DNA of 64,000 nt, from assembly GCA_013112535.1 (NCBI GenBank), contig JABFGI010000001.1:62001-126000 (forward strand), in the 5' to 3' direction. This DNA comes from Pseudomonadota bacterium (GTDB taxonomy: Bacteria > Pseudomonadota > Gammaproteobacteria > Eutrophobiales > Eutrophobiaceae). A model generated the notes under the pieces. It was not told the origin of the DNA and made no database searches. It was given only the letters and a program-made list of their open reading frames with translations. The first letter of the stretch is position 1; every line of letters starts with the position of its first letter. Below are positions 1 through 64,000 of the stretch, one piece after another. The position numbers and the translations under genes were made by a program.

Positions 1-1
1 A

Positions 2-283
2 AACGAGTTAAACAATTATATGAATTTGCTTAAGAACTCTTTTCGCAAAGATAACCTGGAAAATGTGATGTGCCGACATTTGATCAGTATCGATTGGCAA
101 GGTAATGTTTATGACTGTGATTTTAACCAGATGCTAGGTTTAAATATGCGAGATAGTAAAAAACAGGTGCATGTTTCCGAGCTTACTAATACCGGCGTTA
201 AAAAAGAGTCTATTGCTGTTCGAGATCACTGCTATGGTTGTACAGCAGGTCAGGGAAGTAGTTGCAGTGGTGCTTTAGTATGA
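2..283 (+). CDS. arsS: Arsenosugar biosynthesis radical SAM protein ArsS, 3' end only
   Basis: The frame is open at the window edge, so only about the last 93 residues are present. The fragment carries the cysteine-rich tail of the ArsS family: a CRHLISIDWQGNVYDCDFNQ segment followed by HCYGCTAGQGSSC. Known family role: a radical SAM enzyme thought to attach the adenosyl group of SAM to methylated arsenic on the way to arsenosugars. The catalytic CxxxCxxC cluster site would lie upstream and cannot be checked. Two glycosyltransferase-type genes of the same pathway follow directly, which supports the call. Confidence 0.85.
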   Translation, partial: NELNNYMNLLKNSFRKDNLENVMCRHLISIDWQGNVYDCDFNQMLGLNMRDSKKQVHVSELTNTGVKKESIAVRDHCYGCTAGQGSSCSGALV

Positions 284-292
284 ATTTATTTT

Positions 293-979
293 TTGATTAC
301 TGAAGTGTGCAAGCTGTCAATTATTGTTCCGGTCTTGAACGAGCAGGATACTATAAAAGCCTGTTTAAGCAGGCTTCAATACTTAAGAAAGGCTGGCCAT
401 GAAATAATTGTGGTTGATGGTGGTAGTCAGGATAATACGCTTTCTATCGCTTCTTCATTATCAGATTTCTTAATCAAATCAAAAAAATCACGTTCAATTC
501 AAATGAATGCGGGCGCCAATAAGGCATCTGGTGATTTTTTAATTTTTTTACATGTAGATACAATACTACCTGCCCGAATTCATGATCTGATCTCACAAAT
601 ATACGATCGAAATATTAAATGGGGAAGGTTCGATTTAACATTATCAGGTCAACATTTCTTCTTTCGTGTTATTGAAAAATGTATAAATATACGGTCAAGG
701 TTAACAGGTATTGCCACGGGTGATCAGGTTATTTTTGTAGAAAAAGAGGTGTTTAATGAAATTAATGGTTTCCCGGAAATTGCATTGATGGAAGATATTG
801 CAATCTCTAAATCCTTGTTGAAATACTCAAAACCTGCTTGTTTAAAAGAAAAAGTAGTCAGTTCGAGTCGTCGTTGGGAAAAAAATGGAATATTAAAAAC
901 CATATTAAAAATGTGGGTATTACGTCTCCTTTATTTTTTTCATTACGACACAAACAGACTCGAAAAAATATATTCATAA
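293..979 (+). CDS. Glycosyltransferase family 2, TIGR04283 arsenosugar type
   Basis: A 228-residue GT-A fold protein. It has the N-terminal strand and loop SIIVPVLNEQDTI, then VVDGGSQDNT, and a FLHVDT segment as the DxD-like metal and sugar-nucleotide site. A later GDQVIFV segment and the MEDI motif are typical of TIGR04283 proteins found beside ArsS. The role in arsenosugar assembly is inferred from this association. The start is TTG at 293; GTG at 305 is also possible and would trim four residues. It lies 9 bp after arsS and 3 bp before the next gene, so the three look co-transcribed. Confidence 0.8.
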   Translation: MITEVCKLSIIVPVLNEQDTIKACLSRLQYLRKAGHEIIVVDGGSQDNTLSIASSLSDFLIKSKKSRSIQMNAGANKASGDFLIFLHVDTILPARIHDLISQIYDRNIKWGRFDLTLSGQHFFFRVIEKCINIRSRLTGIATGDQVIFVEKEVFNEINGFPEIALMEDIAISKSLLKYSKPACLKEKVVSSSRRWEKNGILKTILKMWVLRLLYFFHYDTNRLEKIYS

Positions 980-982
980 AGT

Positions 983-1612
983 ATGAATGAGCAAGGCTCA
1001 CTTATTATTTTTGCAAAATCACCTGTTATAGGTCAGGTTAAGACGCGTTTAATTCCTGATATTGGGCAATATCAGGCAACGGCTATATATAAAGAGCTAT
1101 TAACGACAACACTTGCAACTGCTGTTGAATCAAAAATATCAGATATCCAGCTTTGGGTTCATGGAGATATTCAACATCAATATTTTTTGAATTTAAAAAA
1201 CAGGGAACGTTTTAAATTCTATAAACAGACAGGAAAAAATCTAGGTCAGCGTATGTTAAATGCAATTACCTGCGTCCTTGATAAATATCCCTATGTTGTC
1301 TTAATTGGTAGTGATTGCCCTGAATTATTGAGTTCTGATATACATAAAGCAATGACTTTACTCGATAAAGGTAAAGATCTGGTGCTAGGCCCGGCTAAGG
1401 ATGGTGGTTATTATCTTATCGGTTTGAGAAAACATACCCCTGAATTGTTTATTGGTATTAATTGGGGTGCTGCTGATGTGTTGGATGAAACAGTTTTACG
1501 AGCAAATGAATTAGAACTCGACACAGGGTTTTTGAGTAAACGTAATGATGTTGATCTGTTTTGTGATCTACAAGCGTATTATAGTTTGAAAAGCCAGGAG
1601 CCTGCTTCTTAA
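983..1612 (+). CDS. TIGR04282 (DUF2064) arsenosugar-associated glycosyltransferase-like protein
   Basis: A 209-residue nucleotide-sugar transferase-like protein. The N-terminus has IIFAKSPVIGQVKTRL, the GT-A/cobalamin-guanylyltransferase-like loop. It is followed by LIGSDCPELL and GPAKDGGYYLIGL, both diagnostic of DUF2064/TIGR04282. In many bacteria this family sits with ArsS and TIGR04283 proteins, as here. The exact reaction is not established. Its TAA stop (1610-1612) overlaps the stop of the convergent PilZ gene, so the arsenosugar unit abuts the flagellar genes with no spacer. Confidence 0.8.
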   Translation: MNEQGSLIIFAKSPVIGQVKTRLIPDIGQYQATAIYKELLTTTLATAVESKISDIQLWVHGDIQHQYFLNLKNRERFKFYKQTGKNLGQRMLNAITCVLDKYPYVVLIGSDCPELLSSDIHKAMTLLDKGKDLVLGPAKDGGYYLIGLRKHTPELFIGINWGAADVLDETVLRANELELDTGFLSKRNDVDLFCDLQAYYSLKSQEPAS

Positions 1613-2403
1613 GGCGCAATAATATCGGTACGTTTTATTTTTTGTATTATAGCTCTTTCCAGTGTAGCAATTAGATGTTCAAGTTCTCGTTGATCAGTTT
1701 TACTCATTTGTGCAAACTCGGCGCCTGCACGTAATATTCCGGTTTCTACATGCTGCTCAACATAGCAGATATTTAATGAACTTAAAATTTTTCTATTCTC
1801 ATCAAACTGTATAAGACAGGTTGGTATATAATCGCCGCTTTTAATTGAGATATGCGGAGGAATACTGTTTAAGCGTAAACATAAACCGCCATGAGATAAG
1901 TCTCTTAGTTCTGCTTTTATTAGTATCTCGTCTTCATTAACAAGGTTTACCGGAATAGTTTCATTAACGCTGGTTGCAATACGATAAGTAGTTCGTCGCT
2001 GATGATATTCAACTTCCTTCGGTATATTTATTTTGTAATAGGCCGCTTTATCATTTTCTCCAATAGCTTCTATTGTCCCGGTAAAATTAACAAATGCACC
2101 GGAATATTGAGTGTTGAATGATAGTTTTGTTCCAACTTCAATTTTTTTATGACCTTCATCCGGGTAAAGTTCATCTATTACAAGATAGTTTTCATCATTA
2201 TTTATTTCAATAATAGTACTACCGTAGAATTGCTCAGATGAGCCAATAGTGACAGATAAAAGTGAATGCTTGGCGTTTATTTTTCTTAATAAATGATGTA
2301 TGTCATCATTGGTTTTGAGTTTTATTGATTCAAGGCTGGATTGATCGGCTAATCTATTTTCCGATATTAATTTTTCTGTAACGACAGTATTCGATAATGC
2401 CAT
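1609..2403 (-). CDS. PilZ-domain protein, YcgR-like flagellar brake candidate
   Basis: 264 residues. The C-terminal PilZ domain keeps the c-di-GMP signature: RRTTYR (residues 136-141) and DLSHGG (168-173). About 100 residues before it form a beta-rich YcgR-type N-domain. YcgR-like proteins bind c-di-GMP and slow or bias the flagellar motor. That role is inferred here from architecture and from position: last gene of the flgM-flgN unit, 9 bp after flgN. Transcription probably comes from the sigma28 site before flgM, which would make it a late flagellar gene. The first 40 residues are charged and not recognised. Confidence 0.75.
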   Translation of the reverse strand: MALSNTVVTEKLISENRLADQSSLESIKLKTNDDIHHLLRKINAKHSLLSVTIGSSEQFYGSTIIEINNDENYLVIDELYPDEGHKKIEVGTKLSFNTQYSGAFVNFTGTIEAIGENDKAAYYKINIPKEVEYHQRRTTYRIATSVNETIPVNLVNEDEILIKAELRDLSHGGLCLRLNSIPPHISIKSGDYIPTCLIQFDENRKILSSLNICYVEQHVETGILRAGAEFAQMSKTDQRELEHLIATLERAIIQKIKRTDIIAP

Positions 2404-2412
2404 TTGAATATA

Positions 2413-2862
2413 TTATACACGACCCAGGCTATGTTGATTATTTGTTGTACTGTTTTTTCCTGTTGCTCCGTATGTGGTTTCTTTATCAGAGTTACCACAA
2501 ATAATATCGAGCATTTTTTCATTAAATAACTGACTCATTTCAATTATGCCACCATTAATGCTATTTTGCTTTTTACATTTATTTAAGCACACTTCGATTT
2601 TTTTACTCAGTGCATCGATGTCATTTGTAAATGTTAGATTTGTATCCTGTATGCTGTTTTCTGTAACACAAAGTTGTCTTTCTTTATCTAACTGGTCGAG
2701 TTTATTCAACATCGAATTTTTTTCTTTAGATAATTGATTAATAGAGTCTGAGTTGCGCTCTTTTAATGCAACCATTTCTTTCAACAATAAACTGTAAAGA
2801 CCTTCCAGTGTGTTGACTTCTTGTTCAAGGATGTCAGGTAATCCTCCCTGATTCTCATTCAT
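2413..2862 (-). CDS. flgN: Flagellar export chaperone FlgN
   Basis: 149 residues, predicted nearly all helical with heptad-like spacing from residue 10 to 115 and a polar, Asn/Thr-rich tail. This is the FlgN size and pattern. FlgN is the cytosolic chaperone for the hook-filament junction proteins FlgK and FlgL, both encoded in this window. Its ATG overlaps the flgM stop by one base (TAATG), indicating translational coupling. The call rests mainly on position after flgM and on helical character, because FlgN sequences diverge strongly. Confidence 0.8.
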   Translation of the reverse strand: MNENQGGLPDILEQEVNTLEGLYSLLLKEMVALKERNSDSINQLSKEKNSMLNKLDQLDKERQLCVTENSIQDTNLTFTNDIDALSKKIEVCLNKCKKQNSINGGIIEMSQLFNEKMLDIICGNSDKETTYGATGKNSTTNNQHSLGRV

Positions 2863-3191
2863 TATTCTTCTCCAACTTTACTGTCAAGTAAGCTTTCAAA
2901 ATTAGCCATTTTTTCTGCGGTTTTAGCAGCATCAACCGTATACGTTCCATCAAGAATTGCGCTTCTGATAGATTCAACTCGCTTTGTGTCAACAACAGGT
3001 TGATCTTTTATACTGGTTTCCAGTGCCCTTAGCTTCTCAGCCTGGTCGGTTAAACTGACGCTATCTTCTGCTGACCCCTGAGTTTTGTTTCCAGCCGCAT
3101 TTGCTTGATCTTTTATTTGATCCGCTTGTTGCTGATTGGCAAGACCACTTAATGCAGAATGGTTACTTGAGCCTTTTATTTCATTAATCAT
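2862..3191 (-). CDS. flgM: Anti-sigma28 factor FlgM
   Basis: 109 residues. The N-terminal half is low-complexity and disordered. The C-terminal half (about 55-105) has the sigma28-binding helices, with VDTKRVESIRSAILDGTY as the family signature. FlgM holds FliA (42038-42790) inactive until the hook is complete and FlgM is exported. A GGTGG ribosome-binding site precedes the ATG. A sigma28 promoter lies about 35 bp upstream, so FlgM is under the control of its own target. flgN overlaps the end. Confidence 0.88.
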   Translation of the reverse strand: MINEIKGSSNHSALSGLANQQQADQIKDQANAAGNKTQGSAEDSVSLTDQAEKLRALETSIKDQPVVDTKRVESIRSAILDGTYTVDAAKTAEKMANFESLLDSKVGEE

Positions 3192-3226
3192 TTAGTTATT
3201 CCACCGTTAATAATTCGATTATCAGG

Positions 3227-3253
3227 TTATCGTCAGTCCGGTTAAAAACTTTA
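3227..3253 (-). promoter_or_regulatory. Sigma28 (FliA) promoter of flgM-flgN-pilZ
   Basis: On the minus strand: TAAAGTTT, 11 bases, then GACGATAA. The match to consensus TAAAGTTT-N11-GCCGATAA is 8/8 and 7/8 with exact spacing. It lies 36-62 bp before the flgM ATG. Confidence 0.8.
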
Positions 3254-3275
3254 ATATTATTCACTCTAAAAATGT

Positions 3276-4013
3276 CTATAAGTTCACACTTATCAAGTCT
3301 TTATCAATAATAACACCTTCAATAATACGTTTTGATTTCGTATTTTTAACCTTAATTCTGTCACCTATTGCGCCTTTGGTCATGGCTACTCCCTTCGTCC
3401 TGACTTCAATAACCGGGTTTTTTGCTATAAGTGTCACACTTTGCCCACGACTGACCGCCATGGGTAATTTTATATGATGTTTTGTCAGTACCACACCTTT
3501 TGACAGGTTTTGAGTCAAAATCTTGCCTTTAATTTGTGCCAAATCTTCAAAATAACCGGATGATAAGCGATTAATATTCATTTTTTTTAAAGAAACATCT
3601 TTATCGGTTAAAATGGTATTACGTATAACTGCGTGTTTAAGTGTTACTACCATCTTGTAATTTCGTACTGAAACAGGAACATATAAAGTCCAGGGTTTAG
3701 TATCGTTACACCGCACACCAACGGTACTGATTCCCTGTAGTGTTTCGTAATTTTGGCTAAATGCTTCAAGTGGAATAGTGCATAGATGTAAGCGTAAACG
3801 TGGATCGAGATGACCAACAACAACCTGAATCTCTTCATCAGCATTTTGTAATTGTTCTAAAACAAAGTCATGTGCCGTTTTGGAAATATTTTCCAAAGAA
3901 TGTGATTCTTTACAAAACACATTGTTTGAAAACAGGCTCATTGCAAAAAATATAAGCAAACTTCTTTTAAGAATAGCAGTCAGATTTTTCATAATTATAT
4001 TAATCATTGCCAT
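3276..4013 (-). CDS. flgA: Flagellar basal body P-ring formation protein FlgA
   Basis: 245 residues from the first ATG. An internal ATG at 3992 would give a tighter signal peptide (MKNLTAILKRSLLIFFAMSL), and either start is possible. The SAF/FlgA C-terminal region is visible: VVLTKHHIKLPMAV, RGQSVTLIA and a closing RIKVKNTKSKRIIEG. FlgA is the periplasmic chaperone that assists FlgI in building the P ring; flgI is at 11541-12635. It starts 6 bp after the small upstream gene, and the unit is likely driven by the sigma54 site at 4314-4329. Confidence 0.9.
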   Translation of the reverse strand: MAMINIIMKNLTAILKRSLLIFFAMSLFSNNVFCKESHSLENISKTAHDFVLEQLQNADEEIQVVVGHLDPRLRLHLCTIPLEAFSQNYETLQGISTVGVRCNDTKPWTLYVPVSVRNYKMVVTLKHAVIRNTILTDKDVSLKKMNINRLSSGYFEDLAQIKGKILTQNLSKGVVLTKHHIKLPMAVSRGQSVTLIAKNPVIEVRTKGVAMTKGAIGDRIKVKNTKSKRIIEGVIIDKDLISVNL

Positions 4014-4019
4014 ATAGTT

Positions 4020-4262
4020 TCATTCAAATTGACCGAGAGCTTCTGTTTTTCTAGCGGCATTTGCACAATTTTCTAATGAACGTAATTCTTCATCTTCGCC
4101 TTTTTGAACCTTGAAAACAGGTGTTTTTCTATTGTGAGTAACGCCTGATTTTTCATGATGAGTCAAAAATTTGAATAATTCATGAGTAATTGTACTAAAA
4201 TTTCCAGAAGACAAAGTATGCCTAATATCATTTGTTTGTGCTCTTAATGTTTGAAACCTCAT
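4020..4262 (-). CDS. Small protein of unknown function leading the flgA unit
   Basis: 80 residues, hydrophilic, His/Lys/Arg-rich, with no signal peptide or membrane segment. I do not recognise a family. It is supported as a gene by a good AGAGGA ribosome-binding site 8 bp before the ATG, a sigma54-type promoter about 50 bp upstream, and a 6-bp gap to flgA. FlgM, which usually sits in this neighbourhood, is separately present downstream, so this is not flgM. It could also be a translated leader for flgA. Confidence 0.55.
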   Translation of the reverse strand: MRFQTLRAQTNDIRHTLSSGNFSTITHELFKFLTHHEKSGVTHNRKTPVFKVQKGEDEELRSLENCANAARKTEALGQFE

Positions 4263-4313
4263 GATATTTATCCTCTGAAGCCAATAAATCCATAGTATTT
4301 GTTGATATAAATA

Positions 4314-4329
4314 TGCAAAGGCTATGCCG
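4314..4329 (-). promoter_or_regulatory. Sigma54 (-24/-12) promoter of the small gene and flgA
   Basis: On the minus strand: CGGCATAGCCTTTGCA. The GG and GC doublets are 12 bp apart and the -12 element TTTGCA is strong. Only the first base departs from TGGCA. It stands about 50 bp before the ATG at 4262. Confidence 0.65.
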
Positions 4330-4341
4330 TAAATTCATTAT

Positions 4342-4368
4342 TTAAGTTTTTTATATAGTAGTCGATAT
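4342..4368 (+). promoter_or_regulatory. Sigma28 promoter of cheV-cheR
   Basis: TTAAGTTT, 11 bases, GTCGATAT. This is 7/8 and 6/8 to the FliA consensus with exact spacing, 30 bp before the cheV start. It is divergent from the sigma54 site just upstream. Confidence 0.6.
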
Positions 4369-4398
4369 AGACTTTGAGAAAAGATAAGTGGAGTCATA

Positions 4399-5358
4399 AT
4401 GATGGCTAAGATATTGGATAACGTGAATTCCAGAACTCAATTAGTCGGAAGAAACAGACTTGAATTGTTACTGTTTCGTCTGGATAAGCGGCAACGATTT
4501 GGCATTAATGTCTTTAAAGTAAGAGAAGTAATCAAATGTCCTGACTTAACTCATGCACCACAAGCACATCCGGTTATTCGTGGAATTGCCAATATGCGGG
4601 GACAAACGATTACCGTTATGGATCTTGCAATGGCAGTAGGTAAGCCTGCAATTGAAGATTTGGAAAACAGCTTTGTTATTGTGGCCGAATATAACCGTCA
4701 TATTCAGGGCTTCCTGGTTGGCGGTGTTGATAAAATTGTCAATATGAATTGGGAAGAAATTAAACCTCCACCTAAAGGTATGGGAAATGTTTCATTTCTA
4801 ACAGCAGTAACAGAGGTTGATAATGAATTAGTTGAAATTATCGATGTTGAAAAAGTCATGGCCGATGTTTTGGGTTTTTCTGATCATATAGATGAGAAGG
4901 TGACAGAAGGAACGAATAGAGATGATGTGAAAAACAAGCACGTTCTGGTTATTGATGATTCGGGCATGGCCAGAAAACAGATCATTAAAGTGCTTGAACA
5001 AATGGATATTACTTATACACAAGCGACAAATGGTAAAGAAGGTTATGACATTTTGCTTCAATGGGCAGAGGATACGACAGCTCCCATTACTGACAAGTGC
5101 TCATTAGTATTATCAGATGTCGAAATGCCAGTAATGGACGGTTATACATTAACCAAAAACATTAAAGAACACCCTGTATTGAATGAACTGACTGTTATGT
5201 TGCATTCATCGTTGAGTGGTGCCTTTAATGAAAGCATGGTGAAAAAAGTAGGTGCGGACGATTTCATCGCAAAATATGATCCAACTGATTTAGCCGAACA
5301 TGTTTTAACGCATTTAAAAATAAAGATTGATAATGTAGAAAACGAACAGGCAGCATGA
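4399..5358 (+). CDS. cheV: Chemotaxis coupling protein CheV (CheW-REC)
   Basis: 319 residues. A CheW-like domain (about 15-160, with LLLFRL, GIRGIANMRGQ-type and ITVMDLA segments) is followed by a receiver domain (about 187-310). The receiver has VIDDSG acidic residues, the phosphoacceptor Asp in LVLSDVEMPVMDGY and a Lys in FIAKYDP. CheV couples chemoreceptors to CheA and helps adaptation through phosphorylation of its receiver. Two adjacent ATGs (4399, 4402) follow a TGGAG site. cheR follows 57 bp later, the CheV-CheR pairing usual near flgB in gammaproteobacteria. Confidence 0.93.
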   Translation: MMAKILDNVNSRTQLVGRNRLELLLFRLDKRQRFGINVFKVREVIKCPDLTHAPQAHPVIRGIANMRGQTITVMDLAMAVGKPAIEDLENSFVIVAEYNRHIQGFLVGGVDKIVNMNWEEIKPPPKGMGNVSFLTAVTEVDNELVEIIDVEKVMADVLGFSDHIDEKVTEGTNRDDVKNKHVLVIDDSGMARKQIIKVLEQMDITYTQATNGKEGYDILLQWAEDTTAPITDKCSLVLSDVEMPVMDGYTLTKNIKEHPVLNELTVMLHSSLSGAFNESMVKKVGADDFIAKYDPTDLAEHVLTHLKIKIDNVENEQAA

Positions 5359-5415
5359 TCAGGAAAGTAGGGTAAAAATAAATAATTATTAGTTTATATA
5401 AAAGGAAATCAAACT

Positions 5416-6288
5416 TTGCTTGAAGCGCAGACTCAATCAAAATTAAAAAGTACGAATAAGACAGGGCAACAGGATACCCGCGAGTATCTTGCGTTTTGTG
5501 ATTTTCTTGAAAAAACATCCGGCATTACATTGGGGGAAAATAAAGCCTATCTTGTTAAAAATCGTTTGCGTCCGATAATGGAAGCACACAATGTTGAAAG
5601 TTTGAGTGCTGCAACAGAAAAAATCAAGAGTGGTCGTGATCCAAAGTTGAAACTTGAAATCATTGATGCCATGACGACAAATGAAACATCCTGGTTTCGA
5701 GATCAATATCCTTTTGAATATTTACATGACGAATTGTTACCAAAACTGGCAAGCAATCGTATGGGAACACCACGCATCTGGTCTGCTGCCTGTTCCTATG
5801 GTCATGAAGCCTATTCAATCAGCATGATCATTGAAGAATATATCGCAAAAAACCCGGGGTCTTTTCCTGGGGGTATTCAAATTATCGGCACAGATATTTC
5901 TTCTCGTGTTGTAGCAAGTGCAACGAAAGCCGAATTTGATTATTTATCAATTTCACGTGGGCTGTCTGAAGAAAGAAAGAAAAAATATTTTATCCAGACG
6001 AGAGAAGATTATTATAAGCTGAATGAAAAAATTAAAAGCAGAGTACGCTTTCAAAATTTTAATTTGCTCGAAAGTTATGCCTCGCTTGGTAAATTCGATA
6101 TTATATTTTGTCGAAATGTTTTGATTTATTTTTCTGCAGAAAATAAAACCGAGATTATGAATAAATTTTCACAATCCTTGAAAAAGGACGGTGTGTTTAT
6201 TTTGGGTGCTTCTGAAACTGTAACAAACCATTGTACTGCTTTTGAAATGGTCAAATGTCCACGTGGTGTCGTTTATAAACCGGTTTAA
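5416..6288 (+). CDS. cheR: Chemoreceptor glutamate methyltransferase CheR
   Basis: 290 residues. The all-helical N-domain ends near DAMTTNETSWFRD. The SAM-binding domain follows, with RIWSAACSYGHEAYSISM as motif I, IIGTDIS as motif II, FQNFNLL and IIFCRNVLIYF. CheR methylates receptor glutamates, opposing CheB at 46137-47168. The start is TTG at 5416 behind AAAGGAA; no ATG fits the N-terminus. Motif I reads YGHE where many relatives have TGEE. The last residues are GVVYKPV. Confidence 0.92.
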   Translation: MLEAQTQSKLKSTNKTGQQDTREYLAFCDFLEKTSGITLGENKAYLVKNRLRPIMEAHNVESLSAATEKIKSGRDPKLKLEIIDAMTTNETSWFRDQYPFEYLHDELLPKLASNRMGTPRIWSAACSYGHEAYSISMIIEEYIAKNPGSFPGGIQIIGTDISSRVVASATKAEFDYLSISRGLSEERKKKYFIQTREDYYKLNEKIKSRVRFQNFNLLESYASLGKFDIIFCRNVLIYFSAENKTEIMNKFSQSLKKDGVFILGASETVTNHCTAFEMVKCPRGVVYKPV

Positions 6289-6411
6289 TCACTTCAGCGT
6301 ATAAACCTTAACTTCTATTTCTTGCCATTAAGAGGCAACGCTTTACCGCTTTACCTGTCATAAAAAGTCTTTTTTCTATCTAAGTCATTAATATTTAAGT
6401 AAATCTACGCT

Positions 6412-6428
6412 CTGGCACGGCTGATGCA
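6412..6428 (+). promoter_or_regulatory. Sigma54 promoter of the flgB operon
   Basis: CTGGCACGGCTGATGCA. The -24 element is perfect, the -12 is ATGC, and GG-GC spacing is 12 bp. It lies 38 bp before flgB, in the 177-bp gap after cheR that otherwise shows only a weak TTGCC/GGCAA hairpin. Confidence 0.85.
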
Positions 6429-6465
6429 GAATGTCTGACATATTTTTAATGATTTAGATAAACAA

Positions 6466-6852
6466 ATGGACAATTTATTCGGAATTCACGCAACAGCACT
6501 CAAGCTTAGAGCTAATCGGGCTGAACTATTGGCAGCTAATATCGCCAATGCGGATACACCAAATTATAAAGCACGCGATATAGATTTCAAAAAAACACTT
6601 GGCATGGTCGCATCAGAACATGCTGATATGAAAGTGACCAATGTCCGGCATATTAACAGTGCAGGTAATTCAAAAATGGGTGCAGAGATTTTATATCGTA
6701 CACCGAATCAACCGAGTCTTGATGGCAATACCGTCGATTTACAAACAGAACGTTCTGCCTTTATGGAAAATTCAATGATGTATCAGGCCAGTTTACGATT
6801 TCTTAATGGAAGAATAAATGGCTTGATGACAGCAATAAGAGGTGAAATTTAA
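6466..6852 (+). CDS. flgB: Flagellar basal-body rod protein FlgB
   Basis: 128 residues. The N-terminal rod motif AANIANADTPNYKARDIDF and the helical C-terminal end (SAFMENSMMYQASLRFLNG) match FlgB, a proximal rod subunit secreted by the flagellar export gate. It is the first gene after the sigma54 promoter at 6412-6428. Its stop overlaps the flgC ATG by one base. Confidence 0.95.
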   Translation: MDNLFGIHATALKLRANRAELLAANIANADTPNYKARDIDFKKTLGMVASEHADMKVTNVRHINSAGNSKMGAEILYRTPNQPSLDGNTVDLQTERSAFMENSMMYQASLRFLNGRINGLMTAIRGEI

Positions 6853-7265
6853 TGTCTTTATTAAATGTATTTGAGATTGCGGGTTCGGCTATGAGTGCAC
6901 AGACCGTTCGCATGAATGTCACTGCAAGTAACATGGCAAATCTGGATGCAGTGAGTAGTAGTGATGGTGAAACATACCGTGCACGTCATCCAGTTTTTGA
7001 AACAGTGTACTCTGATTCCATGAAAAGCGGTTTGAGTAACGGGGTTCGGGTAGCAGGAATAATTGAAAGCCAGTCTCCGCTGCGCAAAGAATATCTCCCT
7101 CAACATCCAAAAGCTGATGAAGACGGATATATTTTTTATCCGAATGTAAATTCTATTCAAGAGATGACAAATATGATTTCGGCAACACGCACGTTTCAAA
7201 ACAATGTTGAGATTATCAATGCATCAAAACAGATGTTATTAAGAACCCTGAGCATTGGTCAGTAA
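6852..7265 (+). CDS. flgC: Flagellar basal-body rod protein FlgC
   Basis: 137 residues. It has the N-terminal SAMSAQTVRMNVTASNMANL motif and the C-terminal EMTNMISATRTFQNNVEIIN segment shared by the rod/hook family. The length is that of FlgC, the second proximal rod subunit. The start overlaps the flgB stop (TAATG), so the two are translationally coupled. The internal linker contains the YPNVNSIQEM phrase typical of FlgC. Confidence 0.95.
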   Translation: MSLLNVFEIAGSAMSAQTVRMNVTASNMANLDAVSSSDGETYRARHPVFETVYSDSMKSGLSNGVRVAGIIESQSPLRKEYLPQHPKADEDGYIFYPNVNSIQEMTNMISATRTFQNNVEIINASKQMLLRTLSIGQ

Positions 7266-7299
7266 AAAGTAAATTTAAGAACATATAGAGGAAAACATC

Positions 7300-7974
7300 A
7301 TGGCAGATTCAAACACAATACTACCTGCTGAATTACAACACCTTACTCTCAAGCAACCAGAGAAGAAAGAAAATGAAGGTCTTGGGCAAGATGCTTTTCT
7401 TGAATTGATGTTGACACAAATACAGCACCAGGATCCCTTAAATCCAATGGAAAGCAGTGACTTTCTAAGTCAAATGGCGCAGTTTGGAACGGTCAATGGC
7501 ATCACAGAGCTAAACAGTTCATTTGCAACATTATCAGGCTCGCTTCAATCAAATCAGGCACTTCAGGCTTCCACCATGGTTGGTAATACTGTTTTAGTAC
7601 CAAGTAGTAAAGCTGCACTGGTTTCAGGTACAGAAATATCCGGTGCGATTGAATTAAACAGCTCAACTTCCAATCTTGTTATTAATATTTCAGATGCATC
7701 CGGTCAAAGTGTCAGACAGGTTGATTTCGGATCGCACACATCAGGGCTAACAAAGTTTTCCTGGGATGGCCTGGATAATAACGGTAATGCTTTACCAACA
7801 GGTCAATACACAATAGAAGCAGCAGCATTAGTTAATGGAGAACCAGTAGCACAATCAGTATTGATTAACGCAAAAGTTGATAGTGTTACTTTAAACAAAA
7901 CAGGTGGCGAACCGTTATTAAATCTTAATGGTATAGGCACAGTCAGTATTAATGAAATAAGAGAAATCATGTAA
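7300..7974 (+). CDS. flgD: Flagellar hook assembly protein FlgD
   Basis: 224 residues. The conserved N-terminal segment DAFLELMLTQIQHQDPLNPM is followed by DFLSQMAQFGTVNGI. A C-terminal tudor/FnIII-like beta region contains FSWDGLDNNGNALPTGQY. FlgD forms the temporary cap on which FlgE polymerises. AGAGGAAAA precedes the ATG. It is in the flgBCDE run, 34 bp after flgC. Confidence 0.95.
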   Translation: MADSNTILPAELQHLTLKQPEKKENEGLGQDAFLELMLTQIQHQDPLNPMESSDFLSQMAQFGTVNGITELNSSFATLSGSLQSNQALQASTMVGNTVLVPSSKAALVSGTEISGAIELNSSTSNLVINISDASGQSVRQVDFGSHTSGLTKFSWDGLDNNGNALPTGQYTIEAAALVNGEPVAQSVLINAKVDSVTLNKTGGEPLLNLNGIGTVSINEIREIM

Positions 7975-8008
7975 ATGAAAAACGCAAGAATTCATCAGGA
8001 GAAAGAAA

Positions 8009-9223
8009 ATGGCATTTAGAGTCGCAATCAGTGGTTTAAAAGCAGCATCAGGCGAGTTAGATGTAATCGGAAATAACATTGCTAACTCAAATACAACCGG
8101 GTTCAAAAAATCACGTGCAGAATTTGTAGATGTATTTGCAGTATCAAGTATCGGTGGTGCAGGTAATACTCCGGGAAGTGGTGTTCGTCTATCAGCAATT
8201 AATCAACAGTTTACCCAGGGAAATATTTCTTTTACAGATAACAACCTTGATATGGCGATTAATGGTAATGGTTTTTTTATACTTGATGATAACGGCACAC
8301 AAATTTATTCGCGCGGAGGCGCATTTGGTGTAGATAGAAATGGTTTTCTGGCAAATTCAGAAGGACAGAATTTAATTGCCTTTGGTGCTGATACAAATGG
8401 CAATATCACTGGTGCAGCAGGTCCGATACAGGTTAATACATCAAACATTGCACCGCAGGCCAGTACAGCCATGACAATAAACTTGAATCTGGACGCGGCA
8501 CAAAGCGTACCTGCTGTAGGTACATTTAATGCTACTAATCCGAATTCATTCAACCATTCAACCTCGACGACTGTTTTTGATAGTCTCGGAAATTCCCATC
8601 TCGCTTCAATGTATTACGTTAAAACAGCAACAGCTAATCAATGGCAAAGTTATACTTTTGTTGATGGTACTCAAGTTGATGGTCCTGATACTGTAGCGTT
8701 CTCTACAGCAGGGGCTTTAACAACGCCTGCATCAGGAACAATAACAACACCTTCTTTTACTCCTGCAGGTGGTGGTGCGGCAATGACACTGGCGCAAGAC
8801 TATTCAGCGACAACACAATTTGGTAGTGCATTTTCTGTCAATGCATTAGCGCAGGATGGGTTTACCACAGGAAGATTAAGTGGTCTGGATATTGATGGTG
8901 AAGGAATTATCTTTGCTCGATTTACCAATGGTCAGTCCAGTGTACAAGGTCAAATTGCTTTAGCAGACTTTCGTAATCCGCAAGGATTACAACCGGTGAG
9001 TGATACATCATGGGGTGAAACATTTGCATCAGGTGCGGTCACTGTGGGTTCTCCAGGGACAGCCAGTCTTGGTTTAATACAGTCTGGCGCATTAGAACAG
9101 TCAAACGTTGATCTTTCGGAAGAGCTGGTAAGTATGATTATTGCTCAACGATCATTTCAGGCAAATGCGGAAGTCATTAGTACTTCTGACACAATTACTC
9201 AATCCATAATTAACTTGAGATAG
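8009..9223 (+). CDS. flgE: Flagellar hook protein FlgE
   Basis: 404 residues, the usual length for a short-form FlgE. The N-terminus has GLKAASGELDVIGNNIANSN and TTGFKKSRAEF. The middle is a variable Ala/Thr/Gly-rich domain. The C-terminus has SNVDLSEELVSMIIAQRSFQ and ends with SDTITQSIINLR. FlgE builds the universal joint between rod and filament. A GGAGAAAG site lies just before the ATG. Confidence 0.95.
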   Translation: MAFRVAISGLKAASGELDVIGNNIANSNTTGFKKSRAEFVDVFAVSSIGGAGNTPGSGVRLSAINQQFTQGNISFTDNNLDMAINGNGFFILDDNGTQIYSRGGAFGVDRNGFLANSEGQNLIAFGADTNGNITGAAGPIQVNTSNIAPQASTAMTINLNLDAAQSVPAVGTFNATNPNSFNHSTSTTVFDSLGNSHLASMYYVKTATANQWQSYTFVDGTQVDGPDTVAFSTAGALTTPASGTITTPSFTPAGGGAAMTLAQDYSATTQFGSAFSVNALAQDGFTTGRLSGLDIDGEGIIFARFTNGQSSVQGQIALADFRNPQGLQPVSDTSWGETFASGAVTVGSPGTASLGLIQSGALEQSNVDLSEELVSMIIAQRSFQANAEVISTSDTITQSIINLR

Positions 9224-9231
9224 GAAGTCAC

Positions 9232-9972
9232 ATGGACAAATCAATTTACCTGTCTATGACGGCAGCGACTAATTCCCTGTTAAGTGAAGCTGCCGTTGCC
9301 AGTAATCTCGCTAATGCCAATATGCCGGGGTTTCGTGCTGATCTTGAACAATTCAGAAGCATGCCTGTTTTCGGCGATGGTCATCCATCAAGAGTTTATG
9401 CCATGTCTGAAAGACCTGGTATTGATTTTAGTCATGGTTCAATTTATCACACAGGTAATCCACTTGATTTTGCTATCAATGGTGAAGGTTGGGTTGCCGT
9501 ACAGGCAGCTGATGGCAGTGAAGCTTATACACGCCGAGGCGATATGCGTCTTAATAATGTTGGCTTACTGGAAAATGGTAATGGGCAGTTGATATTAGGA
9601 AACGGTGGGCCTATTGCGATGCCACCTTCAGAACAAACCATTATAGGTAGTGATGGCACGATCAGTATTCGTCCGACCGGACAAGACGCAACAACTCTGG
9701 CAGTTATTGACCGTATCAAATTGGTTAACCCCCCCGTTGAACAACTTTACAAAGGTGGTGATGGATTGTTCAGGCTTCGTAGCGAAGAACTTGCCAGTGT
9801 CGATGCAAGTATCAGAGTTGCGCCCGAATCTCTTGAAGCAAGTAATGTCAGCATGGTTGGAGCGATGGCCAGAATGATTGAAATAGCGCGACGTTTTGAA
9901 CTGGATATTAAAGTAATGACTGCCGCGAAAGAAAATGATGAAGTAGGAACACGAATACTTTCACTTAATTAA
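9232..9972 (+). CDS. flgF: Flagellar basal-body rod protein FlgF
   Basis: 246 residues. The family features are [17 protein letters not shown] at the N-terminus, the central [14 protein letters not shown] phrase, and the C-terminal [20 protein letters not shown]. FlgF is a minor distal-side rod subunit. It begins 8 bp after flgE in the same transcription unit and is followed by the related flgG. Confidence 0.94.
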
Positions 9973-10010
9973 TACGTTATAAAAAGTTTAATCGAGTTGG
10001 AGAAATAAAA

Positions 10011-10796
10011 ATGACTCAAGCATTATGGATTGCAAAAACAGGGTTAGATGCCCAACAAACGCGTATGTCAATGATTTCAAATAATCTGGCAAACGTAAAC
10101 ACAACCGGTTACAAATACTCCAGGCCTGTTTTTAATGATCTTTTATATCAAACAGTAAGGCAACCTGGTGCACAATCATCCCAAAATACTGAAATTCCAT
10201 CCGGATTAATGATTGGTACGGGTGTTCGGACGACATCAACTCAAAAGTTTTATAGTCAGGGAAGCATTATCCAAACAGAAAATCCGCTGGATATTGCAAT
10301 ATCGGGAAATGGCTTTTTTGAAATATTATTGCCAGATGGAAGTACTGCCTATTCGCGTGATGGAACATTTCAACTCAATTCACAAGGGCAAGTTGTTACA
10401 TCAAATGGCTACCAATTACAGCCTGCCATAACTGTTCCAGCTAATACAATTAGTGTGACTATTGGTGAAGATGGTGTTGTTAGTGCGCTTGTTGCTGGCA
10501 GTACTGCACCTACTCAAATTGGTGCTATTCAACTATCAGACTTTATCAATCCCGCTGGTTTACAGCCTATTGGTGATAATTTGGTGAAGGAAACTGCAGC
10601 GAGCGGTTCAGCAACGACAGGCACACCGGGACTAGCCGGTATAGGTAGAACATTACAAGGTTCATTGGAAAGTTCAAACGTTAATGTTGTCGAAGAACTG
10701 GTCAATATGATTGAAACACAGCGCGCTTATGAAATGAATTCAAAAGCAATATCAACATCGGATCAAATGTTGCAATACGCTAGTAACAATCTTTAA
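10011..10796 (+). CDS. flgG: Flagellar distal rod protein FlgG
   Basis: 261 residues, close to the strongly conserved family length. The N-terminus starts [19 protein letters not shown] with [12 protein letters not shown]. The centre has [15 protein letters not shown]. The C-terminus is [20 protein letters not shown], then [12 protein letters not shown]. FlgG forms the distal rod that crosses the P and L rings encoded just downstream. It is preceded by GGAG. Confidence 0.96.
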
Positions 10797-10810
10797 TAGT
10801 GAGAAAAATA

Positions 10811-11536
10811 ATGAATAAACATCCAGTAAAATATAAGGTTTCTATAGTTTTCATGATGTTATGTTCTTTACTACTGGTTTCCGCTTGTCAAACACAGGCA
10901 AAACGTGATCCTGCTTTTGCCGCTGTACGACCAACATTGCCGCCTGTAGAACCGGAATCAAATGGATCAATCTATAAACCCGGATTTGATGTGCGATTGT
11001 TCGAAGACATTAAAGCACGCAGAGTCGGTGATATTTTGACAGTAGTGTTAAATGAAGCAACCAATGCAGAAAAAGAAGCAACAACGGATGTGACTAAAGC
11101 GGCAACCAGTACTATTACCAACCCAACAATATTAGGAACAACGCCTGAGTTCGATTTACCCAAGTTTATGCCATTGTCTGCTACTCAGAGTTTGAATTTA
11201 GGTACAAGTTTGAGTTCTGATCATTCATTAGGTGGTTCAGGCGAAGCAGATCAGAATCATTTGTTGACGGGTAATATTACCGTTTCAGTGGTGGAAGTAT
11301 TACCAAATGGAAACCTGATTATACGGGGTGAAAAACGTGTCACCCTGAATAATGGTGTTGAATATATACAACTGTCTGGCATCGTTCGTCAGATCGATGT
11401 TCTTACTAACAACACTGTTCTCTCTACTCAGGTTGCTGATGCAACAATTAATTACATTGGTGAAGGTGCTATTGCTGATTCAAATAAAAATGGTTGGTTA
11501 GCACGTTTCTTTAACAGTCCTCTTATGCCTTTTTAA
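10811..11536 (+). CDS. flgH: Flagellar L-ring lipoprotein FlgH
   Basis: About 241 residues. The start is placed at ATG 10811, because GTGAG just upstream acts as a ribosome-binding site; GTG 10799 would add four residues. The signal peptide ends in a lipobox (LLVSAC), so the mature N-terminal Cys is lipidated and anchored in the outer membrane. Family motifs are [42 protein letters not shown] and SGIVRQIDV. FlgH builds the L ring. Confidence 0.95.
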
Positions 11537-11540
11537 TGCG

Positions 11541-12635
11541 ATGAAAATATTAAAAATACTTTTTGTTATTTTATTTCTTTTTGGAACTTCCCTGGTTCAG
11601 GCAGAAAGAATAAAAGACATCGCTAATATTGCTGGTGTACGTGATAACCAGTTAATCGGATACGGTCTGGTCGTTGGTCTTGACGGAACAGGAGATACGT
11701 CTACACCCTTTACGACACAAAGTTTACAAAGCATGTTAAAGCAGTTTGGTATTTCTCTAGATACTGTGCCGACATCATTAAAGAATGTCGCGGCTGCTGT
11801 GATTCATGCGACACTTCCCCCTTTTGCAAAACCTGGTCAGCAAATTGATATTACAGTGTCATCGTTAAGTAATGCTAAAAGTTTACGTGGTGGCAGCCTG
11901 TTAATTTCACCATTAAAAGGTATTGATGGAAATATTTACGCGATAGCACAGGGAAATGTTGTTGTTGGTGGTTTCGGTGTTGCGACTGATGATGGTTCAA
12001 GTATATCCGTTAATGTTCCAAGTGCAGGCCGTATTCCAAATGGTGCGATTATTGAAAGATCAGTACCATCGTCTTTTGGTCAATCCGGATCAATAGTCCT
12101 TAATTTACATCGTCCTGATTTTACTACTGCAAACCGTATGGCAGATGCAATAAATGAATGGATAGGTTTAGGGACAGCACAGGCTATTGATGGCACATCA
12201 GTTAATGTCACTGCACCTGACGATTATAGTCAACGTGTTGCGTTTGCTTCGTTGTTAGAAAACATCACTTTTGAACCAGGCTCAGCCCCGGCACGTGTCA
12301 TCGTAAACTCAAGGACAGGTACGGTTGTAATTAGTCAGCATGTTACGGTAGATGAAGCTGCTGTATCACATGGCAGTTTGATCGTAACCATCACTGAAGA
12401 TCCCATTATCAGTCAACCCGGTGCATTTTCAGATGGTACAACGACAGTGGTTCCTTCCTCTGATATCTCTATAGAACAGGAAGATAATCGTATGTTTCTG
12501 TTTAATCCTGGTGTTTCGTTAGATGACCTTGTGCGCGCTGTTAATCAGGTTGGTGCTGCTCCAGGTGATCTGGTAGCCATACTGGAAGCATTAAAAGAAT
12601 CAGGTGCTCTCAGGGCTGAACTTATCATAATTTAG
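11541..12635 (+). CDS. flgI: Flagellar P-ring protein FlgI
   Basis: 364 residues, with an N-terminal signal peptide cleaved near LVQA-ERIKD. The family signature follows at once: [20 protein letters not shown]. The C-terminus has [20 protein letters not shown] and ALRAELIII. FlgI polymerises in the peptidoglycan layer with help from FlgA (3276-4013). It begins 4 bp after flgH. Confidence 0.96.
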
Positions 12636-12656
12636 TGATGGCATAGATGAAAGAAT

Positions 12657-13523
12657 ATGGAAACTGATCTCTCAAGCGCAAAAATTTATACTGAATTTAG
12701 TGGTTTAAATAAACTTAAGTTAGCGGCTAAAAATTCATCTCCCGAAGCACTGGAAGAAGTTGCCAATCAATTTGAAGCATTCTTTATGAAGATGATGTTA
12801 AAGCAAATGCGTAGTGCCAGCCTGGGTGAAAGTATGTTTGATTCTGATCAATCTCGTTTATACCAGGACATGATGGATCAACAACTATCTCTAAACCTTT
12901 CCGAAAAAAGAATATTTGGTATTGCCGATAGTCTTGTTCGGCAGCTTAAACAGTCGGTTAACAACGAAGAAGGTTCAGGAAAATTAAATCCTTTACCTGA
13001 TCGGGTTAACTTTGAAAAAACAATGTTGAAACTTTCTACTGATATAAAATTGAAAGACAAAAACTTCGAAACACCAAAAGATTTTATTAATGAAATGCGT
13101 CCCTATGCCGAAGCGGCAGCGGAAGAACTGGGTATACCTGCGAATATACTATTAGCTCAATCGGCCCTGGAAACAGGTTGGGGAAATAAAGTAATACAGC
13201 ATGGTAATGGTCAAAGTAGTCATAACCTGTTTGGTATAAAAGCTGATCAACGATGGCAGGGAGATTATGTCAATGTGAGTTCACTGGAATATGTTGATGG
13301 TAAAGCAAAACGGGAATTTTCAAACTTTAAAGTCTATGAATCTTACAAGCAAAGTTTCGAAGATTATGTTGATTTTATAAAAAGTAATGACCGCTATCAA
13401 ACAGTATTGAAAAACAATGATTCCGGTGAAACATACATTAAGGCACTACAGGATGCAGGTTATGCCACTGATCCCCAGTATGCCAATAAGGTCATTAACA
13501 TTGTTCAGCGTGAAGCTATATAA
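12657..13523 (+). CDS. flgJ: Flagellar rod-capping peptidoglycan hydrolase FlgJ
   Basis: 288 residues in two domains. The N-terminal rod-binding domain (about 30-105) has FEAFFMKMMLKQMRSA and MMDQQLSLNLSEKRIFGIAD. The C-terminal GH73 glucosaminidase domain (about 140-288) has LAQSALETGWGNK with the catalytic Glu, then NLFGIKAD and FRVYES-like FKVYESYKQSFEDY. FlgJ caps the growing rod and opens the murein. It is the bifunctional form of beta/gammaproteobacteria. Confidence 0.95.
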   Translation: METDLSSAKIYTEFSGLNKLKLAAKNSSPEALEEVANQFEAFFMKMMLKQMRSASLGESMFDSDQSRLYQDMMDQQLSLNLSEKRIFGIADSLVRQLKQSVNNEEGSGKLNPLPDRVNFEKTMLKLSTDIKLKDKNFETPKDFINEMRPYAEAAAEELGIPANILLAQSALETGWGNKVIQHGNGQSSHNLFGIKADQRWQGDYVNVSSLEYVDGKAKREFSNFKVYESYKQSFEDYVDFIKSNDRYQTVLKNNDSGETYIKALQDAGYATDPQYANKVINIVQREAI

Positions 13524-13542
13524 GGCTATAGGGTAGAAAATT

Positions 13543-15474
13543 ATGTCAATATTTAATTCAGCTCTTAGTGGCTTACTGGTTTCACAGCGAAGTCTGGCTA
13601 CAACCAGCCATAACATCTCTAATGTTCATACTGAAGGTTATAGTCGCCAGCGGGTGGAAGTTGTTGCACGTCAGGCACAATTTAAAGGTTATGGTTACCT
13701 TGGTACTGGCGTTGAAACTTCCGCGGTTACAAGAATTTCCGATCAGTTTCTAACAACACAAATGCGCACAAGTACGACAAGTTCAAGTACAGCTAATGCA
13801 TTTTTATCTTTAGCAAGTCGCGTAGATAATATGTTGGCGAATGGCGAGACAGGACTTAGTCCAAGTTTACAAAACTTTTTTGCAGCGATTCAGGATGTCA
13901 ATGATTTACCATCATCTGTAACAGCTCGACAGGTTATGATCAGTGAAGCAAACTCTCTGGCAAGTCGATTTCAGTTTTTGGACAGTCGCTTATCTGATCT
14001 ATCTGAAGAAGTAGCGATCAAACTTGGGGAAGATGTTCGTGATATTAATACAATAGCCAGTTCAATTGCAGGAATTAATGATCAGATTGTTTCAGCGTCA
14101 AATTCTTCCAGTGGTCAATTACCGAATGATTTACTTGATCAACGTGATCTCCTGGTTCTTGAATTGTCAGAGTTAGTAGCGGTTAATACGGTTGAGCAAA
14201 GTAATGGCTCGTTAAATGTTTTTATAGGTAAAGGACAGCCTCTGGTAGTAGGTGATAATGCAAGTATGTTGGGTGTAACCGAAACTTACAGTGGTCATTA
14301 TGAAATAACGTTAACGGACACATACAGTTCCAGCATCATTACATCGAGTATCAGTGGCGGATCACTTGGTGGACAACTGGATTTTCAATCACAAATGCTT
14401 GACACAACCAGAAATTCACTGGGACGATTAGCAATAGGTTTAGCCGATACATTTAATGACCAGCACCGTTTAGGCGCGAGTCTTGATGGTGATGTAAATA
14501 CTGCATTCTTTAGCGTGGGTGTTCCTGATGTACTGGCTTTAGCAGGCGCGCCGAACAATGTGACTTCTGTTATCACAGATCCTGATGCCTTATCAGACAG
14601 TGATTATAGTCTGACATTTAACGGGGGTAATAGTTATACCTTGCTTCGTATAAGTGATAGTACGACTACAGCGATCAATACAGGAGGTGTATCACCCTAT
14701 ACTACGCCAGCAGTAGACGGTTTTACTATGACGATAACAGCAGGCGCAGCAGTAGGTGACCAATATATTATTCGTCCTACGATTAATGGCGCAAGTGATG
14801 TTTCAGTATTGATTTCTGACCCAAGAAAATTAGCCATTGCCGGTCCATTAAAAGGTGGAGAAGTAACTAATAGTTCGGGTATACCAACCAATGTTGGTTC
14901 GGCAACGCTATCTGATGTAAATGTTACGTCTACAACGGGTATACCGTTAGCTTCCAATATAACACTGACTTTTGATGCGACTAATAATCGTTTTGATATT
15001 TCAGCTCCGATTGGAGGCACGCTGGCTTATAATCCTGCAACTGATAATTCAGGCAAGCAATTTACCATTGCCGCAGCAGGTGGTGCGACATTCACTATTT
15101 CCGGTTTTCCAGAAGATGGCGATGCTTTTTTAATAGAAAATAATGTAGGAGCAGATGGTGATAACCGTAATGGACTTTTTCTAAGTGATTTACAATCAAG
15201 TCAACTCTTATTAAATGGTTCGGCTTCCTATCAGGATACTTATGGGCAGTTAGTAGCCGGAGTCGGTTCGACAACACGACAAACAGAAATTAGTAGTGTC
15301 GCGCTGAATGTTTTATTAGAGCAAACTGTAGAAGCTCGGGAAAGTGTTTCCGGAGTTAATCTGGATGAAGAAGCAGCAAATATGCTTAAATTTCAACAGT
15401 CTTACTCTGCCGCTGCACAAATGATTACTATTGCCGATAATTTATTTCAATCATTACTGGGTGCCTTTCGATAG
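13543..15474 (+). CDS. flgK: Flagellar hook-associated protein FlgK (HAP1)
   Basis: 643 residues, longer than the roughly 550 of enteric FlgK because of an expanded, Thr/Ser/Gly-rich middle domain. The conserved ends are intact. The N-terminus has FNSALSGLLVSQRSLATTSH, then HNISNVHTEGYSRQRVE. The C-terminus has VSGVNLDEEAANMLKFQQSY and IADNLFQSLLGAFR. It joins hook to filament and depends on the FlgN chaperone. Confidence 0.95.
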   Translation: MSIFNSALSGLLVSQRSLATTSHNISNVHTEGYSRQRVEVVARQAQFKGYGYLGTGVETSAVTRISDQFLTTQMRTSTTSSSTANAFLSLASRVDNMLANGETGLSPSLQNFFAAIQDVNDLPSSVTARQVMISEANSLASRFQFLDSRLSDLSEEVAIKLGEDVRDINTIASSIAGINDQIVSASNSSSGQLPNDLLDQRDLLVLELSELVAVNTVEQSNGSLNVFIGKGQPLVVGDNASMLGVTETYSGHYEITLTDTYSSSIITSSISGGSLGGQLDFQSQMLDTTRNSLGRLAIGLADTFNDQHRLGASLDGDVNTAFFSVGVPDVLALAGAPNNVTSVITDPDALSDSDYSLTFNGGNSYTLLRISDSTTTAINTGGVSPYTTPAVDGFTMTITAGAAVGDQYIIRPTINGASDVSVLISDPRKLAIAGPLKGGEVTNSSGIPTNVGSATLSDVNVTSTTGIPLASNITLTFDATNNRFDISAPIGGTLAYNPATDNSGKQFTIAAAGGATFTISGFPEDGDAFLIENNVGADGDNRNGLFLSDLQSSQLLLNGSASYQDTYGQLVAGVGSTTRQTEISSVALNVLLEQTVEARESVSGVNLDEEAANMLKFQQSYSAAAQMITIADNLFQSLLGAFR

Positions 15475-15485
15475 GTTAATTATTT

Positions 15486-16700
15486 ATGCGCGTATCAACA
15501 GCTTTTTATACACAGCGTGGACTCAATAGCATACTTGAGCAACAGGCGCGATTGGCAGATATTCAGGAACAGGTCTCTTCAGGAAAACGTTTGTTAAGGC
15601 CATCTGATGATCCTACCGGAGCAGCGCAAATATTACGGTTGGAACAAGCAATTGCTAAAACAGATCAATATCAACGTAATGCAGATTCTGCAGTGAATCG
15701 GCTGGTGCTTGAAGAAGCAACTTTAGATAGTGTACAGGATTCACTATTACGTGTAAGAGATTTAGCTGTACAGGGAAGTAATGCAACATTGAGTGATACC
15801 GATCGTTTAGCTTTGGCACAGGAGGCACGAGAACGATTAAAAGAATTGATGAGTCTTGCTAACACTCGCGATGCTAACCAGGAATATCTTTTTTCAGGAT
15901 ATCAGGTTAATACCAAACCGTTTTCTCAGGCTGCAGATGGCACATTTATCTATAACGGTGATCAAGGACAACGTGCATTACAAATTTCAACGGGTCGTAG
16001 TATTAGTGATAGTGATTCAGGAAGTGATACTTTTGTTAGTATGAAAAATGGTAATGGTACATTTCAGATTAATGCAAATGTTGCAAATACAGGAACGGGA
16101 ATTTTTAATATTGGTCAGGTGATTGACCCGTCAGCGTATGTAGCGGACACTTATACTATAACCATAGCAGGTACGCCTGGAAATCTTACTTATGGTGTTA
16201 CTGGTGTGGCAAGTGGCGTTGTGATTGCAGCAGGGACAACGTTTACTGCTGAAAGCGCAATACAGTTTAATGGTATTCAAACGGGAATTTCCGGAACACC
16301 TGTTGCGGGCGATGTATATACTGTAGCGCCAAGTTCAACACAGGACATGTTTAGTACCGTTCAAAAGTTAGTGACTGCACTAGAAACATCAACATCCAAT
16401 AGTCCTGTGCAACAATCAAGAGTCAATAATTCAATGAATCAATTTCTCAGTGAAATCGACATTGCATTTGATAACGTCACCCGGATTCGTACTAATGTAG
16501 GTGCAAGACTTAAAACGATTGATGATCAAGTTAATGTTAACGAATCGTTCAAGATTGAAATGGCAAGTACGTTGTCCAGCGTCAGGGATCTCGATATTGC
16601 AGAAGCAGCGGTTGAGTTACAGTCAAGATTAATTGCACTAGAAGCAGCGCAAGCGACCTATAGTCGAATCCAGGGCTTATCATTGTTTGAATTTATTTAA
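15486..16700 (+). CDS. flgL: Flagellar hook-associated protein FlgL (HAP3)
   Basis: 404 residues, about 90 more than enteric FlgL, with an inserted variable domain near residues 180-290. The N-terminal flagellin-like segment has MRVSTAFYTQRGLNSILEQQ and VSSGKRLLRPSDDPTGAAQI. The C-terminal helix has DIAEAAVELQSRLIALEAAQ. It is the second junction protein and the last gene of the long flgB-flgL run. Confidence 0.95.
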   Translation: MRVSTAFYTQRGLNSILEQQARLADIQEQVSSGKRLLRPSDDPTGAAQILRLEQAIAKTDQYQRNADSAVNRLVLEEATLDSVQDSLLRVRDLAVQGSNATLSDTDRLALAQEARERLKELMSLANTRDANQEYLFSGYQVNTKPFSQAADGTFIYNGDQGQRALQISTGRSISDSDSGSDTFVSMKNGNGTFQINANVANTGTGIFNIGQVIDPSAYVADTYTITIAGTPGNLTYGVTGVASGVVIAAGTTFTAESAIQFNGIQTGISGTPVAGDVYTVAPSSTQDMFSTVQKLVTALETSTSNSPVQQSRVNNSMNQFLSEIDIAFDNVTRIRTNVGARLKTIDDQVNVNESFKIEMASTLSSVRDLDIAEAAVELQSRLIALEAAQATYSRIQGLSLFEFI

Positions 16701-16783
16701 CTTAATTATTTATAAAAAAATTGTTTTCCTGCAATTGCCTTACTCTCTCCTCAGTAATTGCCCTCTAATAACTGAATTTTAGC

Positions 16784-16810
16784 TAAAGTTTTTTTTCTGT
16801 ACTCCGATAA
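16784..16810 (+). promoter_or_regulatory. Sigma28 promoter of fliC
   Basis: TAAAGTTT, 11 bases, TCCGATAA. This is 8/8 and 7/8 to the FliA consensus with exact spacing. It leaves a leader of about 110 bases before the fliC ATG, in a 224-bp gap after flgL. Confidence 0.9.
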
Positions 16811-16924
16811 CCTAACCGGAAGCAGTGAATATTGATCTCAGGAGCAATATATCTGCTAAAGATTAGCTCAAGCTTTATTGATGATAAGTAACTGATCAGT
16901 AAAGTTTTTTATAGGAGTACAATT

Positions 16925-18328
16925 ATGCCTCAAGTGATTAATACAAATGTGATGTCTCTGAACTCCAGAAGAAATCTGGACATTTCAGGCGCAGGGTTAT
17001 CAACTGCTTTACAAAGACTATCTTCAGGTATGCGAATTAACAGTGCCAAGGATGATGCTGCGGGTCTCGCTATTGCTAACAGAATGACAGCCCAGATTCG
17101 TGGATTGAATCAAGCAGGACGAAATGCAAATGATGGTGTGTCATTAGCGCAAACGGCTGAAGGAGCGATGGGTACGATTACGAATAACTTACAACGTATT
17201 CGTGAACTGGCTATCCAGTCAGCTAACGCAACAAACAGTGCTTCTGACCGGGCGGCACTACAAACAGAAGTAGGTCAATTGATTGCTGAAATTGATCGTG
17301 TTGCCTCTACAACCAGTTTTAACGGCGTAAACTTGTTAGACGGTACCTTCTCTTCACAACAATTCCAGGTTGGTGCGGATGCGAACCAGACTATTACAGT
17401 AAGTTCTATTGCAAGCGCAAGAACCAACGATCTTGGCGCAAGTTATTCTGCTTCTGTAACCAGTGGTGCTGTTACAGCTAACTCAATCGATTCCGGTGAT
17501 TTAATAATCAATGGTGTGACATTGGGTGCGGTTGGTACTAACGATGCGTCTACATTAGCTACTGCTATCAATGCATTATCAGGCACCAATGTAACAGCAT
17601 CTGCCAACTCGTTAACTGTTGGTGGTGCGACAACAGGTACTACTGCTGGTACAGGAACGATTACCATTAATGGTACAACCACTGCAACGATCACATTGAC
17701 GACTACCGCTGCTACAAACAGAGCTAACCTTGTAGCGGGTATCAATGCGATATCTGGTGCAACGGGTGTTACCGCTGTTGATGATGGCACCGGTGTTGAT
17801 CTGGTTTCTGCAGATGGTTCAAACGTTGTTCATTCATTTACTCAGGCAACGGGTACGTTCACTGCTACGACAACTGGTATGGCGGCAGCTGCGACAACGC
17901 GTAGCACGGTAACGTTATCTACTACTGCAAGTAACGGTATTACATTAAGTACATCCGGTACAATTGCTGATACCGGCTTTAGTGCAGCTACAACTGCATC
18001 AGCACTTTCTGGTACTTCAATAGCGAATACCACCGTTGCTACAGTAAGTGGTGCTAATGCAGCAATCGCTTCTGCTGATTCAGCGCTAAATGCGATTAAC
18101 TCATCTCGTGCGTCATTAGGTGCGTTACAAAGTCGGTTTGAATCAGTTGTTGCGAATCTGGCGACAACGGCAGAAAACCTATCAGCTGCTCGTAGTCGAA
18201 TTCAGGATGCGGATTTTGCAGCTGAAACAGCAAACTTGACCAAATCCCAGATCTTGCAGCAAGCAGGCATCTCGATTTTGGCTCAAGCAAACTCACAACC
18301 TCAATTAGTATTGTCATTATTACAATAA
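16925..18328 (+). CDS. fliC: Flagellin FliC
   Basis: 467 residues. The conserved D0/D1 ends are complete: [38 protein letters not shown] and [13 protein letters not shown] at the N-terminus, and [17 protein letters not shown] with [15 protein letters not shown] at the C-terminus. The middle (about 175-385) is Thr/Ala/Gly-rich with Flagellin_IN-like segments, the usual surface-exposed variable region. It is the only flagellin in the window. Expression is from the sigma28 site at 16784-16810, and TAGGAG precedes the ATG. Confidence 0.97.
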
Positions 18329-18373
18329 ATAATGGGCAGTAATAAATGAATCTGAGTTTGGTAAGAAGTAGAA

Positions 18374-18410
18374 AAAGTAGCAGTCAGGTTAATTACCTGG
18401 CTGCACTTTT
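18374..18410 (+). terminator. Rho-independent terminator after fliC
   Basis: A 10-bp stem (GCAGTCAGGT with ACCTGGCTGC, one wobble pair) around a 5-base loop at 18380-18404. It is preceded by GAAAAAG and followed by ACTTTTAAT. It would limit read-through from the strong fliC promoter into flaG. Confidence 0.65.
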
Positions 18411-18442
18411 AATGTTTAGTATAAGTTTAGGAGGTAAATATT

Positions 18443-18829
18443 ATGCCTACTGAAGTTACCCCGGATACGAGACGATCAGTGTCTCATGTTGCTGAAACTG
18501 TTCAGAAGCAGAATGCGGTAATTGGGGCAAACAGGAGTGAAGGACGGCAAGCTTTGTCTAAGGATGGTCAATCCATGCCGCCTACTAAGGAGAGTAACCA
18601 AGCATCGAACCAGCAATTGTTAACAGCGACAGATAACATGAACAAGCACGTTCAGAATTTGAAACGTGATTTGTATTTCAGTATTGATGATGAAACCGGT
18701 GACACTATTATCAGAGTAGTGGATAGCGAAAGTCATAAGACCATTCGCACTATTCCTTCTGAAGAATTTCTTAGTATGTCACAACAATTAAACCAAAGTG
18801 TAGGGCTCTTGCTGAATGCTCAAGCCTAG
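18443..18829 (+). CDS. flaG: FlaG family protein
   Basis: 128 residues. The N-terminal half is low-complexity and polar. The C-terminal half (about 62-125) is the FlaG domain, with LQFSID-like LYFSIDDETGDTIIRVVD and TIRTIPSEEFLSMSQQL. FlaG affects filament length in some polar flagellates; the mechanism is unsettled. It has an excellent TAGGAGGT ribosome-binding site and sits between fliC and fliD as in Pseudomonas and Vibrio. Confidence 0.9.
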   Translation: MPTEVTPDTRRSVSHVAETVQKQNAVIGANRSEGRQALSKDGQSMPPTKESNQASNQQLLTATDNMNKHVQNLKRDLYFSIDDETGDTIIRVVDSESHKTIRTIPSEEFLSMSQQLNQSVGLLLNAQA

Positions 18830-18830
18830 T

Positions 18831-18846
18831 TGGTGTGATTTCTGCA
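18831..18846 (+). promoter_or_regulatory. Possible sigma54 promoter of fliD
   Basis: TGGTGTGATTTCTGCA. The GG-GC spacing is 12 bp but the flanks match less well than the other sites in this window. Its position 36 bp before fliD is suitable. Confidence 0.4.
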
Positions 18847-18881
18847 TCATATAAAGAAATTCGTAATATAAAGGCGATGAT

Positions 18882-20300
18882 ATGATTTCTGTACCCGGAG
18901 TTGGTTCCGGTTTGGACATTAATTCAATAGTAAGCAGTTTGGTTTCTGCAGAAGGTGATGCCAAGACTGTTTTACTTACCAACAAACGCACTGATACCGA
19001 AGCGGAAATTTCTGCGTTTGGTGGATTAAAAAGTATTGTCTCTTCTTTATTAAGTTCAACCACCATTCTAAAAACCTCATCAACCTTTGATGCTAATACC
19101 TCTACTTCTGCTGACACTTCTGTTTATACGGCAACAACGTCAGGTTCTGTCGCTGCTGGTGTTTATGGTATTGAGGTTAGGGATTTTGCAGAAGCTCACA
19201 AACTATTGACGAAAGCTTATACCGATCAGGATACGGTCGTTGGAACAGGTACTCTGACTCTATCCGTAGGGACATCAAGTTTTGATGTTGTCATTGATAG
19301 TAGTAATAATACGCTAGCGGGTATACGCACAGCTATAAATGACGCAACAGATAACACTGGTGTTTCAGCAACGATTGTAAATGTTGATGATGGTTCAGGT
19401 GGAACAGAATCAAAGTTAATTCTAAGTTCAGATAGTACCGGTGTTGCGAATGCATTAAAGATTACTGTTGATGATGCTGACCTGACTGATACAGATTCAT
19501 CCGGACTTTCCGCTTTTTATTATGATACAGGCGATGCTACAACACCTGAACAGCTAACACAGATTAATGCTGCTATTGACGCGGAAATTTATATTGACGG
19601 CCAAAAGGTCTTAAGTTCATCGAACACGGTTGTCGATGCTATACAGGGTGTTACCTTAACGCTACTTAAAGAAGATTCAGGAAATGTACATGATCTGACT
19701 ATTGCTTCAGATACAACAACTATTAAAGGTAATATTGAAACCTTCGTATCAAATTATAATTCACTAATTTCCTATGTAAATAATGCCACTGCATTTGATA
19801 CCGAAACAGGTATTGCCGGAATTTTACTGGGAGATTCTATTATGAGAAACCTCAGTACGCAGATTCGGACACAGATTAGCCAGTCAATTACTGGACTTAG
19901 CGGTAATTATTCAAGTCTTGTTGATCTCGGGATTACAAGCAAGAGTGATGGTTCACTTGAAATTAACGACACAAAACTTAATAGTGCCCTGTCAACTAAT
20001 CTGGATGATGTAGAAGAAATATTTTCTTCTAGCAGCGGTATTGCTACGGGGCTGGAAAGTACACTCACACAGTATACGAAAACAGATGGCATTATAGATA
20101 ATAAAACCTCAGGCTTGAACAATACTGTTTCAGATATCAATGATGATATTGAAAGTTTAGCTCTAAGACTGGAAGCGTATGAAACCAGATTATTGGCACA
20201 ATTTACAGCACTGGATATTTTAATGAGCCAATTGAATTCAACCAGTGAATTTTTAACTCAACAATTTGAACAGATAAGTAATATTTCTAATTCATCGTAA
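18882..20300 (+). CDS. fliD: Flagellar filament cap protein FliD (HAP2)
   Basis: 472 residues. The N-terminus has the FliD_N signature MISVPGVGSGLDINSIVSSL. The middle is variable and Asp/Thr/Ser-rich. The C-terminal FliD_C region has a helical end, LEAYETRLLAQFTALDILMS followed by LNSTSEFLTQQFEQ. FliD caps the filament and folds incoming flagellin. It is followed by its usual neighbour fliS. Confidence 0.94.
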   Translation: MISVPGVGSGLDINSIVSSLVSAEGDAKTVLLTNKRTDTEAEISAFGGLKSIVSSLLSSTTILKTSSTFDANTSTSADTSVYTATTSGSVAAGVYGIEVRDFAEAHKLLTKAYTDQDTVVGTGTLTLSVGTSSFDVVIDSSNNTLAGIRTAINDATDNTGVSATIVNVDDGSGGTESKLILSSDSTGVANALKITVDDADLTDTDSSGLSAFYYDTGDATTPEQLTQINAAIDAEIYIDGQKVLSSSNTVVDAIQGVTLTLLKEDSGNVHDLTIASDTTTIKGNIETFVSNYNSLISYVNNATAFDTETGIAGILLGDSIMRNLSTQIRTQISQSITGLSGNYSSLVDLGITSKSDGSLEINDTKLNSALSTNLDDVEEIFSSSSGIATGLESTLTQYTKTDGIIDNKTSGLNNTVSDINDDIESLALRLEAYETRLLAQFTALDILMSQLNSTSEFLTQQFEQISNISNSS

Positions 20301-20342
20301 ATGTAACAAGATAAAAACAATATATAGCGAGGTATAAACTTG

Positions 20343-20786
20343 ATGAATAATCCTAACTTGGGAAATATTCTTGCACTGAAAGAATACAGTAAAGTAAACC
20401 TGCAATCAGAGGTTGAAAGTGCATCTCCACATCGATTGATTCTGATGTTAATTGATGGCGCTCTTTCCAGATTATTACAAGCAAAGGGACATATTAGATC
20501 AAATGCTATTAGCCAAAAAGGAGAGGATATCAGTATTGCAATATCTATTATCGGAGGACTTCGTGATAGTCTGGATCATGAAAAAGGAGATTCTATCGCT
20601 ACTAACCTTGATAATTTGTATGAGTACATGACTCGTAGACTTTTGGAAGCAAATATAAAGAATGATGTTGCAAGACTTGATGAAGTTCATGGGCTTTTAT
20701 TGGAAATAAAAACAGCCTGGGTAGGAATTACCGAAAAACCGGATACTCAAGCAAAATCCCAGAATCGAATCGAGCCTGCAGCCTGA
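20343..20786 (+). CDS. fliS: Flagellin export chaperone FliS
   Basis: 147 residues from ATG 20343, behind GCGAGGT. The FliS signature is present: YSKVNLQSEVESASPHRLIL, then LMLIDGALSRLLQAKGHI, and the helical core including YMTRRLLEANIKNDVARLDE. FliS binds the C-terminus of flagellin and prevents early polymerisation in the cytosol. It follows fliD by 42 bp and precedes a FliT-like gene. Confidence 0.93.
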   Translation: MNNPNLGNILALKEYSKVNLQSEVESASPHRLILMLIDGALSRLLQAKGHIRSNAISQKGEDISIAISIIGGLRDSLDHEKGDSIATNLDNLYEYMTRRLLEANIKNDVARLDEVHGLLLEIKTAWVGITEKPDTQAKSQNRIEPAA

Positions 20787-20807
20787 TTATTTTAATAGCA
20801 GTTAATT

Positions 20808-21116
20808 ATGATGCAATTATATAATCAGAATAATATTCATTCTATTATTCACTTAAGTGAACAACTCTGTAGTCGGGTTTATGATATGGATGAGATTGAG
20901 TTAACTAATAAAGTTTCTGAATATCACCGGGAAATAGAACAATATTTCCAGCGGCGTAAGCAGGAAGATTTAACGCAGGCTGTTCAGGAAGAATTAAAGC
21001 AATTACTTTCGATTCATGAAGAAATGATCGAATATTTTACTAATGAGAAAGAAAAAATTTCAAAAAATATTAAACAGTTGCATGTAGGTAAAAAAATGCA
21101 AACTAGTTATTCGTAA
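20808..21116 (+). CDS. fliT: FliT-like flagellar chaperone
   Basis: 102 residues, highly charged and helical, with no membrane segment. Little primary sequence is conserved, so the name rests on size, helical pattern and the fliD-fliS-fliT order. FliT proteins bind FliD and, in enterics, modulate the master regulator. It could be a FliS-associated protein of another type. Two adjacent ATGs (20808, 20811) are possible starts. Confidence 0.6.
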   Translation: MMQLYNQNNIHSIIHLSEQLCSRVYDMDEIELTNKVSEYHREIEQYFQRRKQEDLTQAVQEELKQLLSIHEEMIEYFTNEKEKISKNIKQLHVGKKMQTSYS

Positions 21117-21226
21117 ATTATAGTCCCTATACATTTATTATTTATCTCCTTACTTAAATTCTACCTTCCTTTATTTAAAACCCCCCGGAATTCACTCATT
21201 CTTTGTCTTTAGTAAACGACAAAATT

Positions 21227-21255
21227 TTGACATTCCTGTTTCCAGCTGCTTAACT
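21227..21255 (+). promoter_or_regulatory. Sigma70-type promoter of fleQ
   Basis: TTGACA, 17 bases, TTAACT. The -35 is perfect and the -10 is moderate. It lies 40 bp before the GTG start, inside a 178-bp gap. No -24/-12 site is seen here, as expected for the top-level regulator. Confidence 0.5.
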
Positions 21256-21294
21256 ATAGTACAGGGGATAAAAAACGGTTAAGGGAGGAGGCTT

Positions 21295-22722
21295 GTGTCA
21301 GAGGTAAAAAATCAGGTCATTATTGTCGATAGTGCCGCTAAAACTCGTAATCATATTACTGGCATTATCGAGTTTATGGGCTTTGACGCTGTACAAATAT
21401 CCGATCCGATTAAGTGGCAAACTCAGTTTGATAAAAGCAGCGGTATCATCATGGTGATACTGGGTAACTGTGGTGCACAGAAAGATTTGTTATCTGTTTT
21501 TAGAGGAATAAAATCCATTGATGCCTATTTACCCATTATTCTTTTGAATGATCCGGAAGCAAGAATGAAATTTAATCAGGAAATGGACATAGGTTCGATA
21601 GCCTCAGTAGACCTTCCTCTTCGCCACCAAACATTGGAACCGGTATTACAGCAAATACAGGTTTACCGCCAAACCAGACATGAAGATGGTAGCCCACGTT
21701 CAATGGAATTATTCCGAAGTCTTGGTGGAAAAAGCAAATCTATCAAACGTGTACGTCGCATGGTTGAGAAGGTTGCAAATACAGAAGCCAATGTTTTGAT
21801 TATGGGCGATTCCGGATCGGGTAAAGAAGTTGTTGCCAGAAATATTCACTATCAATCATCAAGAAGAAACAAACCTTTTGTACCGATTAATTGCGGTGCA
21901 ATTCCTGCTGATTTACTTGAAAGTGAATTATTTGGTCATGAAAAAGGTGCATTCACTGGTGCGATAAGTACGAGACAAGGGCGTTTCGAGATGGCCGAAG
22001 GTGGGACTCTGTTCCTTGATGAAATAGGTGATATGAGTTTACCAATGCAAGTAAAACTACTACGCGTTTTACAGGAACGTACTTTTGAACGAGTTGGGAG
22101 TAATAAAACGATCACTGCAGATGTGCGCATTATTGCAGCAACACATGTTGATTTGGAGATTGCCATTGAAGGGGGACGCTTCCGTGAGGATTTATTTTAC
22201 CGTCTCAATGTTTTTCCTATTGAAATGCCGGCATTAAGAGAACGTACTGATGATCTACCTATGTTGATTAGTGATCTGACTGAACGTCTGGAGCATGAAG
22301 GTGGCACAGGAATCTCGCTAACGCAATCTGCAATAGAATCACTGGCTCAATATTCATGGCCAGGAAATGTACGTGAGTTGGCAAACCTTATAGAACGGCT
22401 ATCTATTCTTTATCCTAATGGCGTAGTTGATGTACACGACATACCGGAAAAATATCAGGCAAAAGAAGTGTTAGAAAATATGACCAAAGATGATGATATT
22501 GAGTCCGATATACCATTACGGATGCCAAGGCTGCCAAAGAATGGTGTTGATTTAAAAGATCATATTAATTCAATTGAAGCAAGTTTAATTAAACAGGCAT
22601 TAGATGAATCTAATGGCATTGTTGCGCATGCTGCAAAACGTTTGAATATGGGGCGTACTACGCTGGTTGAAAAAATGCGTAAGTTAGGTATGCAACGTAA
22701 AGAAACTGCGTCGGAAATTTGA
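21295..22722 (+). CDS. fleQ: Flagellar master regulator FleQ/FlrA (sigma54 activator)
   Basis: 475 residues, GTG start behind GGGAGGAGG. The N-terminal receiver-like domain lacks the phosphoacceptor Asp (VILGNCG at 54-60), as in FleQ. A linker LFRS motif (139-142) and RN (182-183) match residues reported to contact c-di-GMP in Pseudomonas FleQ. The AAA+ domain has Walker A GDSGSGKE (171-178) and the sigma54-contact loop GAFTGA. A Fis-type helix-turn-helix closes the protein (AAKRLNMGRTTLVEKM). It likely activates the -24/-12 promoters in this window and is probably restrained by FlhG. Confidence 0.94.
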   Translation: MSEVKNQVIIVDSAAKTRNHITGIIEFMGFDAVQISDPIKWQTQFDKSSGIIMVILGNCGAQKDLLSVFRGIKSIDAYLPIILLNDPEARMKFNQEMDIGSIASVDLPLRHQTLEPVLQQIQVYRQTRHEDGSPRSMELFRSLGGKSKSIKRVRRMVEKVANTEANVLIMGDSGSGKEVVARNIHYQSSRRNKPFVPINCGAIPADLLESELFGHEKGAFTGAISTRQGRFEMAEGGTLFLDEIGDMSLPMQVKLLRVLQERTFERVGSNKTITADVRIIAATHVDLEIAIEGGRFREDLFYRLNVFPIEMPALRERTDDLPMLISDLTERLEHEGGTGISLTQSAIESLAQYSWPGNVRELANLIERLSILYPNGVVDVHDIPEKYQAKEVLENMTKDDDIESDIPLRMPRLPKNGVDLKDHINSIEASLIKQALDESNGIVAHAAKRLNMGRTTLVEKMRKLGMQRKETASEI

Positions 22723-22788
22723 CGTAATATGTATTTGTTAGTTGTCAGTAGTCGTTGTAATCACTTGTATTTACTAGAATAAAACCTA

Positions 22789-22804
22789 TGGCATAGTCTT
22801 TGCT
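22789..22804 (+). promoter_or_regulatory. Sigma54 promoter of fleS-fleR
   Basis: TGGCATAGTCTTTGCT. The -24 is strong, the -12 (TTGCT) is perfect and GG-GC spacing is 12 bp. It lies 34 bp before fleS. Confidence 0.82.
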
Positions 22805-22837
22805 CTCACCTAGGTAATAAAAGAATTTGGGTGAGTG

Positions 22838-24019
22838 ATGAGACAACAATTATCAAATAAAGCTGAGTCAGTAAAAAAGGAATCACTGGAACAGGCTTTT
22901 CAACACTTCACTGAAGTGTCTTCATCATTAACTCATTTTTATGAAGATCTCGAGCAACAGGTTTCACTATTAAGTAAAGAACTTGCGGATACTCGTACAC
23001 AGAAAAATCGTGAATACGAGGAACGTGAACGTGTTAGTAACCGACTTGCAAATCTTTTACATGCGTTACCAGGCGGTGTTGTTGTTCTTGATGGATTAGG
23101 AATTGTTCAGGAATGCAATCCCGCAGCAATTGAGTTACTTGATACGCCACTGGTCGGTGAACGTTGGCGCGATGTTGTTTCCCGTGCGTTTAAGCCACAA
23201 TGGGACGATGGTCATGATATAACTTTGCATGATGGTCGGTATGTGAATATTTCTACACAATCACTAGGTTCTGAACCTGGACAAATCCTGTTGATCACGG
23301 ATGTAACTGAAACACGATTATTACAGGAACAGATATCCGGTTTAAAACGTATGTCAGCCATGGGTGACATGGCCGCAGCACTAGCTCATCAAATTAGAAC
23401 ACCATTATCTTCTGCACTACTGTATGTTTCGAATATTTCTGTCAACTCAATTGATGATGATCGTCGCAAACGTTTCACAAAAAAAACCATGTCATCATTA
23501 CAACATCTGGAAATCCTGGTAGAAGAAATGTTGCTGTTTGCCAAAGGTGGACGTTTAACTGCCCGGCCAGAGAATATTGATGCAGTAGTTAGCGATTTCA
23601 TTGAACAGCAAAACAACGAACTCGAAAACTGTAATTTACAAATAACATTTAATAATAAAATTAAAGATATTCAAGTTAACTTAAGTAGCGAAGCTTTCAA
23701 AAGTGCATTACAAAATCTTTTTAATAATGCATGTCAGGCTGCCGGCGACGTAGTAAATATGAGTGTCGATTTAGAAAGTATCCAGTCGTCTTATGTCCAG
23801 TTAAAAATAACAGATGATGGTCCCGGTATACCTGACTCGGTTAAATCAAGAATATTTGAGCCTTTTATTACCTCGCACGTAAACGGTACAGGATTGGGTC
23901 TGGCAATTGTAGATACTGTTATTCGCGCACATAAAGGAACGATTAAAGTAGAAGATGCGCCAGAGTCTGGTACATGTTTTACGATTTGTTTACCTATTTA
24001 TAAAACAAGTAATAAATAA
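22838..24019 (+). CDS. fleS: Sensor histidine kinase FleS/FlrB
   Basis: 393 residues from ATG 22838 (GTG 22835 is one codon earlier). It has no membrane segment, so it is cytosolic. A helical N-terminus (about 10-70) leads into a PAS domain (72-160), then the H-box LAHQIRTPLSSAL with His184, and an HATPase domain with FNNACQAAG (N box), DDGPGIPD and GTGLGLAIV (G boxes). FleS phosphorylates FleR, encoded 26 bp downstream, to switch on middle and late basal-body and hook genes. Expression is likely from the sigma54 site at 22789-22804. Confidence 0.93.
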   Translation: MRQQLSNKAESVKKESLEQAFQHFTEVSSSLTHFYEDLEQQVSLLSKELADTRTQKNREYEERERVSNRLANLLHALPGGVVVLDGLGIVQECNPAAIELLDTPLVGERWRDVVSRAFKPQWDDGHDITLHDGRYVNISTQSLGSEPGQILLITDVTETRLLQEQISGLKRMSAMGDMAAALAHQIRTPLSSALLYVSNISVNSIDDDRRKRFTKKTMSSLQHLEILVEEMLLFAKGGRLTARPENIDAVVSDFIEQQNNELENCNLQITFNNKIKDIQVNLSSEAFKSALQNLFNNACQAAGDVVNMSVDLESIQSSYVQLKITDDGPGIPDSVKSRIFEPFITSHVNGTGLGLAIVDTVIRAHKGTIKVEDAPESGTCFTICLPIYKTSNK

Positions 24020-24045
24020 CTAATAGAAAATTAATGGGAGTACGT

Positions 24046-25404
24046 ATGAGTTATTCAGTTTTAATAGTTGAAGACGACAACGACTTACGTGAAGCGTTAA
24101 CAGAAACTTTGACAATTGCAGGATATATTCCTGAAACTGCAATTAATGGTGAAGATGCACTTGATGTCATCCAGGAAAAGTCTATTGATATGGTTATTAG
24201 CGATGTACAAATGGCAAAAATGGACGGCATCAAATTATTAAAACGCATCAAGACACTACAAGCTGACTTACCTGTTATTTTAATGACAGCTTTTGGTACG
24301 ATTCAGCAGGCCGTAGATGTAATGCAAACAGGAGCGGTTGATTATCTGGTTAAACCTTTTCAACCAGAAGTATTAATTACCAAGGTTAGTCAATTTTTAC
24401 CAACGATATTGACTGAAGCTGATTCCGGTTTTGTTGCATCAGATTCCAAAACAAAGGAAGTCATGGAAATCGCAAAACGAGTTGCTAATAGTGATGCGAC
24501 TTTACTTATTACTGGTGAAAGTGGAACTGGTAAAGAGGTATTGGCGCAATATATTCATCAGCAATCAAATCGAAGTAAAGAAGCGTTTGTTGCAATTAAT
24601 TGTGCTGCCATTCCGGAAAATATGCTGGAAGCAATATTATTTGGTTACCAAAAAGGGGCCTATACCGGCGCTTATAAAGCATGCCCTGGAAAATTTGAAC
24701 AGGCACAAAATGGTACCTTATTACTAGACGAGATTTCAGAAATGAGTTTGCCCTTACAAGCAAAGTTATTACGCGTGTTACAGGAAAAAGAAGTCGAACG
24801 TTTAGGCGATCAAAATTCAATTGCATTAAATGTCAGAGTAATAGCGACTTCAAATAGAAATATGAGAAAAGAAGTCGATGCCGGCCAGTTTCGTGAAGAT
24901 CTGTATTATCGTTTAAATGTTTTTCCGGTGAATATGCCCGCGTTACGTGAAAGAACAGACGATATTGTCCCCATAGCAAAATTTTTATTAGCCAGAGCAG
25001 CAACTGAAAATAATGTGTCATGTCCTGAGCTTTCCGAAGAAGTATGCAGAACATTACAGACCTATTCCTGGCCGGGTAATGTGCGTGAACTGGATAATGT
25101 TATGCAACGTGCTCTTATCCTTCAGGCTTCAGGTGTTGTTACAGAAAATGAGATTCAATTTGAACATCATTCATTTCAACAGACTGAATCTGTAAGTGAA
25201 CCTGATAAAGAGATTGATTTAAACAAGGAAAACACATTAGGAGATGACCTTAAGGATCGCGAACAAAATATGATTATCGAAGTATTAAAAGAAACTATGG
25301 GTAGCAGGAAAACGGCAGCTGAAAAGCTTGGTATTAGCCCGCGAACTTTACGTTATAAACTGGCAAAAATGCGTGAGCGCGGTGTTGCCATACCTATTAA
25401 CTAA
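24046..25404 (+). CDS. fleR: Response regulator FleR/FlrC (sigma54 activator)
   Basis: 452 residues. The start is ATG 24046 behind GGGAG at 24037, in preference to ATG 24034. The receiver domain has acidic VEDDND, phosphoacceptor Asp53 in ISDVQM, and LVKPF. The AAA+ domain has Walker A GESGTGKE (157-164) and a GAYTGA loop (204-209), the Tyr variant of GAFTGA. A Fis-type helix-turn-helix closes the protein (KTAAEKLGISPRTLRYKLAK). Partner of FleS; likely activator of flg and fli sigma54 promoters. Confidence 0.94.
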   Translation: MSYSVLIVEDDNDLREALTETLTIAGYIPETAINGEDALDVIQEKSIDMVISDVQMAKMDGIKLLKRIKTLQADLPVILMTAFGTIQQAVDVMQTGAVDYLVKPFQPEVLITKVSQFLPTILTEADSGFVASDSKTKEVMEIAKRVANSDATLLITGESGTGKEVLAQYIHQQSNRSKEAFVAINCAAIPENMLEAILFGYQKGAYTGAYKACPGKFEQAQNGTLLLDEISEMSLPLQAKLLRVLQEKEVERLGDQNSIALNVRVIATSNRNMRKEVDAGQFREDLYYRLNVFPVNMPALRERTDDIVPIAKFLLARAATENNVSCPELSEEVCRTLQTYSWPGNVRELDNVMQRALILQASGVVTENEIQFEHHSFQQTESVSEPDKEIDLNKENTLGDDLKDREQNMIIEVLKETMGSRKTAAEKLGISPRTLRYKLAKMRERGVAIPIN

Positions 25405-25425
25405 TAAATAAAAAAGGAAAAGACA

Positions 25426-25746
25426 ATGAACGAAATTAATATGGATCAATTATTAGTGCAAATGCGTGCTATGTCGGAAAAAGCAAGCAGTATTAATGAA
25501 ACGGCTATTAATAAAGGTGATAGTCCTGATTTTTCAAATATGTTTAAAAATGCAGTAAATCAGGTGAACGAAGTACAGCAACAGGCTGGTGAACTGAAAA
25601 CACAATTTGAACTGGGAAACCCGGATATTGATATCACAGATGTGATGGTTAAATCGCAAGTGGCGTCGCTTTCATTTCAGGCAATGACTCAAGTGCGAAA
25701 TCGACTTGTAAGCGCCTATCAAGAAATCATGAATATGTCAGTCTAA
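25426..25746 (+). CDS. fliE: Flagellar hook-basal body protein FliE
   Basis: 106 residues, full length for FliE, which joins the MS ring to the rod. It has FSNMFKNAVNQVNEVQQQAG, then DIDITDVMVKSQVASLSFQA and the closing VRNRLVSAYQEIMNMSV. It follows fleR by 21 bp with an AAAAAGGAAAAG leader, and no separate promoter is visible. Confidence 0.95.
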   Translation: MNEINMDQLLVQMRAMSEKASSINETAINKGDSPDFSNMFKNAVNQVNEVQQQAGELKTQFELGNPDIDITDVMVKSQVASLSFQAMTQVRNRLVSAYQEIMNMSV

Positions 25747-25765
25747 TTAATATCGAGAAATTAAA

Positions 25766-27397
25766 ATGGCAGAAACAGTAGCTATAAACTCAGATATAAA
25801 ACGGGCACTTTTTATCAGGCAAATAATGTTTTTATTTGCTGTTGCAGCAAGTGTTGCGATAGGTGTTTATGTCGTGCTTTGGTCTCAACAACCTAACTAT
25901 AGTTTGTTATACGGTAGTTTGTCAGATCAGGATGCTTCGCAGGTTATAGAGTCATTACAGAAAGCGAATATTGCATATAAAGTTGATCAAAACTCAGGTG
26001 CTGTGATGGTTGCTTCAGCAAAAGTTCATGAAGCAAGAATGAAACTGGCAGAAGAAGGCTTGCCAAGAAGTGCAAACAGTGGTTTTTCAATTTTAAATGA
26101 AGAGCAAAAGCTGGGTACCAGCCAATTTATGGAGAAAGCGCGTTATCAGCATGCGTTGGAAAATGAATTAGCGCTATCTATCGCCAAGGTGAGTGCAGTT
26201 AAAGCTGCCAGAGTACATTTGGCTGTGCCTAAAGAAAGTGTCTTCTTACGTAATCGCAAAGCAGCAAGTGCTTCTGTATTACTTGATTTATACCCCGGAC
26301 ATCGATTGGAAGCTGGCCAGGTTGCTGCTATTGCAAACCTTGTCGCAGCAAGTGTACCGAGTTTACAACTTTCCAATGTCAGTATTATTGATCAACATGG
26401 AAATTTGATGAGTCAAAATCATTCTTCTGCTGATTTGGCTTTGAGTACATCGCAATTTCAATATGCGACTCAAGTCGAAAATTCATATATAGAACGTATT
26501 GAAAATATCTTGATTCCTTTACTTGGCCCTGATGGTGTAAAAGCGCAAGTGACAGCCGAAATAGATTTTACACGCACAGAACGAACACAAGAGTCTTTTA
26601 ATCCTGATATGCCGGCGTTACGCAGTGAACAAGTTGAAGAAGATCGCAGTTCTTCCGGAAATATTGCTGGTGGTGTACCAGGTGCATTATCCAATCAACC
26701 GGCAATTGATGGAACTGCTCCGGAAGTAATTGGTGATAGTGACAGTGGTGACGGTAAAACGAGCTCTGGTTCCGGAAGTTCACAAAGTCGTGCGACACGT
26801 AATTATGAACTGGATAAAACAATCAGCCATACACGTTTAGCAATGGGAAGTTTAGTCAAGTTATCAGTTGCCGTAGTGATTGACTATAAAAAAAGTTTGA
26901 ATAGCAAAGGTGAGGTGAATCGAGTAGAACATACACCAGAAGAGATTGAGCAAATTACGAACCTGGTCAAAGAAGCGATTGGTTTTAATATTATTCGCGG
27001 GGATAGAGTCAATGTAATGAACTCTCCATTTAATATACCTGATGCAGTTGAACCTTTACCTGAATTACCAATTTGGCAACAAGCCTGGGTATGGGATATT
27101 GCCAAACAAGCAGTTGGTGCATTATTTGTGTTGTTTCTTGTTTTTGGTGTGCTTCGACCTTCTATCAAAAATATGATGAACAAGGAAATCACCTTGCATC
27201 AAACAGCGTTAGCCGGACCGACTGGTGCTGTTGCCGGCCAATTAACTAATGAATCGGGCGAGCCACAACCCCAGGAAATAAAAGCACTTGAAGCTGCTCC
27301 AGAATACGACAAGTCAATTAGTAATGTTAAGGAGATGGTTAATACCGATCCTAAACTGGCAGCTCAAGTTGTACGAAACTGGGTAGGGGAAGAATAA
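25766..27397 (+). CDS. fliF: Flagellar MS-ring protein FliF
   Basis: 543 residues with two membrane segments (about 19-40 and 448-468). The YscJ/FliF core has the family phrases QPNYSLLYGSLSDQDASQVI, LPRSANSGFSILNE and GTSQFMEKARYQHALENELA. The C-terminal tail LAAQVVRNWVGEE is the FliG-binding segment. FliF forms the membrane platform for the basal body and houses the export gate. An unstructured Ser/Gly/Asp-rich loop lies around residues 305-350. fliG begins one base after its stop. Confidence 0.96.
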   Translation: MAETVAINSDIKRALFIRQIMFLFAVAASVAIGVYVVLWSQQPNYSLLYGSLSDQDASQVIESLQKANIAYKVDQNSGAVMVASAKVHEARMKLAEEGLPRSANSGFSILNEEQKLGTSQFMEKARYQHALENELALSIAKVSAVKAARVHLAVPKESVFLRNRKAASASVLLDLYPGHRLEAGQVAAIANLVAASVPSLQLSNVSIIDQHGNLMSQNHSSADLALSTSQFQYATQVENSYIERIENILIPLLGPDGVKAQVTAEIDFTRTERTQESFNPDMPALRSEQVEEDRSSSGNIAGGVPGALSNQPAIDGTAPEVIGDSDSGDGKTSSGSGSSQSRATRNYELDKTISHTRLAMGSLVKLSVAVVIDYKKSLNSKGEVNRVEHTPEEIEQITNLVKEAIGFNIIRGDRVNVMNSPFNIPDAVEPLPELPIWQQAWVWDIAKQAVGALFVLFLVFGVLRPSIKNMMNKEITLHQTALAGPTGAVAGQLTNESGEPQPQEIKALEAAPEYDKSISNVKEMVNTDPKLAAQVVRNWVGEE

Positions 27398-27398
27398 A

Positions 27399-28418
27399 AT
27401 GGCAGCTACTCCCGCTAAAGCACCGAGCCTGGATTCAACACAAAAAGCAGCAGTATTGTTGATGACAATTGGAGAAGATTCGGCAGCAGAAGTTTTAAAA
27501 CACATGGGTCCAAAAGAAGTACAGCGTATTGGTATTGCCATGACAACTGTCAAGGATCTTACCAAAGATATGGTCAATGGTGTCATCAGTGAGTTTATGA
27601 CGACTGTAAATAAACAGACAGCGCTCGGTGTCGGAGTTGATGATTACGTACGCAATGTTTTATACAGTGCTTTAGGTGAAGACAAGGCAACCAGTGTTAT
27701 TGATCGTATTTTACTTGGCGGTAATTCACAGGGCCTTGAAGCATTGAAATGGATGGCACCTAAATCGATTGCTGAATTAATTCAGAATGAACATCCACAA
27801 ATTATTGCGATCATTTTATCTTATCTTGAAAGTGATATGTCTGCGGAAGTATTAACTGTCTTTCCTGAAAAAGTACGTTCTGATCTGTTATTACGAATTG
27901 CGACATTGGAAAGTGTACAACCCGCTGCCATGAAAAAGCTAAACGATACTTTACAGGAACAATTAAAGGGTAGTAGTGGTGCGCAAACTTCTACCATTGG
28001 TGGTGTAAAGGCGGCTGCAGATATTCTGAACTTCATTGATTCAACTTCTGAAGCAGCAATAATGGAAAAAGTTAAAGAGGTCGATGAAGATCTGGGACAG
28101 GAAATTCAGGATCTGATGTTTGTTTTTGAAAACCTGAATGGTGTTGATGACCGTGCAATGCAAACTATTTTGAGAGAAGTCTCCACTGATAGCTTGTTAT
28201 TAGCAATGAAAGCAGCTGATGATGAATTAAAAGAAAAAATCTATGCCAATATGTCAAAACGTGCTGCTGAAATGTTACGTGATGATCTTGAAGCAAAAGG
28301 TCCGGTCAAACTAAGTGAAGTAGAGACAGCACAAAAAGAAATTCTGTCAATTGCAAGAAGATTGGCGGATGAAGGACAAATTTCTCTTGGTGGCGGTTCT
28401 GATGAAGAGTTGATCTGA
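27399..28418 (+). CDS. fliG: Flagellar motor switch protein FliG
   Basis: 339 residues. The N-domain binds FliF (AAVLLMTIGEDSAAEVLKHM). The middle domain has the EHPQIIAIILSYL motif. The C-terminal torque domain carries the charged helix with MFVFENLNGVDDRAMQTILR and MSKRAAEMLRDDLEAKGPVK. FliG turns stator work into rotation and couples to FliM. The start overlaps the sequence context of the fliF end, where AGGGGAAG serves as ribosome-binding site. Confidence 0.97.
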   Translation: MAATPAKAPSLDSTQKAAVLLMTIGEDSAAEVLKHMGPKEVQRIGIAMTTVKDLTKDMVNGVISEFMTTVNKQTALGVGVDDYVRNVLYSALGEDKATSVIDRILLGGNSQGLEALKWMAPKSIAELIQNEHPQIIAIILSYLESDMSAEVLTVFPEKVRSDLLLRIATLESVQPAAMKKLNDTLQEQLKGSSGAQTSTIGGVKAAADILNFIDSTSEAAIMEKVKEVDEDLGQEIQDLMFVFENLNGVDDRAMQTILREVSTDSLLLAMKAADDELKEKIYANMSKRAAEMLRDDLEAKGPVKLSEVETAQKEILSIARRLADEGQISLGGGSDEELI

Positions 28419-28460
28419 TGAGAGTGATTAACAATTTTTAATATAAAATAATAACGAATC

Positions 28461-29141
28461 GTGAGTAATTTAAAACATCGCATTATTTCGGCCAATGACG
28501 CAGATGATTATGTCGAATGGCATGAACCATTAGTACAGGGGAAAATAGCCAGCGATAGTGACATTCGTCCTCCCACTGCAAATCAAATGCAAAATCTTCA
28601 TAAAGATGCTTATGATGAAGGATTTAATATGGGCCGCAAAGAAGGGCGAACCAAAGGTTACAAGGAAGGTCATGAACAGGCTATTGCAGAATCATCAGAA
28701 CTTTTTCAGAAACTGGAATCTATAATTAACGTTCTCGCCGAGCCAGTGACTCAACTGGATGAAGAAATGGAAAACAGTATTGTTCAGTTAACTTTATCTA
28801 TTGCAAGACAACTTGTACGTCGGGAAATTAAAATTGAGCCAGGTGAAATTGTCGCTGTCGTCAGGGAAGCAGTACGTGCACTTCCTATCTCTGCAAGAAA
28901 TCCTACTATTTATTTACATCCTGAAGATATCCAACTTGTTCGAAATGCTTTTTCACTTGGCAATGATGAAAAATCGTATCGACTTGAAGAAGATTTATTA
29001 TTAACTCGTGGTGATTGTCGTGTTGAAACAGAATCATCGTATATTGATGCAAGTGTAGAGGCACGTTTGTCTGCTATAGCAGCAAACATGTTAGGTGATG
29101 AACGACAACAGGATAAAAATAATAATGACGATGCAAGTTGA
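28461..29141 (+). CDS. fliH: Flagellar assembly protein FliH
   Basis: 226 residues, GTG start. A polar N-terminus is followed by a Gly-repeat helix (GFNMGRKEGRTKGYKEGHEQ), the GxxxG-rich stretch characteristic of FliH. A conserved C-terminal half (about 95-215) contains LTLSIARQLVRREIKIEPGE and RGDCRVETESSYIDAS. FliH regulates the FliI ATPase and links it to the C ring. The last codons overlap the fliI start by 17 bp. Confidence 0.92.
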   Translation: MSNLKHRIISANDADDYVEWHEPLVQGKIASDSDIRPPTANQMQNLHKDAYDEGFNMGRKEGRTKGYKEGHEQAIAESSELFQKLESIINVLAEPVTQLDEEMENSIVQLTLSIARQLVRREIKIEPGEIVAVVREAVRALPISARNPTIYLHPEDIQLVRNAFSLGNDEKSYRLEEDLLLTRGDCRVETESSYIDASVEARLSAIAANMLGDERQQDKNNNDDAS

Positions 29142-30534
29142 CTCTGATCGTCGTCCTGTCTGGAAACAGAAAATAAATCATTTAATTGAAAAGAACCGTT
29201 ATTCAGTACCACTTGTTGTACAGGGAAGATTAATTAGAATGGTTGGCCTGACTCTGGAAGCAGCAGGTTGTCGTGCTGCGATTGGCGATTATTGTCGAAT
29301 CAAAAATGATCAAAACAAATCAATTGATTCTGAAGTTGTTGGTTTTTCGGGTGACAATCTTTTTCTTATGCCCACAGGTCGGCCTCATGGCTTATCACCT
29401 AATGCACGTGTCGTTCCTCTGGGCAGGACAGGAGATGTTGCTGTTGGCCCGGAATTATTGGGACGTGTTATTAATGGAGCCGGACAACCACTTGATGATG
29501 GTCCGCCAATTAAAGCCAGGGACAAAATCACATTAAACGGAAGTCCGATAAATCCATTAAGCAGAGAAAATATTAAACAACCAATGGATGTTGGTGTGCG
29601 AACAATAAATACGTTTTTCACCCTTGGTCGTGGTCAACGAATGGGTTTGTTTGCAAGCAGTGGTGTTGGTAAGAGTGTGTTGCTTGGTATGATGGCGCGC
29701 TTCACTGAAGCCGACGTTATTGTTGTAGGATTGATTGGTGAGCGTGGTCGTGAAGTAAAGGAATTTATTGAACATAGTCTGGGGCAAGATGGTTTGTCTC
29801 GATCCGTTGTTATTGCAACACCAGCAGATGATTCACCGTTAATGAGATTGCATGGTGCTTTATTGGCAACCAGTGTCGCCGAGTATTTTCGTGATCAAGG
29901 GCAGCACGTATTATTGTTAATGGATTCCTTGACTCGTTTTGCCCAGGCTCAAAGAGAAATTGCACTAACAATAGGTGAACCTCCTGCCACGCGCGGTTAT
30001 CCGCCTTCAGTATTTGCCCGCTTACCGGAATTAGTTGAACGAGCAGGTAATGGTGCAAATGGTCAAGGTTCGATAACTGCTATTTATACCGTGTTAACAG
30101 AAATTGATGCCGATAATGATCCTATAGCAGATTCAGCAAGGGCAATTCTTGATGGTCATATAGTCTTGTCTAAAAAAATTGCCGAATCAGGAATATACCC
30201 GGCTATCAATCTGGAACTTTCAATTAGTCGAGTGATGAATTTAATTACAGATCAGGAGCATCAAAAAGAAACACTTGCTTTACGCCATTTAAATTCAATC
30301 TATCAGCAGAATAAGGATTTGATCAGTGTCGGCGCATATCAACCTGGTGCCGATCCAGAACTTGATTTGGCAATAAAATTGCAGCCTGATTTTTTAAGAT
30401 TTATTAATCAGGGCATGAATGAAAAAGTAAATTACGCCCAGTCCATAGAGCAACTGAAAGAACTGGCAGATAAGTTTAACCAGGATAAATTAAACGCACT
30501 AGAGAACAACCCATTAGAGGATGATAATCAATGA
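29125..30534 (+). CDS. fliI: Flagellum-specific export ATPase FliI
   Basis: About 469 residues with the start at ATG 29125, chosen because AGGAT lies just before it; an in-frame GTG at 29095 would extend further into fliH. It resembles F1-beta. Walker A is ASSGVGKS (about 177-184), then GLIGERGREVKEFI, the Walker B stretch VLLLMDSLTRFAQAQREI and GYPPSVFARLPELVERAG. FliI promotes unloading of export substrates at the gate. Confidence 0.95.
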   Translation: MTMQVDSDRRPVWKQKINHLIEKNRYSVPLVVQGRLIRMVGLTLEAAGCRAAIGDYCRIKNDQNKSIDSEVVGFSGDNLFLMPTGRPHGLSPNARVVPLGRTGDVAVGPELLGRVINGAGQPLDDGPPIKARDKITLNGSPINPLSRENIKQPMDVGVRTINTFFTLGRGQRMGLFASSGVGKSVLLGMMARFTEADVIVVGLIGERGREVKEFIEHSLGQDGLSRSVVIATPADDSPLMRLHGALLATSVAEYFRDQGQHVLLLMDSLTRFAQAQREIALTIGEPPATRGYPPSVFARLPELVERAGNGANGQGSITAIYTVLTEIDADNDPIADSARAILDGHIVLSKKIAESGIYPAINLELSISRVMNLITDQEHQKETLALRHLNSIYQQNKDLISVGAYQPGADPELDLAIKLQPDFLRFINQGMNEKVNYAQSIEQLKELADKFNQDKLNALENNPLEDDNQ

Positions 30535-30962
30535 CGCGGTCTCAACGAATAAAAAAAATAGTTAACTTATCTGAAAAAAAGGAGCGTGATGCAGCACGTG
30601 AATTTGCTACGGTACAAAAAATATTAGCTGAATATAAAGATAGATTAAAACAACTCGAGAGTTATCGACAGGAATATACAATACAGTTGAAACCCGGTGG
30701 CGAAGTACAGTCTGCTTCCATGATGCGTGAACGCCAGGCTTTTATTATTCAAATAGATGAAGGTATACGTTTATTAAAAAATCAGATTCAAATTCAGGAA
30801 GCGATGAATAACCGTGAACGGGAAAACTGGTTAAAGCAAAAACAACAGCTGGATACAATGGAAAATATATTTCAACGCTTTCATAAAACCGAACAACAAA
30901 TGATGATATTACGCGAACAAAACCAATTGGATGAATTGAGTCAACGACAAGTTAAGCGTTAG
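30531..30962 (+). CDS. fliJ: Flagellar export protein FliJ
   Basis: 143 residues, nearly all one long charged coiled coil, as in FliJ, the central stalk of the FliI hexamer. Its ATG overlaps the fliI stop (ATGA). A terminator follows 6 bp after its stop, marking the end of the fliEFGHIJ unit. Confidence 0.88.
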   Translation: MTRSQRIKKIVNLSEKKERDAAREFATVQKILAEYKDRLKQLESYRQEYTIQLKPGGEVQSASMMRERQAFIIQIDEGIRLLKNQIQIQEAMNNRERENWLKQKQQLDTMENIFQRFHKTEQQMMILREQNQLDELSQRQVKR

Positions 30963-30968
30963 TTTAAA

Positions 30969-31028
30969 AGTGAAAAGTGAAACGAAAGGATTAACATTAT
31001 GCGCTTCACGCTTCACTCCAATTTTTTT
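30969..31028 (+). terminator. Rho-independent terminator after fliJ
   Basis: GTGAA-AA-GTGAA-A-CG pairs with CG-C-TTCAC-GC-TTCAC across an unpaired stretch of about 17 bases. It is followed by TCCAATTTTTTT. The stem is interrupted by small internal mismatches. It separates fliEFGHIJ from the fliK promoter. Confidence 0.65.
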
Positions 31029-31037
31029 ACACTAAAT

Positions 31038-31053
31038 TGGCCTCCCATTTGCA
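31038..31053 (+). promoter_or_regulatory. Sigma54 promoter of fliK
   Basis: TGGCCTCCCATTTGCA. TGGC and TTTGCA are strong and GG-GC spacing is 12 bp. It lies just after the fliJ terminator and 41 bp before fliK. Confidence 0.75.
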
Positions 31054-31093
31054 ATATCCATTACAAACTAATTTGTTTATATAGGAAACAAGG

Positions 31094-32275
31094 TTGAATC
31101 CAACACTAACAACAAACGTATTGAATGCAGGAAAAAGCATAGAAAACAATACCTTAGAATTATCCAGCCTGTCTTCTGGCGGGCTGGACAATGGTTTGTT
31201 AACGGGAGAATTTTCTGAAGCATTGGGCGAATTTTTATCGGCTGACGGCAAACTTAAGCCGCTTGATCTTGCCACCCTGAAACAGCTGGGCATTGAGCAA
31301 TTAAGTGATTTACAAGATTTAGCAAAGCTTAATTTACCTGCCGACTCACTGGATTTAGAACAACTGACAGCATTAAGTAATTTAATCACATCCCAACATG
31401 ACTCTGAAGTTGAAAGTATCGATATATTTGGTAACCCTGACGTACAAAGCTTGTTAAATATAAACCTGATAAATGATGAGCAAATTGAAGAGGGACTATT
31501 AAATAACAAGGCGACTAGTAAAACTGATTTGTTTTTAACAAAAGTCATCGCATCTGATACAGATGTTTTGCAACAATCTTTACTTAAGAAAGAATTTGAT
31601 ATGTCCAGGGCGTTTGATGAAATGTCGTTTTCCAAAATACTAAAAAATGGTGCTAATAGTGATATTGATTTTGCCAGTGAGTTTTTGACTCAAAACGGAC
31701 GTCAGGAAAGTAATATCACCAGATTGGTAGACCAACTAACGAGTATTGATAAACCTGTTAATTCGTTAAGTCCAATCAATAATAGTTCTCTTAAATCATA
31801 TTCAGGCATTGAGCATTCTGGAACGACTTTAAATCGTATTGAAGTACCTGTTAATCAGGCCGGATGGGGTGAAGCTGTCGGTAATAGATTAATGATGATG
31901 GCAAACGGTAAAATACATTCGGCAAATATACATCTTAATCCTGCTGAACTTGGTCCGATTGAAATTCGAGTAAGCGTTAACAATGAACACGCCAGTGTTC
32001 ATTTTGTATCAAATAATTCTCTGGTAAGAGATGCAATTGAAGATGCAATGCCGCGCTTAAAAGAAATGCTGTCGCAAAATGGTTTAAATTTATCTGACGC
32101 TAACGTTTCACAACAGTCACCGCAACAATCATCTCAACACAGTAGTCAATTTTTCGATGAACAAAATGATTCAATCGCGACGATCAACAATGAATCAATT
32201 GAAACTACTGATATTCAAACACAAAACACAAATAACAATCTGATAGACATTGGTCTCATTGATCAATACGTCTAA
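31094..32275 (+). CDS. fliK: Flagellar hook-length control protein FliK
   Basis: 393 residues, TTG start behind AGGAAACAAGG. The N-terminal two thirds are polar, low-complexity and unlike named domains, as usual for FliK. The C-terminal Flg_hook domain (about 255-345) is clear, with GWGEAVGNRLMMMANGKIHS, LNPAELGPIEIRVSV and MPRLKEMLSQNGLNL. A Gln/Ser/Asn-rich tail follows. FliK measures hook length and switches export specificity through FlhB. Confidence 0.92.
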   Translation: MNPTLTTNVLNAGKSIENNTLELSSLSSGGLDNGLLTGEFSEALGEFLSADGKLKPLDLATLKQLGIEQLSDLQDLAKLNLPADSLDLEQLTALSNLITSQHDSEVESIDIFGNPDVQSLLNINLINDEQIEEGLLNNKATSKTDLFLTKVIASDTDVLQQSLLKKEFDMSRAFDEMSFSKILKNGANSDIDFASEFLTQNGRQESNITRLVDQLTSIDKPVNSLSPINNSSLKSYSGIEHSGTTLNRIEVPVNQAGWGEAVGNRLMMMANGKIHSANIHLNPAELGPIEIRVSVNNEHASVHFVSNNSLVRDAIEDAMPRLKEMLSQNGLNLSDANVSQQSPQQSSQHSSQFFDEQNDSIATINNESIETTDIQTQNTNNNLIDIGLIDQYV

Positions 32276-32302
32276 ACATTAAAAATACACCTTTCAAATA
32301 AC

Positions 32303-32322
32303 AGTCTACGACTGTTTTTTCA
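32303..32322 (+). terminator. Rho-independent terminator after fliK
   Basis: ACAGTC-TAC-GACTGT hairpin (6-bp perfect stem) running into TTTTTTC. It lies 30 bp after the fliK stop. A second hairpin (TTTCCTG/CAGGAAA) follows about 15 bp later. Confidence 0.65.
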
Positions 32323-32427
32323 TTATATTTTTTCCTGAAAAAAACAGGAAATAATAGCAACGTCAATTGATTGACAAGGAGTATTTTGTCTTAATATAAC
32401 TCATTGATTAGAAAGAGAAATAACTAA

Positions 32428-32443
32428 TGGCATAGGGCTTGCT
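32428..32443 (+). promoter_or_regulatory. Sigma54 promoter of the fliL operon
   Basis: TGGCATAGGGCTTGCT. Both elements are strong and GG-GC spacing is 12 bp. It lies 35 bp before fliL. With the terminator upstream, it defines fliLMNOPQR-flhB as a separate unit. Confidence 0.85.
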
Positions 32444-32477
32444 AAAAGATCCTTGTAAACAATATGGAGAATTTATA

Positions 32478-33029
32478 ATGGCTGATGGGGACACATTAGA
32501 CAACGCTGAAGAACTTGAAAAAGAAGGTTCCAAGAAAAAGCTGCCTTTAAAGTTAATCATTATTATCGCTGCTGTTGTATTGATAGGTGGCGGCGCCGGT
32601 GCTTTTTTTATGATAGGTGATAAAAGCACAGAAGATGCAGCAGTTAGTGAGAATGCAGAAGGTGCGGAAAGTGAACAGGCTGAAGATGGAGAAGAGGGTA
32701 CAGGCGTAGCTGAAGCGCATTACTTCTCATTGGATCCTCCTTTCATCGTTAATTTCACAGGTAAAAGCCGTGCTCGTTTTTTACAGGTAAGCATTGAAGG
32801 TATGACCAGAGATGCAAAAGTAAAAGAAGATATTACCAAGCATATTCCGCAAGTTAGAAATAATCTTGTTTTATTGTTGAGTGCAAAAACGCATGAGGAA
32901 TTAAATTCCCCTGAAGGTAAAGCAGCATTACGTAAACAGGTATTGAAAGAAATTCAAAAAGTACTTGAGGCTGAAACTGGTAAAGAAGGTGTTGAAGATG
33001 TTTATTTTACCAGTTTCGTTATGCAATAG
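32478..33029 (+). CDS. fliL: Flagellar basal body-associated protein FliL
   Basis: 183 residues with the start at ATG 32478 behind GGAGA; an ATG at 32439 lies inside the promoter and is rejected. A short cytosolic N-terminus precedes one membrane helix (LPLKLIIIIAAVVLIGGGAG). An acidic linker and a periplasmic stomatin-like domain follow (YFSLDPPFIVNF, ending GVEDVYFTSFVMQ). FliL surrounds and supports the stator. Confidence 0.93.
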   Translation: MADGDTLDNAEELEKEGSKKKLPLKLIIIIAAVVLIGGGAGAFFMIGDKSTEDAAVSENAEGAESEQAEDGEEGTGVAEAHYFSLDPPFIVNFTGKSRARFLQVSIEGMTRDAKVKEDITKHIPQVRNNLVLLLSAKTHEELNSPEGKAALRKQVLKEIQKVLEAETGKEGVEDVYFTSFVMQ

Positions 33030-33049
33030 TTTAATAGTGAAGATTAATC

Positions 33050-34066
33050 ATGGCTGAAGATATTCTATCGCAGGACGAGATTGATGCCTTATTGACAGGT
33101 GTTGACGGTGGTGATGTTGAAACCGAAGATGAAAATATTCCCGAAGATGGCGAAGCAAAACCCTATGATTTTAGTAGCCAGGACAGGATTGTTCGTGGTC
33201 GCATGCCAACTCTGGAAATGGTTAATGAACGGTTTGCCAGAAACTTTCGTATAACACTTTTCAATTTTCTTCGTCGTTCGCCCAGTATCACTGTTGAAGG
33301 AATACAAATGACAAAGTTTGGAGAATATATCCATAGTTTGTTTATGCCTTCAAATCTTAATTTAATCAAAGTCAAACCCTTACGAGGAACAGCGCTATTT
33401 GTCTTAAATCCAAAACTGGTTTATTCAATCGTTGATTCATTTTTTGGAGGCGATGGACGTTACCATACAAAAATTGAAGGTCGTGATTTTACCAATACAG
33501 AAATGCAGGTCGTTAAAAGTGTTTTGTACAAAATTTTTGAAGATCTAAAAGAAGCCTGGTCACCGGTAATGCCACTGGATTTTGAATATACCGGTTCGGA
33601 GGTTAATCCTCATTTTGCAAATATCGTTACACCAAGTGAGGTTGTTGTTGTATCAACTATTCATGTTGAGTTGGATAATGGAGGCGGTGATATACACCTG
33701 ACTATGCCTTACTCAATGCTCGAACCTATACGAGAACAACTTGATGCAGGTGTGCAAAGTGATTCATCTGATATTGATCAAAGGTGGATAAATTCTTTAA
33801 GAGAAGAAATTAAAAGTGCACCAGTCGAAGTTTCCAGTACTTTAACGGAAACAAGTATTTCATTGCGTGATCTCAATAATTTGAAAGTGGGTGATGTGAT
33901 ACCTGTTGATTTGCCCGATTACGTTATTGGTGAAATCGAAGGTATTCCCGTTTTTCGTGGACAGTATGGACTTTCCAGAGGCAGTCGAGCGATAAAAATT
34001 GTTGAAATGATTCGCCACGATAACGAACCAAACCCGATTAAATATTTACAGGAGCAATCAAAATGA
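33050..34066 (+). CDS. fliM: Flagellar motor switch protein FliM
   Basis: 338 residues. The N-terminal CheY-binding peptide ILSQDEIDALLTGV is followed by an acidic linker. The middle domain has RIVRGRMPTLEMVNERFARN and FGEYIHSLFMPSNLNLI. The C-terminal SpoA domain includes LKVGDVIPVDLPDYV and FRGQYGLSRGSRAIKI. FliM is the CheY-P receptor of the switch. Its stop overlaps the fliN start (ATGA). Confidence 0.97.
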   Translation: MAEDILSQDEIDALLTGVDGGDVETEDENIPEDGEAKPYDFSSQDRIVRGRMPTLEMVNERFARNFRITLFNFLRRSPSITVEGIQMTKFGEYIHSLFMPSNLNLIKVKPLRGTALFVLNPKLVYSIVDSFFGGDGRYHTKIEGRDFTNTEMQVVKSVLYKIFEDLKEAWSPVMPLDFEYTGSEVNPHFANIVTPSEVVVVSTIHVELDNGGGDIHLTMPYSMLEPIREQLDAGVQSDSSDIDQRWINSLREEIKSAPVEVSSTLTETSISLRDLNNLKVGDVIPVDLPDYVIGEIEGIPVFRGQYGLSRGSRAIKIVEMIRHDNEPNPIKYLQEQSK

Positions 34067-34485
34067 CGGAAGAAACTAGCACTGCTGAAGAAGATGTTGG
34101 CGATGATTGGGCCGAGGCCATGTCTGAGCAAAGTAATGCGGAAGAGGAGGGAGCGACTGCTAACAGTGAATTACCAGAAGCGCCTTTACAAGATTTACAA
34201 CCTGAAAACGGAGGTAATGGCGAAACTACAAACCTTGAAGCAATACTGGATATTCCAGTTTCATTATCTGTTGAAATTGGTCAAACTAAAATCAGTATTA
34301 AAAATTTATTACAGTTAAATCAGGGGTCGGTTGTTGAACTTGAACGTCTGGCCGGCGAACCACTTGACGTAAAAGTAAATACTACTTTAGTAGCACACGG
34401 AGAAATTGTCGTTGTTAATGAAAAATATGGTATACGGCTAACGGATATTGTCAGCGCACAGGAACGTGTTAAAAAATTACAGTGA
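34063..34485 (+). CDS. fliN: Flagellar motor switch protein FliN
   Basis: 140 residues. An acidic, variable N-terminus (1-60) is followed by the conserved SpoA domain: ILDIPVSLSVEIGQTKISIK, LLQLNQGSVVELERLAGEPL and VNEKYGIRLTDIVS. FliN lines the bottom of the C ring and docks FliH. The start is coupled to fliM by ATGA. Confidence 0.97.
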   Translation: MTEETSTAEEDVGDDWAEAMSEQSNAEEEGATANSELPEAPLQDLQPENGGNGETTNLEAILDIPVSLSVEIGQTKISIKNLLQLNQGSVVELERLAGEPLDVKVNTTLVAHGEIVVVNEKYGIRLTDIVSAQERVKKLQ

Positions 34486-34494
34486 TGTATATCC

Positions 34495-34872
34495 ATGTTA
34501 TTAATATTTTCTAAGCGAGTTTTATTAGTAATAATTTTATTCTCTGTATGTAACAGTATTAATGCTACAGAGCATCTAACTGCATCTCCTGCAACAATCA
34601 ACATGTCAGATTATTTCAAGGTCTTGTTTGGACTTGTTTTTGTTATCGCTTTATTTCTAATCAGTACATTTCTTTTTAAACGTTATGGTAATGCTTCCAT
34701 GACAGGTCGTGGCCAAATACGTCTGGTTGACGGTTTGCATTTGGGTAATAGAGAACGTTTGGTGTTGATTGAGATAAAAGATAAACAAATATTGCTTTCG
34801 ATAACACCTGGACAGATTAATAAAATAGATACGATAACCCCGTCTTCCCTGGTAGAAAATAATGATGCGTAA
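34495..34872 (+). CDS. fliO: Flagellar biosynthetic protein FliO
   Basis: 125 residues. A cleavable-looking N-terminus ([16 protein letters not shown]) is followed by a membrane helix (about 38-56, [19 protein letters not shown]) and a small cytosolic domain with [20 protein letters not shown]. FliO helps fold FliP during gate assembly and is poorly conserved. Identity is firm by position: the last 11 bp overlap fliP. Confidence 0.88.
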
Positions 34873-35599
34873 TTTACTTTTTATTTTATTGCTAATTCCC
34901 GGGTTCAGTTATGCACAAACGGGGCTTGATGTATTAACGGTAATAGATAATCCGGCAGGTGGTCAAACCTATAGTCTAAGTCTCAAGATATTTTTCCTGA
35001 TGACAGCATTGACATTATTACCTGCTGCTTTGTTAATGATGACTTCGTTTACCAGAATTATTATTGTATTGGCAATATTGCGTCAGGCATTAGGAACAGC
35101 ACAAACACCAAGTAGTCAGGTTCTGATTGGCCTGGCTTTGTTTTTAAGTTTGTTTGTCATGACACCCGTAATTGATCAGATCTATCAGGCATCAATTCAA
35201 CCGTATTTAAATGAAGAAGTAACAGCTAATGAAGCACTGTCTTTAGCTGAAACCCCAATACGTGAATTTATGCTGGCGCAAACACGCGAAACAGATATTG
35301 AGTTATTTGCATCAATATCTGGCAATAATGAAATAGCAACCGAGGATGATATTCCCTTTACATTAATTGTTCCTGCATTTGTTACCAGTGAATTAAAAAC
35401 TGCATTTCAAATTGGTTTTATTATTTTTATTCCTTTTTTAATTATTGATTTGGTCGTTGCCAGTGTTTTGATGTCAATGGGTATGATGATGTTGTCCCCC
35501 CTGATCATTTCGTTCCCGTTTAAATTAATGCTGTTTGTTCTTGTAGATGGATGGGCATTAATTATGGGTACGCTGGCGAACAGTTTTTATTTCGCATGA
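34862..35599 (+). CDS. fliP: Flagellar export gate protein FliP
   Basis: 245 residues. A signal peptide ([15 protein letters not shown]) precedes the FliP core: [40 protein letters not shown] and [20 protein letters not shown]-terminal pair of helices includes [18 protein letters not shown]. FliP forms the core of the export pore with FliQ and FliR. Two adjacent ATGs (34862, 34865) are possible starts. fliQ overlaps by ATGA. Confidence 0.97.
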
Positions 35600-35865
35600 C
35601 ACCGGGAATTATCATCCAGATCGGGCAGCTTGCGTTATATAACTTAACGATATTGCTTTTGGTTTTGTTAGTGCCAGCATTAATTGTAGGTGTGTTAATC
35701 AGTATGTTTCAGGCAGCAACGCAGATTAATGAAATGACCCTGAGTTTTATTCCGAAGCTATTAATTACCTTGCTCGTGTTGGCTTTGGCGGGGCCATGGA
35801 TGTTAAGTCTGGTAACAGAATATACCTTGAAACTTTTTGAAAGCATTCCGAGCTTGATAGGTTAA
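35596..35865 (+). CDS. fliQ: Flagellar export gate protein FliQ
   Basis: 89 residues with the start at ATG 35596, where ATGA overlaps the fliP stop; the longer in-frame extension inside fliP is rejected. Two membrane helices (about 14-37 and 52-73) surround the family phrase [20 protein letters not shown]. The length is standard for FliQ. Confidence 0.95.
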
Positions 35866-35887
35866 ATTAAAAACGATAAGAAAAAAA

Positions 35888-36667
35888 GTGTTTACTATTA
35901 CAACAAATGAAATAGTTCAACTGGTGCAAATGTGGTTGTGGCCTTTTTTTCGTGTTGCTGGTTTATTGATGACCGCACCGGTTATCGGCACACGAACAGT
36001 GCCAGTTCGTGTACGTCTCGTCATGGCTGTCTTAATAACGGCTATCCTTTTTCCGGTTATACCGGAAATTAAAACTAATGTTAATCCGGTTTCTGCAGAA
36101 GGTATTTTAATAACAGTTAAACAGATCATGATCGGTGTGTCGATGGGCCTTAGTATGAGAGTCGTTTTTATCGCACTTGAAATGGCAGGACAGGCAATTG
36201 GTCAATTAATGGGGTTAATGATGGCAACGATGGTTGATCCCAATAATGGAAATCAGGTGCCGATAATAGGTCAGTTTTATTTACTATTGGCTACATTATT
36301 ATTTATAGCTATTGATGGACACTTGATTATGATTAGTGTTCTTGCTGAAAGTTTTAATAGTATGCCTGTTAGTACTACAGGCATGTCGTCAGAAAGTGCA
36401 TGGGAAATTGTGCTATGGGCCGGCACTATACTTAAAACAGCCGTTGTTATTGCCTTACCAGCCATTGTTTCATTATTGATTGTTAATTTATCTTTTGGTG
36501 TTATGACGCGGTCTGCACCACAACTCAATATATTTGCTGTCGGTTTCCCTATTATGATCATTTTGGGAGTCCTTATTATTTTCTTTAATCTGAGCAGTTT
36601 CGTACCCCACATGATGGAAATGTTTGATGGTGGTGCTTTGATGATGCAAAAAGTGGTGACGCCATAA
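35888..36667 (+). CDS. fliR: Flagellar export gate protein FliR
   Basis: 259 residues, GTG start. Six or more hydrophobic segments are seen. Family phrases are FFRVAGLLMTAPVIGTRTVP, MRVVFIALEMAGQAIGQLMG and LSFGVMTRSAPQLNIFAVGF. FliR completes the FliP-FliQ-FliR gate. Its stop overlaps the flhB ATG by one base. Confidence 0.96.
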   Translation: MFTITTNEIVQLVQMWLWPFFRVAGLLMTAPVIGTRTVPVRVRLVMAVLITAILFPVIPEIKTNVNPVSAEGILITVKQIMIGVSMGLSMRVVFIALEMAGQAIGQLMGLMMATMVDPNNGNQVPIIGQFYLLLATLLFIAIDGHLIMISVLAESFNSMPVSTTGMSSESAWEIVLWAGTILKTAVVIALPAIVSLLIVNLSFGVMTRSAPQLNIFAVGFPIMIILGVLIIFFNLSSFVPHMMEMFDGGALMMQKVVTP

Positions 36668-37803
36668 TGTCCAGTGAAGATACCAGTCAGGAACGTACCG
36701 AGCAGGCAACACCGAAACGTGTTGATGAAGCACGTGAGAAAGGTCAAATATCCCGTTCCAAGGAATTAAGTACGATGTCAATCTTAATGGCGAGTGCATT
36801 AATTTTTGTTTTTATGGGGCAACAATTAGCGGCAAGCTTACAAAGTTTAATGAAAATCAACTTTATCATAGAACGGGAAAATATTTTTGATGATTTGTTT
36901 CTCTTTAATACAATTGTTGATTCTGGCAGTAATATATTGATCGATTTCGCACCTTTTCTGGGCTTGTTATTTCTCGTAGCTTTCTTTGCACCAATGATGG
37001 TCGGTGGCTGGTTATTCAGTCCGCAGGCATTGTCTTTGAAATTAGATAAATTAAATCCAATCTCAGGTATAAAACGTTTATTCAGTGCCAATAGTTTAAT
37101 GGAGCTGATGAAGACTCTGGCAAAATTCATCCTGATCGTCGGTATCGCTGTTTTTTTACTTTGGCACAATGTTTATGACTTATTGAGTGTGGGTCGAAAC
37201 GGATTGGAATCCGGGTTGATAGATGCCAGTAGTCTGATTATCGGAAGTTTTTTTATTGTTTGTTTAGCTACAGTATTGATTGCATCAGTAGATATTCCGT
37301 TTCAATTATGGAATCACAGTAAACAACTGAAAATGACTAAACAGCAAGTCAAGGATGAAATGAAAGATACGGAAGGCAAGCCCGAAGTTAAATCACACAT
37401 CAGAATGTTACAACAGGAACTGGCTAACCGCAGGATGATGGAGGCAATACCGGAAGCCGATGTCATTATTACTAATCCGACGCATTATGCCGTTGCGCTA
37501 CGTTATAAACCAGACGAAATGAGCACACCAAAATTAGTAGCGAAAGGTGCGGATCTGGTTGCTGAAAGAATTAGAAATGTGGCAAAAGAAAATAATGTCA
37601 TGATCTTCCCGGCACCAATGTTGGCTCGCGCCTTGTATTTTAGTACCAAAGTTAATCAGGATATCCCTGCCGGTTTATATCTGGCAGTAGCACAAGTACT
37701 GGCTTACATCTTTCAATTACGTGATAACGTTAATATTCTTCGAGGTGTCAAGCCAAAACCACCGACTGATCTACCTATCCCGGAAGAGTTTCAACATGAT
37801 TAG
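36667..37803 (+). CDS. flhB: Flagellar export switch protein FlhB
   Basis: 378 residues. An N-terminal charged segment (SQERTEQATPKRVDEAREKG) is followed by four membrane helices (about 35-210). The cytosolic domain contains the autocleavage motif NPTH (270-273). The domain ends in a basic/Pro-rich tail. FlhB switches substrate class when FliK signals that hook length is reached. It is the last gene of the fliL unit, 21 bp before flhA. Confidence 0.97.
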   Translation: MSSEDTSQERTEQATPKRVDEAREKGQISRSKELSTMSILMASALIFVFMGQQLAASLQSLMKINFIIERENIFDDLFLFNTIVDSGSNILIDFAPFLGLLFLVAFFAPMMVGGWLFSPQALSLKLDKLNPISGIKRLFSANSLMELMKTLAKFILIVGIAVFLLWHNVYDLLSVGRNGLESGLIDASSLIIGSFFIVCLATVLIASVDIPFQLWNHSKQLKMTKQQVKDEMKDTEGKPEVKSHIRMLQQELANRRMMEAIPEADVIITNPTHYAVALRYKPDEMSTPKLVAKGADLVAERIRNVAKENNVMIFPAPMLARALYFSTKVNQDIPAGLYLAVAQVLAYIFQLRDNVNILRGVKPKPPTDLPIPEEFQHD

Positions 37804-37824
37804 TTTTCTTAAGGAATAATCGTC

Positions 37825-39918
37825 ATGGCCACACCGGGAACAATGTCATTAAAGATATCGGACTGGAGTCGAATGGGCCTGGGTGCGCCGTTATTATTAA
37901 TGGCAATTTTGGCAATGATGGTTATTCCCTTACCACCGTTTTTACTCGATATCTTTTTCACATTTAATATAGCGTTATCTTTAATTGTTCTTTTAGCCGT
38001 GGTTTACAGCTTACGGCCATTAGAATTTGCAGTATTCCCAACGGTAATATTAATCGCAACTTTATTACGTCTAAGTTTGAATGTTGCATCAACTCGTGTT
38101 GTTTTATTAAATGGTCATGCCGGTCCTGATGCTGCGGGTAAAGTGATCGAATCATTCGGTGACTTTGTTGTTGGTGGAAATTACACAGTGGGATTTGTTG
38201 TTTTTACCATTCTGGTTGTTATTAACTTTGTTGTTGTAACTAAAGGTGCAGGGAGAATATCTGAAGTAACTGCACGTTTTACCCTTGATGCTATGCCGGG
38301 TAAACAAATGGCAATAGACGCTGATTTAAATGCCGGTTTGATAGATCAGGAAGAGGCGAAAACAAGGCGAGCAGAAGTAGCACAGGAAGCGGATTTTTAT
38401 GGTGCAATGGACGGTGCCAGTAAATTTGTTCGCGGTGATGCGATCGCCGGCATCCTGATTTTATTTATTAATATTCTAGGTGGTTTAGCTATAGGAATTG
38501 TGCAACATGATTTAGCGATGGCTGATGCTGCACGTATTTATACATTGTTGACAATTGGTGACGGTCTAGTCGCACAAATTCCTTCTTTGTTCTTATCAAC
38601 TGCCGCCGCCATCATTGTTACGCGTGTTTCCTCAGCATCAGATATGGGGCAGCAAATTATTTTTCAATTGTTTCGAACACCTAAAACCCTGTATATCACA
38701 GCTTCAGTACTGGGTTTAATCGGCATTATTCCAGGCATGCCAAATGTTGCTTTTCTTTTCTTTGCGATTGTTACAGCAGGACTTGCATATTGGATGGGTG
38801 AAAAGAAAGCACAACTAGAAGTTGAACAGCAAGAAATAGCCCCAGAACCCGTTGCACTACCCGCTGAAGAAGAACGCGAACTGGGTTGGGATGATGTTGA
38901 AAGTATTGATCAAATTGGACTGGAAGTAGGATATCGATTAATACCGATGGTTGATCGCAAGCAGGGTGGACAATTGCTATCCAGAGTAAAAGGTGTCAGA
39001 AAAAAATTAACACAGGAATTAGGGTTTTTATTACCTGCCGTACATATACGTGACAATCTGGATTTAGAACCAAACAGTTATCGTATTGTTATTAAGGATG
39101 CGACGATAGCCAAAGCATCAGTCCAGGTTGATGCAGAATTAGCGATAAATCCGGGTCAAGTTTTTGGCGAATTGCCGGGTAATACGGCAACCGATCCTGT
39201 TTTTGGTCTGGAAGCTGTATGGATAGATCCGACACAACGTGATCAGGCTCAGACTTACGGATATACCGTGGTTGACCCAAGTACAGTTGTCGCGACACAT
39301 ATGAGTCAAATATTACAGGAACACGCACATGAATTATTGGGCTATAAGGAAGTTCAGTCATTAATTGATCGATATAATGAAAATTCTCCGAAAGTCATTG
39401 ACGATATTATTCCGAATATCATTCCGGTCAGCATTGTTTTAAAAGTCATGCAAAATCTATTGCGTGAAAATATTCCAATACGTGATATCCGCACCATTAT
39501 TGAAACCATTATTGAGTACTCCCGTACAACACAATCGACTGATGCATTGACAGCGGCAGTACGCGTCGCTTTGGGGCGCTTGATTATCGAACGAATCAGT
39601 AGTGGCGATGATGAATTGCCAGTCATTACTTTAGACATGGCACTGGAACAGTTATTGCAGCAGACACTACAGGCAATGTCAGAAGGAACGGGTGCGGTAG
39701 AACCGGGGTTGGCACAACGATTAATAAGCTCCTTACGAGAAGCATGTGAAAAACAGGAGTTAGCGGGGCAACCGTCGGTATTACTGGTAGCAGATAATTT
39801 GCGGGAATTACTGGTGCGGTTGGTTAGATCCAGTGTTCCAAGATTAAATATTTTAGCTTTTAGTGAAGTACCGGAAAGCAAAAATATCAGAATAGTAAAC
39901 TCGGTTGGTTCAGTTTAA
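37825..39918 (+). CDS. flhA: Flagellar export apparatus protein FlhA
   Basis: 697 residues, a typical length. The N-terminal half has eight membrane segments and the FHIPEP-family signature around FPTVILIATLLRLSLNVAST, RFTLDAMPGKQMAIDADLNA and GDAIAGILILFINILGG. The C-terminal half is the cytosolic ring that docks chaperone-substrate complexes, with VDPSTVVATHMSQILQEHA and QNLLRENIPIRDIRTIIETI. GGAATAATCGTC precedes the ATG. Confidence 0.97.
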   Translation: MATPGTMSLKISDWSRMGLGAPLLLMAILAMMVIPLPPFLLDIFFTFNIALSLIVLLAVVYSLRPLEFAVFPTVILIATLLRLSLNVASTRVVLLNGHAGPDAAGKVIESFGDFVVGGNYTVGFVVFTILVVINFVVVTKGAGRISEVTARFTLDAMPGKQMAIDADLNAGLIDQEEAKTRRAEVAQEADFYGAMDGASKFVRGDAIAGILILFINILGGLAIGIVQHDLAMADAARIYTLLTIGDGLVAQIPSLFLSTAAAIIVTRVSSASDMGQQIIFQLFRTPKTLYITASVLGLIGIIPGMPNVAFLFFAIVTAGLAYWMGEKKAQLEVEQQEIAPEPVALPAEEERELGWDDVESIDQIGLEVGYRLIPMVDRKQGGQLLSRVKGVRKKLTQELGFLLPAVHIRDNLDLEPNSYRIVIKDATIAKASVQVDAELAINPGQVFGELPGNTATDPVFGLEAVWIDPTQRDQAQTYGYTVVDPSTVVATHMSQILQEHAHELLGYKEVQSLIDRYNENSPKVIDDIIPNIIPVSIVLKVMQNLLRENIPIRDIRTIIETIIEYSRTTQSTDALTAAVRVALGRLIIERISSGDDELPVITLDMALEQLLQQTLQAMSEGTGAVEPGLAQRLISSLREACEKQELAGQPSVLLVADNLRELLVRLVRSSVPRLNILAFSEVPESKNIRIVNSVGSV

Positions 39919-39957
39919 ACAACTAAACAGGAATAAAGTTCAGGTAATACAACGACG

Positions 39958-41181
39958 ATGAAAATAAAAAAATACTTTGCTTCAGATATGCGCCAGGCAC
40001 TGGAAATGGCGCGTGAAGAACATGGTTCGGATGTTGTTATTCTTTCTAACAGGAAGGTATTGGGTGGTGTTGAATTAATTGCCGCTGAAGATTATGACGA
40101 ACAAATTTACAACAAAAGCACGGAAGCAAGACAATCACATGAAAGTAATAAGCAACAGCCAGAATTGGTTGAAACAATAGCAACAGAAATTGAAAAACCG
40201 GCCAAGGCTGAGTCGGTTTCAGATATATGGACGCATGACTCGACCATTGATCAAATGCGCGATGAATTAAAATCATTGCGATCCATGCTGGAACAGCAAA
40301 TGTCAGGTCTGGCCTGGGGAGCTATCGGCAGACAACATCCTCTATGGGCAAACTTAATCCGGCAATTAATTAATCTTGATTTAACTCCAAAGCTGGCTCG
40401 TCAATTAGTGGAAGAGATTCCTGAAGATTATAAATTTGACCAGGCATGGCGAACCTTGCTGGCGTTACTAACTTATAAAATTCCCCAGTTTCATGACAAT
40501 ATTTTGACTGCGGGTAATAAAATATTGTTTTTTGGACCCTCAGGCTCAGGCAAAACGACAACCATAGCAAAAATGGCAACACGTTATGCACTTGAATATG
40601 GTACGCAGAATATTATGTTGGCAACGACTGATATTTATCGGGTTGGTGCACGTGAACAGATAAGAAGCTATGCCAGAATTCTGGGAATTCCTATACGAAC
40701 AATTAATAACAAAGAAGACTATTTAAGTCTGTTTGATGGTCCAGCCAGTGAAAAATTAATATTAATTGATACGGCGGGTTTAAGTCTTAAAGACAAAAAA
40801 CACCAGGAACAAATAAGTTTATTAAAATCTACCGATCAAAAAATAATGAAAGGTTTGATTTTACCCACAACTGAACATTACAACGGTTTGTCCCGCCTCA
40901 TTGATAATTACCAATCATTTAATCCGGATTTTTGTATTCCTACAAAACTGGATGAGGCGACATCATTGGGCGGTTTTTTGTCTGTTGCCATAGAAAAGGC
41001 AATACCCATTGCGGGGCTATGTGATGGACAACGTGTGCCGGAAGACTTACATAAAATGAAACCGTACGAACTTGTTTCAAGAGTCGTTAGTCGAGCTAAT
41101 CAGAACCAGATTAAATTTGATGAAGAACACATGGAACAATCAATCGGTCATTATGAATTTGAAAATGATCTCAAACATTAA
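39958..41181 (+). CDS. flhF: Flagellar polar-placement SRP-type GTPase FlhF
   Basis: 407 residues. A B-domain (1-60, MKIKKYFASDMRQALEMARE) and a polar linker precede the SRP-GTPase core. G1 is GPSGSGKTTTIAKMA (from about residue 193), then ATTDIYRVGAREQIRSYA, G3 LIDTAGLS and the TKLDEATSLGG guanine-contact region. FlhF places the flagellum at the pole. It precedes flhG, its GTPase-activating partner. Confidence 0.95.
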   Translation: MKIKKYFASDMRQALEMAREEHGSDVVILSNRKVLGGVELIAAEDYDEQIYNKSTEARQSHESNKQQPELVETIATEIEKPAKAESVSDIWTHDSTIDQMRDELKSLRSMLEQQMSGLAWGAIGRQHPLWANLIRQLINLDLTPKLARQLVEEIPEDYKFDQAWRTLLALLTYKIPQFHDNILTAGNKILFFGPSGSGKTTTIAKMATRYALEYGTQNIMLATTDIYRVGAREQIRSYARILGIPIRTINNKEDYLSLFDGPASEKLILIDTAGLSLKDKKHQEQISLLKSTDQKIMKGLILPTTEHYNGLSRLIDNYQSFNPDFCIPTKLDEATSLGGFLSVAIEKAIPIAGLCDGQRVPEDLHKMKPYELVSRVVSRANQNQIKFDEEHMEQSIGHYEFENDLKH

Positions 41182-41192
41182 GCGGGTATGTT

Positions 41193-42041
41193 ATGACATT
41201 AAAAAATAAACAATCGACCCGGGTTTTAGCAGTTACCAGCGGTAAAGGTGGTGTCGGTAAAACAAATATTTCTATTAATCTTGCGTTAGCTTTGGCAGAA
41301 AGAGACAAGTCAGTCACGTTGATGGATGCCGATCTTGGTTTGGCAAATATAGATGTGTTGTTAAATTTGAAACCATTGCGCAATCTCTCCCATGTAATAG
41401 AAGGTGAATGTGAGTTAAAGGATATAATTATTGAGGGTCCTGATAATATTCGTATCATTCCGGCCTCATCAGGAATAAAAATGATGAGTCAATTGACGTC
41501 GGCACAAAATGCCGGTCTGGTACATGCTTTTGATGAACTGGAAGAATCTACCGATATATTAATCGTTGATACTTCAGCTGGCTTATCCGATAGCGTAATA
41601 CGTTTTTGTAGCGCTGCTCAGGAAGTATTTATTGTGGTATGCAATGATCCGGCATCAATAGCAGATTCGTATGCATTGATAAAAACACTGCACCGGGACC
41701 ACAAGATTCAGCGCTTTCAGGTTGTTGTAAACAAGGTTAAGACAGAGGCAGAAGGCTGCGAATTATTTGAAAGATTACGTTCTGTTAGTGAACAATTTCT
41801 TGATGTCGTACTTAAATTAAAGGTCATTATTCCTCAGGACGAGAATATTTTACGGGCAGTACGTCAACGGCGGCCCTTTTACACCTCATATCCTGATTCG
41901 AAAGCAATAAAATCATTCAAGAAATTTGCAGCAGAGGTCGATAACACTAACAGGAGTGCAAGTGCCAATGGTCGATTAACATTTTTTGCGAAACAAATGA
42001 TTGGTTTGCAGGATTCGTTGCCATCGAGGGCAATAATATGA
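41193..42041 (+). CDS. flhG: MinD-like ATPase FlhG/FleN, flagellar number control
   Basis: 282 residues. The deviant Walker A is SGKGGVGKTNISINLA (KGGVGKT at 18-24), followed by LMDADLGLANIDVLLNL and LIVDTSAGLSDSVIRF. A C-terminal amphipathic region (AAEVDNTNRS... to the end) is suited to membrane contact. FlhG limits the cell to one or few flagella by stimulating FlhF and by antagonising FleQ. Its stop overlaps the fliA start (ATGA). Confidence 0.95.
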   Translation: MTLKNKQSTRVLAVTSGKGGVGKTNISINLALALAERDKSVTLMDADLGLANIDVLLNLKPLRNLSHVIEGECELKDIIIEGPDNIRIIPASSGIKMMSQLTSAQNAGLVHAFDELEESTDILIVDTSAGLSDSVIRFCSAAQEVFIVVCNDPASIADSYALIKTLHRDHKIQRFQVVVNKVKTEAEGCELFERLRSVSEQFLDVVLKLKVIIPQDENILRAVRQRRPFYTSYPDSKAIKSFKKFAAEVDNTNRSASANGRLTFFAKQMIGLQDSLPSRAII

Positions 42042-42790
42042 ACCAGGGACTTGCAGCTTATACAGATACGGCGGGTGTCAGTGCGACAACGCAGGATGAG
42101 CTGGTTGAAGTACATGCATCACTGGTGAAGCGCATCGCTTATCACTTGATTAGCAGATTGCCTTCATGTGTGCAGGTAGAAGATTTAATTCAGTCCGGAA
42201 TGATTGGATTATTAGAAGCGGCACGAAATTATGATGCTAGCCAGGGTGCCAGTTTTGAGACCTATGCCGGTATTCGTATTCGAGGTTCGATGTTGGATGA
42301 AATAAGAAAAGGAGACTGGACTCCCCGGTCTTTACATCGGAAAGTCAGGGAAATTTCCTCGGCGATGCGACAGATTGAAACGGAAAAAGGCAGGGATGCG
42401 CGAGATAGCGAAGTAGCTGAAAGATTGGATATGTCACTGGATGAATACCATATGGTATTACAGGATGCGAGCAGTCATCAAATAGTCAGTTTTGAAGATA
42501 TTCCATCCAGAGATGCAACGGTAGTTGATGGGTTTAGTGCCAAGATAACGGGACCGTTGGAAAAGTTACAGGAAGATAATTTAAAAGAGACGCTGGCTAA
42601 GGTTGTTGCTTTATTACCAGAACGGGAACGGTTAGTGATGTCTCTTTATTATGATGAAGAATTGAATTTAAGAGAGACAGGAGAAGTGTTAGGTGTAAGT
42701 GAATCAAGAGTCTGTCAGATTCATTCGCAGGCCCTGATTCGATTAAAAGCGAAAATACAACGAATGTTTAATGAAAATGAACATGAATAG
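42038..42790 (+). CDS. fliA: RNA polymerase sigma28 factor FliA
   Basis: 250 residues. Region 2 has DLIQSGMIGLLEAARNYD and FETYAGIRIRGSMLDEIRKG. Region 3 has DSEVAERLDMSLDEY. Region 4 has LPERERLVMSLYYDEELNLR and GVSESRVCQIHSQALIRLK. FliA reads the promoters at 3227, 4342 and 16784 in this window and is held by FlgM. It is translationally coupled to flhG. Confidence 0.97.
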   Translation: MNQGLAAYTDTAGVSATTQDELVEVHASLVKRIAYHLISRLPSCVQVEDLIQSGMIGLLEAARNYDASQGASFETYAGIRIRGSMLDEIRKGDWTPRSLHRKVREISSAMRQIETEKGRDARDSEVAERLDMSLDEYHMVLQDASSHQIVSFEDIPSRDATVVDGFSAKITGPLEKLQEDNLKETLAKVVALLPERERLVMSLYYDEELNLRETGEVLGVSESRVCQIHSQALIRLKAKIQRMFNENEHE

Positions 42791-42837
42791 CACTGTTAAT
42801 AAATTGAACAGGAAGAATTTCATTGTGGAGGTAGGTT

Positions 42838-43227
42838 GTGGATAAAGATATGAAAATATTGATAGTAGATGATTTTTCTACGATGAGACGTATCGTAAAA
42901 AATCTTTTACGTGATTTAGGATTCACGAATACCAGTGAAGCTGATGATGGATTAACTGCGCTTCCTATGCTGCAAGGTGGTAAATATGATTTTCTGGTAA
43001 CAGACTGGAATATGCCAGGTATGCAAGGTATTGATTTATTAAAAGCAGTTCGAGCTGATCCAAATCTTGCATCATTACCGGTACTAATGGTGACAGCTGA
43101 ATCAAAAAAAGATCAAATTGTTGAAGCAGCACAAGCTGGAGTAAACGGCTATGTCGTTAAGCCATTTACCGCAGCTACGTTAAAAGAAAAAATAGATAAA
43201 ATATTTGAAAGAATAGAAGCCGCTTAA
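42838..43227 (+). CDS. cheY: Chemotaxis response regulator CheY
   Basis: 129 residues, a single receiver domain, GTG start behind GTGGAGG. It has the acidic pair Asp11-Asp12, phosphoacceptor Asp56 in [12 protein letters not shown], Thr86 in MVTAES and Lys108 in VVKPF, all canonical. CheY-P binds FliM and changes rotation. cheZ follows 13 bp later. Confidence 0.96.
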
Positions 43228-43240
43228 AGGGGGAATGTAA

Positions 43241-43990
43241 ATGAGCACTGATGCAGCAGTAGCAACAGGAATACAAGAACCCGTTGATATGCGGCTTTCA
43301 TTAGCAAAATCATTGGTGGTAAACCTTGAACAAGGTAATGCAGAAGCAGTAGAACAAGTCATTAATAGCCTTGCTAACCAGCAGGAATCTATGTTGTTTC
43401 AGGAAGTTGGTAAGTTAACACGCCAGTTACATGATTCACTTGCCATATTTGGTATTGATGATCGTTTTCCTGATCTGGCTGAAAATCGGATTCCCAATGC
43501 ACGAGAAAGATTGAATTATGTTATTGAAAAAACAGAAGAGTCAGCTCATCGTACTTTAAATGCAGTTGAAGAAGCGTTACCGATTGCACATGAGTTGGAA
43601 GAAAACGGACGTACCATGCGACAGGACTGGTCAAAGTTTACCCGTCGAGAAATGAATGCAGAAGAATTCAGACAAATGAGTAAGCATATTGAGGCTTTCT
43701 TAGAAACGGTTGAAACAGATGCGAAAGAATTAAACAAGGGTCTTTCTGATGTCATGATGGCTCAGGACTTTCAGGATATTACGGGTCAAATTATTCGACA
43801 GGTTATCGAGCTGGTTCAGGAAATGGAAGAAAGTCTGGTTACAGTCATTAGAAACACGAGTTCTGTTACAAAACATAAGGAAGAAAAGAATATTGTTGCT
43901 GAAGGACCGCAAGTGAATCAGGAAGATAATCCAGATGTTATGTCCGGACAGGATGATGTTGATGATTTGTTATCGAGTCTAGGCTTTTAA
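43241..43990 (+). CDS. cheZ: CheY-P phosphatase CheZ
   Basis: 249 residues, mostly long helices. The active-site stretch is MMAQDFQDITGQIIRQVIE (DFQDITGQ at 176-183), which includes the catalytic Gln. The C-terminal peptide DVDDLLSSLGF is the CheY-binding tail. It ends 46 bp before cheA. CheZ is restricted largely to beta/gammaproteobacteria, which supports the taxonomic reading. Confidence 0.96.
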   Translation: MSTDAAVATGIQEPVDMRLSLAKSLVVNLEQGNAEAVEQVINSLANQQESMLFQEVGKLTRQLHDSLAIFGIDDRFPDLAENRIPNARERLNYVIEKTEESAHRTLNAVEEALPIAHELEENGRTMRQDWSKFTRREMNAEEFRQMSKHIEAFLETVETDAKELNKGLSDVMMAQDFQDITGQIIRQVIELVQEMEESLVTVIRNTSSVTKHKEEKNIVAEGPQVNQEDNPDVMSGQDDVDDLLSSLGF

Positions 43991-44036
43991 TTAAAGTTCA
44001 TGATTTTTATTAATATGGATTTTGGGAAATAGGAAA

Positions 44037-46073
44037 ATGGCAATAGATTTAAATGATGAAATAATGCAGGACTTTCTTCTTGAAGCAGGAGAGATACTGG
44101 AATTATTAAGTGAACAACTGGTTGAACTTGAATCAAGGCCTGACGATAACGACCTGCTAAATGCTGTCTTCAGAAGTTTTCATACAATAAAAGGTGGTGC
44201 GGGTTTTCTTAGTATTGAACCGTTAGTAGATGTTTGTCACACCGCTGAAAATGTATTTGATCTGTTACGTCAGGGTCAACGTTCAGTTAATGCTGAGCTA
44301 ATGGATGTAATGTTAGCTGTACTTGATGTCGTTAATACCATGTTTCAGGAAATTAATGAGGCACAGGACCCGACTCCGGCTGAAAATGAATTGATTGAAC
44401 GGTTAAAATTATTCTCCGTTCCTGAATCAGAGGATGTCCCGGCTCCTGTAGAAGAAGTGTCAGTGCCAGAAATAGAAATACCTGAAGAGACTACGCCTGA
44501 TCCGGTAGAAACTGCTGTTAATAATACTGATGAAAAAGAGGCTACTGGAAGTGCTATTGATGAAATAACAGATGATGAATTTGAAGATCTATTAGATCAA
44601 TTACATGGTAAAGGATCGCATGGTGGTGTTCCAGATACAAATATTGTAGCTAACACAGAGGATGACTCAGTATCTAAACAGGAAGCTAATGCACCAGCGG
44701 CATCAAATTCTGATGAAATAACAGATGATGAGTTTGAATCATTACTTGATGATTTACAGGCGAATAAGCAGGGTGCATTTATAGAAGCACCTGTAGCAGC
44801 AGAAAAAAAAGAAGAAGTAAAAGCAGAAACGAAACCGAAACCAGTTGCAGAAGTGCCTGTCGATAAACCAACTGTCGTCGCAACTAAAGCTGCACCAAAA
44901 GCTGAAACCACAGTACGAGTTGAAACCAGTACGTTAGATAAGATCATGAATATGGTTGGTGAACTGGTACTGGTTCGAAATCGTTTAGTTACTCTTGAAG
45001 CTGAAATTGGTAATGATGATATGAGTAAAACAGTCAGTAACCTGGATGTGGTGACTGCTGATTTACAATCCTCCGTCATGAAAACACGAATGCAACCTAT
45101 TAAAAAAGTATTTGGACGTTTTCCCCGTGTCGTGAGGGATTTGGCCCGAAGTTTAAAGAAAGATGTGGTTTTAAAAATGATTGGTGAAGATACTGATCTT
45201 GATAAAAACCTGGTTGAAGCATTGGCTGATCCGTTAATACATTTAGTTCGCAATTCAGTTGATCATGGTATAGAAATGCCAGATGTGCGAGAAGCTGCGG
45301 GTAAACCAAGACAGGGCACAGTCACTCTTTCAGCGAAACAGGAAGGCGAACACATTCTATTAACAATCTCAGATGATGGTGCCGGTATTGATGCAAAAGG
45401 TTTGAGCAAAAATGTTATTGAAAAAGGTTTGATGGATGAAGACTCAATTTCAAGACTTAATGATAAAGAAATTTATAATCTAATCTTTTTACCCGGTTTT
45501 TCAATTAAAAAAGAAATTTCAGATATTTCCGGTCGTGGTGTTGGTATGGACGTGGTCAAGACACGTATTAATCAATTAAATGGCATGATTGAAATAGATT
45601 CAATACCGGGAAAGGGAACAACGATGTTGATCAAGGTTCCGTTAACACTGGCAATTATGCCAACATTAATGGTTAAGTTAGGTGAAAAAGAACAAACATT
45701 TGCTTTACCTTTGGTAAATGTCAGTGAAATTCTTGAACTGGACATGAATAATGTTAATGAGGTAAATGGTAACAAGGTGATCATAGTGAGAGGCAAACCT
45801 GTTCCATTGGTTTATTTAAGTAATTGTCTTACAGGTAATGCTGGAAATTACGAAGGCACATCAGCACACGTTGTAATTGTAACGATCGGAACCAACCATG
45901 TTGGTTTATTAGTCGATAAACTGGTGGGCCGTGAGGAAGTCGTAATCAAGCCCTTAGGAGCTATGTTGCAAGGTACAACGGGACTGGCTGGTGCAACGAT
46001 CACTGGTAATGGAAAAATTGCACTCATCATCGATTTGCCTGATCTTATTCAATCGGGTGTCAGTGGTTTTTAG
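44037..46073 (+). CDS. cheA: Chemotaxis histidine kinase CheA
   Basis: 678 residues with the start at ATG 44037 behind AGGAAA; an in-frame TTG at 44022 is less likely. The Hpt domain has the phosphorylated His in FHTIKGGAGFLSI. A long acidic linker carries two copies of an EITDDEFExLLDxL motif (about residues 176-190 and 226-240). The P3 dimerisation, P4 kinase (VRNSVDHGIE, SDDGAGID, DISGRGVGMDVV) and P5 CheW-like domains follow. It phosphorylates CheY and CheB. Confidence 0.97.
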   Translation: MAIDLNDEIMQDFLLEAGEILELLSEQLVELESRPDDNDLLNAVFRSFHTIKGGAGFLSIEPLVDVCHTAENVFDLLRQGQRSVNAELMDVMLAVLDVVNTMFQEINEAQDPTPAENELIERLKLFSVPESEDVPAPVEEVSVPEIEIPEETTPDPVETAVNNTDEKEATGSAIDEITDDEFEDLLDQLHGKGSHGGVPDTNIVANTEDDSVSKQEANAPAASNSDEITDDEFESLLDDLQANKQGAFIEAPVAAEKKEEVKAETKPKPVAEVPVDKPTVVATKAAPKAETTVRVETSTLDKIMNMVGELVLVRNRLVTLEAEIGNDDMSKTVSNLDVVTADLQSSVMKTRMQPIKKVFGRFPRVVRDLARSLKKDVVLKMIGEDTDLDKNLVEALADPLIHLVRNSVDHGIEMPDVREAAGKPRQGTVTLSAKQEGEHILLTISDDGAGIDAKGLSKNVIEKGLMDEDSISRLNDKEIYNLIFLPGFSIKKEISDISGRGVGMDVVKTRINQLNGMIEIDSIPGKGTTMLIKVPLTLAIMPTLMVKLGEKEQTFALPLVNVSEILELDMNNVNEVNGNKVIIVRGKPVPLVYLSNCLTGNAGNYEGTSAHVVIVTIGTNHVGLLVDKLVGREEVVIKPLGAMLQGTTGLAGATITGNGKIALIIDLPDLIQSGVSGF

Positions 46074-46136
46074 AACTAATCTGAATGAAACATAATATTA
46101 ACCGGGATGGTTTTATATAGATGATGGTAATTTACT

Positions 46137-47168
46137 ATGGTTAAAGTTCTAATTGTTGATGACTCCAGTTTTTTTCGTCGACGTATTGCCGAGTTTCTTT
46201 CATCTGATTCGCGTATAGAAGTTATTGGACAGGCGGTTGATGGTTTAGATGCGGTTGAGAAAGTAAATCAACTTAATCCGGACGTCATTACCATGGATAT
46301 TGAAATGCCAAAACTTGATGGCATTAGCGCTGTAAAAAAAATTCGTGAAACTAAATCAACACCTATATTGATGTTCTCTTCTTTAACGCATGATGGGGCA
46401 AAAGCGACTTTCGAAGCTCTGGATGCCGGAGCGTCAGATTTTCTGCCGAAAAAGTTTGAAGATATTGCAACGGAAAAGTCAGAAGCTATTAAAACTTTAT
46501 GTGATCGTGTTGTCACTCTTTCTAATAAAGGAACTAAAATAGTTGAAGCAAAATTAAAAATTCCTGAAGCTATAAGAAAACTATCGACATCAACCAGTTC
46601 TAAAGGTTATCAATTAGCCGTCATAGGTGCTTCGACAGGTGGTCCAGCTGCCATTGAAAAAGTGTTAAAAACCTTACCCGCAGACTTTTCTCTGCCCATT
46701 TTATTAACTCAACATATGCCCGGTAGTTTTACCGGTGCATTTGCCGAACGACTCAATAAAATTTGTGCTATTAGTGTCAAAGAAGCAGAAGATGGTGATG
46801 AATTGAGACCAGGAACAGCTTATGTTGCACCTGGGGGAAGGCAAATGCGTCTGAAAAAAAATGGTCGTCACAACATCATTAGTATTATTGATGACCCTGC
46901 TGTAACAATATATAAACCCTGTGTCGATGTTACGTTTAATTCAATTGCTGAAGAATATAGTGGCAGAGTATTAGCGATCGTTATGACTGGTATGGGTAGC
47001 GATGGTTGTAAAGGCGCAAGATTATTGAGAGAGAAAGGTGCCACTGTTTGGGTGCAAGATGAAGCCTCATGCGTAGTTTATGGTATGCCAATGGCTGTAG
47101 TTAAAGAAAATCTGGCTGACAAGGTAATGTCTGTTGACGAGATTGGAATGTCTCTCGCGCGACATTAA
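46137..47168 (+). CDS. cheB: Chemotaxis methylesterase CheB
   Basis: 343 residues. The receiver domain has phosphoacceptor Asp54 in ITMDIEMPKLDG. After a linker, the esterase domain carries the Ser-His-Asp triad: Ser166 in GASTGGP, His193 in TQHMPG and Asp289 in MTGMGSDG. It removes receptor methyl groups and opposes CheR (5416-6288). It is 63 bp after cheA and 6 bp before motC. Confidence 0.96.
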   Translation: MVKVLIVDDSSFFRRRIAEFLSSDSRIEVIGQAVDGLDAVEKVNQLNPDVITMDIEMPKLDGISAVKKIRETKSTPILMFSSLTHDGAKATFEALDAGASDFLPKKFEDIATEKSEAIKTLCDRVVTLSNKGTKIVEAKLKIPEAIRKLSTSTSSKGYQLAVIGASTGGPAAIEKVLKTLPADFSLPILLTQHMPGSFTGAFAERLNKICAISVKEAEDGDELRPGTAYVAPGGRQMRLKKNGRHNIISIIDDPAVTIYKPCVDVTFNSIAEEYSGRVLAIVMTGMGSDGCKGARLLREKGATVWVQDEASCVVYGMPMAVVKENLADKVMSVDEIGMSLARH

Positions 47169-47174
47169 TGGTCT

Positions 47175-47915
47175 ATGGATATCTTAAGTATAATCGGCAT
47201 CATTGTTGGTGTTGGCGCAATACTGTTAGGTCAGTATCTTGATGGTGGTCATGTTGCAACTCTGATAAATGGCCCTGCTCTTATTATTGTTTTAGGTGGT
47301 TCGCTTGGCGCCATCATGCTGCAATCACCCCTGGCCGTATTTCTACATGCCATGAAATTATTCTTTTGGGTATTCAAACCACCTCAATTACCGCTTGATG
47401 AATCGATAGATCGCATTGTCCGCTGGAGTGATGTTTCACGTCGTAATGGTTTATTGGGACTGGAAAATATCATAAGTGAAGAAACGGATCCTTTTGTCCA
47501 ACGCGGCATACAAATGTTAGTTGACGGCAATGAACCGGAAGTAATTAGAAATAACATGGAAATAGATCTGCTAAGCAAAGAAAGATTTGATATGCAGGCT
47601 GCCAGGGTATTCGAAGCTATGGGCGCATATGCCCCGACTATCGGTATTATTGGCGCAGTATTGGGACTGATTCATGTCATGGGTAATTTAGCCGATCCAA
47701 CCAAGCTGGGAAGTGGCATAGCTGTTGCATTTGTAGCTACTGTATACGGTGTGGCAATGGCAAATTTATTATTTATCCCGATAGGAAACAAAATAAAAAG
47801 TGTTATACAAGAAGAAAGTCAGTTTAGAGAAATGCTTATTGAAGGCATTGTTAGTATTGCTGAAGGTGATAACCCGCGTATCATCGAATCGCGTCTCTAC
47901 GGCTTTCTCAATTAG
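47175..47915 (+). CDS. motC: Flagellar motor stator protein, MotA family (MotC type)
   Basis: 246 residues. It has four membrane segments (about 2-20, 32-50, 150-170, 183-203) and the MotA/TolQ family phrases AYAPTIGIIGAVLGLIHVMG and AFVATVYGVAMANLLFIPIG. The position after cheB matches motC of Pseudomonas, a second stator set that works on the same flagellum. Proton versus sodium coupling cannot be settled here. An unusual 156-bp gap separates it from motD. Confidence 0.92.
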   Translation: MDILSIIGIIVGVGAILLGQYLDGGHVATLINGPALIIVLGGSLGAIMLQSPLAVFLHAMKLFFWVFKPPQLPLDESIDRIVRWSDVSRRNGLLGLENIISEETDPFVQRGIQMLVDGNEPEVIRNNMEIDLLSKERFDMQAARVFEAMGAYAPTIGIIGAVLGLIHVMGNLADPTKLGSGIAVAFVATVYGVAMANLLFIPIGNKIKSVIQEESQFREMLIEGIVSIAEGDNPRIIESRLYGFLN

Positions 47916-48071
47916 GTCAATTCCATGCATTGTTGTGTGCATGGACGCACACATGTCGTGGAAACAAAAGCATAGGGATGTGTGTGGTAGAACGACGCAA
48001 GAAGCAGTTACCGAGGAACCGTGGTCGGTTTTTTTACCGCGGCAAATATTTTCTCACCGGGTAGTTTTCTA
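47916..48071 (+). other. Structured 156-bp insertion between motC and motD
   Basis: The segment has CCATGCA/TGCATGG and TGTGTGC/GCACACA hairpins near its start and a CCGTGGT/ACCGCGG stem around a T-run further on. Related clusters usually have these two genes close together. A reading frame from ATG 47953 (39 codons; ATG 47941 is in the same frame) ends in a TAA that overlaps the motD ATG (TAATG). Whether that frame is translated is unknown. The segment looks like a structured interspersed repeat or a small coupled ORF. Confidence 0.45.
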
Positions 48072-48920
48072 ATGCGACGTAAACACGACCACGACGAAGA
48101 AACTAATCATGATCGCTGGTTAATTTCATATGCCGACTTTATTACCTTAATGTTTGCATTTTTTGTTGTTATGTATTCCATCTCATCAGTAAGTGAAGGC
48201 AAGTATCGTGTTTTATCTGATTCACTATCGCAAATATTTGATAATACAAAAGGCGTTTCATCAGCAATTCCTTCACCTATAGATTTACCTATTGAACAAA
48301 AGGTGCCTTACGAACAAATTGAAGGAACGATAAAAAGCGATCAAATTGATGGAACAATCAATGAAGTTTTGAATGAAGAAAAAGAAGCACCGGAAGAGGT
48401 GATTGATCCTTCTACCGGAGAAGGTATAGCAGAAGGTGATCGTATCAGGAAAAGTCTGGGTGAAATCGCAGATGATATACGTTATGAATTAATTCCTTTT
48501 ATCGATGACGATCTTATTATAGTCAATAACACAAATAATAAGATTGAAGTTGAAATAAAGAGTGAAATGTTATTTACCAGCGGTAATGCACGTTTAAAAT
48601 CTGAAGTCATTCCGGTTTTATCAAATCTGGCAACGATATTTTCAACATTTAATAACCCGATTCAGGTCGAAGGTTTTACTGACGACCAACCGATTAAAAC
48701 AACAACCTTTCCTTCAAACTGGGAATTGTCTGCTGCCAGAGCAGCTAGTGTAGTTCATTTACTAATGCGTAAAGGAATTGAACCGGCTCGAATGTCTGCA
48801 ACAGGTTATGCCGAGTTTAAACCTGTTGCAGATAATTCGACTAGAGAAGGCAGGCAGAAAAACAGACGAGTCATGATCATTATCCCGACATCGCCAGATG
48901 AAAAAGCAACAATTGAATAA
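48072..48920 (+). CDS. motD: Flagellar motor stator protein, MotB/OmpA family (MotD type)
   Basis: 282 residues with the start at ATG 48072 (MRRKHDHDEE). One membrane helix carries the ion-binding Asp in WLISYADFITLMFAFFVVMY. A periplasmic linker of about 130 residues is followed by an OmpA-type peptidoglycan-binding domain: VEGFTDDQPIKT, NWELSAARAASVVHLL and RRVMIIIP. It pairs with MotC. The larger reading frame upstream of 48072 falls in the inserted segment and is not used. Confidence 0.93.
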   Translation: MRRKHDHDEETNHDRWLISYADFITLMFAFFVVMYSISSVSEGKYRVLSDSLSQIFDNTKGVSSAIPSPIDLPIEQKVPYEQIEGTIKSDQIDGTINEVLNEEKEAPEEVIDPSTGEGIAEGDRIRKSLGEIADDIRYELIPFIDDDLIIVNNTNNKIEVEIKSEMLFTSGNARLKSEVIPVLSNLATIFSTFNNPIQVEGFTDDQPIKTTTFPSNWELSAARAASVVHLLMRKGIEPARMSATGYAEFKPVADNSTREGRQKNRRVMIIIPTSPDEKATIE

Positions 48921-48935
48921 AAGCAGGAAAATATA

Positions 48936-49742
48936 ATGATGAAAGTCTGGACAATCGCTAATCAAAAAGGTGGTGTTGGTAAAACAACATCAACAGTCAC
49001 GCTTGCAGGTTTGCTGGCGCAAAAAGGATTTAAGGTTTTATTAATAGATATGGATCCTCATGGTTCATTAACCAGTTATTTTGGCTATAACCCGGATACC
49101 ATCGAAGAAAGCGTCTATTCTCTATTTCAAAGAAAAATGAATTCTAAAAGAACGCCGCTTGCGTCCATATTATGTCACACAGGAATCGAGGAAATTGATT
49201 TGATACCTGCATCAGGATCATTAGTATCGCTTGACCGACAAGTAGGTATGACAAAAGGAATGGGGTTAATTATTAAAGATGCGATACAACCTTATAGTAA
49301 TCATTATGATTATGTATTAATTGATTGTCCGCCAACGTTAGGTATCTCCATGATTAATGCATTAGCGGCATGCGAAAAATTAATTATTCCGGTGCAAACA
49401 GAATTTCTGGCAATTAAAGGTCTTGAACGAATTCTGAATACATTAAAAATGATTTCCACATCAGGAAGGCCGACACTGGAATACGTTGTTGTTCCGACAA
49501 TGTTTGACCGTCGCACACGTGCTTCATTAGATAGCTTGTATAAATTACAGGAAGATCATAGTCACTGCTTATGGCAAGGCTATGTTCCTGTTGATACCAA
49601 ATTTAGAGAAGCAAGTAGCAAGAAAAAACCCGTTTCATATCTTTACCCGGAATCACATGGGGTGAAGGCATATAGAATGTTGCTACAATTTTTATTAGTC
49701 GATTCAATAAATATTGAAGAAGAATTACCACAAACGGCCTGA
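48936..49742 (+). CDS. ParA-family ATPase (ParC-like, chemotaxis array placement)
   Basis: 268 residues. Deviant Walker A is [17 protein letters not shown], then [16 protein letters not shown] and [19 protein letters not shown]. It matches the ParA-type gene found between motD and the CheW-like gene in polar flagellates (PA1462 in Pseudomonas, ParC in Vibrio), where it positions chemotaxis arrays at the pole. That role is inferred from synteny. No parB or parS partner is seen. ATGs at 48936 and 48939 are both possible. Confidence 0.88.
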
Positions 49743-49747
49743 TTAAT

Positions 49748-50434
49748 ATGTATCTTGATAAAACAGAATATAAAACAAATATCGATCTCGGATTATATAT
49801 AGAAAGTCTCTTAAAAACAGATGAGTCAGAATCATCACTAAATAGGAAAGCAGATGAAAAACTTGAAACGTTTATTTTAAACGATCTGTTTATTTCTGAA
49901 GATGTTTCTATTACGGCAGAACAAAAAGTTGATGAACAGCCAACTATTCCTGTATGGGGACAAGAACCATTTAAATGCTTGCTGGTTAAATCGGGAGGAA
50001 TGAATTTAATGATACCGGCGATGTCAGTTTCTTACATTGAAAGAATTAATAAAAAAATAAATCGTTTACCATTAGAAGTCGAAGCGTTACGTGGTGTACT
50101 AACATTAAGAGATCGAACTGTTGCAGTTATCGATCTGTGTACACTCATTTCTGAAAATGGTTCAGCATACAAAAAGTCAATATCAGAAGTTGATGAACAT
50201 CATATTGAACATGTCCTCGTCATGGAAAACGGGGCATATGCTCTTGCTTGTGATGTAGCAGGTGAAATGATTATGCTGGAGCCAGAAAGTATTCGTTGGA
50301 ATAAAGCCAGTTTTAATAATCCGATGTTTACCGGTATTGTACCTGATTATCTTTGTCCTATTATTAATATCGATAATGTAAAATTGCAAGTTGAGGCAAT
50401 TCCTTTTGTGCAATCATTAAACAAAAATTATTAA
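49748..50434 (+). CDS. CheW-like protein (ParP-type partner)
   Basis: 228 residues. A variable acidic N-terminus (1-70) precedes a CheW-like domain (about 75-225) with CLLVKSGGMNLMIPAMSVSY, LRGVLTLRDRTVAVIDLCTL and NPMFTGIVPDYLCPIINID. Its place after the ParA-like gene matches ParP of Vibrio and PA1463 of Pseudomonas, which tie CheA arrays to the ParA-like ATPase. Its stop overlaps that of the convergent gene on the other strand by 4 bp. Confidence 0.85.
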   Translation: MYLDKTEYKTNIDLGLYIESLLKTDESESSLNRKADEKLETFILNDLFISEDVSITAEQKVDEQPTIPVWGQEPFKCLLVKSGGMNLMIPAMSVSYIERINKKINRLPLEVEALRGVLTLRDRTVAVIDLCTLISENGSAYKKSISEVDEHHIEHVLVMENGAYALACDVAGEMIMLEPESIRWNKASFNNPMFTGIVPDYLCPIINIDNVKLQVEAIPFVQSLNKNY

Positions 50435-51093
50435 GTAGTCGGTTTTAATGAAGGAACAAAATTCAAACGCACATTATTACGAATTGGGGTAAAAAATTTC
50501 ACACGACATTGTTCGTCATTTTGTTGCAAAACTTCAAATGTTACTTCACCTTCGTTAGAAGATGCATCAATAGAATAGTCATTTTCTGCTGGATGATAAA
50601 ATTTTATTTCTATATCACGATAACTTTTATCCGTAACGGACGTAATATTTCGACAATCAAGAATAGAAACTGAGTTCGATAATTGCAAAACAACGTAGGT
50701 GTTTTTATTTTTTCCGTATCCGGGTTGGGAATGTACGACAACTTCACTTTCTCCATTAATATGTATGTCCTTTACAAATGACAGAATAGTGTTCTCATCT
50801 TCAAGCTCAATCGAATATTCAATTGGTTTATAGAATACAAGCTTTGCAATAATAAATACTATTGCTGTGGTAAAAACAGAAAAAACACAAGCAAAGAAAA
50901 AAGCAAATAACGAAAAAGAAACCAGACATAATAATAGAGAAATAACAGTGGCACCGATCAGTGCATTTTTATCACCAACCCAGTTTATTAAATATTGCAG
51001 AGAATCCTGCAGTGAGCCTCCTGGTCTGTAAATTCGACCGAAAGTATCAGTAATTATGACCATTAAATTTTTTAATTTATCAGTATGTGCCAT
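50431..51093 (-). CDS. Putative inner-membrane protein of unknown function
   Basis: About 220 residues from ATG 51093; GTG 51105 is an alternative. Two adjacent membrane helices lie at about 44-68 and 70-90 (ALIGATVISLLLCLVSF, then AFFFACVFSVFTTAIVFII). A soluble beta-rich domain of about 120 residues follows. I do not recognise a family. It sits antisense between the ParP-like gene and cheW, which are adjacent in comparable clusters, so it looks inserted. A sigma70-type promoter is visible upstream. Confidence 0.6.
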   Translation of the reverse strand: MAHTDKLKNLMVIITDTFGRIYRPGGSLQDSLQYLINWVGDKNALIGATVISLLLCLVSFSLFAFFFACVFSVFTTAIVFIIAKLVFYKPIEYSIELEDENTILSFVKDIHINGESEVVVHSQPGYGKNKNTYVVLQLSNSVSILDCRNITSVTDKSYRDIEIKFYHPAENDYSIDASSNEGEVTFEVLQQNDEQCRVKFFTPIRNNVRLNFVPSLKPTT

Positions 51094-51118
51094 CTGCCCC
51101 ACCACCGCTTCTTGTTTT

Positions 51119-51148
51119 ATATAACTGATCCTACCCTAACTGGCTCAA
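51119..51148 (-). promoter_or_regulatory. Possible sigma70 promoter of the antisense membrane-protein gene
   Basis: On the minus strand: TTGAGC, 18 bases, TTATAT. It lies 26 bp before the ATG at 51093. The match is moderate. Confidence 0.35.
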
Positions 51149-51224
51149 ATTGTGCATTTCTTGTCTAACATGCTGAAAGCTAAGCGAATTACAGTTATGT
51201 CTCAAGGGAATAATGACCCTATAT

Positions 51225-51240
51225 TGGCATGGCTAATGCA
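51225..51240 (+). promoter_or_regulatory. Sigma54 promoter of cheW
   Basis: TGGCATGGCTAATGCA. The -24 is strong, the -12 is ATGCA and GG-GC spacing is 12 bp. It lies 71 bp before cheW, downstream of the antisense insertion, so cheW can be expressed independently of the upstream che genes. Confidence 0.7.
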
Positions 51241-51311
51241 AGTATTAGCATAATTACAAATTTAGACGGAAATTTGACGGTAAACAAGCATACGTAACAG
51301 AGGATAAAAGT

Positions 51312-51803
51312 ATGAGTGCAACTATGAGCAGCCAAAACAGTAACGCGAGTGATGAAGTTATTCAATGGGTTACATTCAAATTGGGTGAAGAAATCTATGG
51401 CATTAATGTCATGCAGGTACAGGAAGTTTTACGGTTACCCGAAATCGCACCGGTCCCTGGTGCACCAAGTTATGTGATGGGAATTATTAATCTTCGTGGC
51501 AATGTCGTTACAGTTATTGATACCCGGAATCGTTTTGGTTTATTTCAAAAAGAACCGGATGACTCAACTCGCATTATTATTACTGAGGTCGATAGTCAGG
51601 TGATTGGCATGCTGGTAGATAGCGTTGCTGAAGTCGTGAATTTAAGAGGTTCGCAAATCGAAACAACGCCAAATCTGGGTGAAGACAATGAAAGTTCGAA
51701 ATACATTCAAGGCGTACACAGTCGTGATGAAGAGATCTTAATATTGATCGATGTTGACAAATTGCTCACGGAAAGTGAATTAGATGCGGTAAGTGGATTT
51801 TAA
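51312..51803 (+). CDS. cheW: Chemotaxis scaffold protein CheW
   Basis: 163 residues, a single CheW domain: WVTFKLGEEIYGINVMQVQE, APVPGAPSYVMGIINLRGNV and TVIDTRNRFGL. It bridges receptors and CheA. The AGAGGATAAAAGT leader gives a good ribosome-binding site. A perfect 14-bp palindrome (GGATTTTAAAATCC, 51795-51808) overlaps its stop codon. Transcription is likely from the sigma54 site at 51225. Confidence 0.95.
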   Translation: MSATMSSQNSNASDEVIQWVTFKLGEEIYGINVMQVQEVLRLPEIAPVPGAPSYVMGIINLRGNVVTVIDTRNRFGLFQKEPDDSTRIIITEVDSQVIGMLVDSVAEVVNLRGSQIETTPNLGEDNESSKYIQGVHSRDEEILILIDVDKLLTESELDAVSGF

Positions 51804-51818
51804 AATCCATGTAGAAAA

Positions 51819-51980
51819 ATGACTGAGCTGGGAAAGATAAAACCGCTGGTTCAACCGCTTCCAGTACGGCCAATAAATAAAGATCCTGCAAAAAAAGAGC
51901 AGGAAAAAAAGAAAAAGAATAAGGAACTGCCGCATCAGGAAGAAGAAAGTTCGAATGAGCATGTAGACGAATTTATATAA
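51819..51980 (+). CDS. Small charged protein after cheW
   Basis: 53 residues. The N-terminus is MTELGKIKPLVQPLPVRPIN, a Pro-rich segment, followed by a Lys/Glu-dense tail (KKEQEKKKKNK) ending DEFI. It has no signal peptide or membrane segment. The ribosome-binding site is poor. Short proteins with similar Pro-rich phrases occur near flagellar and chemotaxis genes in related bacteria as far as I recall, but I cannot verify that here. It begins 15 bp after cheW, and may be co-transcribed and coupled with it. Confidence 0.5.
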   Translation: MTELGKIKPLVQPLPVRPINKDPAKKEQEKKKKNKELPHQEEESSNEHVDEFI

Positions 51981-52017
51981 TGACGAGGGCACTTATTGGA
52001 GAGAGGTCTCGGATACA

Positions 52018-52207
52018 GTGACAAAACAAGGTTAATGTATCTATGTCATGAGGTATGTCAGGGAAGCTATACCTCTATTATTAAAAATGTATGAGTTTAA
52101 AACTTATACTCAAAGAAATGACAGAGTTAAACAGGAAGGGGCTTTAATAACAGGAACGATGTATCTCTGTCATCGAGGTATACCAGGGATTGGTATACCT
52201 TGTTTTT
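52018..52207 (+). repeat. Tandem structured repeat, two copies, 5' of the DUF2802 gene
   Basis: Two related segments about 125 bp apart share ATGTATCT-TGTCAT and GAGGTAT...TATACCT. Each can form two stems. In copy 1 these are GTGACA/TGTCAT (52018-52023 with 52044-52049) and GAGGTAT/ATACCTC (52050-52056 with 52069-52075). In copy 2 they are ATGACAGAG/CTCTGTCAT (52118-52126 with 52165-52173) and AGGTATACC/GGTATACCT (52176-52184 with 52192-52200), followed by TGTTTTT, which looks like a terminator. A further hairpin lies between the copies (near 52090-52109). No known riboswitch signature is recognised. This is the main content of the 258-bp gap before the DUF2802 gene. Confidence 0.6.
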
Positions 52208-52238
52208 AGAAAATAAGATTAAAGTAGAAGGCAAAAAC

Positions 52239-52646
52239 ATGAATCTTGTAAATATAGAATTACTTTATAGTTTGGTCCCATTATTTTTATGTATTGTTGT
52301 CGCAATGTTAATCGTCTCTACAATACGCCTTCGTCAACAAACACAAAATCAAAATAGAAAAATTAATCAATTGAACGAAGAGTTGAATGCCTTGCTTTCA
52401 TGTAGTCGAGGTATTTCAGAAAGACTCCATTCGCACCAGTATCAATTTCAAAATATAACGCACCGTCAGGATAAACTGGAAGTATCAGAACAGGGGCATG
52501 GGGGGTATAAACAAGCCATTGCATTATTTAATCGTGGTGCTTCTGAAGATGAAATGCTTTCTACCTGTGATCTTAGTCGTGGTGAAATCAACCTGATTGC
52601 CCATCTGCAAAAAGCCAAATCAAAAAATCAGTATCAAAAAATTTAA
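52239..52646 (+). CDS. DUF2802 membrane-anchored protein
   Basis: 135 residues from ATG 52239 behind AGAAGG; a TTG at 52200 is rejected because it falls inside the hairpin. One N-terminal membrane helix (LLYSLVPLFLCIVVAMLIVS) and a coiled coil precede the DUF2802 domain, YKQAIALFNRGASEDEMLST and LSRGEINLIAHL. It corresponds to PA1465, which follows cheW in Pseudomonas. The function is unknown. It is the last gene of the flagellar/chemotaxis block. Confidence 0.75.
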   Translation: MNLVNIELLYSLVPLFLCIVVAMLIVSTIRLRQQTQNQNRKINQLNEELNALLSCSRGISERLHSHQYQFQNITHRQDKLEVSEQGHGGYKQAIALFNRGASEDEMLSTCDLSRGEINLIAHLQKAKSKNQYQKI

Positions 52647-52719
52647 ATTACCTGCTTTTAGATAGCTTAACTCATTGCATCAATTCCTAATATTCATTAA
52701 CCTTCGCATCCGTCTATTA

Positions 52720-52810
52720 GGAGAGGTGGCCGAGTGGCTTAAGGCGCACGCCTGGAAAGTGTGTATACGTTTATCGCGTATCGAGGGTTCGAATCCCTCT
52801 CTCTCCGCCA
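52720..52810 (+). tRNA. tRNA-Ser (anticodon GGA)
   Basis: A 91-nt class II tRNA with encoded CCA. Acceptor GGAGAGG pairs with TCTCTCC, a long variable arm follows the anticodon stem, and the T arm is GAGGG-TTCGAAT-CCCTC. The anticodon GGA is at 52754-52756 within CCTGGAAAG. The sequence closely follows enteric tRNA-Ser(GGA) in the anticodon stem (CACGCCTGGAAAGTGTG). It marks the end of the flagellar block. Confidence 0.97.
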
Positions 52811-52884
52811 TAAATACTAACCCCACGGATATGATTATTTTTACTAATTTATCAATAAATAGTTAAACAACGTGGACAAGGGAA

Positions 52885-55800
52885 TTGAATTTAACGCTTA
52901 ATATATCAATTGTCTTATGGTTTATTGCCATAGCATGGTCTATTACCTTAATTCTAAAAAACAAAGACTGGCGAATCATTATTGTAACGATAACGTATTG
53001 TTTATTAGCGTTAGACCAGTTATTTGATATTTGGACAATTGAATCAAACCTGTTTAATGCGTCCAGCCGACAATTCATGGAATTACCTGATCTTATTACA
53101 AGTGTAATGGCATTTGTTGCATTGATATTTCTTCAACAAATTATAAATAATAATAAGAGAAAACAGGATGAACAGGAATTAATTCAAAATCAACTTAAAG
53201 AGAGTGAAGAAAAATACCGTGCATTATTTGAAACGTCGTTAGTCGGTATGGCCATGAATAAACAAGATGGCACACTTGTAGAGGTTAATCAGGCATATCT
53301 CGATATTATAGGTTACTCGAAAGAGGAAGCCTTAAAACTGAGCTATTGGGATTTAACTCCAGAATCATATGAAGAGGAAGAATATGAACAGATTAAATCC
53401 CTGAAAGAAACAGGGAGTTATGGACCTTATGAAAAAGAATATATTCACAAGGAAGGACATAATGTCCCTGTTTTATTAAATGGGGTGACAGTTAAAAGTG
53501 TTGATGGCCAGGAGTGTACCTGGTCATGTATCCATAATATTACTGATCGGAAACAGATAGAAACAGCGTTAGCCGATAGCGAAGAACGTTTTTCTCTAGC
53601 CATGCAAGGTGCTAATGATGGTTTATGGGATTGGGATATAGAATCAAACGAGGTTTATTACTCGCCACGCTGGAAAAGTATGTTGGGGTATTCAGAGGAA
53701 GAAGTGCAGCATAAGTTTTCGGAATGGGAGCGATTAGTCGATCCAGATGATAAGAATAGAGTTCAGTCAGAAATTGATGCTTACTTAAAAGGTAAAACTG
53801 AAAAGTATGAAACTGAATTCAAAATGTTACATAAAGACGGGCAATATAGAGATATTTTATCTCGTGCTTTTGCAGTCAAGGATAAAGCAGGAAAGCCTGC
53901 TCGACTAGTAGGGACTCATGTTGATATCACCTCTCGCAAAAGAACAGAAGCAATGCTTCAAGAAGCCATGGATTTTCTAGAAACTGCTGTAGAACAATCG
54001 CCAGCCGGTATTATTATTGCTGATGCACCAAATGTTAATATACGTTTAGCAAATCGTGCGGCTTTCAATATAAGAGGAATGGATAGCAGTTTGCTAACAA
54101 ATATAAATGTAAGTGAACATGCCTCTAAATGGAAAACAACCAGGTTGGATGGAACGGAATATATTCCAGAAGACCTTCCTCTTTCACGCGCAATATTAAG
54201 AGGAGAAATAGTAGAGGATGAAGAGTTATATATTCAACATGAAAGTGGTGAAAATCATATTGTTTCTGCAAATGCAGCACCGATATTTAACCAGTCAGGT
54301 GACGTGATAGCCGGCATTGTTGTCTTTCAGGATATTACAGAACAAAAAAAACTGGAACTGGAGTTGTCAACTATTAATAAGGCCATTGAAAATTCACTTA
54401 ATGCGTTTGATATAATTGATGAGAATGGGAAGTTCGTTTATGTAAATAAAGCTTATGTTGATATGTGGGGTTATGATTCAGCAGAAGAAATTCTCGGAAC
54501 CTCACCGGTTTCACATTGTGTAGACTCTGAAACACCGAGTTATGTTATAAAACTATTAAAATCAAATGGAAGTTGCACTATAGAAATTAAGGCAAAAAGA
54601 AAAGATGGAAGTGAGTTTGATGCACTAATGTATGCTCGACTTGATCACGATTATCAGGGAAATGAAATCTACCCTACAACTTCAATTGATATTACAGATA
54701 GAAAAGAGTTTGTAACTGCTCTTGAGGAAAGTGAATTAAAATTTAGAAACCTTGTTGAAGGTTCGCTACAAGGTATTTTTGTACATAAAGATTTTAAACC
54801 ATTATTTGCTAATAAAAAGTGTGCTGAAATGTTTGGATACAGTAATCCGGAAGAAATACTGAAACTTGATTCGATGTTACATTTCTGGGCTCCTGATGAA
54901 AGAGACCGAATCAAGGATTTCCGAACACGCCGAATGGAAGGTAAATCGGTACCTGCAAATTATGAATGTCAAGGTATGCGTAAAGATGGAACATTATTTT
55001 GGTTTGAAAATCATGTGACGACGATTAACTGGCATGGAGAAATAGCTATACAAGCAGCAGTTATTGATATTACAGATCGTAAATTAGCTGATCAACAACT
55101 TAGTTACTATGCAAGTCACGATACACTTACGGGACTTGTTAATAGGAGAGAGTTTGAACATCGTGCCAAGCTTTTGTTATCAAACATACAACGTAGTAAG
55201 AAAGAGCATGCGTTATGCTTTATGGATCTTGATCAATTTAAAGTAGTCAATGATACCTGTGGCCATACATCCGGTGATGAAATGCTGCGACAACTTAGCT
55301 CATTACTAAAAGATGCTGTAAGAGAAAGTGATACACTCGCACGTTTGGGAGGAGACGAGTTTGGTGTGCTAATGGAGCATTGTTCCGTGGAAGAAGCACA
55401 ACGAGTCGCAACGGTGTTACTTAAGACAATACATGATTATCAATTTTCATGGCAAGAACATTGTTTTAATGTTGGTGTTAGTATTGGCTTAGTCCCCATC
55501 TCTTCTGATTCGACTGATATTACAGAACTGCTTAAACAAGCTGATGCTGCTTGTTATATGGCGAAAGACAAAGGACGTAATCGTATACATGTCTATAATG
55601 CTGAAGACACAGAGTTGGCTCAACGGCATGGAGAAATGCAATGGGTCGCACGAATTAATCAAGCTATTCAACACAATAGATTCTGTCTTTTTAGCCAGAC
55701 CATCGAACCATTAGATTACAGTGATGATGAACATTACGAACTGTTAGTTAGAATGATAGATGAAAAGGGAGAGATTATACCTCCCGGTTCTTTTCTACCC

Positions 55801-56382
55801 GCTGCCGAACGTTATAATTTAATCGAACAACTTGATTCATGGGTTATAAATGAAGCATTTAGTTTATTAGCTTCAAATCCGAATTTTCTTAATCGTATTA
55901 ATTTTATTTCTATTAATCTTTCTGGGCAGTCATTAACTAAGGATCATTTTCTGAAATTAATTATTGATAAATTAAAACAATTCGATATCAAGGGTGAAAA
56001 AATTTGTTTCGAAATTACAGAAACAGCAGCTATATCAAATTTAACAACAGCAATAAAATTTATTTCCTCGTTGAAAAAAATGAATTGTCGTTTTGCGCTC
56101 GATGATTTTGGCAGTGGTCTATCTTCGTTCGGCTATTTGAAAAATCTGCCTGTAGATTATTTAAAAATTGATGGTATGTTTGTCAAAGATATTGTTGATG
56201 ATCCAATTGATCGTGCGATGGTGAAATCGATTAATGAAATTGGACAGGTTATGGGGATGCAGACGATCGCCGAATTTGTTGAAAATGATATGATTAAGGG
56301 AATGTTAAAAGAAATTGGTGTTAATTATGTCCAGGGTTATGGTATTGGTAAACCTGTTGACTTAAAAGAATTACTCGGCTGA
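52885..56382 (+). CDS. Membrane-anchored PAS-GGDEF-EAL c-di-GMP signalling protein
   Basis: 1165 residues, TTG start behind AAGGGA. Two or three N-terminal membrane helices (about 5-25, 30-50 and 68-88) precede about five PAS domains (roughly 105-735). The GGDEF domain has an intact LGGDEFG (822-826) and an I-site RESD five residues upstream. The EAL domain has ELLVR (952-956), keeping the Glu, Leu and Arg of ExLxR; INLSGQS, FEITETA, DDFGSGLSSF and LKIDGMFV follow. Both activities may be present. The stimulus is unknown. Confidence 0.9.
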   Translation: MNLTLNISIVLWFIAIAWSITLILKNKDWRIIIVTITYCLLALDQLFDIWTIESNLFNASSRQFMELPDLITSVMAFVALIFLQQIINNNKRKQDEQELIQNQLKESEEKYRALFETSLVGMAMNKQDGTLVEVNQAYLDIIGYSKEEALKLSYWDLTPESYEEEEYEQIKSLKETGSYGPYEKEYIHKEGHNVPVLLNGVTVKSVDGQECTWSCIHNITDRKQIETALADSEERFSLAMQGANDGLWDWDIESNEVYYSPRWKSMLGYSEEEVQHKFSEWERLVDPDDKNRVQSEIDAYLKGKTEKYETEFKMLHKDGQYRDILSRAFAVKDKAGKPARLVGTHVDITSRKRTEAMLQEAMDFLETAVEQSPAGIIIADAPNVNIRLANRAAFNIRGMDSSLLTNINVSEHASKWKTTRLDGTEYIPEDLPLSRAILRGEIVEDEELYIQHESGENHIVSANAAPIFNQSGDVIAGIVVFQDITEQKKLELELSTINKAIENSLNAFDIIDENGKFVYVNKAYVDMWGYDSAEEILGTSPVSHCVDSETPSYVIKLLKSNGSCTIEIKAKRKDGSEFDALMYARLDHDYQGNEIYPTTSIDITDRKEFVTALEESELKFRNLVEGSLQGIFVHKDFKPLFANKKCAEMFGYSNPEEILKLDSMLHFWAPDERDRIKDFRTRRMEGKSVPANYECQGMRKDGTLFWFENHVTTINWHGEIAIQAAVIDITDRKLADQQLSYYASHDTLTGLVNRREFEHRAKLLLSNIQRSKKEHALCFMDLDQFKVVNDTCGHTSGDEMLRQLSSLLKDAVRESDTLARLGGDEFGVLMEHCSVEEAQRVATVLLKTIHDYQFSWQEHCFNVGVSIGLVPISSDSTDITELLKQADAACYMAKDKGRNRIHVYNAEDTELAQRHGEMQWVARINQAIQHNRFCLFSQTIEPLDYSDDEHYELLVRMIDEKGEIIPPGSFLPAAERYNLIEQLDSWVINEAFSLLASNPNFLNRINFISINLSGQSLTKDHFLKLIIDKLKQFDIKGEKICFEITETAAISNLTTAIKFISSLKKMNCRFALDDFGSGLSSFGYLKNLPVDYLKIDGMFVKDIVDDPIDRAMVKSINEIGQVMGMQTIAEFVENDMIKGMLKEIGVNYVQGYGIGKPVDLKELLG

Positions 56383-56539
56383 AAAAATATCATACACTAT
56401 CAACCTATCGTAAGTTTCAAACCACTCTCCTCAACAAAATTAATAAAAAAGGTATTTTGATTTCCTGTTTTGTAAATAGCGAAGAGTTGACGAGAATTCT
56501 TCAGTTTGGACGACTATAAACTTGTTATAAGCCCAGATA

Positions 56540-57652
56540 TTAATCAACATGTAAAGTTCTAATGCAATTTTTTCCATCTACTTTAGCAGCATAGACTCCT
56601 AAATCAGCCATCTTGATTAATGCTTCATAATTCTTCATGTCAGGTAGACGGTGTGCAACTCCGATGCTGACACTTCCATGCCATGGTTCTCCACCAGTTG
56701 ATGGCCGGAGTGTTGATACTGCTTTGCGGATTGATTCTGCGAGATGCATTCCAGCCTCTTTGTCCGTGTCAGGACAGATAACGAGAAATTCATCACCACC
56801 GAGTCGGCAAACGGTATCGTCATTTCTCAAGGCTTCTTTAAGCCTTTTAGCTAGTGCTATTAATACAGCATCTCCGGCATCATGACCGTAATCGTCATTG
56901 ACTTCCTTAAAGTGATCGGCATCAACCATCATACAAACCAGAGGTAAATCATTCTGCAAAGCTTCACTCCATAGTTTGAAAAGAAGTTGTATGGCATAGC
57001 GACGATTGGGAAGTTCAGTTAGAGGATCTGTTAAAGACAGTTTTTCAAGTTTTAAGTTGGCATCAGACAATTCTCTGGTACGTGATGATACTATTTCTTC
57101 AAGAGAATTATTCAAATGCTTTAGTTCCCGGTTTTGTCTGGTGACCAGTTCAAATAAACTGGTCAAAGCATCAAGTAAAGGTGCCGTTTCACTTAGTTGT
57201 TCCTTCTCAAGTTTGTCATAGGCTTCATTTGGACTCATGCCAGATTGTATAGCTATAATTTGTCGGCCTAAATTCTTGTCTTCACCGAGTACATGATAGG
57301 CAAGCCAATGTATAAGAAAATCCAGAAGCGATTCGGCTTCAGCAATGTTATCTTGAGATATCTTTGAATAGATAGTCGTCACATCATCAAGAAATCTTTT
57401 GTGTACTCGAAGATGGTGACGCGTATGTCTGGTATCTACCTTGACTTCCTTCATCATTTTTTCTTCTTCCTTGAAATGGTTTACCGCGTAATCTGTTAAC
57501 TCTTCATACAGATTTTCCACATCCCGCAGTTGTACATAATTCTCTGCTAGCAAATCGCTAAATTGATTAATGAATTCGACAAGATTTTGATGTTGGTTAT
57601 CGATGTCGGATAAACCGGTTATATAGTAGTCATTCCACTGAAATGATTTCAC
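56540..57652 (-). CDS. Bacteriohemerythrin-GGDEF diguanylate cyclase
   Basis: 370 residues, cytosolic. The N-terminal hemerythrin domain (1-135) keeps the diiron ligands: His21, His59, Glu63, His80, His84, His120 and Asp125 (HFKEEEKM, HTRHH, WLAYHVLGED). A helical linker (150-205) leads to a GGDEF domain with LGGDEF (285-289) and an I-site RNDD (276-279). The likely role is oxygen- or redox-dependent c-di-GMP synthesis; this architecture is known in other bacteria. The numbering of the middle His ligands is approximate. Confidence 0.9.
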   Translation of the reverse strand: MKSFQWNDYYITGLSDIDNQHQNLVEFINQFSDLLAENYVQLRDVENLYEELTDYAVNHFKEEEKMMKEVKVDTRHTRHHLRVHKRFLDDVTTIYSKISQDNIAEAESLLDFLIHWLAYHVLGEDKNLGRQIIAIQSGMSPNEAYDKLEKEQLSETAPLLDALTSLFELVTRQNRELKHLNNSLEEIVSSRTRELSDANLKLEKLSLTDPLTELPNRRYAIQLLFKLWSEALQNDLPLVCMMVDADHFKEVNDDYGHDAGDAVLIALAKRLKEALRNDDTVCRLGGDEFLVICPDTDKEAGMHLAESIRKAVSTLRPSTGGEPWHGSVSIGVAHRLPDMKNYEALIKMADLGVYAAKVDGKNCIRTLHVD

Positions 57653-58043
57653 ATCAATTAGCTCTTTTTTATTGTTATGTTTTTACCATGCTAAGTCACA
57701 TGTACGTTTACGATATTGATACTACGTTTCATATAGCTTTCTTCAATGTTTTCAATGTTTGTATTTATTAAAGCAAAATTTCGACCAAATAACATAATTA
57801 TGAGTGTTTTTTGACCAGGGTCATATTGACCTTTATTAGAACTATAAAACTCTACATAAAAAATTAGTATAAAATCACATAAAAATCAATATAAACAGTA
57901 GGTTAGCATCATATTATATGTAATTAGTTATTATTATTAACTTTAATAAAGTATTATAACTTACTGTTATATATCAAATTATACTTGATTTATTTATTTT
58001 AGTAGGAGTATAGTAATTCCATATAGTTAACAAGGTGATTGAT
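57653..58043. promoter_or_regulatory. AT-rich divergent control region with operator-like repeat
   Basis: A region between divergent c-di-GMP genes. It holds TTGAC-CAGG-GTCAT (57811-57824) next to a further TTGACC (57826-57831), giving FNR-superfamily-like half-site spacing. A sigma70 promoter for the PilZ-like gene is TTGATT (57985-57990), 18 bases, TATAGT (58009-58014). Most of 57840-58010 is very AT-rich with no gene. I see no ORF or structured RNA here. Confidence 0.5.
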
Positions 58044-58433
58044 ATGCAACAAGCAGCAATGAATATTACACAGTCGAACATCCATGCGATTGAAGCGAGT
58101 CCGTCTGAAAATGCTAATGAGCAGTTTCCGTGGTTTGTCATCCAGCCTGATAATAAACGCGTTTATTATCGACATGACTGGATTACCGATTTTTTCGGTG
58201 GTCAGGATAAAAAGCAGGATGGCCTGGGTTTAATTTTTCAGTACCCTGAATATCTCGAACCGGGGTCAGCATTGAGCATTGGTATTCCTTTGCCGGAAGG
58301 TGCGCAGCGTTTTCAAGCAGATGTTGTTGTTGCTGGCGCAAAAGATGATGGTTTTGAAATTGGTATCTGGTTACATACCAGTTCCGATGCGGATCTGGAA
58401 TTATTGCTACGTTCCTGTGAATACGCGAGTTGA
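58044..58433 (+). CDS. PilZ-like protein without the c-di-GMP signature
   Basis: 129 residues from ATG 58044 behind AAGGTG; GTG 58035 is rejected. A beta-rich C-terminal half (about 60-115) follows the PilZ pattern: PGSALSIGIPLPEGAQRFQA, then DDGFEIGIWL. The RxxxR and D/NxSxxG motifs are missing, so c-di-GMP binding is doubtful. Degenerate PilZ proteins often act as partners. It could be another small beta-barrel protein. It has its own sigma70-type promoter. Confidence 0.55.
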   Translation: MQQAAMNITQSNIHAIEASPSENANEQFPWFVIQPDNKRVYYRHDWITDFFGGQDKKQDGLGLIFQYPEYLEPGSALSIGIPLPEGAQRFQADVVVAGAKDDGFEIGIWLHTSSDADLELLLRSCEYAS

Positions 58434-58460
58434 TGCTACTTAAATAGCATCAACTCAATT
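58429..58460. terminator. Bidirectional-type hairpin between convergent genes
   Basis: A perfect 10-bp stem, GTTGATGCTA with TAGCATCAAC, around a 6-base loop (58429-58454). It overlaps the PilZ-like stop codon and faces the end of the cyclophilin gene on the other strand. A long T-run is lacking, but AATTT follows. Confidence 0.55.
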
Positions 58461-58496
58461 TAAAAATTATTTTGATCTAACGACCTCTTCCTCTAG

Positions 58497-59054
58497 CTAG
58501 TTCAAAATACGCACTTTCATTTCAATCCGTTCTAACGGATTGTCGCGCGCATCTCGCTTTTGAGAAACAATCTTGTCGGCCACATCCATGCCACTGACGA
58601 CTTCACCAAAAACGGTATATTGGCCATCAAGAAATTGAGAATCAGCAACAACAATAAAAAATTGTGAACCGGCACTGTCTGGATGCTGTGAGCGCGCCAT
58701 GGAGAGGATCCCTCTTTTATGTGAACGTTCATTAAATTCTGCTTTAACACTGTGATCTGGACCACCTTGACCGTATTTTGATTTATCCGTGCCTTTGGTA
58801 TTGGGATCACCACCCTGAATCATGAAGCCGGGAATAACGCGATGAAAAATAGTACCGTCATAATAGCCGGATTGTGCCAGTGTTAAAAAATTCTCAACGT
58901 GTTTTGGTGCCACATCAGGAAAAAACTGTAATTCAATATTGCCTAAATTGGTTTCAATGACAGCATGAGCTGTTGTTTCGTCGGCAATGACGTTTGTTGC
59001 ACTGATAGTGAAAAGAAAACCAAAAACTATTTTTTGTAGATATTTAATAGACAC
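58497..59054 (-). CDS. Periplasmic peptidyl-prolyl isomerase, cyclophilin type
   Basis: 185 residues. A signal peptide (MSIKYLQKIVFGFLFTISA) ends near ATNVIA. The cyclophilin domain has FHRVIPGFMIQGGDP, RGILSMARSQHPDSAGSQFF and DGQYTVFGEVVSGMDV. The catalytic Arg lies in FHRVIPGF. It catalyses proline isomerisation, most likely in the periplasm like PpiA. It is convergent with the PilZ-like gene. Confidence 0.9.
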   Translation of the reverse strand: MSIKYLQKIVFGFLFTISATNVIADETTAHAVIETNLGNIELQFFPDVAPKHVENFLTLAQSGYYDGTIFHRVIPGFMIQGGDPNTKGTDKSKYGQGGPDHSVKAEFNERSHKRGILSMARSQHPDSAGSQFFIVVADSQFLDGQYTVFGEVVSGMDVADKIVSQKRDARDNPLERIEMKVRILN

Positions 59055-59148
59055 TATAAAACTCCGTTAAGTTAAATTTAATATTAAGAATTTTATATGA
59101 AAGATAATGACATGTCACAAACACCAATCCGTATTATCATGAACCACT

Positions 59149-60438
59149 ATGCAAAAACTTGATGACTTGCTAAAAATCGATAGCGATGCCATTTGGCATC
59201 CGTATAGTGCACTGGATTCAGATTTGCCTGTTTATCATGTCGAATCGGCCAATGGTGTTCGGCTGAAGTTATCAGATGGCCGTAAATTAATTGATGGCAT
59301 GGCATCGTGGTGGAGTGTTATTCACGGTTATAACCAGCCTGAAATAAATGAAGCATTAGAAAAACAAATGAAAAACATGGCGCATGTCATGTTTGGTGGT
59401 TTAACGCATACGCCTGCAATAGAACTCACTCAACAATTATTAGACATTACGCCAGAACCATTGGATGCTGTTTTCTATTCTGACTCAGGATCAGTTTCAG
59501 TTGATGTTGCGATGAAACTGGCCATACATTACTGGCAGGCAAAAGGAAAACCAAAGAAGCAACGTTTTATCAGTTTACGTCACGGTTATCATGGCGATAC
59601 GTTTGGCGCGATGTCGGTTTGTGATCCGGAAACGGGTATGCATAGTTTGTTTGCCGATGCCATGCCAAAACAGGTTTTTATCGAACAACCGCAATGTCGT
59701 TTTGGTGAAGTGTGTACTGAAAAAGATATCTCCTCACTAAAGCAAGCTTTAATAGAGTACGGCGATAATGTTGCTGCACTAATCGTGGAACCGATTGTCC
59801 AGGGTGCGGGCGGAATGTGGTTTTATTCTGCAGAGTATTTAAAGCAGGCAAGCGAATTATGTCATGAACATAATGTGTTATTAATCTTCGATGAAATCGC
59901 AACCGGCTTTGCTCGCACCGGTAAATTATTTGCTTGTGAACATGCGGATGTTGTCCCTGACATCATGTGTGTTGGTAAAGCATTAACCGGTGGATACCTT
60001 TCTTTAGCGGCAACGTTAACCACAAAAGATATTCACGAAACGATTGATAATGGTAAACCGGGTGTGTTTTTGCATGGGCCAACATTTATGGCAAATCCGT
60101 TAGCGTGTACAGCGGCACTAAGCAGTATACGATTATTGCTCGATTCAAACTGGCAGGAAAATATTAATCGAATTCAATATGGTTTGGAGCAAGGGTTGTT
60201 CCCCTGTATGGAGCTATCTCAGGTTAATGATGTCCGGATATTAGGCGCGATAGGTGTTGTTGAATTAAATGAACCGGTTGATATGAAAAGCATTGTGCCG
60301 CAATTTGTTGATGCCGGAGTTTGGGTTCGTCCTTTTGGCAAGTTGGTTTATGTTATGCCACCGTATATTATCGAAAACGATGATTTGACCTTCCTGACTG
60401 ATGCAATGGTGAAAATTATTTCAAGTTTGCAAAAGTAG
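59149..60438 (+). CDS. bioA: Adenosylmethionine-8-amino-7-oxononanoate transaminase BioA
   Basis: 429 residues, normal length. Class III PLP aminotransferase: IWHPYSALD with [43 protein letters not shown] and the PLP Lys in [11 protein letters not shown]. The final DFY-like and [17 protein letters not shown] segments fit BioA. It forms 7,8-diaminononanoate in biotin synthesis with SAM as amino donor. Other biotin genes are not seen beside it. Confidence 0.94.
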
Positions 60439-60526
60439 GGTGTCAAACGGCTCTCGAATTGATACCATCGCGCCCTCAAGTTTTTAAGCATAGTTGAACA
60501 CTATTCAACTATGCTATACAAGTTCA

Positions 60527-60645
60527 ATGGTGGCCTGTGCCGGTCCCCTCGCAACACGAAATTGTGAATCCCGCCAGGTCCGGAAGGAAGCAACGGCAGC
60601 AGTGGATGTGTGTGCCGGGGTAGGGACGGTATGGGTCGCCTCCAT
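60527..60645 (+). ncRNA. ffs: Signal recognition particle RNA (4.5S, small bacterial type)
   Basis: The conserved tetraloop/internal-loop core CAGGTCCGGAAGGAAGCA (60575-60592) is followed by GCAGCAGTGGATG and TGTGTGCCGGGG. The arms GGTGGCC...CCGGTCCC and GGGACGG...GGTCGCC pair at the ends. It folds as a single long hairpin and partners with Ffh. Exact ends are uncertain by a few bases. It lies between bioA and dnaX as in many gammaproteobacteria. Confidence 0.93.
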
Positions 60646-60668
60646 ATACATAAGCCGCTACTGAGTAC

Positions 60669-60696
60669 TTGCTGCAAAGCTATCCTCATGTATGAT
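60669..60696 (+). promoter_or_regulatory. Possible sigma70 promoter of dnaX
   Basis: TTGCTG, 16 bases, TATGAT, 47 bp before dnaX. The match is moderate. Confidence 0.3.
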
Positions 60697-60743
60697 CAAA
60701 GCCATCTAGTCAATCTCACATTAAGATAAGAACAGAAAAATTA

Positions 60744-62363
60744 ATGAGTTATCAAGTACTTGCGCGTAAATGGCGACCCAGGACATTTCAGGACATGGTC
60801 GGCCAATCACATGTATTAAAAGCATTATCAAACGCACTGGATCAGGATCGTTTGCATCATGCTTATTTATTCACTGGCACACGCGGCGTTGGTAAGACGA
60901 CACTGGCGAGAATTCTGGCGAAATGCCTGAATTGCGATAAAGGTGTCAGCTCCAATCCCTGTGGCGAATGTAGTTCCTGTGTGGCTATCGATGAAGGTCG
61001 TTTTATTGATTTAATCGAAGTCGATGCCGCATCACGCGCCAAGGTTGAAGAAACCCGCGATTTGATGGACAACGTTCAATACGCACCAACCAATGGTCGT
61101 TATAAAGTCTATCTGATTGACGAAATTCACATGTTTTCCAATCATAGTTTTAATGCTTTATTAAAAACACTGGAAGAGCCACCACCGCACGTTAAATTTT
61201 TACTCGCAACAACCGAACCAAAAAAATTGCCGGTCACGATTTTATCGCGTTGTTTGCAATTTAACCTGAGTCATTTAACCAATGATCAGATTGCCAAACA
61301 AATTGAAATGATTCTGACGCAAGAGTCAGTTGAGTTTGATCAAGCTTCAGTTGAGTTGGTCGCGCGCGGTGCGGACGGCAGTATGCGCGATGCTTTAAGT
61401 TTACTCGATCAGGCCATTGCTTATGGTGGTGGTACGCTGGAAGAGACACAAGTTCGTTCGATGATGGGAACGATTGATAGTGCTGATTTAAATGGTCTTA
61501 TTCAAGCTTTGATTGATGCCGATGCCGAAGCATTACTCAATACAATTGAAACGATTGCATTACAAAGCCCTGACTTTGATTCCTTGTTATCAGAATTATT
61601 AAGTTTGTTACAAAAGATTGCGATCATTCAGGTTTTACCGGAAGGTTCAAATAATGACTTAATGACAAATAAAGAGCTGGTTAACTTTGCCAATGCAATG
61701 AATAAAGAAGATACACAGCTTTATTATCAAATTGGAATGGTCGGACGCAAAGATCTTTATCTTGCACCTGATGCAAAATCCGGTTTTGAAATGGTGATGA
61801 TTCGTATGTTGGCATTCAGACCAATGGCTGATGGCGAAATCACTAGTAAAACACAAACGCTTAAACCTGCTTCATCTTCAACAAGTGCTGCATCAAAAGC
61901 TAAGTCTGCTGAAACAGTGGCCGCTATAGATGCGCCAAAAGAAAGTGTTGAAGAAATGCCAGTGATTGCGGCGCCTGTTAAGAAAACGGATAACGAATGG
62001 CAGAACATAATCGAAGAAATTGGTTTGAAAGGGCTAACAAAAGAATTAGCCAGTAACTGCGTAATCAAGTCAAAGACTGATACTAAAATTGAATTGGCAT
62101 TAACGACTTCACAAGAACATTTATTAAACAAAAGTCAGCAGGATCGAATTGAGCAGGCGATTAAAACAAAATTTGGTGAAGGTATGATGTTAGAGATCGT
62201 ATTGGAAGATTCTGACAATGAAACACCAGCGGAAGCAAATGCGAGATTGGAACGTGAACGCCAAAAAGCAGCTAAAATCTCAGTACAAAATGATCCTAAT
62301 GTGCAGTCATTACTTGATACATTTAATGGAACGATTGATCAGGATTCAATTCAACCGCAATAA
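60744..62363 (+). CDS. dnaX: DNA polymerase III subunit gamma/tau (DnaX)
   Basis: 539 residues. The N-terminus is MSYQVLARKWRPRTFQDMVG. The AAA+ clamp-loader core has Walker A GTRGVGKTT (45-53), zinc-binding Cys 64, 73, 76 and 79, LIDEIHMFS and TTEPKKLPVTILSRC. A C-terminal region of about 170 residues replaces the longer tau tail of E. coli, so the protein is short. No convincing A AAA AAG-type frameshift site in the zero frame is seen. Confidence 0.95.
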   Translation: MSYQVLARKWRPRTFQDMVGQSHVLKALSNALDQDRLHHAYLFTGTRGVGKTTLARILAKCLNCDKGVSSNPCGECSSCVAIDEGRFIDLIEVDAASRAKVEETRDLMDNVQYAPTNGRYKVYLIDEIHMFSNHSFNALLKTLEEPPPHVKFLLATTEPKKLPVTILSRCLQFNLSHLTNDQIAKQIEMILTQESVEFDQASVELVARGADGSMRDALSLLDQAIAYGGGTLEETQVRSMMGTIDSADLNGLIQALIDADAEALLNTIETIALQSPDFDSLLSELLSLLQKIAIIQVLPEGSNNDLMTNKELVNFANAMNKEDTQLYYQIGMVGRKDLYLAPDAKSGFEMVMIRMLAFRPMADGEITSKTQTLKPASSSTSAASKAKSAETVAAIDAPKESVEEMPVIAAPVKKTDNEWQNIIEEIGLKGLTKELASNCVIKSKTDTKIELALTTSQEHLLNKSQQDRIEQAIKTKFGEGMMLEIVLEDSDNETPAEANARLERERQKAAKISVQNDPNVQSLLDTFNGTIDQDSIQPQ

Positions 62364-62392
62364 ATAGTTAATTTTGAAGAGGACATAAATCG

Positions 62393-62716
62393 ATGAAAGG
62401 TGGTATGGGTAACATCATGAAACAGGCCCAGCAAATGCAGGCCAATATGGAAAAAGTTCAGAAAGAACTGGCAGAAGCTGAAGTTACAGGTGAATCAGGT
62501 GCCGGTATGGTTAAAGTAACAATCAACGGTAAGCATGATGTTAAGCGTGTCGAAATTGATCCTGAACTAATGAAAGACGATAAGGAAATGGTTGAAGATT
62601 TAGTTGCTGCGGCAGTTAACGATGCAAACCGACGCATTGAAAAAATGTCTCAGGAAAAAATGTCCAGTGTGACAGCAGGTATGGGCTTGCCTCCAGGTAT
62701 GAAGCTTCCCTTTTAA
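62393..62716 (+). CDS. ybaB: Nucleoid-associated protein YbaB/EbfC
   Basis: 107 residues, the standard length. It has the N-terminal helix [20 protein letters not shown], then [20 protein letters not shown] and [20 protein letters not shown]. The C-terminus [12 protein letters not shown] is typical. It is a dimeric DNA-binding protein and sits in the dnaX-ybaB-recR order. Confidence 0.96.
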
Positions 62717-62744
62717 TAGTATTCGCGAAAGACTATTAAAATAT

Positions 62745-63338
62745 ATGGTCGAACAGACTTTATTAGAGCAATTAGTTGAAGCCTTGCGTGTCATGCCGGG
62801 CATAGGTCGAAAATCTGCTCAACGTATTGCACATCAACTGTTGCAACGGAATCGTGATGCTGCAAAGCATCTTTCCAGAATATTGGCTGAAGCCATGGAT
62901 CGCATTGGTCATTGCAAACGTTGTCGAACCTATACTGAAAATGAACTTTGCTATCTTTGTGAAAATACGCGACGTGATGATAGTACGATTTGCGTAGTAG
63001 AAAACCCTTCCGATGTTGATGCCATAGAAGAAGCAAATTACAAAGGTCGTTACTTTGTCTTGCTCGGACACCTGTCTCCACTCGATGGCATTGGTCCTGA
63101 TGATATTGGTTTGCACGACTTTCAAAAACTTATTGAAAATGAAGACTTAAAAGAAGTGATACTCGCAACCAGCACGACAGTAGAGGGCGAAGCAACAGCA
63201 CACTTTATTAGTGAAATGTGTAAAGCCAGAGGTAAACAGGTAACACGTATTGCGCATGGTGTGCCGATGGGTGGTGAGCTTGAATATGCTAACAGTCTGA
63301 CCATTGCACATGCATTGGATGGAAGAAGAGAAATTTAA
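62745..63338 (+). CDS. recR: Recombination protein RecR
   Basis: 197 residues. An HhH segment (LRVMPGIGRKSAQRIAHQLL) is followed by a four-Cys zinc finger (Cys57, Cys60, Cys69, Cys72) and a Toprim domain with CVVENPSDVDAIEE and LGGHLSPLDG-like LLGHLSPLDGIGPDD. It acts with RecF/RecO in recombinational repair. It is 28 bp after ybaB. Confidence 0.96.
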   Translation: MVEQTLLEQLVEALRVMPGIGRKSAQRIAHQLLQRNRDAAKHLSRILAEAMDRIGHCKRCRTYTENELCYLCENTRRDDSTICVVENPSDVDAIEEANYKGRYFVLLGHLSPLDGIGPDDIGLHDFQKLIENEDLKEVILATSTTVEGEATAHFISEMCKARGKQVTRIAHGVPMGGELEYANSLTIAHALDGRREI

Positions 63339-63349
63339 GTTTTCTAATT

Positions 63350-63377
63350 TGTCATTCCCGCCTGCGTGGGAATGACA
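63350..63377 (+). repeat. TGTCATTCCC inverted repeat (REP-like hairpin)
   Basis: TGTCATTCCC, 8 bases, GGGAATGACA: a perfect 10-bp stem starting 12 bp after the recR stop. Hairpins of this class are scattered in many proteobacterial genomes. Without a T-run it is a poor terminator but may act as one in part. Confidence 0.7.
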
Positions 63378-63406
63378 ATATCATTCTTCACAAAGGAGCA
63401 GCCGTT

Positions 63407-63985
63407 ATTAAAACTATCTGGCTAATTATTTTTACAACAGTCTTTATCTGGTCAGCCATTAACCCGAAAGATCAATTCACCTGGTTTCTTGAAGTGGCAC
63501 CGGCCATCATAGGTATTGTTTTATTAGCATCGACTTATAATTCTTTTCGTTTAACATCCTTACTTTATGTTTTTATATTACTGCACTGTATTGTTTTAAT
63601 GATTGGTGGGCATTACACGTATGCTGAAGTCCCTCTTTTTGAAGGCTTTGAGCGAAACAACTATGACAAAGTCGGTCACTTCTTTCAGGGCTTTGTCCCT
63701 GCTTTGTTAGCAAGAGAAATATTAATACGTAAACAAGTTGTTAATGGTAAAGCATGGCTTAATGTTTTCATTGTTTCCATTTGTTTAGCGTTCAGTGCGG
63801 TTTATGAATTGATTGAATGGTGGGTGGCAGAAGCAACCGGTGAAAATGCAGAAGCGTTTCTTGGTACGCAAGGTTATGTCTGGGATACTCAGTCAGATAT
63901 GGCAATGGCATTGATAGGTGCAATTACTTCAATTATTTTGTTGTCATATTTTCATGACAAACAATTAAATAAACTTAACGATTAA
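63407..63985 (+). CDS. DUF2238 (YjdF-like) inner-membrane protein, probable ATT start
   Basis: About 192 residues with the start placed at ATT 63407. AAAGGAG (63392-63398) lies 8 bp before it. No ATG, GTG or TTG exists earlier in frame, and the in-frame GTG at 63494 would remove 29 residues, including a membrane helix and the segment WSAINPKDQFTWFLEVAPAI that matches the family N-terminus. Several membrane helices are visible. Family phrases are NYDKVGHFFQGFVPALLARE and YELIEWW. Function unknown. Confidence 0.75.
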   Translation: MKTIWLIIFTTVFIWSAINPKDQFTWFLEVAPAIIGIVLLASTYNSFRLTSLLYVFILLHCIVLMIGGHYTYAEVPLFEGFERNNYDKVGHFFQGFVPALLAREILIRKQVVNGKAWLNVFIVSICLAFSAVYELIEWWVAEATGENAEAFLGTQGYVWDTQSDMAMALIGAITSIILLSYFHDKQLNKLND

Positions 63986-64000
63986 AGACGTACACTTATT

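Follow-up and report, generated by a model that had tools for sequence, protein, structure and literature searches.

A doubled RNA element with predicted CsrA-binding loops between cheW-orf53 and fipA in a gammaproteobacterial motility cluster

High-affinity sites of the Csr/Rsm system (CsrA/RsmE) follow a consensus in which an ANGGAX hexaloop is closed by a C-G pair (PMC4005645), and SELEX with CsrA gave the consensus RUACARGGAUGU, with six-nucleotide loops on mostly short stems (PMC7652899). Such sites occur in several genetic settings. The RrA/RrB/RrF RNAs of the E. coli rRNA operons lie between two terminators and bind CsrA, as measured, as well as Hfq (PMC8144298), and the Campylobacter flaA mRNA is both a target and a titrator of CsrA, with its sites in the flagellin mRNA leader (PMC4894983). 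At the 3' end of CsrB, CsrA blocks RNase E beside the terminator, whose own GGA is part of the stem and is not regarded as a site (PMC5027483).

We have analyzed a window of 64,000 nucleotides (the whole stretch of DNA under study), in which a doubled RNA structure of 224 nt (about 51980-52203) lies between cheW-orf53 and the DUF2802 gene taken here as fipA. With RsmZ/RsmY/RsmX and CsrB/CsrC, this element shares GGAs in loops, an A(N)GGAX loop closed by a C-G pair and a 3' terminator-like end, whereas it has fewer sites, matches no Rfam family and sits inside a chemotaxis-flagellar junction, its last CsrA-type loop being carried by the terminator-like hairpin itself. It resembles RrA/RrB/RrF as an operon-end RNA of CsrA type that is found close to terminators and whose hairpin loops carry two GGAs, but sequence and operon are unrelated, and CsrA binding, measured there, is predicted here (PMC8144298). 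Like Campylobacter flaA, it belongs to a flagellar message that may be controlled by CsrA and also titrate it, although its sites follow cheW-orf53 and precede fipA rather than lying in a leader (PMC4894983). With the CsrB 3' end, it has in common CsrA-type sites beside an intrinsic terminator, which could set RNA stability; the GGA is in the loop here and not in the stem (PMC5027483).

The features of the junction, whose gene order is cheW, orf53, element and fipA, are the following:

51224-51240, plus strand: sigma-54-like promoter TTGGCATGGCTAATGCA (GG-N10-GC), a consensus match conserved in relatives
51312-51803, plus strand: cheW (Pfam CheW, 4e-41), with which the chemotaxis genes of the flhA-flhF-flhG-fliA-che-mot-parA cluster end
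51819-51980, plus strand: orf53, small charged protein ending HVDEFI, conserved in 5/5 genomes
51980-52075, plus strand: element copy 1 (fold, orthology)
51980-51984/52045-52049 (P1), about 51985-52010 (Pa), 52011-52042 (Pb) and 52050-52075 (P2), plus strand: helices of copy 1, Pa and Pb being inner hairpins (fold)
52059-52066, plus strand: CsrA-type hexaloop C[AGGGAA]G capping P2 of copy 1 (sequence, consensus of PMC4005645, background scan)
52089-52109, plus strand: linker hairpin of 9 bp between the copies (fold)
52118-52203, plus strand: element copy 2, with P1 at 52118-52126/52165-52173 and P2 at 52174-52202 (repeats, fold)
52174-52209, plus strand: intrinsic-terminator-like hairpin and U-tract, copy 2 P2 (terminator scan)
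52184-52192, plus strand: CsrA-type loop C[AGGGAUU]G, with one extra nucleotide, capping P2 of copy 2 (sequence, background scan)
52239-52646, plus strand: fipA (DUF2802; Pfam DUF2802, 4e-13)

Upstream of the junction, the cluster comprises flhA, flhF, flhG, fliA, cheZ, cheA, cheB, MotA-type and MotB-type genes, parA and a first cheW-domain gene. It is interrupted ahead of the last cheW by a minus-strand ORF of 224 aa (50431-51105) with no Pfam match, which is conserved in the relatives G003 and G007 and was not found in the G016 locus. The sigma-54-like motif lies 88 nt before cheW in the window and 88-92 nt before it in G003, G007 and G016. Since the opposite-strand gene splits off the last cheW and this motif is conserved, transcription would start near 51251, and cheW, orf53 and the element probably share one transcript beginning there. 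A second sigma-54-like GG-N10-GC motif, CTGGCTCAAATTGTGCA, is found at 51140-51157, and a similar one, CTGGCTTGAATAGTGCA, in G003 and G007. The 53-aa orf53 product has no Pfam family; its C-terminus reads [VI][DN]E[FY]I, it is also present in more distant relatives, and the first base of the element falls within its stop codon. Homologues of the fipA product bring FlhF to the cell pole. The assignment of the DUF2802 gene as fipA, a polar flagellum placement factor, is ours by domain and position: FipA, a DUF2802 protein encoded just after the motility cluster, was reported in 2024 to be a polarity factor of FlhF, a partner that proper polar flagellum formation requires (PMC11620751).

The initial annotation had proposed two related segments about 125 bp apart, and direct repeats of 15 nt at spacings of 124-126 do relate the two copies. 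The helices that it gave for copy 2, P1 (ATGACAGAG/CTCTGTCAT) and P2 (AGGTATACC/GGTATACCT), each of 9 bp and perfect, with TTGTTTTT coming after P2, were recovered as well. Its start for copy 1, 52018, had to be moved to 51980, at the stop codon of the 53-codon ORF: the 5' arm claimed from 52018 on sits in an inner hairpin, and P1 is instead formed by AUGAC (51980-51984) with GUCAU (52045-52049), an arrangement shared with the orthologs that arises in the unconstrained fold. For 52000-52210 the folding energy is -59.6 kcal/mol, compared with an average of -42.3 for 200 dinucleotide shuffles (z -4.3), 0 of which did as well. Taken alone, copy 2 and copy 1 gave z values of -4.9 and -2.7, respectively, against shuffled sequence. 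The G003 element in isolation folds at chance level (z 0.13), which counts against the explanation favored below.

BLASTN against 96 relatives returned nothing past the element's own locus. The element being too diverged for this search, orthologs were sought by gene position. One copy each was found between orf53 and fipA in G003, G007 and G002, the three other genomes of the genus with a readable junction, and in G016, of the sister genus; the G011 junction, with fipA at a contig edge, was left out. A covariance model made from these copies, the check that the initial annotation had proposed, was then run on 53 genomes of the family and matched the window copies, the four positional orthologs and a duplicate junction in G002, and nothing else; across 369 genomes of the class it matched only in the own genome and in G016. 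In G015, G019 and G031, of more distant genera of the family, fipA is present and the element absent; in G015 (locus L009), about 200 nt of unrelated sequence, resembling a repeat of another kind, are inserted between orf53 and fipA. Scanning the cheW-fipA gaps of other Gammaproteobacteria for GGA-loop hairpins (loops of up to 9 nt allowed; interrupted stems missed) gave a few small hairpins, none with the P2 layout, and these gaps are mostly shorter. R1, applied to 39 of these loci, found only L018, which is that of G016.

The second junction of G002 is on another contig, and the 200 nt that immediately precede fipA are the same in both. The end of cheW, orf53, the element and fipA thus occur twice in this genome (contigs C2 and C3; loci L017/L104 and L005), with cheW cut in both. 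The sequence preceding the cheW remnant in L005 looks like a transposase gene, and the fipA end in L017 looks frameshifted.

Comparison of the copies supported specific pairing. With P1 and P2 together, 89.6% of cells are paired versus 22-50% when the pairing is slid, a drop indicating that the P2 pairing is specific, and three P2 pairs are changed on both sides (UA to CG, and AU to GC twice). On the plus strand 86/96 cells are paired, compared with 81/96 on the minus strand. The suggestion that structure rather than sequence is conserved is thus borne out by the compensatory P2 changes and not by the covariation score alone, which, with only six sequences, was no better than column shuffles (93/500 reached it). 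Adding the inner helices naively to the alignment gave no better consensus fold. A tandem cis-acting RNA with a terminator-like last stem, as first proposed, is upheld by the orthologs, by the P2 changes and by the presence of one locus per genome, save the recent duplicate in G002.

The most conserved part of the element, its P2 loop, had been missed by the initial annotation, which described the P2 hairpins without their CANGGA loops. CANGGA is found in 6/6 copies, with C, A, G, G, A and G all invariant. Five of the six loops are exact ANGGAX hexaloops closed by C-G, and the sixth, that of copy 2, has one extra base. We have scanned 1.39 Mb of strand for loops of ANGGAX type with at least 7/9 flanking pairs and found seven comparable hairpins elsewhere, so that about 0.001 would be expected in a stretch the size of the element, where two are observed. 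The P2 loop is a predicted protein-binding signature, that of CsrA/RsmA; from the motif and the fold we infer that the element would bind CsrA. Since the hairpin tips match the high-affinity site, motility genes are probably controlled at this junction. The own genome carries one canonical CsrA gene, of 62 aa and adjoining lysC, whose product aligns along its length with PDB CsrA chains (up to 3e-26). A search for csrA in G003 gave none; the contig there ends within the neighboring lysC.

Other observations fit CsrA binding less evenly. The P2 loops resemble the six-nucleotide loops of the SELEX consensus, but the P2 stem is longer than in most SELEX ligands, which counts against a CsrA site (PMC7652899). 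By eye, the P1 domains of G002, G003 and G016 show GGA-tipped hairpins; counting against CsrA, the inner GGA hairpin loop is missing from G007 and P1 does not form in G016.

Copy 2 P2 has the form of an intrinsic terminator, with 13 pairs followed by TTTTT, and it was the only terminator-like hairpin found (1 versus 0.2 expected). A U-run follows the last P2 in 3/5 genomes, including G002 and G007; it is missing in G003 and in copy 1 and weak in G016, which again counts against the explanation favored below. The last P2 is separated from the fipA start codon by 36 nt, and with about 35 nt in the window, G002 and G007 alike, the gap is too short for a promoter, so that fipA most likely depends on read-through.

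We moderately favor, as somewhat the likelier outcome, a CsrA(RsmA)-binding RNA that ends the cheW-orf53 message on its 3' side, gates read-through into fipA and maybe titrates CsrA. The cheW-orf53 unit would be transcribed from the sigma-54-like promoter, with the element at its junction with fipA. Each copy would consist of a P1-closed domain with GGA hairpins, followed by P2 tipped by an ANGGAX loop as the CsrA site. The last P2 and its U-tract would double as a partial intrinsic terminator, fipA being made mainly from transcripts that read through; this partial termination, and its effect on fipA, we infer. CsrA dimers on the loops may then alter 3'-end stability or read-through, and with it fipA output; they could protect the 3' end, by analogy with the CsrB terminator (PMC5027483). 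In amounts that follow cheW transcription, the terminated RNA would sequester part of the CsrA and could also titrate it, by analogy with Campylobacter flaA mRNA (PMC4894983). A dedicated CsrA-responsive terminator, in which CsrA bound to the loop of the terminator hairpin itself would set read-through from the chemotaxis genes into fipA, with the element doubled in this species, is a proposal that we make tentatively and hold to be rather unlikely in this form.

The alternative that survives best, possible though on balance unlikely, is a plain operon-end terminator or attenuator setting a fixed low fipA level by read-through, with a GGA loop that is merely stable or inherited and CsrA uninvolved. 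A plain terminator is expected to keep its stem and U-tract while its loop is free to drift. The terminator-like form of copy 2 P2 and the U-run kept in three of the five genomes suit such a device, as does the short stem of most SELEX CsrA ligands (PMC7652899). However, the stem drifts without any change in the loop letters CANGGA..G, the loop matches a CsrA hexaloop that is rare among background hairpins, copy 1 and G003 retain the loop without a U-tract, and the upstream P1 domain would be superfluous.

We consider it doubtful that the element mainly titrates CsrA as a free sponge, in the manner of CsrB/RsmX sRNAs, whether made from its own promoter or cut from the cheW-orf53 3' end. The 224 nt of the doubled element do hold six GGA motifs, of which four are of the CAGGAAG, CAGGAAC or CAGGGA type (CAGGAAG and CAGGAAC lie in the copy 2 P1 interior), it ends in a terminator-like hairpin, and the RsmZ, CsrB and RsmY models gave nothing above the Rfam cut-off across the genome. 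Each copy, however, has two or three GGA motifs, few for a sponge, and the orthologs have no more. The element is missing from several genomes of the genus that do have csrA, an absence that speaks for a local and not a global role. Promoter-like sites in the region are at chance level, and the genome has no perfect TGTAAG-N7-CTTACA site, which speaks against a free sRNA with a GacA-type promoter; the loci around three one-mismatch sites had no Rfam match.

A structured RNA for another ligand, be it another protein or a metabolite, seems very unlikely. A P1-closed multi-helix domain directly 5' of a terminator-like stem would suit a riboswitch-like aptamer with its expression platform, as first proposed, but an aptamer core should be most conserved, and the P1 interior is the most variable part of the element. 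A relaxed-threshold Rfam scan of the element gave three chance-level matches only, with no riboswitch class and no CsrB, RsmY or RsmZ. Short ORFs begin at the P1 ATG; a leader-peptide attenuator was rejected, as G002 and G007 differ by one-base indels that change the reading frame and the ATG is lacking in G016. An interspersed repeat or mobile miniature element, which the two tandem copies had suggested to the initial annotation, is refuted by the presence of a single locus, with no unlinked copies, in the 3.05-Mb genome and by a model that matches this junction only in the 53 family genomes.

Among the open-access papers searched, none deals with FipA and CsrA/RsmA jointly. A CsrA site in the loop of a terminator-like hairpin would be an unusual arrangement and, if the CsrA-responsive terminator is real, it would tie the Csr system to the site of flagellum placement. 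If CsrA acts on the CsrA-binding RNA proposed here, the Csr switch would reach beyond flagellum synthesis to the step of its placement.
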